Shown: piece by piece, positions 1-24,627 of the stretch
How the letters are laid out: every line of letters begins with the position of its first letter
Position numbering within the stretch: position 1 is the stretch's first letter
DNA from: a virus
IMG/VR virus record: IMGVR_UViG_3300042327_000031
Location: 1 to 24,627 of that record
DNA: 24,627 nucleotides
Strand: one strand, 5' to 3'
The notes under the pieces: model-generated
What the model was told of the DNA's origin: nothing
Seen by the model: the letters and a program-made list of their open reading frames with translations, nothing else
Databases searched by the model: none
Position numbers and translations under genes: made by a program

Positions 1-937
1 CCTCCATCAAGGCCTGCTGGTTTGCAGACAGTACACCACCAAACTGGTTGCTTGGGTCAAACAGCGCGGAGCGCAGTGTCGTCTCGGCACCAGCAAGGCC
101 GGGGTCACGCGCACCAGCAGCCGTGGTGACGCGCACACCGGGAACGGTGGTCTGGGCTTGTTGCAGGTTTGCGATGGCACGATTTGGGTCTGTTGCGACA
201 TTGCGCAGCACGTTGCCAGCGATAACTTCACGGCCCTGACGGGTGAACGGCTGCACCATACCCTTGGGTGCGGCCAAGGCGCGTTGTGTGACGGATAGGG
301 TTGGCCCACCGGGGGCGATCATGCCAGCCACCATTGCGCCACCAAGCTGCGTCGCTGGAGAGAACTCACCTTCGCGCAAGACGCCGCCACCTGCCGAAGC
401 CGCTGCTGCGGCAGATGTTTGGGCGGTGGGGCTTGTTGAAAAGAACTTGGCGACTTCTCTGCCCAAGTTGCTTTGCAGTGCTGGCTCAACAAGCCTGTTC
501 ACACCGCGTGCCAAGCCTGCGGTGCCATAGCCTGCTGATGCCACGTCTTGCACAACACGCTCGGTTCCTGTGCGCGGTTGAGGGAATCCAGCAGCAGTCA
601 GTGTGGTGTCCACTGCTCGCGTCATGGTCGGCACCTTGGAGTCGGTTGCCAAGTTGTAGAGGTTGACCAATGGGTCAACCACCATGGGCAACATGCCACC
701 AGCGGTCAATGCAGCTTGGGCCACTGGACGAACAGCAAGTCCAGCCTCGCGGCCAATGGTCGTGGGTTGGTCTGCACCACTCAAGAACCCAATGATCTCT
801 TCTGGCTTGTACTGGTTCTCAAGAGCTGTGGCGATCTGTGGCCCGACGTCCGGCGTCTGTGCCAAGAACTGGACGATCTCGGCGTCGCTGTAGCCTGCCT
901 GCTTGGCTTCCCTGATTTTGGTTTCAATGCCAGCCAT
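1..937 (-). CDS. Large internal virion / ejection protein, partial (C-terminus off the left edge)
   Basis: A minus-strand frame starting at ATG 937 (TAATG overlap) stays open for all 312 visible codons to the window edge. It begins AGIETKIREAKQAGYSDAEIVQFLAQTPDVG (2-32), a start seen on very large podovirus internal or polyvalent proteins. Then come PEEIIGFLSG, Ala/Gly/Thr-rich stretches (VRPVAQAALTAGGMLPMVVDP) and helical repeats. No catalytic motif appears in the visible part; a transglycosylase or other domain may follow outside. All other frames here are shadows. Confidence 0.82.
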   Translation of the reverse strand, partial: MAGIETKIREAKQAGYSDAEIVQFLAQTPDVGPQIATALENQYKPEEIIGFLSGADQPTTIGREAGLAVRPVAQAALTAGGMLPMVVDPLVNLYNLATDSKVPTMTRAVDTTLTAAGFPQPRTGTERVVQDVASAGYGTAGLARGVNRLVEPALQSNLGREVAKFFSTSPTAQTSAAAAASAGGGVLREGEFSPATQLGGAMVAGMIAPGGPTLSVTQRALAAPKGMVQPFTRQGREVIAGNVLRNVATDPNRAIANLQQAQTTVPGVRVTTAAGARDPGLAGAETTLRSALFDPSNQFGGVLSANQQALME

Positions 938-2337
938 TATTGTGGACTCCCAAAAATGTTGGAAAGCGGTGGGCGAGCTGCGCCACCAGCACCAGCAGCA
1001 CCAGCAGGTGAGGCTCGCATGAGAGACGGCACGTCGGCCTGTGGCCCAAGCACTTTGTCCAAGTTCTTGAAGCCGTAGGCCTCACCAATCCCTACGTACT
1101 CGCCACGCTTCTTGTTGTAGCCGTCAGCGGCGGCGGCATACAGCTCGGTGGCCAGTCGCTCAAAGTCTTGGCGCTGTGTAGGCGTCAGAATTTGTCCGGT
1201 CATCATGTTGTTGAAGTAGTTTTGCAAACGGTCAAGGCGACCTGCTGCGGCCATTGCGATGCCCAGTTCAGACTCACGCACCACAGAGCCGGGGTCCAGC
1301 AGCTTCATGATCTTGGTGGCACCGGCCACGTCGCCGATTGGCGTGCCTTGGCTCAACGAAGACACGACCTGCTTGAAGGCAGTCTTCATGTCGTTGAACT
1401 CTTTATAGGTTGCCTCACCCTTAAAAGCCGAGCCGAGCTTCATCTCGTTCTCAAAGCCCTTTTGGCCACCAGTCATGTCCACTGTTGTGGCAGACGCTTT
1501 TCGCTGGCGCTCATTGAACTGCTGGAACGACCCTTGGAAGCCCTGACCGACGGCGTACTCGTACTCGGCAATTGCGGATGGAGGTGTGTCGCGTGGAGCC
1601 AAGCCGGGGACGATCTGCGATTCTCCAAGCTCGTTGAACCGTTTGGCCACCAACTTCCCGTTTTGCATATAGAACTCTGGCTTGCCGAACTTGGTCGCCA
1701 TGTTCTGTCGATCTTGGATTGCCTTCATTGCCTCTGGTATCGGCATCATGCTCAATGCTTGGACGAATGATTGAGGCTGCGTCTTCAGAAAATCTTGAAT
1801 GGTCTGTGCTGGCGCTGTGGCTGCTGGTGCTGCCGACATTGCTGGCGCTGCTGGCGTGGTGCCAATCATCGCGGCACGATCCATTGTTGGACCAGCGCGG
1901 CCTGCCATTGCTGGAGATGCCAGCAGTGCCTGTTGAGCAGTCAGTGGAGTGGTCTGTGCAGGGGGCGATGCCAAGGCACCACCAGTTGCACCACCGCCAC
2001 CACCAATCATGTCTGCAAACATTTTGCGCTGTGCTGCGGTTTGCTGGCCCTCTTCCAACTTCTGACGCAACAGCATCTGCTGCACCGCATTGGTTTGCCC
2101 GGTCTGCATCGCCTCAGCACCGGCACTCAATGCCCCGCCAAGGGTCTGTCCCAGCGTGCGGCGGGTAGTCGATGGGCCAGAGCTTTCCAGCAGCTTTGCG
2201 GCCACCTGCATCATGCTCTGCCGACGCACAGCGGCCAGTTGCTCGGGCGTGAGCAAGTCGCCGTACATGTTGCCACCGAACATGTTGCCAGCAGCAGCAC
2301 CGCCGCCGCCAAAAAAGTTGTCGAAGGGTCCAGCCAT
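937..2337 (-). CDS. Low-complexity internal virion (ejection) protein (466 aa)
   Basis: N-terminal 26 residues are Gly/Asn/Met/Phe-rich, followed by LLTPEQLAAVRRQSMMQVAAKLLESSGPSTTRRTLGQTLGGALSAGAEAM, a motif common to podovirus internal proteins. 110-180 is Ala/Pro/Gly low complexity; 200-310 mixed helical; 345-435 a folded helical domain (LLDPGSVVRESELGIAMAAAGRLDRLQNYF). The end is Ala/Gly/Pro-rich. Probably ejected with the DNA. AAGGAAG site before the ATG; TAATG junction to the next gene. Confidence 0.78.
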   Translation of the reverse strand: MAGPFDNFFGGGGAAAGNMFGGNMYGDLLTPEQLAAVRRQSMMQVAAKLLESSGPSTTRRTLGQTLGGALSAGAEAMQTGQTNAVQQMLLRQKLEEGQQTAAQRKMFADMIGGGGGATGGALASPPAQTTPLTAQQALLASPAMAGRAGPTMDRAAMIGTTPAAPAMSAAPAATAPAQTIQDFLKTQPQSFVQALSMMPIPEAMKAIQDRQNMATKFGKPEFYMQNGKLVAKRFNELGESQIVPGLAPRDTPPSAIAEYEYAVGQGFQGSFQQFNERQRKASATTVDMTGGQKGFENEMKLGSAFKGEATYKEFNDMKTAFKQVVSSLSQGTPIGDVAGATKIMKLLDPGSVVRESELGIAMAAAGRLDRLQNYFNNMMTGQILTPTQRQDFERLATELYAAAADGYNKKRGEYVGIGEAYGFKNLDKVLGPQADVPSLMRASPAGAAGAGGAARPPLSNIFGSPQ

Positions 2338-2349
2338 GATTTCTTCCTT

Positions 2350-3240
2350 TTAAGACAGTGCGCCCAACAGGCCACCACCGATGGCACCGTATGGCCCAAA
2401 CATCTGATACCCGGCCATCGCACCACCCAAGGCACCAGCCGCTGGGTTGTTGTAAGTGGGCGTGGAGGTCGATTGACCCATATTGGGCATCTGCAGGCCC
2501 AAGGCGCTTTGCATGATGCCAAGGCGCTCCAAGCCGAGGTTGCGCGATGCGTCCATCTGCTGCTGTGCAAACTGCTGACGCGCACCACCCAAGCCCATTG
2601 CGGTCTGCGCGGCAAGGTAGTCGGCACCGGTCTGCGCTTGGCCCATCTGGCCGAGCTGCTGTGCCGCACCCAGACGGAATTGCGCACCCTGCAAACCAGC
2701 GGCTTGGTTCTGCAACTGCTGCTGCTGCGCGAGCTGCAAGGCCTGCTGGTAGCCTTGGTTGCGCAGGTTGGCCACCATGGAGCCAGCCTGCTTGCCGTAC
2801 TCGCCAGAAGTTAAAGCCTCGGCGACACCGTGACGCGATCCACCGAATGCGCGAGCGGACATGGCCTGCTGGCCCGTCTGCTGCACGGCACGCTGTCGGG
2901 CCTGCTCCATGTCGTTGAGCGATGTGTCAATGACCTGCTGCTCAAACGGGTTGTAGTATTGCTGGGTCAGAGCCTGATCTGGACGGATCATGGTGGGCGT
3001 GTAGCCAGCACCGGCCTGAGTGAGCTGTCCGGCCATGCCGAGCTGCTGACGGCCCGGACCCGTGCCAGCGGCCAAAGCCATTTGCTCGCCCTGCTGGTAG
3101 GTCGGGTCAAAGCCAGCGAACTGACGCGCACCGGTCTGGTTTGCTACCTGACGGGCGTAGTCCAAGTTGCCGAGATACCCGGCCTTGACATCTGGATCGA
3201 CTTTGGTCGTCGTGACTTGTGGGTCTCCACCTTTGCTCAT
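2350..3240 (-). CDS. Gln/Ala-rich internal virion (ejection) protein (296 aa)
   Basis: After a polar N-terminus (MSKGGDPQVTTTKVDP) the protein is almost all helical and Gln/Ala-rich (e.g. GYQQALQLAQQQQLQNQAAGLQGAQ, residues about 163-187). The C-terminal 30 residues (AAGALGGAMAGYQMFGPYGAIGGGLLGAL) form a glycine-zipper-like hydrophobic segment. Such composition and gene order are usual for podovirus proteins ejected with DNA that line a channel through the envelope. SRHGVAEAL near residue 134 is a repeated feature in this family. No enzyme domain. Assignment by composition and context. Confidence 0.75.
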   Translation of the reverse strand: MSKGGDPQVTTTKVDPDVKAGYLGNLDYARQVANQTGARQFAGFDPTYQQGEQMALAAGTGPGRQQLGMAGQLTQAGAGYTPTMIRPDQALTQQYYNPFEQQVIDTSLNDMEQARQRAVQQTGQQAMSARAFGGSRHGVAEALTSGEYGKQAGSMVANLRNQGYQQALQLAQQQQLQNQAAGLQGAQFRLGAAQQLGQMGQAQTGADYLAAQTAMGLGGARQQFAQQQMDASRNLGLERLGIMQSALGLQMPNMGQSTSTPTYNNPAAGALGGAMAGYQMFGPYGAIGGGLLGALS

Positions 3241-3284
3241 ATCGTGTACCTCTTCAGTTTGTATTTAAAACGATGCCGCGCAAA

Positions 3285-4415
3285 TCATTGCGCCACATAC
3301 CGTGTCGTTGCTGGTGCCTCTTGGACAAACAGGCTGCAAACAGCGACGCCGGGATAGATCACCAAATCACCAACCGTTGACTTTAAGGTCCGTGGCTTGT
3401 TCTTGATGTGGTAGCTGTAGAAGTCGTCCATCACGTCCGTCCAGAAGCCTTTTTTCTTGAACAGCGTATTTGCCACGACCTTACCCCACACGGAGTAACC
3501 AGCTCGCCACCACTTGGCTTGCTTGTGGTGCCATACGTGCATACGGGCCAGTTGCTTGTGCTCAGACCACAGGTTGAGGTCAACCATGCGTGAGCAGCAG
3601 TACGTGCCGTCGTTGCTGGATGCATTTGCGCCATCAGGGCCGTCAGGTGATTCAGCAGTGGCCGCAGTAGAGCCTGCACTGCCCTCAGACGCCCCACCCA
3701 TGCCAGCACTGCTGCGCTCGCTGGCAAAAGAATCGTAGTCGCCGCCATAGTTGAAACCGGGCACGTCAAAGTTTTGGTTGGGGTTCAGCCCCATGGCAAT
3801 CATTTCTTGGTCGCGCACAAAGTCTGGTGCAAGGTATCTCTGCGCAGCAGCAATACCGGGGAATGCGTAGCCAAACGCTTTTTGACCGGCTTGCGTGATC
3901 GCAGCCATCGTGGGGTTTTCGTTGTAGTACGCGGCCTGCTCTGCCGGAGACATCTTGCTCCATGCAGACTGCTCAATCCCATCGCCGCCAGAGCTGCGAT
4001 CATTGGCGATCATCTGATTGAGTAAACCATTGGCGCTGCGGTTTGGGCTGTACGCACGCCAGTCGGCGATCATGGGCGCACCACCCAGCAATTTTGCGTT
4101 GGCGCGGAACTGGTCTTGTGACTCAAGGCCAGAACCCAACAAGCCCATGGGTACAGCAGGTGCGTTGGATGGCATGTAGCTGCCGCCACCTTGGTTCAGG
4201 ATGGCCAACTGGGCCATGTACGTTGGGTCAACGATGCCGAACTCTTGCGGCTGCAAGTTCATGTACGGCATACCCATGGACGATGGCATGGACATGGCGC
4301 TGGGCGTGTAGCCGTAGTCAACAGCCATGCCACCGGCTGGTGGCAGGTTCGGCATTCTGAACCGCTCGTCTTCATCCTCCGGCAGAACCTGACCCATCAA
4401 ACTTGATTGACCCAT
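3285..4415 (-). CDS. Low-complexity protein with conserved C-terminal domain, probable ejection protein (376 aa)
   Basis: Residues 1-90 are Met/Pro/Gly/Tyr-rich and probably disordered. 150-215 is a helical part (MSPAEQAAYYNENPTMAAITQAGQKAFGYAFPGIAAAQRYL). 230-270 is a Gly/Ser/Asp linker. The C-terminal ~105 residues are compact: YCCSRMVDLNLWSEHKQLARMHVWHH, WRAGYSVWGKVVANTL, ending VAVCSLFVQ. A CC(S)...Y..WA..VA-type domain occurs at the C-termini of other podovirus tail or internal proteins. Position next to two further internal-protein-like genes suggests a role in DNA ejection or tail completion (inference). ATG 4415 chosen for its AAGGAG site. Confidence 0.75.
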   Translation of the reverse strand: MGQSSLMGQVLPEDEDERFRMPNLPPAGGMAVDYGYTPSAMSMPSSMGMPYMNLQPQEFGIVDPTYMAQLAILNQGGGSYMPSNAPAVPMGLLGSGLESQDQFRANAKLLGGAPMIADWRAYSPNRSANGLLNQMIANDRSSGGDGIEQSAWSKMSPAEQAAYYNENPTMAAITQAGQKAFGYAFPGIAAAQRYLAPDFVRDQEMIAMGLNPNQNFDVPGFNYGGDYDSFASERSSAGMGGASEGSAGSTAATAESPDGPDGANASSNDGTYCCSRMVDLNLWSEHKQLARMHVWHHKQAKWWRAGYSVWGKVVANTLFKKKGFWTDVMDDFYSYHIKNKPRTLKSTVGDLVIYPGVAVCSLFVQEAPATTRYVAQ

Positions 4416-4416
4416 T

Positions 4417-4785
4417 TCACAACTCCTTGGAGAGCACAAACCACTGCGGCTCGTATCCCTCATCTTTTAAGAAGGTGCGCTCCCAGCCCTTACGACCTGC
4501 CAGCGTCACCCTTGTGCATCCAATTGACTTGCCCCACGCTTCAATGTGGGGGCGCATCATCTTCAGTTCGTCTAGGTTTCCGCCAGCCAAGAAGAAGTGC
4601 AAGTTCTTGGTGTTCGGGTAAACAACGATCTCAGTCACGACTGCGGAATTGTGGTTTGGCCAGAGCTGAAATTTCTTGGCCAACACACCCGCCGCAATGT
4701 CGTCAAAACTGTGTGTTCCTCCGCTGTATTCTAAAGCGTCCTCGACCCACTGGCGGCACCGATTCAGCTCCTCGAACTGATCCAT
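4417..4785 (-). CDS. GNAT-like conserved phage protein (122 aa)
   Basis: MDQFEELNRCRQWVEDALEYSGGTHSFDDIAAGVL (1-35) begins it; VTEIVVYPNTKNLHFFLAGGNLDE is the central sheet, and GCTRVTLAGRKGWERTFLKDEGYEP (89-113) resembles the acetyl-CoA-binding loop and end strand of the GNAT fold. I recognise this short family from many podoviruses beside the nozzle and ejection genes. It is short for an active acetyltransferase, so enzyme activity is doubtful. Synteny suggests a virion or tail-associated role. Confidence 0.8.
   Translation of the reverse strand: MDQFEELNRCRQWVEDALEYSGGTHSFDDIAAGVLAKKFQLWPNHNSAVVTEIVVYPNTKNLHFFLAGGNLDELKMMRPHIEAWGKSIGCTRVTLAGRKGWERTFLKDEGYEPQWFVLSKEL
4423..4428 (-). promoter_or_regulatory. 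RBS deciding the start of the 376-aa gene
   Basis: AAGGAG on the minus strand, seven bases from ATG 4415. It lies in the last codons of the GNAT-like gene and excludes the further-upstream start at 4463. Confidence 0.6.
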
Positions 4786-6266
4786 CAGCGACGGCCCCCG
4801 GCCACCGCATCCAGCCGCATGGTGCCCACACGCCAGTCGGTGTTCTCGGTCTGCCTGATTTTCATCTTGATCTGGCGACCACTGAAGCGTGCCGACGTGG
4901 GGTTGGCCGTGCTGTACGGGCCGTGGGCCTCACTCGCGCCATTGGGGTAGTAGCGCGTGGAGAACGTCAAGTCCACGTTGCCTTGGTTCAGCTCGTCAGG
5001 AATCACCTCACGCACCGACATGATGTTGTCACCGGCTGCGATCTGGAACGGGCCGGACTCGGCGTAGATGTCGCCAGTGTTCAGCAACCCGACCTCGTGC
5101 TCGTAAAGGAATCCATCAGTGCCCACCATCAACGGCTTGTCAAAAGACCCGGCACCAGTGCCGCATGTGCGTGACAGTTGGCCAATGTTCCAGTGCCCCT
5201 CGCGGTAGTTGTAGAGGACGTAGGAGTCAACCTCGTTGGACGCGGAGCTTGGGTACAGCCACCACACCTCACCGTACTTGGGGTTGTGCATTGCAAACAC
5301 CTTGCTCGACTGCGAAGTGTTCATGTTACGGAACACGTAGTCGCTCACGTCCGACTGCAGTGGCTTGACCACGCCGTCGTACATCCAGAAGCCACCATTG
5401 CTCATCCAGAAGGCCGAGGTGTCAGACACGATGGTCACGGCCAGCTTGCCGATCAGGCCGCAGCCGTGGCCGATCTTCTCAAAGCTGTAGATAAACGGCT
5501 GGCCAATGTACTGGGCGCTGTGGCAGTCGTCGTCAGTCCACAGCAGGTTGATGCCGCGAACGCGCTTGCCAGCCATCAGCGACCCAACAGTCACCAGCTC
5601 AAAGTCACCGGCTTGGTTCAGCGTGGTGGGTGTCCAGACCGTGTTGTTCTCTTGGTCGCACCACTGGACCTTGCGAGGGTTGCCACCGGCACCCAGTGCA
5701 AAGAGGAACCGCTCAGATGTGACCATCACGGCCTTGCAATTGATGGGTGAGTTGGCAATCGGTGCGGCCACCGTAGGCGTTGTGAAGCCCAACTGCCACT
5801 CGTACAGCTCGCCGTCCTTGCTGGAGCACGCCACCAGATACTCTCCATAAGAGTCCAAGGACCAAGTGGTGGCCGGTGTGATGGTGGCCAAGTTAATGCG
5901 CTCAGTGCCGTATGGCTGCAAGCCGTATCCAGCGTAGCCGTAGCCTGTCTTGGTGCTCGCATCAGCGTCACCGGTGACGAAGCCAGTTGGGGTGATGTCG
6001 GCCAATGTGCCGTCCACGCGGTAAACAAACAGCTTGGTGTGCGTGCCGACAGCGATCCAAGGGTCGCCGTCGTTGTCCTCCCAAGCCAAAATCCCGCGTG
6101 CCTTGCCAGTCACCGCAGAGCTGCCGCGCTTGCGCCAGCCACCCACTGGACGAATGGTGCCCTCAAACCAGCGCACGAGGTTGGCGTCAAACCACCGTCC
6201 AGCAGACTGCAGCTCGGTGCCGTTGCGGTAGACGCCGGGAGGTAGTTGGATTGGGATCAGTGCCAT
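4785..6266 (-). CDS. Beta-propeller tail nozzle-like protein (493 aa)
   Basis: The beginning LIPIQLPPGVYRNGTELQSAGRWFDANLVRWFEGTIRPVGGWRKRG (3-48) is typical of podovirus proteins compared with P22 gp10 (DNA stabilisation) and SU10 nozzle proteins. The rest shows repeated propeller-like strands (e.g. GDPWIAVGTHTKLFVY, WSLDSYGEYLVACSSKDGELYEW, CHSAQYIGQPFIYSFEKIGHGCGLIG, AFWMSNGGFWMYDG). It should close the tail channel and complete the tail tip. Weak GGAACA site upstream. The stop shares one base with the next ATG. Confidence 0.85.
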   Translation of the reverse strand: MALIPIQLPPGVYRNGTELQSAGRWFDANLVRWFEGTIRPVGGWRKRGSSAVTGKARGILAWEDNDGDPWIAVGTHTKLFVYRVDGTLADITPTGFVTGDADASTKTGYGYAGYGLQPYGTERINLATITPATTWSLDSYGEYLVACSSKDGELYEWQLGFTTPTVAAPIANSPINCKAVMVTSERFLFALGAGGNPRKVQWCDQENNTVWTPTTLNQAGDFELVTVGSLMAGKRVRGINLLWTDDDCHSAQYIGQPFIYSFEKIGHGCGLIGKLAVTIVSDTSAFWMSNGGFWMYDGVVKPLQSDVSDYVFRNMNTSQSSKVFAMHNPKYGEVWWLYPSSASNEVDSYVLYNYREGHWNIGQLSRTCGTGAGSFDKPLMVGTDGFLYEHEVGLLNTGDIYAESGPFQIAAGDNIMSVREVIPDELNQGNVDLTFSTRYYPNGASEAHGPYSTANPTSARFSGRQIKMKIRQTENTDWRVGTMRLDAVAGGRR

Positions 6267-6284
6267 GGCTGTATTGTTCCAGAA

Positions 6285-6941
6285 TCAAGGCGGCGTGGGG
6301 ATCACATTCGGCAAGGGTGCCACATAGTTCACGGCCATCACCGCCGAAGGGATGCCGGGGTGTGGTGACGTGGCCGCCGTGGCCTCCATGGTCACGTTGG
6401 TGTCGTCTGCGGCCCACTCCAGCTCAAGGTAGTCGCCGTCCTGCATGTCGATGTTGAAGTTCCAACTGATGTTCAGGTGCTGGTTGGAGCCGGACAGTGT
6501 GTACTGGTGGGTGCTGTACCCGATGTTGGTGCCATTACGCACGATCCACAGATAGACCTGTTTGGCCGAGCCGGAGCCAGAGCGCAACTGTCCAGAGAAC
6601 TGGAAGTTGTAGATGCCGGACACGGAGACGTAGATGCGGCTCTCAGTCCCAGCGTTGACCTTCACACCGTTGTTCAGGTACTCAATCGGGAACTCCACGG
6701 GTGTGGCAGTGTTGGTCGCCGCCAAGGTCTGGTCGTCGGTGTTGAAAAACAAACCGTTTGGGCAGTCGATGTACTGCCCACCATTGGGTCCAAGGAGGGA
6801 CCGCAAGGTTGACGACAGCTTGAGCATGAACGTGCGCAGCAGACCGTTCGTCTGCTCGGCACTCTGCTGCGTGTACCCAGTCCCCGGTGAAGGGAACGTG
6901 GGGACGATGGGCGTCTCAAGCGACTGCGAACGGTTTGCCAT
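6285..6941 (-). CDS. Virion protein with C1q-like jelly-roll (218 aa)
   Basis: An N-terminal Pro/Gln segment (1-35) and helix (LLRTFMLKLSSTLRSLLGPNGG) precede a beta domain (about 65-206) with strands QTLAATNTATPVEFP, YVSVSGIYNFQFSGQLRS, VYLWIVRNGTNIGYSTHQYT, LNISWNFNIDMQDGDYLELEWAADD. This is the pattern of a C1q/TNF-like trimeric jelly roll, common in phage receptor-binding or decoration proteins. It lies between the endolysin and the nozzle gene. Trimer formation is inferred from the family. GAGG before the ATG. Confidence 0.78.
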   Translation of the reverse strand: MANRSQSLETPIVPTFPSPGTGYTQQSAEQTNGLLRTFMLKLSSTLRSLLGPNGGQYIDCPNGLFFNTDDQTLAATNTATPVEFPIEYLNNGVKVNAGTESRIYVSVSGIYNFQFSGQLRSGSGSAKQVYLWIVRNGTNIGYSTHQYTLSGSNQHLNISWNFNIDMQDGDYLELEWAADDTNVTMEATAATSPHPGIPSAVMAVNYVAPLPNVIPTPP

Positions 6942-6949
6942 GTGATACC

Positions 6950-7606
6950 TCAGCCAACAGCCAGCACAGCGTTGTACCGCTTCTGTCGGTCTTCAAGGCC
7001 TATTGTCCCACCATTGATCTTCTTGGTCAGTGCCACAAAGTCGCCAGAGTCGGCGATGGGGCCGCACTTGTTTGTTGACCAGAACCAAGCAGCGGACAGG
7101 GATGCACCCTCGGGCGTCAGCAGCAGGTCAGGGTTGTCCACCAAGTCCATGTTCAAACCTTGGCCGCATCGGGTGTAGTTGTCCTTGCCCGTGAGCTGCT
7201 TTAAGCCACGGCCCCGGTACTTCCAGCCCTCACCCGACTCAATGTTGCCGTTGGCCATGCGGTTGGCGTAGACGGTGTTGGCGATGGCCTCTGGCTGGCG
7301 GTGCAGTGCCAGCGCGAACTTGTTGGGCTGGTTCTTGCCCTTGACCTTGACCGGCTTCTTGTCTGGGCCGAGGACCGCAAACCGGCTTGGCCACACCACG
7401 GCCATCGTGTCTGCGCTGTAGTTCAGGTTCTCGGTCAGGGTCTTAAACCCAGCAGACTCATGGGCGCATTGGGCGATCCACGCGGCCACCTGCATGGGTG
7501 TGTTGATGCCGAAACGGTCAAAAGCCGCCTTCACATGGGGCAGCCAGCGGTCAGCCAGCTCCTGACTCACGCCAGCGGCTCTGAGGTGCTGGATGGTGGG
7601 CGTCAT
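6950..7606 (-). CDS. Endolysin, glycoside hydrolase family 19 (218 aa)
   Basis: Cleaves peptidoglycan (chitinase-class-I fold acting as lysozyme). The catalytic region is IAQCAHESAGFKTLTENLNYSA (44-65) with E50; RGRGLKQLTGKDNY (131-144) is the substrate-cleft motif; SAAWFW at 171-176 and INGG at 198-201 close the fold. Length fits the phage members with no extra binding domain and no signal peptide, so it needs a holin. It overlaps the holin gene by four bases. Confidence 0.93.
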   Translation of the reverse strand: MTPTIQHLRAAGVSQELADRWLPHVKAAFDRFGINTPMQVAAWIAQCAHESAGFKTLTENLNYSADTMAVVWPSRFAVLGPDKKPVKVKGKNQPNKFALALHRQPEAIANTVYANRMANGNIESGEGWKYRGRGLKQLTGKDNYTRCGQGLNMDLVDNPDLLLTPEGASLSAAWFWSTNKCGPIADSGDFVALTKKINGGTIGLEDRQKRYNAVLAVG

Positions 7607-8124
7607 TTGATGGCTGCTTTCAGTTTGGCTTCTTCACTCTTGTCCTTGCTACCTTGGCTGCTGCCAAAATAATAAGAAAGGATTTGAGTCACAGCAGCAG
7701 ACAACACACCCAAGATGTAGATCAGGATGTCTTTGGCTTCTGGCTGCACGTTCACGAAAATCAAAATGGTGAACAAAATGAACGACAGACCAACCACGCC
7801 CAGCGCCAAGAATGGCGTCACCACCTTGTTGATGTAGGGGGCTTTTTCGTTCGTGGCGATCTCGATCTCGCGGTTGCGAGCGCTGTCACGGTCCTTGGCA
7901 TCAATCTCAGCCATGAACTCTTCGTGCTTCATCGCGGCTTCTTGCAAAGACTTGGTGTCGTCATCGGTCATCTGATCTTCAGGCTTGAGCTTGATGCCCA
8001 GCTTTTCCTCAACAGCCTCGACACCTTTTTCCATGACGGCGTCAGCCACCTTGGGCAGGCCACGCTCGATCAGGCCCGATACGATGGACATAACGGCAGG
8101 GTTCATAAGCAGTGCTGGCAACAT
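7603..8124 (-). CDS. Holin, GTA_holin_3TM type (173 aa)
   Basis: Forms the membrane hole releasing the endolysin. N-terminal amphipathic segment (LPALLMNPAVMSIVSGLIERGLPKVADAVME), a helical spacer (50-95), and two membrane helices, about 102-124 (VTPFLALGVVGLSFILFTILIFV) and 132-152, followed by YYFGSSQGSKDKSEE. The YYFGSS.GS.(D/K)K ending after the last helix is the signature of this GTA-type holin family. Location directly upstream of the endolysin, with ATGA overlap, agrees. Confidence 0.85.
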   Translation of the reverse strand: MLPALLMNPAVMSIVSGLIERGLPKVADAVMEKGVEAVEEKLGIKLKPEDQMTDDDTKSLQEAAMKHEEFMAEIDAKDRDSARNREIEIATNEKAPYINKVVTPFLALGVVGLSFILFTILIFVNVQPEAKDILIYILGVLSAAVTQILSYYFGSSQGSKDKSEEAKLKAAIK

Positions 8125-8372
8125 TATTCGGACTCCTTCTTGTCTTCTGGGGGCTTCTTGTTCATGGCCAACAGCGTGCCCAAGCTGCCGACGATGAACG
8201 TGGCGATGGGTGTGATCAGCTCAAAGAACTTGGCGTCAATGGGGGCCATCGCGTTCATGGGCTGGGTCACAAAGACCAAGCTGTAGAGCACCACGCCGAC
8301 GATGCCAGCAAGTGTGAGGGACAGGGTCACGCCAATGACAAAGCGAAGCACAGCGTCCAGATCAGTTTTCAT
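8124..8372 (-). CDS. Two-TM membrane protein, candidate holin (82 aa)
   Basis: Two hydrophobic helices, about residues 10-33 (RFVIGVTLSLTLAGIVGVVLYSLV) and 51-70 (ELITPIATFIVGSLGTLLAM), with a charged C-terminal tail (KKPPEDKKESE). Size and topology fit a class II holin, but the next gene is a better holin match, so this one could be an antiholin or co-holin. Overlaps the lipoprotein gene by 11 bases and the next gene by one base (TAATG). Confidence 0.72.
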   Translation of the reverse strand: MKTDLDAVLRFVIGVTLSLTLAGIVGVVLYSLVFVTQPMNAMAPIDAKFFELITPIATFIVGSLGTLLAMNKKPPEDKKESE

Positions 8373-8532
8373 TTTGCTCTTTCAAAAGGTACTTGGTGCA
8401 GGTGCCACTGGCCTCGCACACGGGTGGTTGACATTGGGCCGAGTTATGGTTCGCAGGGTCTTGGCACTTGTAGCGGTAGGCGTCAGAACACGCGACCAGC
8501 AACAGCGCAGAAATGGCAATCAGGTATTTCAT
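8362..8532 (-). CDS. Small Cys-rich lipoprotein (56 aa), possible o-spanin
   Basis: The longer frame is a shadow; ATG 8532 overlaps the upstream stop (ATGA). MKYLIAISALLLVAC is a lipoprotein signal peptide with lipobox LVAC (C15), so the mature part (41 residues) would be attached to a membrane. It has four further Cys (24, 34, 39, 45) in YKCQDPANHNSAQC QPPVCEASGTC. Placement in the lysis cassette is like Rz1-type outer-membrane spanins, but it is Cys-rich and not Pro-rich, so the spanin role is uncertain. Confidence 0.72.
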   Translation of the reverse strand: MKYLIAISALLLVACSDAYRYKCQDPANHNSAQCQPPVCEASGTCTKYLLKEQNEN

Positions 8533-8990
8533 CCGCGCCCTTTCGTAAGCGACCAAACAAGCTCGCCCAAAAAGTAGGCAACGTACAACAAGCCAATCAA
8601 ACAGGCTGTCCAAAACCCGTTTGTAAGCCAAGCCATGCGCTTTTCGCGTTTGGCGATCTGAATGCGTACTCGTTCTTTTTCCGCTTCTTCACGCTTGCGC
8701 TTGGCGTCCGACTGGAACTTGAGCCAGTCTTGCCACAGGCCACCGCGCCCTTGGTAGATCATCATCTGCTTGAGTTCTTCTTCTTGCTTCTTGAGTTTCT
8801 CAAGAGCCATAAAGGCCTCAAGGTCACCACGGTCTGAGCCACCACTGGCCTTAGCCTTTTTTTGGATTTCTTCCTTGGTGTCGAAGTATTTAAACAGCGC
8901 ATCGCCAGCGGCCATGATGTCGCCGGAGTGCTGCACCGCCTCCTTGATGACCGAGAAGGCGGCGTTGGCGATGGCGAGTTCGGCCAGCAT
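8529..8990 (-). CDS. Conserved phage protein with C-terminal TM (153 aa)
   Basis: N-terminal helix LAELAIANAAFSVIKEAV and a Gly-flanked segment, then EAFMALEKLKKQEEELKQMMIYQGRGGLWQDWLKFQ (about 59-93), a basic coiled coil (97-118) and one membrane helix (126-147). I recognise the MLAEL...AAF.VIKE and MIYQG.(G/P)G(L/M)W.DW(L/W) blocks from podovirus and cyanophage genomes, where it is a conserved unknown near lysis genes. The TM is at the C-terminus, unlike an i-spanin. ATGA overlap with the lipoprotein gene. Confidence 0.78.
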   Translation of the reverse strand: MLAELAIANAAFSVIKEAVQHSGDIMAAGDALFKYFDTKEEIQKKAKASGGSDRGDLEAFMALEKLKKQEEELKQMMIYQGRGGLWQDWLKFQSDAKRKREEAEKERVRIQIAKREKRMAWLTNGFWTACLIGLLYVAYFLGELVWSLTKGRG

Positions 8991-9203
8991 TTAACCGCCC
9001 TTCATGTGGCCAGCGACCCAAGCGACAGCAGCACCGACCGACGACGCGATGGTCATGCCCATCCAGAAGCCGCCCTTGCCCTTGTTGGCAAGCTCAAGCA
9101 GCTCTGCGATTTGGCCTTCCATCTTGTCGATCTTCTTGTCCATCTGTGTCACGCGCTCCCAAAGGACGCCGTACTTGACGGGGTCGATGTCACCCGGCTC
9201 CAT
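8991..9203 (-). CDS. Coiled-coil plus TM protein, holin/XhlA-like (70 aa)
   Basis: Residues 10-40 form a coiled coil (YGVLWERVTQMDKKIDKMEGQIAELLELA) and 46-64 a membrane helix (FWMGMTIASSVGAAVAWVAG) with a short basic tail. This is the architecture of hemolysin-XhlA-like proteins and small phage holin partners. It is the first gene of the lysis cassette. Not a clear holin by itself, but a lysis-linked membrane protein is likely. Its stop abuts the next ATG with no gap. Confidence 0.72.
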   Translation of the reverse strand: MEPGDIDPVKYGVLWERVTQMDKKIDKMEGQIAELLELANKGKGGFWMGMTIASSVGAAVAWVAGHMKGG

Positions 9204-9205
9204 GA

Positions 9206-9865
9206 TCAGCCCTCGTACATGATGTTGATTGAACCGGCGTCAAAGGTGTCTGTGCCGTTGACTGTGGTGATGCGTACTTGGGTTAGGGTGTCGGAGAGGG
9301 TTTTGGAGCCTATGAGATAAGTGCCGCTGAAACTTGTGTCCGTTGACCCTGAAACACCAGAAATTACCCAAGTTGACCCAGATAACAAGACGCATTGGAT
9401 GGATGCGCTGTATGTATTAGAGGCTGCGACTGAGCTGTTTACGGTTGCACCCGCAGACCATGCTGTAACTGCTGTTGTAGTAGAACCCCCACGGTAGTTT
9501 GCACCAGAGTAACCAGTGCTTTCAATACCACCCGAATCTCCAAGCTGCACAAGGAAAAAAGAAGTACCGTTCGTACTCACACCACTAAACATCACAGTAA
9601 TCCGCTTCACCCACGATGGGATGCCGGTGAAGTCGATGCTCGTGCCGCTGGTCGATGCTACTGCTGTGCCAGAAGTGATTGCACCGCCTTGAATGGTTTT
9701 GTTCGTCAGCGTCTGGGTAGCTGAGTTCAGCACCACCTGACCCGCCGCATCGGGCAGCGTGATTGCACGGTTGGTGTCGGTCGCTGGAGGCGTGATCGTA
9801 ATGACGCCAGTCCCACTCAGGGACTCCATCTCAATCTGGCTTGCAGCCAATGTTCCGTTTGCCAT
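9206..9865 (-). CDS. Tail-fibre-type protein (219 aa)
   Basis: SGTGVITITPPATDTNRAITLP (17-38) parallels the start of the 257-aa fibre protein, and SATQTLTNKTIQGG (52-65) is a widespread fibre motif. After a short IDFTGIPSWVKRITVMFSGVS segment comes a Gly/Ser/Thr-rich beta domain running to the end, probably the tip. The shared head module suggests that both fibres attach at the same type of site. It directly precedes the lysis cassette. Confidence 0.82.
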   Translation of the reverse strand: MANGTLAASQIEMESLSGTGVITITPPATDTNRAITLPDAAGQVVLNSATQTLTNKTIQGGAITSGTAVASTSGTSIDFTGIPSWVKRITVMFSGVSTNGTSFFLVQLGDSGGIESTGYSGANYRGGSTTTAVTAWSAGATVNSSVAASNTYSASIQCVLLSGSTWVISGVSGSTDTSFSGTYLIGSKTLSDTLTQVRITTVNGTDTFDAGSINIMYEG

Positions 9866-9867
9866 GA

Positions 9868-10056
9868 TTATTGTGCCTCCAGTGTGCGGATTTCTTCACG
9901 CCACGCTTGGCGCTGTGCTTTGATGGCCTCGCTGTCCTTGTCGTAGTCTGGCAAGACCTTGTAGTCGCTGTTGGTCAGCAGTGCCTTGAGTTCAGCGATG
10001 CGGTCAGCGTTGGCCTTGGCTTGCACCTTAACGGCGTCAATCTTAAATAAACTCAT
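9868..10056 (-). CDS. Small helical protein in the fibre cluster (62 aa)
   Basis: Helical and charged, beginning MSLFKIDAVKVQAKANADRIAELKALLTNSDYKVLP and ending AQRQAWREEIRTLEAQ. The 'NSDYKVLPDYDK....AQRQAWR.EIR.LE' arrangement resembles small tail-fibre assembly-type ORFs (XkdW-like) near fibres. A strong GGAGGAG site lies upstream inside the previous gene, which it overlaps by 14 bases. Chaperone role is inference. Confidence 0.75.
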   Translation of the reverse strand: MSLFKIDAVKVQAKANADRIAELKALLTNSDYKVLPDYDKDSEAIKAQRQAWREEIRTLEAQ

Positions 10057-10282
10057 TTGATTCTCCTCCGATACCGTCTGTCAGGTCTGCTTCGTCAACC
10101 GTCCATGCGTCACGTTGGCTGCGGTCTGATGGGATGTCAGCAGCGTCCACGATCTTGAAGGGCTTACCAGCAGGAACGTCCTTGGTGGCGATGGCTTGGA
10201 TGCCGTGCTGCTCAAGGGCTTCTGGGCTTGGGATGATGACAGCTATCACGCCGTTGTCTTGGTTGTAGATGATTCGGTTCAT
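10043..10282 (-). CDS. Small hypothetical protein in the fibre cluster (79 aa)
   Basis: MNRIIYNQDNGVIAVIIPSPEAL... followed by ATKDVPAGKPFKIVDAADIPSDRSQRDAW. The 'D(V/I)PAG.P(F/Y)KI.DA.DIP.DR..R.AW' block is common in small ORFs next to phage tail fibres, where such proteins are suspected fibre-assembly helpers. No enzyme motif. It overlaps the next gene by 14 bases. AAGGAA lies before the ATG. Confidence 0.75.
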   Translation of the reverse strand: MNRIIYNQDNGVIAVIIPSPEALEQHGIQAIATKDVPAGKPFKIVDAADIPSDRSQRDAWTVDEADLTDGIGGESNEFI

Positions 10283-10321
10283 GGTGTTCCTTATGAACGT
10301 AGTGAATGTAGGCGTAGCTGA

Positions 10322-11095
10322 TTAGCGGAAGATGGCGACAGATACATGGTCTCTATCAACGGCTGCGCTTGAGTTGCTTTCAACCTCGATACGAACAGAC
10401 GTTGTTGTAAAAACGTACCCGTTTGCCCATGTATCGACAGAGGTGTTCGAACCTATAGATGAGGCCGCCACAAGCGTCGAATAATCCGCATCAGGCATGG
10501 CGGTCGTAAAGTTCACCGTGTAGTTACCCGTACCGTTGTCCGTGATGCTTGACACGTTCCCACTCGCACGAATCGCCACAGTGCCAGTGCCGTTGAAGTT
10601 CACCCATGCGCGGCATTTGTATTCGGGGTAAAGCGTTGTGCCTCCAGGGATGACGCTTTGTTGCTGACCATTAGAGCTAATCCGCATCCTTTCAGTAGGT
10701 GTGCCCGTGTTTGTGTCTGTGGCGAAAACAAGCGCACCATCTGGAGAAGTCCCTTCCGACACAGAAGCAATAAATGCTTTGACACTTGCACCGGGGGCGC
10801 TTGCATCTTCGGAATAAAACTCAATTTTTCCAATAATGCCCTCGCTAGCGATGCTGGTAGTTGCGTTTGTAAACCGCAAAGTATTGCCGCCACCCGCCGA
10901 GCTGCTGTTCCACAAATCCAATTTTGCGCCCGGCGAACTCGTCCCAATACCCACGTTGCCCGAGGCGTTGGAGACAATGAAATCCCCGCCTGTGACGGTT
11001 GGCAGGTTGATGGTGGCGTCCGAGTTCGTGTTCGGTGCTGCAATGGTCAGCGTGCCCGTTCCCGAGGCGTTGCCGGATAATGCGATTTTTGACAT
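10322..11095 (-). CDS. Tail-fibre-type protein (257 aa)
   Basis: Starts with SGTGTLTIAAPNTNSDATINLP (11-32), a fibre attachment-type motif also present in the 219-aa protein further left. NVGIGTSSPGAKLDLW (47-62) and ERMRISSNG (135-143) are familiar fibre shaft motifs. The C-terminal part (RAWVNFNGTGTVAIRASGNVSSI, NYTVNFTTAMPDADY) is a known kind of phage fibre tip domain. AAGGAG site upstream of the ATG. Probably a receptor-contacting or accessory fibre. Confidence 0.82.
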   Translation of the reverse strand: MSKIALSGNASGTGTLTIAAPNTNSDATINLPTVTGGDFIVSNASGNVGIGTSSPGAKLDLWNSSSAGGGNTLRFTNATTSIASEGIIGKIEFYSEDASAPGASVKAFIASVSEGTSPDGALVFATDTNTGTPTERMRISSNGQQQSVIPGGTTLYPEYKCRAWVNFNGTGTVAIRASGNVSSITDNGTGNYTVNFTTAMPDADYSTLVAASSIGSNTSVDTWANGYVFTTTSVRIEVESNSSAAVDRDHVSVAIFR

Positions 11096-11107
11096 TTTGT
11101 TTTCTCC

Positions 11108-12181
11108 TTAACAGGCCATCAGCACACAAGGCACACAGAATGAACCGTCTGCATAGGTGCAAGTGACATGAGTTGATGTGACTTTGGCGATGGTCTTGGA
11201 GCGAACAATGTCGTCACCCTGCGGCTTGGCAGTGCCATCACCAGCAGACATGAGCAAGTCACCACGCTGGACAGTCACGCCTTGGGCAATGCGGATAATC
11301 ATGTCACCCGTCATCGCCATGTTGATCTCGTCCACATCGTGTGCATCATCGTGTGTCCAGTTCACGAACACACCAGCGACATTGGCATCGCCTTCAACGT
11401 CAGAAACCTTCACCTTGTTGAGCTGTTCGTTCTCGACAGGGTTGCCGTCAGCATCGGTATAGACGTTCATCTCGTCCAAGTTGGACAGCACAGTTCCCTT
11501 GACCAGCGACTCGTCTTTGGCTGTGAGCGTCTGCGCCCAACGAGACAAGTGACCGCCGTTGTAGGACACGGTCGAGCCTGAGACGGAGATGGTGCCTTCT
11601 TCTGTGTTGGCTTGCCTGATGCTGACAATAATTCCGTCATTTGTTAGCCTGTTGACAATCATTACATCATCAGCATCCCTAGTAAAAACGCCTAAACCGT
11701 TTGCTCGAAGCTCACATCCGGCAGTTGCAGTATTTGGTGCAGTCTTCCCCACCAGCAAGTTACCGCTGGAGTCGATGCGGGCGCGTTCGGTGCCGTCAAC
11801 ACCAAAGCCAAGGAATGTGCTTGCCGCCAGATTGTCTGGGTCAGCCTGTAACGAAATTGAGTTGGAGCCTGACGCATCCAGATGCAGCCTACCCGCGACA
11901 GTGGTGTCTCCATCAATCAGCGCAATGCTGAAGTCGGAGCTGCCTGTTGTTCCCTTTACCTGCAATGCCGCGCCGTTAGTTCCACCAACACTGGACGACA
12001 GTCCGATTAACACTCGCCCGTTGGCATCAACACGCACACGCTCAGAGCCGCCAGTGGACAGGCCGACAATATCGGTTCCAAAGAACACACCCGTGTTTGC
12101 ATCAGAGCCGCGAATGGCTGGCGTTGCCGCAGAGCCGTCTACATCAGACAGGCCGTTTGTACCGTCAAGAATCAGTGACAT
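11108..12181 (-). CDS. Tail fibre with Peptidase_G2-like C-terminal domain (357 aa)
   Basis: N-terminal half is fibre-like: LSDVDGSAATPAIRGSDANTG, then two copies of an ER.R(V/I)D..G.(V/L)L(I/V)G motif at 47-60 and 132-145. The C-terminal ~165 residues (GTISVSGSTVSYNGG HLSRWA at 196-215, VFVNWTHDD, MTGDMIIRIAQGVTVQRGDLLMS at 290-312, GDGTAKPQ, RSKTIAKV) resemble the Peptidase_G2 autocleavage chaperone domains at fibre ends. The last 17 residues hold four Cys (341, 349, 352, 357). Family assignment is from memory of the pattern; the cleavage site is not known. AAGGGG precedes the ATG. Confidence 0.75.
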   Translation of the reverse strand: MSLILDGTNGLSDVDGSAATPAIRGSDANTGVFFGTDIVGLSTGGSERVRVDANGRVLIGLSSSVGGTNGAALQVKGTTGSSDFSIALIDGDTTVAGRLHLDASGSNSISLQADPDNLAASTFLGFGVDGTERARIDSSGNLLVGKTAPNTATAGCELRANGLGVFTRDADDVMIVNRLTNDGIIVSIRQANTEEGTISVSGSTVSYNGGHLSRWAQTLTAKDESLVKGTVLSNLDEMNVYTDADGNPVENEQLNKVKVSDVEGDANVAGVFVNWTHDDAHDVDEINMAMTGDMIIRIAQGVTVQRGDLLMSAGDGTAKPQGDDIVRSKTIAKVTSTHVTCTYADGSFCVPCVLMAC

Positions 12182-12191
12182 GTGTTACCCC

Positions 12192-12779
12192 TTAAATCAC
12201 AACGTAGCGAGCGCCGCTACTGATGGTTACTGTTACGCCGGAGTTGATCGTTACAGGCCCAGTGGACATCGCGTTCTTGGTCGCTGGGATGGTGTAGTTG
12301 GTAGTAACGGCTTGGCTGTTTTGGATAAACACCTCATCAGCACCGCCTCCTGTAGCGCCACCACCCACCGAACCCCATGCGGTGCCGTTGTAGCCCTCAA
12401 ACTTTGCCACGTCACTGTTAAACCGGAAAAACCCAGCAGAGGGTGAGCCATCACGCTGCGCCTCGGTGCCAGAAGGGATGCGCGTAGAACCGGTCGCACC
12501 CGTCACCACCTCAAGTGCCACCTTGGCAGCAGCGGCTGTGGTTGACCCGGTGCCGCCTTCAGCGACCTGAATCTGGTCGCCGGTCAGGGCGATGGTGCCA
12601 GCAATGGTCAGAACCTTGCCAGAGCCGACATTCATGCCGACAGAGGTGCCAGTACCGTCGGCCTTGAAGATGCCGTCAATCGTGTCCAAGTCGGTGTTGA
12701 TCTTGGTGCCCCACGTGTCGGTGGACGCGCCAACCTCTGGCTTGACCAGACTCAGGTTTGTGGTGTTCGTATCTGCCAT
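12192..12779 (-). CDS. Tail-fibre-type protein (195 aa)
   Basis: The N-terminus [34 protein letters not shown] (2-36) is a very common phage fibre motif ('LVKPE.G...D.WG.KIN.NLD.ID'), usually at the attachment end. [16 protein letters not shown] (71-86) is another typical fibre motif. The C-terminal part is Gly/Ser/Thr-rich beta-structure ending in [19 protein letters not shown], a tip-like strand repeat. AGAGG precedes the ATG. A structural role in the tail fibre is likely; receptor specificity cannot be read. Confidence 0.82.
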
Positions 12780-12834
12780 GCTTTGTACCTCTCAATGGGG
12801 TCAATTATCAGATGAAACAGGCCGGAGCGGAACA

Positions 12835-13593
12835 TCAAACCGCAGTCCAGACCTCCGTGCTTTGGGTGACCGGGGTCCATGTCTCGGACGTGTCATTGAT
12901 CCCGGTCCAAGTCTTGGACCCTCCAGCCAACTGACTCCAAGACTCCGGTGTGTCATCAATCTCGGTCCAAGTCTCTTCCGTGTCTGGGTCGTCGTTCCAC
13001 TTGTACCCACCCTCCAAAGTCATGCCGGAGATGGCGTACACATTGGCCGAGAAGGACCGCACACGACGAGAAAACACCGACAAGACACTCTGGGCGTCTA
13101 TCGCAATGGGCTGGTTGACGATGACGTTGGAGTCCATCGACATCGTGGACTCGCTGGCCACCGACGCCGACATGAAGGCGATGCGAATCGCGTTGATCTC
13201 AACAGCCGAGCCGGATTCAATGGCCGCAGCCCCGATAGCCACACGAATGGCTGATGCGGCGACAGAGCTGGCGCTCGTGATCTCACCAGCGCCCAATGCC
13301 ACACGCAGGGCCGAGACTGTCGCGGTGGACGCGTCAACAATCGCTCCTGCACCGATGGCCACACGCTGTGCGGCCACTGCGGTCGTGGACTGTGAGGACA
13401 CGGCAAAGCCGGATGCCTTAATGACGTTTGCCGCAGCCGACGCGCTGGATGTGCTAGATACCTCAAAAGAGCCGACGGCAAAACGAACACCAGCAGCCGT
13501 GACGGTGCTGGTGCTGGTGATGTCTGCGGCCCCGAGGCTTACTCCGTAAGAGTAATTGCCCCCGCCGTAGTAGCCGGAGCCGTATGCTGCCAT
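12835..13593 (-). CDS. Periodic repeat structural (fibre-like) protein (252 aa)
   Basis: The N-terminus is Gly/Tyr-rich (MAAYGSGYYGGGNYSYG). Residues 21-180 show about eight 20-residue repeats ending in (V/I)R(V/I)A or similar, e.g. ends at 80, 100, 120 and 140. Residues 197-252 switch to a 10-residue repeat with Trp at exactly 199, 209, 219, 229, 239 and 249 (ETWT / ESW / KTWT). Such strict periodicity indicates a repetitive beta-structure of fibre or decoration type. No enzymatic motif is visible and no named family was recognised. Position among tail genes supports a virion role. Confidence 0.8.
   Translation of the reverse strand: MAAYGSGYYGGGNYSYGVSLGAADITSTSTVTAAGVRFAVGSFEVSSTSSASAAANVIKASGFAVSSQSTTAVAAQRVAIGAGAIVDASTATVSALRVALGAGEITSASSVAASAIRVAIGAAAIESGSAVEINAIRIAFMSASVASESTMSMDSNVIVNQPIAIDAQSVLSVFSRRVRSFSANVYAISGMTLEGGYKWNDDPDTEETWTEIDDTPESWSQLAGGSKTWTGINDTSETWTPVTQSTEVWTAV
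12838..13005 (-). repeat. 30-bp-period Trp repeat
   Basis: Degenerate tandem repeat within the 252-aa gene: on the plus strand 'gtccaagtct' or 'gtccatgtct' recurs at about 30-base steps, encoding one Trp per 10 residues over six units. Only the coding sense carries the exact period. Confidence 0.75.
13054..13533 (-). repeat. 60-bp-period repeat
   Basis: About eight degenerate units of 60 bases in the same gene, visible as a recurring AIRVAIGA(A/G)AI-like segment every 20 residues. The middle units (residues 75-140) are most alike, pointing to recent duplications there. Confidence 0.75.
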
Positions 13594-13594
13594 C

Positions 13595-13990
13595 TTAGGT
13601 CAACGTGACAGTCAGGCTGGATGCTGGGACGCGGAACACGTCGCCATCATTGATGGTGCGTGCCGTGGTCAACTGCGCCCACGCCAGCATGTTGCCGCTG
13701 GTCTCGGCGTCAAAGATGGCCGCGTGGGTGACCGTGCCCCAGTTGCCACCGGATGCGGCAGCAAACTCGATGGCCGCGCTGTTGGTGGCCGTGGTGCCGG
13801 TGCCCGACACGGTGATGGTGCCAGTGACCTTGCGCACGTAGCCGGAGCCGGAGACCTCGGTGCCGCCACCCGTGTCGGATGGGGCTGCGGTAAACAGGCC
13901 CACGTACCAAGCCGTGGGGCGGGTCACAGAGCCGTTGGTGAACAGGTATGTGAGAACGAGGTTCTCGGTGTAATCAGAAAAAGAACTCAT
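13595..13990 (-). CDS. Gp80-like phage tail/structural protein (131 aa)
   Basis: Starts SSFSDYTENLVLTYLF and has the run PTAWYVGLFTAAPSDTGGGTEVSG (26-49), then beta-rich NSAAIEFAAASGGNWGTVTHAAIFD and the strand-rich C-terminus. This is a common virion protein family in tailed phages (phage tail protein Gp80-like, a beta-sandwich). It is placed right after the adaptor, so a role at the head-tail interface or fibre attachment is likely. Exact position in the virion is unknown. One base separates its stop from the next ATG. Confidence 0.75.
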   Translation of the reverse strand: MSSFSDYTENLVLTYLFTNGSVTRPTAWYVGLFTAAPSDTGGGTEVSGSGYVRKVTGTITVSGTGTTATNSAAIEFAAASGGNWGTVTHAAIFDAETSGNMLAWAQLTTARTINDGDVFRVPASSLTVTLT

Positions 13991-14610
13991 TATCGTGCTC
14001 CAAAGGGTTTGACTCTTGCCCGAATCAGACCACTCGCACTGGCGTTCTGGTCTGCAAATTTGATTGATTCAATGGCCGTATTGTAAAGAGTCCCCCACAC
14101 TGCGACACGCTCGTCGTCCTTCAAATACGGTGCGGCCTGCATCAGCGAGCCGTACAGGTACGCATCAGGAGACGACGCCAGCAGCCAGTTGGTGGTGACG
14201 CTGTCGGACAGCTTGGGCAGCTTGGAGAAATACATCAGCTCTGCCGTGTAGGTCGCGTCAGGCGTTGGCGAGACACGAATCTGGCCACCAATGATGGTGA
14301 AGTATTTGGGCATGCCCGGTGCGTTGGAGTACAACTGGTCCCGGTCGTCCATCTGCTCCGGCGTCAAAAACTCAACGGGCTGGATGGGGTTGGAGCTGGT
14401 GATCTTGAAGGTCTTGGCCTCCAAGAAGTCGGCAGGCAGTGCGCTGTACTGCGTGTCCACCGGAGCGGTGGCCCGAGCGATCATCTGACGCACGCGCAGT
14501 GGCCGCTCCATCTGGGACTCTGCCAGCTCAATAAACGTCGGGATCACCGCCGTCAGGTCTGAGCGGTTCAGAAAGTCAGCGATGTTGCTCTTGAGCTGTG
14601 CGTAGTTCAT
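13990..14610 (-). CDS. Head-tail adaptor, SU10-type (206 aa)
   Basis: Links the portal to the tail. The sequence MNYAQLKSNIADFLNRSDLTAVIPTFIELAE and the later LPADFLEAKTF, YF.IIGGQIRVSP, YTAELMYFSKLPKLSD and LYGSLMQAAPYLKDDERV segments are the pattern of the SU10-adaptor family (gp6/gp4-like helical ring proteins). The open frame can be read from a TTG at 14625, but ATG 14610 has AGGGA five bases upstream and lies right after the previous stop. TAATG junction to the next gene. Confidence 0.88.
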   Translation of the reverse strand: MNYAQLKSNIADFLNRSDLTAVIPTFIELAESQMERPLRVRQMIARATAPVDTQYSALPADFLEAKTFKITSSNPIQPVEFLTPEQMDDRDQLYSNAPGMPKYFTIIGGQIRVSPTPDATYTAELMYFSKLPKLSDSVTTNWLLASSPDAYLYGSLMQAAPYLKDDERVAVWGTLYNTAIESIKFADQNASASGLIRARVKPFGAR

Positions 14611-14611
14611 T

Positions 14612-15259
14612 TCATTCCCTGCCAATCAGTGTGTGCTCGTGCTTGTACTCAAACGTGCCGATGTGGTGGACCTCTTTGGACAGGTCTTGGTCGATCATCG
14701 TCTTGAACCCGTTCTCAGCCGCACGGCGGCAAAACCAGACGTCCTCGCCGATGTAGTCCTCAGCGGCTGGCACCCACGGGATGGCAAACCAAGGGAACTC
14801 CATCTTCTTGTAGACCTCTGCCTTCACGAGCATCACGCCCATGCCGCAGTAGTCCACCTCGACCAAGCCGGTCGAGTCCTGCTCAGTATAAACGCGCAGC
14901 ACTTCTTTGGCGTCCTCGTTCCCAGTGTTCTTGCGCACGGCAATCGGCTCGGTCGGAAACCGACGCTTGGCGTAGTTCGCGCAGACGATTGGCTCGTCAC
15001 GGTCCAACAACCGGATCAGCGCGTCCTTGGGGAACCTCATGTCACTGTCGAGCCACAGGGTGTGGGTGCAGCCAGCCTCAATCGCGTCTCGAGCCAAGTC
15101 TTGGCGCTGAGAGGAGAGCAGGGTGCCCGAGCTGGTGTAGATCACCACGCGGTTCTCTGTGGTGCCGATGGTGTAGCCCACTAGCCTAGCGAGGTCAAAG
15201 GCAAAGCCTGAGTTGACAAAGTCGCGGGTGGGTACGAGGATTCCAATGATGTTTGACAT
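14612..15259 (-). CDS. Glycosyltransferase, GT-A fold (215 aa)
   Basis: Probably transfers a sugar from a nucleotide-sugar donor. The N-terminal Rossmann-like strand is IIGILVPTRD (4-13). LWLDSDMRFP at 68-77 contains the DxD-type metal/donor motif (D71-S-D73). VDYCGMGVMLVKAEVY (135-150) and GEDVWFCRRA (171-180) match the acceptor and catalytic-acid regions of GT2-like phage enzymes, and HHIG (198-201) is near the end. It sits among head genes, so a virion protein, the cell envelope or host DNA modification may be the target. Which one cannot be read from the sequence. Confidence 0.85.
   Translation of the reverse strand: MSNIIGILVPTRDFVNSGFAFDLARLVGYTIGTTENRVVIYTSSGTLLSSQRQDLARDAIEAGCTHTLWLDSDMRFPKDALIRLLDRDEPIVCANYAKRRFPTEPIAVRKNTGNEDAKEVLRVYTEQDSTGLVEVDYCGMGVMLVKAEVYKKMEFPWFAIPWVPAAEDYIGEDVWFCRRAAENGFKTMIDQDLSKEVHHIGTFEYKHEHTLIGRE
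14616..14620 (-). promoter_or_regulatory. RBS deciding the adaptor start
   Basis: AGGGA on the minus strand five bases before ATG 14610. The alternative start is a TTG at 14625, which would place this site inside the coding region. Confidence 0.5.
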
Positions 15260-15573
15260 TAAACGCGTCCGGGTCGAGTTCTAAAAAATCTGTTTTCTGG
15301 GTCGTTGAGCCAAGCCTTCATGCGTGCCGGGTCATCAGCGATACCTTTTGCTTTGAGGTCGTAGAGCACAGCCATTGGAATTTGTGCGACATGGTGCATG
15401 TCACCCTTCCAACTTGCATTCTCATCCACTTGGTTGAATGCGGCCTTGTTTTGCTCAATGACTCCACTCACGTCAACGACTGTCTCAATGACTGCCTCAT
15501 CGGTGTCGCCGTTGTAGTGCCATATCTTCTTGGCACCCGTCAATGGGTCGGAATCAAATAATTTTGAGTGCAT
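15259..15573 (-). CDS. Conserved phage protein downstream of the capsid gene (104 aa)
   Basis: Begins MHSKLFDSDPLTGAKKIWHY and ends WLNDPENRFFRTRPGRV. Both ends are familiar from a conserved family found next to capsid and packaging genes in many podoviruses (SKLFDHDP... start, LND...(F/Y)RT C-terminus). Its role is unknown to me; a virion or capsid-associated role is inferred from synteny. The N-terminus is conserved, so ATG 15573 should be right, yet there is no Shine-Dalgarno: the codon is 2 bases from the terminator T-tract. The stop shares one base with the next ATG (TAATG). Confidence 0.85.
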   Translation of the reverse strand: MHSKLFDSDPLTGAKKIWHYNGDTDEAVIETVVDVSGVIEQNKAAFNQVDENASWKGDMHHVAQIPMAVLYDLKAKGIADDPARMKAWLNDPENRFFRTRPGRV

Positions 15574-15575
15574 AT

Positions 15576-15602
15576 AAAAAAGGGGGGTGATTAGCCCCCC
15601 TT
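15576..15602 (-). terminator. Intrinsic terminator after the capsid gene
   Basis: On the minus strand AAGGGGGG pairs with CCCCCCTT around a 7-base loop (CTAATCA), followed by TTTTTT. The 6-8 bp GC stem with T-tract is a classic rho-independent terminator and lies 7 bases past the capsid stop. On the plus strand the downstream side has no T-run, so it acts leftward. Genes further left would need read-through or an unseen promoter. Confidence 0.85.
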
Positions 15603-15609
15603 CATTCCA

Positions 15610-16587
15610 TTACTGGATAACGCTGTTCAAGTCGTACACAGCGCCGTGGGCCTTCTCGTTCATGACCTTCAAGCCCCACTCAACCAAGAGCATGCGCTTC
15701 TCGGCGTCGCCGGTCTTGGCCAATTCCACGGTCTGGAAGGGGCGCAGGTAGGCAACCGATGCGTACTCGGTGTCCAAAACGAACACGTCACGCTCACGCT
15801 GGAAGCGGTTGGGGACGATGGTCACGTTGCCGAAGTCCGACACGTACACGTCAGCAGCACCGATGATGGTGGAAGGCTTGGCACCTTGCGCGTTGAAACG
15901 CTGTGCGGCGATACCAGCCATCTTGGACAGGTTCTGCTTGTTGACAGGACCAGCCATCACGACGGAGGGCTTGCCACCTTGCGTCCACACCTTCTGGATC
16001 ACGTCCTTCAGCAAGGTCTCGCTGAAAGAACGCAAGTCACCAGCGGTGGAGTCGGTACGAGCTGCGTCAGGGATGGAGGTGTACGAAGGATCGCCACCGC
16101 CAGTGCCTTCGTTGGTGTTGGTCTTCAGGAAGGCCTGCAGAGCACCAGTCTTACGGGCAGCGGAAGTGCTACCAGCAGCCGCGGCTTGGTTGGCCAACAT
16201 GGCGGTTTCCATGTCACGCTTCAATTCGGCACCACGCTTGGCCATCTGGTAAGACAGTTCGCTGCGGCGACCGGCCTTGTCAACGGACTCCAAGGTGCCG
16301 GAGATGACCACGTCCTTGCGGCTGATCTGGGTGTAGTTACCCAAACGCACGGTGGCGGTGGCTGCGGTGAACGAGGTGATGTCGTCGCCTTCGATCTGCG
16401 CGTTGGTCGAAACAGCGGAGGCCAAGTCGTCAGTCTGCCACTCGTAGAAAGTGTTCTTGACGTTCTCTTTTCCGACGTTCGACATGAACGGGGTCTCTTC
16501 AGGGCTGATCTGATAGATCACATTGGAGAGGTCTTCCCGCACGCCTTTGGCGTCAAAGCGGGTATAGGTATTGGTGATTGCTGCCAT
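15610..16587 (-). CDS. Major capsid protein, SU10/DUF5309 type (325 aa)
   Basis: HK97-fold shell protein. The N-terminal stretch (TRFDAKGVREDLSNVIYQIS, PEETPFMSNVGKENVKNT at 7-46) and the later segments QISRKDVVISGTLESV and KRGAELKRDMETAML are the hallmark of the DUF5309 / SU10 major capsid family. The C-terminus (VEWGLKVMNEKAHGAVYDLN) also fits. Length is normal, and no delta domain is apparent because a separate scaffold gene precedes it. A strong AAGGAG site lies 5 bases before the ATG, and an intrinsic terminator follows the gene, both consistent with very high expression. Confidence 0.95.
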   Translation of the reverse strand: MAAITNTYTRFDAKGVREDLSNVIYQISPEETPFMSNVGKENVKNTFYEWQTDDLASAVSTNAQIEGDDITSFTAATATVRLGNYTQISRKDVVISGTLESVDKAGRRSELSYQMAKRGAELKRDMETAMLANQAAAAGSTSAARKTGALQAFLKTNTNEGTGGGDPSYTSIPDAARTDSTAGDLRSFSETLLKDVIQKVWTQGGKPSVVMAGPVNKQNLSKMAGIAAQRFNAQGAKPSTIIGAADVYVSDFGNVTIVPNRFQRERDVFVLDTEYASVAYLRPFQTVELAKTGDAEKRMLLVEWGLKVMNEKAHGAVYDLNSVIQ

Positions 16588-16592
16588 GATGG

Positions 16593-16598
16593 CTCCTT
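16593..16598 (-). promoter_or_regulatory. Strong RBS of the capsid gene
   Basis: AAGGAG on the minus strand, five bases from ATG 16587, in the 17-base gap after the scaffold stop. It is a near-ideal Shine-Dalgarno site, matching the need for abundant coat protein. Confidence 0.7.
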
Positions 16599-16604
16599 AA
16601 CAAG

Positions 16605-17591
16605 TTACAAGAATTTTTCAAAGAGGCTCGCCGCATCGCGGACGCTCCCCGTTGCCTTGAGACGCTGTTGAGCTTGCTTAATTTGACTCGACTGTGGTTT
16701 ACCAGACGCTGCCACACCGGGCTTGGCGACTTTACCGACCGACTGTTGCGGCTTGATGCTCTGGCGCTTACTCATCAACGAGTCGTAGGTCGCCAGCTTG
16801 CGCAGCGCCAACAACATGCGGTGATCAGTGATGCTGTTCATCTCCTGCTCAGTCAATCCGATGGCCTTGCCTGCGTTGACCCAGTCGGCCTTGGCTTTCG
16901 CCGCCACCTTGGGGTCTTTCAGCTCAGGGGCCGCAGACAACAACAAGTCCTTCTCCTGATGGAGTCGTTCTTGCATCGCCTTGTGCGATTCCCTCTGATG
17001 CTCCTGTTGCAAACGCTGCTGTTCTGACTGGATAGCCATCATCTTTTCAGCGTTCACTCGCTGCATCTCGCGCTGTCTCACCCACTCGATGGGGTCTTCG
17101 TTATAAAGACGATCCATATCGACGTTGGGCTGCTGCGCGTCTTGCAGTTGGGCTTGCAGGGCCGTCAACAATTGAGAATACTGTGCTCGCTCGGTACGCA
17201 CCGACTCCAGTTCTGCCTGAGCTGCTTTGCGCTCTTGGGCAAGTGCCTGTGTCTTGCGCGTGTAGTCCTCTGTGCGGCTGTAGCCCTTTTGCAGCTCTTC
17301 CAGCGACACCTCAACTTCTTTGCCGTCAACTTTGACGGTGAACTTTGATGGCTGTTCCTGCTGCTCGGTCTCTTCATCCCCATCGGACTCTTCGCCTTCG
17401 GCATCTTCGTCTGTCGCGTTCTCATCATCAGACTCGTCTGCCTCGACGGATTCGGATGATTGCTCATCCTCCAGCGCCTCTTCTTGCTCTTGCTGTTCTC
17501 CCTCTTCCAAGGGCAGCATCGCTTCAAAGGCTGATGCAGCTTGCGCTGCGGTCATGGACTGCGAACTGGTTTGACCCGTGGTGTCGCTCAT
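16605..17591 (-). CDS. Capsid scaffolding protein (328 aa)
   Basis: Temporary internal framework for procapsid assembly. It lies directly before the major capsid gene, as scaffolds do. Residues 28-80 are extremely acidic (Glu/Asp/Ser runs), 83-115 hold a short conserved beta-helix motif (FTVKVDGKEVEVSLEELQKG) seen in many phage scaffolds, and 115-235 form a long Gln/Glu/Arg coiled coil. The C-terminus is Lys-rich with a terminal amphipathic helix (RDAASLFEKFL), probably the coat-binding part. ATG 17591 has AGGAAT upstream. No protease domain is seen. Confidence 0.85.
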   Translation of the reverse strand: MSDTTGQTSSQSMTAAQAASAFEAMLPLEEGEQQEQEEALEDEQSSESVEADESDDENATDEDAEGEESDGDEETEQQEQPSKFTVKVDGKEVEVSLEELQKGYSRTEDYTRKTQALAQERKAAQAELESVRTERAQYSQLLTALQAQLQDAQQPNVDMDRLYNEDPIEWVRQREMQRVNAEKMMAIQSEQQRLQQEHQRESHKAMQERLHQEKDLLLSAAPELKDPKVAAKAKADWVNAGKAIGLTEQEMNSITDHRMLLALRKLATYDSLMSKRQSIKPQQSVGKVAKPGVAASGKPQSSQIKQAQQRLKATGSVRDAASLFEKFL

Positions 17592-17618
17592 GTCTTTGAT
17601 TCCTATGTTACTTCAAAC

Positions 17619-17873
17619 TCATCCCCGTTGAACCTGCCGCTGCGCATACGTTGCGCGGTCGATGTAGGTCTGCAACTGGGTCTTGATGTCTTCAATTGCG
17701 GTGATGGCCATGTAGGCCTTCTCGCGCTTTTCGACTTCATCAACTTTACTATCTTTCCACTCGTTTGTGTAACGCTCTTGCAGTTCCTTTAACGCTTCGT
17801 TGAGCGTCGAGCCGGGACTCATCAGCTCCTCGGCTTCGCGTCCCAGCTCCAGCGTGTCGTGCAGGTTGGCCAT
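17619..17873 (-). CDS. Helical hypothetical protein between portal and scaffold (84 aa)
   Basis: Almost wholly alpha-helical and charged: MANLHDTLELGREAEELM, then LNEALKELQERYTNEWKDS, then a helix to TYIDRATYAQRQVQ. I recognise the form from other podoviruses, where a similar protein sits between portal and scaffold, but it has no assigned function. The TGATG junction to the portal gene suggests coupled synthesis and a part in procapsid assembly (inference). Confidence 0.8.
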   Translation of the reverse strand: MANLHDTLELGREAEELMSPGSTLNEALKELQERYTNEWKDSKVDEVEKREKAYMAITAIEDIKTQLQTYIDRATYAQRQVQRG

Positions 17874-20074
17874 CAGACCACACCCGGATTCATCGTTTGC
17901 ATGGCCATGCGGTCACGCTCGACTTGCACGTTGAGCTGCTGCTCGTTGATCACCGCGCCGTACTTCAGCTCCAGCTCGCGCAGCTTGATGAAGCGGTCGG
18001 TCTCGATCTTGTCGCGCTCGCGGTCGTCGGCCATCTGCATCTTCTGCTGTTCAAGCTGTAGCTCGGCGGCTTTCTTCTGGATGTCGGCCTGAATCGACTG
18101 CACCTGCACCTGTGCCAGCATCTCTTCTGGAGACGGCTTGGCAGGCTCTTGCGACTGTGGTGGCTGGTAGTCTGCAGGGATCGCGTTGAAGAACTGGCTG
18201 GCGTCCTTGAACCCGGCAAGCTCGACCATCTTGCGAAGCGTGTTGGCGTACTGTGCAGGCGACACCAGCGGGTTCATTGGACCCATCTGCGTCAAGGCCT
18301 GCTCCTGCTTGGAACTGATCATGCCCAGCATCTGCATCTTCTGCTCGGTGTCGCCAGTGCCCATGCCCACGTTGATGGCCACGTCCATGGTGGCGTCCCA
18401 CGAGCGTGGGTCAACCTGCACCCAGTCGTTGCGCAGACGGACCATGCGGGGCTTGTCTTGGTGCTTCACAGACAACTGCAAGATCACCTTAAACAGCTTC
18501 TTCATACCCTCGGCCAAGATGCGCGTGGTCAGCTCAATGCGCATCTGGTTGGCGCTCACCGTGGCGCTCACAGCGGCCTTGGTGCTGGACTGCAAGGCGT
18601 CGGCGTTCAGGCCCATTGACGCACGGCTCATGCCGGTGCGCTCCTCCTTGATGCTGTCCATGTACTCCAGCATCGGGAACGCGGCCTGTCCGACAAACGG
18701 CTGGGCCAAAGGCATCACCATGCCGGGTGCTCGCATGCGGATGATGGCACCCGTCTCGTTGTTGAGCACGTCGTCCATGTTGACTTGGCCCTCCACCACC
18801 GCGGTGCGCGGGTGGATCGATTGCGCCAAGCTGTCCAAGGTGTTGCGCAGGATGTCGCTCTTGATCTCCTGCAAGTCCTTGGTGAAGTCAAAAATGCTGT
18901 TGGCCTCAAGCGGACTTGTGTGTGGCTCGGGGTCGCACGGAAAGTCGGAAAAGCCAGTCATGTCGGCTGGCTCGTTGTTGACGATGGTGTAGCCCTCGCC
19001 CAAGCAGCACACCTTGCGCAGCTCGGGGATGCCGTCGCCGTCGTAGTCCACGCGCATATAGCCCTCGACGTACAAAGCACGCTGCATGGCCGGGTTGTGC
19101 GACTCGTTGATCGAGCCAATGGTGGTGGTCGTTGGACGGCGGCGCAGGTACTCGTCGTTGTACTCAAAGTCGGTCGTGGAGATGTTCTCCATGATCAGGT
19201 TTTCGTCGTAGCCCATCTCCAGCAGCTCGGCCACGGTGGCCATCTTGCGGTGGCCAACAAACGCAGCGGAGTCCAAGTCGCGTGCGTTGCGGTCGATCAG
19301 GAACTCTTCTGGGGGCACGCCCTCGATGCAAATCTTGCCCTCCTCAATGGTGCGCTTGACCTCGACGTCAAACAACTGAGGGACCGGCATCAGCATCGGC
19401 TGGCCGGTCATGGGGTCAATGGTCAACTGAGGCTCAAGCACGTCCGGGTCGTCGTACTGGGTGATCACGGTCACCACGGCCCCCGACTCCTGCTGGATCA
19501 GCATCACGGTGCCCTCGTCCAGCCCGGTGTACTTCTCGGTGCGCACGGTGGTGTTCTTGGCCCACCACGTCTTCACGATGCCGCACTTGCGGACCAAGCT
19601 GTCTTTGAAGGTGCCGTACAGCACCATGAAGCCGGGGTTGTCTTGGTTCAGGACGTAGTTGGCGTAGTCGCTCGCCTGCTCAGACGCCTTGACGTCCTCG
19701 GGGCCACGGGGCATGAACTCGACCACGCGCTCGGAACTGAAGAACACCCGCATGATGCTGGGCAGCATGGCGTTGACCGTGTCGCGCACCTCGGTGGCCA
19801 CCACACGGCTGTTGCCCTCCTCCTCGTTGCCGAACGGGTCGCCACGGTAGTAGGCCGTGGCCTGAGCACGAGACGGACTGAGGTCGGTGTCCACGTAGGT
19901 GACGGCGTCCTCAATCTCGGCAGAGACCACCGACTGGAAGTCGTGCTCGTTCATGAACAGGGCAGACGACTCGCCGGTCTCGTCCTCCTCCAGCTCGGCC
20001 ACCTCGCGCTGGGCGTCCTCGGCCAGCTTCATGCCGTCGTCTTGGTAGCTCTCGTCCGTGTCGTACTTTTTCAT
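17873..20074 (-). CDS. Portal protein, P22-like large type (733 aa)
   Basis: Forms the dodecameric ring at the capsid vertex through which DNA enters and leaves. The N-terminus is acidic. The core begins around residues 45-75 (SAEIEDAVTYVDTDLSPSRAQATAYYRGDPFG) and continues VVATEVRDTVNAMLPSIMRVFF (about 91-112), a pattern typical of the P22/SU10 portal group. The ~95 C-terminal residues (PSPEEMLAQVQVQ... onward) are Gln/Glu/Lys-rich and predicted coiled coil, like the barrel of long portals. Length fits that group (about 700 aa). The stop shares one base with the next ATG (TGATG). Confidence 0.92.
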   Translation of the reverse strand: MKKYDTDESYQDDGMKLAEDAQREVAELEEDETGESSALFMNEHDFQSVVSAEIEDAVTYVDTDLSPSRAQATAYYRGDPFGNEEEGNSRVVATEVRDTVNAMLPSIMRVFFSSERVVEFMPRGPEDVKASEQASDYANYVLNQDNPGFMVLYGTFKDSLVRKCGIVKTWWAKNTTVRTEKYTGLDEGTVMLIQQESGAVVTVITQYDDPDVLEPQLTIDPMTGQPMLMPVPQLFDVEVKRTIEEGKICIEGVPPEEFLIDRNARDLDSAAFVGHRKMATVAELLEMGYDENLIMENISTTDFEYNDEYLRRRPTTTTIGSINESHNPAMQRALYVEGYMRVDYDGDGIPELRKVCCLGEGYTIVNNEPADMTGFSDFPCDPEPHTSPLEANSIFDFTKDLQEIKSDILRNTLDSLAQSIHPRTAVVEGQVNMDDVLNNETGAIIRMRAPGMVMPLAQPFVGQAAFPMLEYMDSIKEERTGMSRASMGLNADALQSSTKAAVSATVSANQMRIELTTRILAEGMKKLFKVILQLSVKHQDKPRMVRLRNDWVQVDPRSWDATMDVAINVGMGTGDTEQKMQMLGMISSKQEQALTQMGPMNPLVSPAQYANTLRKMVELAGFKDASQFFNAIPADYQPPQSQEPAKPSPEEMLAQVQVQSIQADIQKKAAELQLEQQKMQMADDRERDKIETDRFIKLRELELKYGAVINEQQLNVQVERDRMAMQTMNPGVV

Positions 20075-20101
20075 GTTCTCACCACTTTACGTTGTTGGCC
20101 A

Positions 20102-20215
20102 TCACTTGGCTTTTGCCTTGGCCATGCACTTGCCAGCGGCCTTGCACTTGCCCGGTGTTGGACAGCCGGGGCAGGGTTTGAACGACTTGATTGGGATCAT
20201 CTTCTTGGTGGCCAT
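20102..20215 (-). CDS. Tiny Cys/Lys-rich protein with possible zinc knuckle (37 aa)
   Basis: ATG 20215 follows the previous stop by 2 bases, with a Lys-codon purine run (AAGAAAGG) upstream as ribosome binding site. The product MATKKMIPIKSFKPCPGC... contains C15-x2-C18-x5-C24-x5-C30, four cysteines in 16 residues, followed by a basic tail (AKAKAK). The spacing is compatible with one bound zinc ion, but no family was identified. Together with the two preceding mini-ORFs it forms a basic trio between terminase and portal. Confidence 0.6.
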   Translation of the reverse strand: MATKKMIPIKSFKPCPGCPTPGKCKAAGKCMAKAKAK

Positions 20216-20217
20216 GT

Positions 20218-20364
20218 TCATTTGCCTTTCTTGGCGGTTTTTGCCGAGGCCTTGAAGGCCGCAGCGGTTGGGGCACCCTTGGTGCCGGGTTTGCGCATCT
20301 TCTCCTTGGAGCCTTCTTTGATGCGCTCGCGCTTTGCTGCGATGTTTGCGTACAGACCCTTCAT
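20218..20364 (-). CDS. Tiny lysine-rich phage protein, 'KGLYANI' type (48 aa)
   Basis: Starts at the ATGA overlap with the 47-aa gene. The product begins [19 protein letters not shown], continues [18 protein letters not shown] and ends Lys-rich. The KMRKPG(T/S)KGAPTA core is familiar from small ORFs beside portal genes in marine and freshwater podoviruses. Very basic and probably unstructured. The conserved core and tight coupling make it a real gene despite its size. Function unknown; a packaging or DNA-binding role would be inference. Confidence 0.75.
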
Positions 20365-20504
20365 TTTTTGCCTTTCTTTGCCTTGGCCTTTTCGGCCACG
20401 CTCAAGGCAATGGCCACCGCCTGCTTCTGCGGCTTGCCAGCTTTGACCTCTTTCTTGATGTTGGAAGAGACCGTTTTTTGAGAATAGCCTTGTTTCAGTG
20501 GCAT
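20361..20504 (-). CDS. Tiny conserved lysine-rich phage protein (47 aa)
   Basis: The longer open frame overlaps terminase; ATG 20504 has GAGGTGAA upstream and begins [20 protein letters not shown]. The C-terminal half ([26 protein letters not shown]) is strongly basic. I recognise the pattern 'MPLK.GYS...(I/V)SSNI..E...[12 protein letters not shown]' from other tailed phages, always small and located near terminase or portal. It has no known role; nucleic-acid binding is a plausible guess from the charge. It overlaps the next start as ATGA. Confidence 0.8.
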
Positions 20505-20538
20505 AAGTTCACCTCGCTTGCGCGTGATTTTCGCACCT

Positions 20539-21963
20539 TTACGCCAGCCGTGGCACATTCCTTCGCAGGGGCTTGGCCCAGTTCTTGGAGCCACCGGTGG
20601 AGCCGTACATGCCCGTGGCCGCGTCCCCAGCAAACGTCAGGATCAAGGAATCGGCGCAGTCGGGTGACTTCAGGCCGCGCTTTTTGATGTCCTCCTTGGA
20701 CTCCACGCGGGTCTTGCCCGTGCTGGAGAACGTGTACCGCACCGTGGCCAGCTCTGCCGTCAGTCGGCTGTCGTCGGGGATGCGGCAGTCGCGCTTCTCA
20801 AACCACGCCTTGCACTTGTACCAAAGCTCGGCCTTCAGGTTGGCGTAGGTCTGGTTGGGCGAGAAGCTCGGGCTTTCGCTCACGTTGATGCCCACCGCAG
20901 GCAAGCCCAGCTCCTTCAGCCGGTCCACCACGCCAGCGCCAAGACCGATGCTGTCCACCATGATGGACTCGGGTTTCTCCTGCTCCTGCTGCGCCTCGTA
21001 CTCGGCCACCACCGCACCGGTCAGTTGCATCAGGTCCAAGTTGCGCCACACCCGGCTGGCCTCGGTCACCGTGTTTCCCCGGCGCTTGGTCAGGCTCGAG
21101 CTGTCCGAACCAAACCGTGCCACGTCCAGCCCCCAGATCATGGGCGCGTACTTGGTCGGCTGCACGTCGCGGTTCTTCGCCGCCTCGATCAGCTCCATGG
21201 AGATGATGGTGTCGTCGTCGGACCTCGGGAACTCGCCCAGCACGCGGATGCGGTACGCGTTGCTCTCCTCGCCATACCGGCTCTTCATCTCCTCGACGTA
21301 CTCAGTAGAAACCCTTGGCGAGTCCACGCACGACACACGGAACGTCACCCAGTCGCTGGAGAGCCGGTTGTGCGTGTCGTAGAAGAACCCGCTGGATCGC
21401 GTCGGGTTGCCCAGCAGCAGCGTCACCGCGTTGTGGCCGGACATCGATCCAGCCGCAGCCTCAAACACCTGCTCGGGCACGCCGGACGCCTCGTCTGCCA
21501 CCAGCATCACGTTGTCCGAGTGGATACCCTGCAAGGCTTCCGGCTGCTCGGCCCGTGATGTACGAGCCGAGATGAACATCTCATCCGGTGCGGCGTTGAA
21601 GACGATGCGGTCCTGCTTGACCGTCACCAAGTCCTGCAGCGGCTGCGGCATCTGCAGCACCCAGCGCTTCAGCTCCGCGAACATGGCGTCAAACAACTGA
21701 GAGCTGGTCGGTGCGGTCACCACCACCTTGACCGGCGAGCGGGTCATGAAGTACCAGAGCATGGCCCACGCACTGGCCGTGGACTTGCCCACCCCGTGGC
21801 CAGATCGCACGCTCACGCGCCGGTTGCCCTTGGCGATGGCCATCAGGAACTTGATCTGCCACTTGTCGGGCGTCACCCCCAGCACCTCGTCAACGAAGGC
21901 CACCGGGTTGTTCTGGTATCTCTCGACCCACTCCTCAAAGACGTTGCGTTTACTCTGTGTCAT
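20539..21963 (-). CDS. terL: Terminase large subunit (474 aa)
   Basis: ATPase and nuclease motor that packages DNA into the prohead and cuts the concatemer. The frame is open to 22152, but ATG 21963 ([12 protein letters not shown]) lies just inside the end of the upstream gene and removes a shadow-like N-terminus. Walker A is SGHGVGKST (54-62), Walker B VMLVADEA (152-159, D157/E158), and a C-motif-like LLLGNPT is at 182-188. The RNase H-like nuclease carries GLDVARFG (D280), [10 protein letters not shown] (D337) and SPDCADSL (D435/D438). All expected acidic residues are present and the length is normal. No small subunit is recognisable next to it. Confidence 0.95.
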
Positions 21964-22255
21964 GGCTTCTCTTTTCTGCGTCAAGTAGGAATAGGATGCA
22001 GCACCCGACGTGTGCCAGATGCGAAAGACCCGTCTCCGGGTCGTGCTGCTCGCCTTGGGCATAAGCCGCCATGTGTCTAAACGCTGCGGCAAGGTACCGG
22101 TTCTCAGCATTGTCCACGTGCCGCCAGTTGTCTCGGGCGTACTTCTTGGCACCGAAGTCGAGCACCTTCACAATCTCTTCAACGGATGCCCACGGCAGCA
22201 GCGTGTAGTCTGGTTTGCCAGCGTCAAACTTGCGGCCTTCTGTTTGGTCACTCAT
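21950..22255 (-). CDS. DUF5664 / MazZ-like dATP/dGTP pyrophosphohydrolase domain protein (101 aa)
   Basis: The sequence follows the DUF5664 (dATP/dGTP diphosphohydrolase, N-terminal) pattern: GRKFDAGKPDYTLLPW at 7-22, EEIVKVLDFGAKKYARDNWR at 26-45, a central helix AAAFRHMAAYAQGE (56-69), D72-PETGLSHLAHVGCCILFLL at 72-91. Members are all-alpha NTP pyrophosphohydrolases related to MazG, converting (d)NTP to (d)NMP and PPi. In some phages (MazZ) they clear dATP/dGTP for 2-aminoadenine DNA. PurZ and DatZ are not in this window, so a general nucleotide-pool role is equally likely. The 3' end overlaps the terminase start by 14 bases. Confidence 0.8.
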   Translation of the reverse strand: MSDQTEGRKFDAGKPDYTLLPWASVEEIVKVLDFGAKKYARDNWRHVDNAENRYLAAAFRHMAAYAQGEQHDPETGLSHLAHVGCCILFLLDAEKRSHDTE

Positions 22256-22285
22256 ATGGTCGCCTCGCCAAGTTGGTTGTGTTGC

Positions 22286-22498
22286 TCAGTACGACGACTT
22301 GTCAGCGTGGCTCGGTGGAGCGCCTCCAATACGGCTGGGTCCACCCTCTTGAACGGCCAGAATGCACTTGGCGTAGATGTGTTCAAGGGTGTGCCTGAGC
22401 CGCAGGGCTTCTTCAATGGCCGCGTCACGCTGGTTCCTGATTTGCTTGTTTTCATGCTGCAGGTCTGCGACCAATAGGTCGAGTTCTCGTTCGTTCAT
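22286..22498 (-). CDS. Helical hypothetical protein (70 aa)
   Basis: An in-frame ATG exists at 22516, but ATG 22498 has GGAG six bases upstream and is preferred; it begins MNERELDLLV. Residues 2-45 form one amphipathic coiled-coil-like helix (LQHENKQIRNQRDAAIEEALRLRH), and the C-terminus is short and Gly/Pro/Ser-rich. The gene sits between the 81-aa helical gene and the nucleotide pyrophosphohydrolase. Function unknown. Small coiled-coil proteins upstream of terminase can be small subunits, but there is no HTH here. Confidence 0.6.
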   Translation of the reverse strand: MNERELDLLVADLQHENKQIRNQRDAAIEEALRLRHTLEHIYAKCILAVQEGGPSRIGGAPPSHADKSSY

Positions 22499-22697
22499 CG
22501 TGTTCTCCATATTCAATGATGTTGGTCAACCGGGTGATCCGCTCTTGGTGGTACTGCGCCATGGACCGAGCGTACTCCTCGGCGCTGTGCGCCTTGAGCA
22601 GCTCGCGCCGTGCCTGCTCCAGCTCCTCGGCCACCATCTCGTCAGCCGTCGGTGGCTGGAAGATGTGGATGAAGTCAGCAAAGATAGTCTTGATCAT
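22452..22697 (-). CDS. Helical hypothetical protein (81 aa)
   Basis: The N-terminus MIKTIFADFIHIFQPPTADE is followed by a long charged helix (residues 22-62: ELEQARRELLKAHSAEEYAR...) likely to form a coiled coil. I associate this arrangement with small proteins of Burkholderiales phages, but no role is known. It overlaps the upstream HTH gene by 4 bases (ATGA). Its last ~47 bases overlap the start of the next gene, so the Arg-rich C-terminus is encoded in dual-coding DNA. Confidence 0.7.
   Translation of the reverse strand: MIKTIFADFIHIFQPPTADEMVAEELEQARRELLKAHSAEEYARSMAQYHQERITRLTNIIEYGEHDERTRTRPIGRRPAA
22505..22508 (-). promoter_or_regulatory. RBS deciding the start of the 70-aa gene
   Basis: GGAG on the minus strand lies six bases before ATG 22498, inside the coding sequence of the upstream 81-aa gene. 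It favours this ATG over the in-frame ATG at 22516, which has no comparable site. Confidence 0.5.
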
Positions 22698-22936
22698 GGT
22701 GCTGGGCAGTCCTTCGGTATCTCGGCCACGCAGTACACCGCGACACTCGGGACCGCCCTTCCGGACACCCCGTCGGTGTTGGCCGTGTAGCCGCTGACGT
22801 ACACGTCCACCATACTCTTCAATACCGCACGCACCCGAGACGGTCCAAGGCTCAGTGCCGACGCGATCTGCGTCACGGTCTGCCCTTGGTGGTCTCGTAG
22901 GTGGTTGCGGATCACCTCGTCTGTGTGTATCGCCAT
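22694..22936 (-). CDS. Winged-helix/HTH-like DNA-binding protein (80 aa)
   Basis: Residues 6-45 read as a helix-turn-helix: DEVIRNHLRDHQGQTV, then TQIASALSLGPSRVRAVLKSM, the usual 'ask whether the promoter is bound' pattern of MarR/GntR-like winged helices. A short beta-rich part (46-75) could be the wing. At 80 aa it is a bare DNA-binding domain. It may be a transcription regulator of the phage. A role as a minimal terminase small subunit is possible from its position upstream of the large subunit but is not supported by a recognisable oligomerisation domain. Confidence 0.65.
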   Translation of the reverse strand: MAIHTDEVIRNHLRDHQGQTVTQIASALSLGPSRVRAVLKSMVDVYVSGYTANTDGVSGRAVPSVAVYCVAEIPKDCPAP

Positions 22937-23037
22937 TACTTGGCCTCCTTTTGTTGTTGTGGCATTAGGTCTTGGTCAAAATACTGGCCCAGCAGCAACG
23001 CCCCCAGTACCAGAAGAAAAACGGCGATGGTCTTCAT
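22936..23037 (-). CDS. 33-aa single-TM peptide
   Basis: This frame continues upstream, but ATG 23037 overlaps the stop of the preceding 34-aa gene (ATGA) and is the sensible start. The product is MKTIAVFLLVLGALLLGQYF followed by a short polar, Gln/Lys-rich tail, so it is a signal-anchor or membrane peptide. Its TAA stop shares one base with the next ATG (TAATG). Two consecutive coupled membrane mini-ORFs are notable. Function unknown. Confidence 0.65.
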   Translation of the reverse strand: MKTIAVFLLVLGALLLGQYFDQDLMPQQQKEAK

Positions 23038-23138
23038 ACACTGATCCACAGCAGGGTGAACATGAACACCAAGCCGACCAGCGATGCGGCGAACAAGATG
23101 TAGATGATGATGCCGTGCAGCTTGTCCCAATCAATCAT
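23034..23138 (-). CDS. 34-aa single-TM peptide
   Basis: ATG at 23138 is preceded by AAGGAG with 7-base spacing, a strong ribosome binding site inside the end of the 250-aa gene. The peptide starts MIDWDKLHG and then has one continuous hydrophobic helix (residues 10-33, IIIYILFAASLVGLVFMFTLLW). The stop overlaps the next start as ATGA. The binding site, overlap and clean membrane helix support expression despite the size. It could be a membrane peptide modulating lysis or the host, but no function can be assigned. Confidence 0.65.
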   Translation of the reverse strand: MIDWDKLHGIIIYILFAASLVGLVFMFTLLWISV

Positions 23139-23883
23139 GGTTTGCTCCTTTGCTGTTGAGGTAAAACTTTCCAGCGGCCACCGCCTCGATCTCCACGTAC
23201 CACTGGTCACTGCGCATGCGGGTGCCAGAGCCTTCCAAGGCGGTGACCAGTTGCTGGATGATGGGCGCGGGGTCTGGTGCTGGCTGCACAGGCCACGGCT
23301 TACCGTCGTGGTAAGTTTTCACAGGGACGGGTTGTGGTGCGGGTGGGGTGTCTGTTTCCTGCCATGCTTCCTCAGCGCGTCTTGCCCTAAACACTGGCTG
23401 CAAGTCCGGGTCTCCAACAAACTCGCACTCGTCGCCATCTGAATACTTGGCGACTTTGAATTGCATTTCATGCACCAGTCCGCAGTCACAGCATTTCATC
23501 ATGTAACTGTCGTTGTCTGGGTTGACCCATTCAGACCAATCGCCTTCGTTCTCTACGACGTGGTGATAAAACTCAGGCGCGGCTGGCTGGGGGCGAGCGT
23601 TCTTCTCGCGCAGCAACCGCTCAAGCTCATAAGCAAAGCGGCCATACGACCACTCTGCTGTCCAATCAACGAGGTGCCGCAGCTTGCTGATTTCATCCTC
23701 ACTCAGCCCCACCCAAGGCTTCGGCGCAACAGGCCAAAGTTCCTTGATTGGTGCTGAGTAAGGCCCGTCAGGAACAGGCGCAACAGGCCACGGCTTAAAA
23801 TCGCTGTAAGTCTTCACAGGGACGGGCTGGCGGCGCTTGATCTCTGCGTCAATACGGGCAAACTCTTCATCTTCTGGTGTCAT
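23131..23883 (-). CDS. Hypothetical protein with Cys cluster and internal duplication (250 aa)
   Basis: Residues 19-39 and 184-204 carry near-identical Pro-rich motifs (PVPVKTY.D.KPWPV). Between them are a helical part (about 60-95) and a segment at 107-145 with HHVVENEGDWSEW followed by KCCDCGLVHEM, which looks like a zinc-ribbon or knuckle half-site. That segment is familiar from other phage hypothetical proteins. The gene overlaps the upstream gene by 4 bases (ATGA), and its last 8 bases contain the start of the next small gene. Function unknown; the Pro-rich repeats may be linkers between mobile modules. Confidence 0.8.
   Translation of the reverse strand: MTPEDEEFARIDAEIKRRQPVPVKTYSDFKPWPVAPVPDGPYSAPIKELWPVAPKPWVGLSEDEISKLRHLVDWTAEWSYGRFAYELERLLREKNARPQPAAPEFYHHVVENEGDWSEWVNPDNDSYMMKCCDCGLVHEMQFKVAKYSDGDECEFVGDPDLQPVFRARRAEEAWQETDTPPAPQPVPVKTYHDGKPWPVQPAPDPAPIIQQLVTALEGSGTRMRSDQWYVEIEAVAAGKFYLNSKGANHD
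23288..23331 (-). repeat. Copy 1 of an in-gene 44-bp direct repeat
   Basis: This copy matches 23783-23826 at 38 of 44 bases by eye and encodes the second PVPVKTYHDGKPWPV motif of the 250-aa protein. It lies in frame and in the same orientation as its partner. Confidence 0.75.
23783..23826 (-). repeat. Copy 2 of an in-gene 44-bp direct repeat
   Basis: Partner of 23288-23331, encoding PVPVKTYSDFKPWPV near the N-terminus of the 250-aa protein. A shorter third echo (ggcgcaacaggcca) is found at 23723-23736. Confidence 0.75.
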
Positions 23884-24161
23884 TTGGTTTCTCCTCTTGC
23901 TCGGATGGCGGCGGCATACTGGAACAACAAAGCAGCCGTCCAGTTTTGTAATTTGGGGTCGGCACTCATCGCACTCAGGTCTGTGGAATCAAGAAGGTTC
24001 GCACACGCCTCACGCTCGTCAGCACGGGCAAGCTCGATAAGGCGTTCAATGGACTCAATGCTTTGGCTTCCCATGGTGGTTGTCCGGGTACGGCCCGTTA
24101 AACCAGTGTTGGTTTGAAACTCGATGCCCGCCTCACGGGCCATCTCAATCGTGTCTCTCAT
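23880..24161 (-). CDS. Conserved phage protein of the 'RADEREACA' type (93 aa)
   Basis: The frame is open further upstream to 24377, but that part is only the shadow of the 67-aa gene. The ATG at 24161 overlaps the upstream stop as ATGA and begins MRDTIEMAREAG, a start I recognise from many beta- and gammaproteobacterial phage ORFs. A helix around residues 37-58 carries the motif RADEREACA, and the protein ends in an IRARG motif. This modular family has no assigned role that I know of. It is probably soluble and helical. Confidence 0.8.
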   Translation of the reverse strand: MRDTIEMAREAGIEFQTNTGLTGRTRTTTMGSQSIESIERLIELARADEREACANLLDSTDLSAMSADPKLQNWTAALLFQYAAAIRARGETK

Positions 24162-24361
24162 CGCACCACCCCCGCAATCACCACCAGCACACCCGCACCG
24201 ATGGCACCCAACACAAAGCCCAGCACCAGCGCGGCCCAGTACTTCATGGACTTGCGCCATGCTGATGGAGCTTGGTGAATCCAAAACGCAGGGATGCGCT
24301 TGCCCACCTTGGCGGGGCTGATGTTGAAGTGCTCTTGCTCGAATTGTTCTCGTGATGTCAT
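24158..24361 (-). CDS. Small C-terminally anchored membrane protein (67 aa)
   Basis: The N-terminal ~38 residues are polar and begin with MTSREQFE, a beginning I associate with many small phage ORFs. Residues about 41-65 form one glycine/valine-rich hydrophobic helix (ALVLGFVLGAIGAGVLVVIAG), so the protein is probably tail-anchored in the inner membrane. ATGA overlaps at both ends place it in a coupled string with the 73-aa gene upstream and the 93-aa gene downstream. Function unknown. Confidence 0.75.
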   Translation of the reverse strand: MTSREQFEQEHFNISPAKVGKRIPAFWIHQAPSAWRKSMKYWAALVLGFVLGAIGAGVLVVIAGVVR

Positions 24362-24579
24362 TTGTTCCTCCGGTCACAGTATTTGTTGATCTCTTTGATG
24401 GCCCGTGGCTCGTTGCCGTTGAACCACCACGCGGTGCACTGCTTGTAGAGTTCGGCCCCGCTCATCAGCGCCCGTTCACGCCCATCAACGTAGCCCTGCT
24501 CGTAGCCCTTGGTGAACGCATACCCGGTCATGATGTAGAGCGACGCGGCCAGCGCCAGTCCGATGATCACGTACTTCAT
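24358..24579 (-). CDS. Small membrane-anchored hypothetical protein (73 aa)
   Basis: The ATG is preceded by a good AGGAG ribosome binding site. Residues 4-20 are a hydrophobic N-terminal segment that could be a signal anchor or membrane helix. The rest is polar, with two Cys (about residues 48 and 68) and a Trp-Trp pair. The layout suggests a short inner-membrane protein with a periplasmic or cytoplasmic tail. The stop overlaps the next start as ATGA, so the two are probably translationally coupled. No family was recognised. Confidence 0.75.
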   Translation of the reverse strand: MKYVIIGLALAASLYIMTGYAFTKGYEQGYVDGRERALMSGAELYKQCTAWWFNGNEPRAIKEINKYCDRRNK

Positions 24580-24627
24580 GCTTGCTCTCCTGTTGATTTC
24601 TTGGCTGCATGAGTCGCTGCTTTACAC
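24576..24627 (-). CDS. 3' end of an unidentified upstream gene (partial)
   Basis: The last 16 codons of a reading frame entering from the right edge end in TGA, which overlaps the next start codon as ATGA. The visible C-terminus is Lys/Ala-rich (ending KKSTGEQA). The 4-base overlap is the junction used repeatedly by neighbouring genes, and this is the main reason to believe it is a real gene end. Nothing can be said about function; a frame open by chance over 50 bases cannot be excluded. Confidence 0.4.
   Translation of the reverse strand, partial: CKAATHAAKKSTGEQA

What the first reader, a model, noticed from the sequence alone, without database searches (positions are those of the whole stretch)
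12838..13533. Two-tier strictly periodic protein: 20-residue repeats followed by 10-residue Trp repeats
Counting residues gives Trp at exactly 199, 209, 219, 229, 239 and 249, and repeat ends at 80, 100, 120 and 140 in the preceding part. No indel breaks either period. The second period is half the first, which suggests one beta-architecture with two strand types, perhaps a novel fibre or spike fold. I do not recognise a named family.
Basis: seen in the sequence. Interest (0 to 1): 0.66.

Follow-up and report, generated by a model that had tools for sequence, protein, structure and literature searches.

The report
Phage bead-chain fibre 'rope' protein
This phage gene most likely encodes the long repetitive strand on which small bead proteins are threaded to build a bead-chain fibre near the tail, and the same exact 20-amino-acid repeat unit turns up next to the bead gene in very different phages, which suggests a shared assembly code that nobody appears to have described.

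Summary
The ORF (window 12835-13593, minus strand, 252 aa) has nine indel-free 20-residue units (residues 19-198), then Trp at 199, 209, 219, 229, 239 and 249. Among 139 distinct relatives with a recognisable anchor, the anchor-to-first-Trp distance is 98, 118, 178/179, 338, 418 or 438 residues, i.e. 5-22 whole 20-mers. No Pfam, PHROG or PDB family matches the window protein. The clue is next door: in 132 of 132 testable relatives the gene starts 1-2 bp after a homologue of gp80, the bead protein of fibre I of podophage GP4 (PDB 8JOU). The rule reaches far beyond this family. Of 90 sequence-distinct proteins encoded right after gp80-like genes, 38 of the 44 strongly periodic ones have a period of exactly 20 (or 40), against 7 of 23 in control ORFs. 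My best reading: this is the scaffold strand ('rope') that gp80-like beads decorate, one 20-residue unit per docking step, ending in a Trp module. The pairing and the period are shown; physical binding, one-unit-per-bead stoichiometry and the function of the Trp part are inferred. AlphaFold2 instead offers a beta-solenoid, a known AF2 artefact for repeats, so that rival stays open.

The parts
12835..13593 (-). 'Rope' gene, 252 aa: anchor + nine 20-residue units + six 10-residue Trp units
13534..13593 (-). N-terminal Gly/Tyr anchor MAAYGSGYYGGGNYSYGVSL (residues 1-20), almost invariant in relatives; possible attachment segment (inferred)
   Evidence: invariant columns M1-Y4, G5, G7, Y8-G12, N13-S15, G17, V18, L20, G21
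13000..13539 (-). Nine 20-residue units (residues 19-198), consensus about R-[VI]-A-x-G-A-x-x-[IV]-x-x-x-S-x-[VM]-x-[VI]-x-[GA]-x; Ser at unit position 11 in 89% of units
12838..12999 (-). Trp tier (residues 199-252): W at 199-249 every 10, consensus W-T-x-I-x-D-T-S-E-T
13595..13990 (-). gp80-like bead protein (131 aa), homologue of GP4 fibre I protein; proposed partner
   Evidence: Pfam Gp80 E=2.3e-41; 8jou_a E=2.6e-14, 10 chains in one entry; 132/132 testable relatives have it 1-2 bp upstream of the rope gene
13990..14625 (-). Tail adaptor (SU10 adaptor family), context of the module
   Evidence: Pfam SU10_adaptor E=6.4e-38; phrog_2941 E=2.4e-54
12192..12779 (-). Next gene, 195 aa, with weak tail-fibre and virion-protein matches; context, role not examined

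Best explanation
The protein is the scaffold strand ('rope') of a bead-chain fibre of the GP4 fibre I type. A conserved Gly/Tyr N-terminus attaches it, a run of identical-length 20-residue beta-prone units each offers the same docking segment to a gp80-like bead (or two units serve one bead dimer), and a Trp-rich C-terminal module ends the chain. The number of units, which changes only by whole 20-mers, would set how many beads are strung and so the fibre length. Shown here: the unit, its invariance and whole-unit copy change, the obligatory neighbour in this family, and the recurrence of exactly 20 next to gp80-like genes in unrelated phages. Inferred: physical binding, an extended rather than coiled conformation, the length-setting role, and the roles of the two ends.
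For: The upstream gene is a gp80 homologue. 132/132 testable relatives keep it 1-2 bp upstream; the two without it start within 64 bp of the contig end. Beyond this family, genes next to gp80-like genes have a best period of 20 in BcepMigl gp57 (annotated virion associated), phiM5 gp18, PBC5 orf12, POI1126 gp16, PVJ1, Lietuvens, C72C1 and, on the other side of the bead gene, mycobacteriophages Philly, Cepens and FlagStaff. In a larger sample, 90 downstream neighbours clustered at 45% identity: 47 have a best lag of 20 or 40 at Z>=3.5 against 10 of 150 control ORFs (Fisher p about 1e-15), and 38 of 44 at Z>=5; 39 of the 47 have no 10-residue Trp tier. Anchor-to-Trp distances are quantised at 20 and a 60-bp array expands the gene in L272. 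8JOU is titled 'Fiber I and fiber-tail-adaptor of phage GP4' and holds 10 gp80 chains. From memory of the abstract of Zheng et al. 2023 (PMID 37660940, not readable here), fibre I is five gp80 dimers linked by an elongated rope protein.
Against: No contact between the two proteins was seen. BcepMigl gp57, in the same slot in a GP4-like phage, matches no GP4 chain in the PDB, although five neighbouring proteins of that phage do, so it is not shown that GP4's rope comes from this gene. phiM5 gp18 lacks the 'detected in phage particle proteome' note that adjacent genes carry. About half of the downstream neighbours show no 20-residue period, including Venkman, ACP17 and Moby.
Confidence: 0.55

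Rival explanations
1. A compact right-handed beta-solenoid with one 20-residue turn per unit, i.e. a short rigid rod attached beside the tail, with gp80 only capping or anchoring it.
For: AF2 on a related in-frame pair gives strands repeating every 20 residues with pLDDT about 80-90 in units 4-8. VIA-align Z 14.7 (3.5 A, 183 aligned) to the putative adhesin 3ljy, 12.3 to SufD-type and 11.0 to tapirin beta-helices.
Against: AF2 for the window protein itself is poor (pLDDT 55, pTM 0.45). Foldseek gives no significant match for the repeats (best E 0.13; only the gp80 half matches below 0.001). AF2 is documented to give confident but unrealistic beta-solenoids for repeat proteins (PMC11795689). 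The model does not explain why exactly 20 recurs beside gp80 genes.
Confidence: 0.2
2. An ordinary homotrimeric tail fibre or spike (triple beta-spiral or similar) that binds the host through the Trp tier, independent of gp80.
For: It lies in a tail-gene block followed by fibre-like genes, and its C-terminal Trp and acidic repeat could be a binding module.
Against: Strict pairing with gp80 in 132/132 loci. The tip (Trp tier) is among the most conserved parts across relatives (W199 and W209 invariant, W219 nearly so), unlike typical receptor-binding tips (general knowledge). No match to any fibre family.
Confidence: 0.13
3. A non-structural assembly factor or chaperone for the gp80-like protein, not part of the virion.
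For: phiM5 gp18 is not noted as detected in particles while its neighbours are.
Against: BcepMigl gp57 in the same slot is annotated 'virion associated protein'. Long low-complexity beta repeats with variable unit number are unusual for a chaperone. In PVJ1 and Lietuvens the repeats are fused to a DUF2313-like/baseplate protein.
Confidence: 0.08

Closest known systems
Fibre I of Ralstonia podophage GP4 (gp80 beads + rope; PDB 8JOU; Zheng et al. 2023, PMID 37660940)
   Same: Homologous bead protein. In the GP4-like phage BcepMigl the gene after the bead gene has a 20-residue period (lag 20 z 4.5).
   Different: No sequence match of the window protein, or of BcepMigl gp57, to any GP4 chain. The Trp tier and the Gly/Tyr anchor are absent from BcepMigl gp57.
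gp34-gp36 module of Alishewanella siphophage LSH1 (PMC13243795)
   Same: gp35 is gp80-like by HHpred (E 0.0075 to 8JOU_g), with a neighbouring protein containing a poorly predicted beta-helical region that the authors cannot explain. A large protein of Alishewanella phage Slicko01, a phage they cite, has a 20-residue period with Z 11.
   Different: LSH1 gp34 carries a lyase-like payload domain.
Neck fibres of Anabaena myophage A-1(L) (gp80-gp82; PMC10966104)
   Same: Five bead-chain-like fibres anchored on a 15-fold neck ring.
   Different: Its beads are gp81 trimers in ~14 copies, with no long single-chain rope described; the shared name gp80 is coincidence.

Membership tests
GP4-type fibre I module | gp80-like bead protein encoded in the module | tested here: met
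   Pfam Gp80 E 2.3e-41; 8jou_a E 2.6e-14
GP4-type fibre I module | Repeat protein encoded next to the bead gene with the same 20-residue unit as in a GP4-like phage | tested here: met
   Window protein z 8.3 at lag 20; BcepMigl gp57 z 4.5 at lag 20; family-wide neighbour rule
GP4-type fibre I module | Sequence homology of the window protein to the GP4 rope chain | tested here: inconclusive
   No PDB sequence match at all; chains of unknown residues are not in the library, and the GP4 genome is not in the collection
GP4-type fibre I module | 15-fold fibre-tail adaptor (8jou_D-like) encoded in the genome | not tested
   Seen in BcepMigl; not searched for in the window, which is a fragment
GP4-type fibre I module | Rope physically links gp80 dimers in the virion | not testable with these tools
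Beta-solenoid (right-handed beta-helix) fold | Confident structural match of the repeat part | tested here: inconclusive
   Foldseek best E 0.13; VIA Z 14.7 on an AF2 model of a relative; AF2 artefact known
Pfam/PHROG tail-fibre families | HMM match of the window protein | tested here: not met
   Pfam best E 0.18, PHROG best E 0.24. Ten of 46 relatives match phrog_31951, unnamed, best E 7e-5. NCBIfam was not run.

The most novel reading that the evidence does not exclude
A 20-residue unit is a general, alignment-independent docking code for gp80-like beads across podo-, sipho- and myophages: sequences have diverged beyond recognition but the unit length has not, because each unit spans one bead position, and unit number acts as a molecular ruler for fibre length. 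This would be a tape-measure-like principle for side fibres.
Probability: 0.35. Interest if true: 0.8.

Novelty: new variant of a known kind. Interest (0 to 1): 0.62.

Why it matters
It would turn a set of unannotated or misannotated phage proteins ('ribonuclease E', 'serine-rich adhesin', 'hypothetical protein') into one recognisable class, defined by a period and a neighbour rather than by sequence similarity. It offers an answer to a question left open in print (why the neighbour of a GP4-like fibril protein is always poorly predicted; PMC13243795), and gives a simple prediction: fibre length scales with the number of 20-mers.

Tried and rejected
Pfam, PHROG and PDB sequence searches with the single protein and with profiles: nothing usable. 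AF2 monomer: low confidence, repeats only loosely folded, Trp tier unstructured. Genome-contig scan: no relative, so the host was not identified. That fold shows the bead half has the GP4 gp80 fold (Foldseek E 5e-4, VIA Z 11.7, 2.9 A over 118 residues) but gave no contact information. First alignments for it were wrong (gp80 or rope rows spread over both halves) and were replaced. First 50 kb of Slicko01: I misread a 138-aa ORF there as gp80-like; it is not. No gp80-like ORF was found by profile in the Slicko01 segments searched.

Full report
WHAT WAS CHECKED. The protein is encoded at 12835-13593 on the minus strand. Residues 1-20 are a Gly/Tyr-rich leader (MAAYGSGYYGGGNYSYGVSL), residues 19-198 are nine 20-mers without a gap, and residues 199-252 are five and a half 10-mers, each starting with Trp. 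Chance cannot give this: lag-20 autocorrelation has z 8.3 and six evenly spaced Trp has a probability of about 2e-8.

THE FAMILY. IMG/VR holds over a hundred relatives in one scan and 209 in another, in uncultivated virus contigs. One annotated relative, the Manatee Spring phage MW202879, calls it hypothetical. In 134 complete relatives the Trp spacing is 10 with very few exceptions. Over 139 distinct proteins the distance from the leader to the first Trp is 98, 118, 178 or 179, 338, 418 or 438, that is 18 or 19 modulo 20 without exception. So units are added or lost whole. L272 shows this at DNA level: a 60-bp tandem array of 8.4 copies at 88% identity inside a 513-aa member. Trp repeats number 6 (126 proteins), 4 (20) or 3 (7), mostly changing in pairs, i.e. 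again by 20 residues.

THE NEIGHBOUR. The gene directly upstream (13595-13990) is a homologue of gp80, the fibre I protein of podophage GP4 (Pfam Gp80 E 2.3e-41; PDB 8jou_a E 2.6e-14, ten chains in the entry), and before it lies an SU10-type adaptor. In all 132 relatives where the upstream DNA is present, the gp80-like gene ends 1-2 bp before the repeat gene.

THE RULE BEYOND THE FAMILY. I then asked what sits next to gp80-like genes elsewhere. In named phages the neighbour again has a best period of 20: BcepMigl gp57, phiM5 gp18, PBC5 orf12, POI1126 gp16, C72C1, PVJ1, Lietuvens and, on the other side of the bead gene, mycobacteriophages Philly gp32 (Z 9.6), Cepens gp25 (8.6) and FlagStaff gp23 (7.0). 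A larger sample from four scans was clustered at 45% identity. Of 90 downstream neighbours, 63 reach Z 3.5 and 47 of these have their best lag at 20 or 40; at Z 5 it is 38 of 44. Lags 18 and 21 are rare and 19 is absent. Of 150 control ORF clusters from the same loci, 10 (Z 3.5) or 7 (Z 5) have lag 20 or 40; Fisher p is 1.4e-15 and 8e-13. Some control ORFs with lag 20 may be ropes that are not immediate neighbours (for example L231_3204), which I did not examine one by one. The rule does not depend on the Trp tier: 39 of the 47 clusters lack it. Exceptions exist: Venkman, ACP17 and Moby, and about half of all neighbours are not periodic at 20. These may be other kinds of neighbours, such as ordinary fibres (one search shows some).

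INTERPRETATION. PDB 8JOU is titled 'Fiber I and fiber-tail-adaptor of phage GP4'. The GP4 paper is not held here; from memory its abstract describes five fibres I, each of five gp80 dimers linked by an elongated rope protein. A strand carrying equal docking segments is the simplest reason why a bead gene should be followed, in phages whose neighbour proteins share no detectable sequence, by a protein with the same unit length. I therefore read the window protein as such a rope. Shown: period, quantised copy number, obligatory pairing, recurrence. Inferred: binding, an extended shape, a ruler function, and the roles of the leader and the Trp tier.

STRUCTURE. AF2 on the window protein with 46 sequences is poor (pLDDT 55), and Foldseek finds nothing significant. 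On a relative whose two genes are in frame (L289, stop read as Gly), AF2 gives the bead the gp80 fold (VIA Z 11.7) and the rope a beta-solenoid-like course with pLDDT up to about 90 in the middle units. A published study reports that AF2 gives confident but unrealistic beta-solenoids for repeat proteins (PMC11795689), so I do not count this as evidence, but I keep the solenoid as the main rival. By general geometry the two readings differ strongly: nine solenoid turns span about 4-5 nm, while an extended strand of 180 residues can span tens of nanometres.

COMPARISON WITH THE KNOWN. The bead belongs to a known family. The rope has no family in Pfam, PHROG or the PDB by sequence. Membership of the window protein in 'GP4 rope' is not established, because the GP4 rope sequence could not be compared: five proteins of BcepMigl match GP4 chains, but gp57 does not. 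The LSH1 authors describe a gp80-like fibril protein whose partner has a low-confidence beta-helical region next to a payload domain and state that they do not know why. A large protein of Slicko01, one of the phages they cite, has a 20-residue period with Z 11. This fits, but I could not confirm that it is the same protein. Bead-chain fibres of another make exist in A-1(L).

VERDICT. A real, strongly constrained protein, best explained as the strand of a GP4-like bead-chain fibre, with an apparently undescribed 20-residue unit shared across distant phages. Two targeted literature searches found no description of it, which is not proof of novelty.

Noticed in passing
L210:4696-6222 (Octadecabacter virus 2 gp11); L213:5863-6693; L212:5731-6507: Proteins with ~20-22-residue repeats and six Trp at spacing 10 are annotated 'ribonuclease E' or 'serine-rich adhesin', probably misannotations. 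In Octadecabacter virus 2 the repeat period is 22 (Z 16.2), not 20, and the gene is not adjacent to the bead gene.
   Followed up: partly
L218:3256-4071, L400-L479 (Methylophilales phage MEP402 and relatives): The same slot carries exact 20-mers followed by a different Trp tier, Y-V-K-x-x-G-x-W-K with period 13/14, usually three copies.
   Followed up: partly
L228:5402-6427 (PVJ1) and L227:5403-6326 (Lietuvens): Five to six 20-residue units are fused in front of a longer domain (annotated DUF2313 in Lietuvens) in phages with a baseplate.
   Followed up: no
L481:3570-9101 minus strand (Slicko01 WGH49683, 1843 aa): Strong 20-residue period around residues 1050-1400 (Z up to 11) in an unannotated giant protein.
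   Followed up: partly
L272:3570-4075: 60-bp DNA tandem array of 8.4 copies inside the repeat gene: recent whole-unit expansion.
   Followed up: yes
L306:2935-4149: The Gly/Tyr leader is duplicated (MAAYGVGSYGAGQYSDPRVGYGYGSYGVGNYSRG) in a 270-aa member.
   Followed up: no
L211:5647-6243 (Sinorhizobium phage phiM5 gp18): The record notes particle detection for the adjacent genes but not for this one.
   Followed up: no
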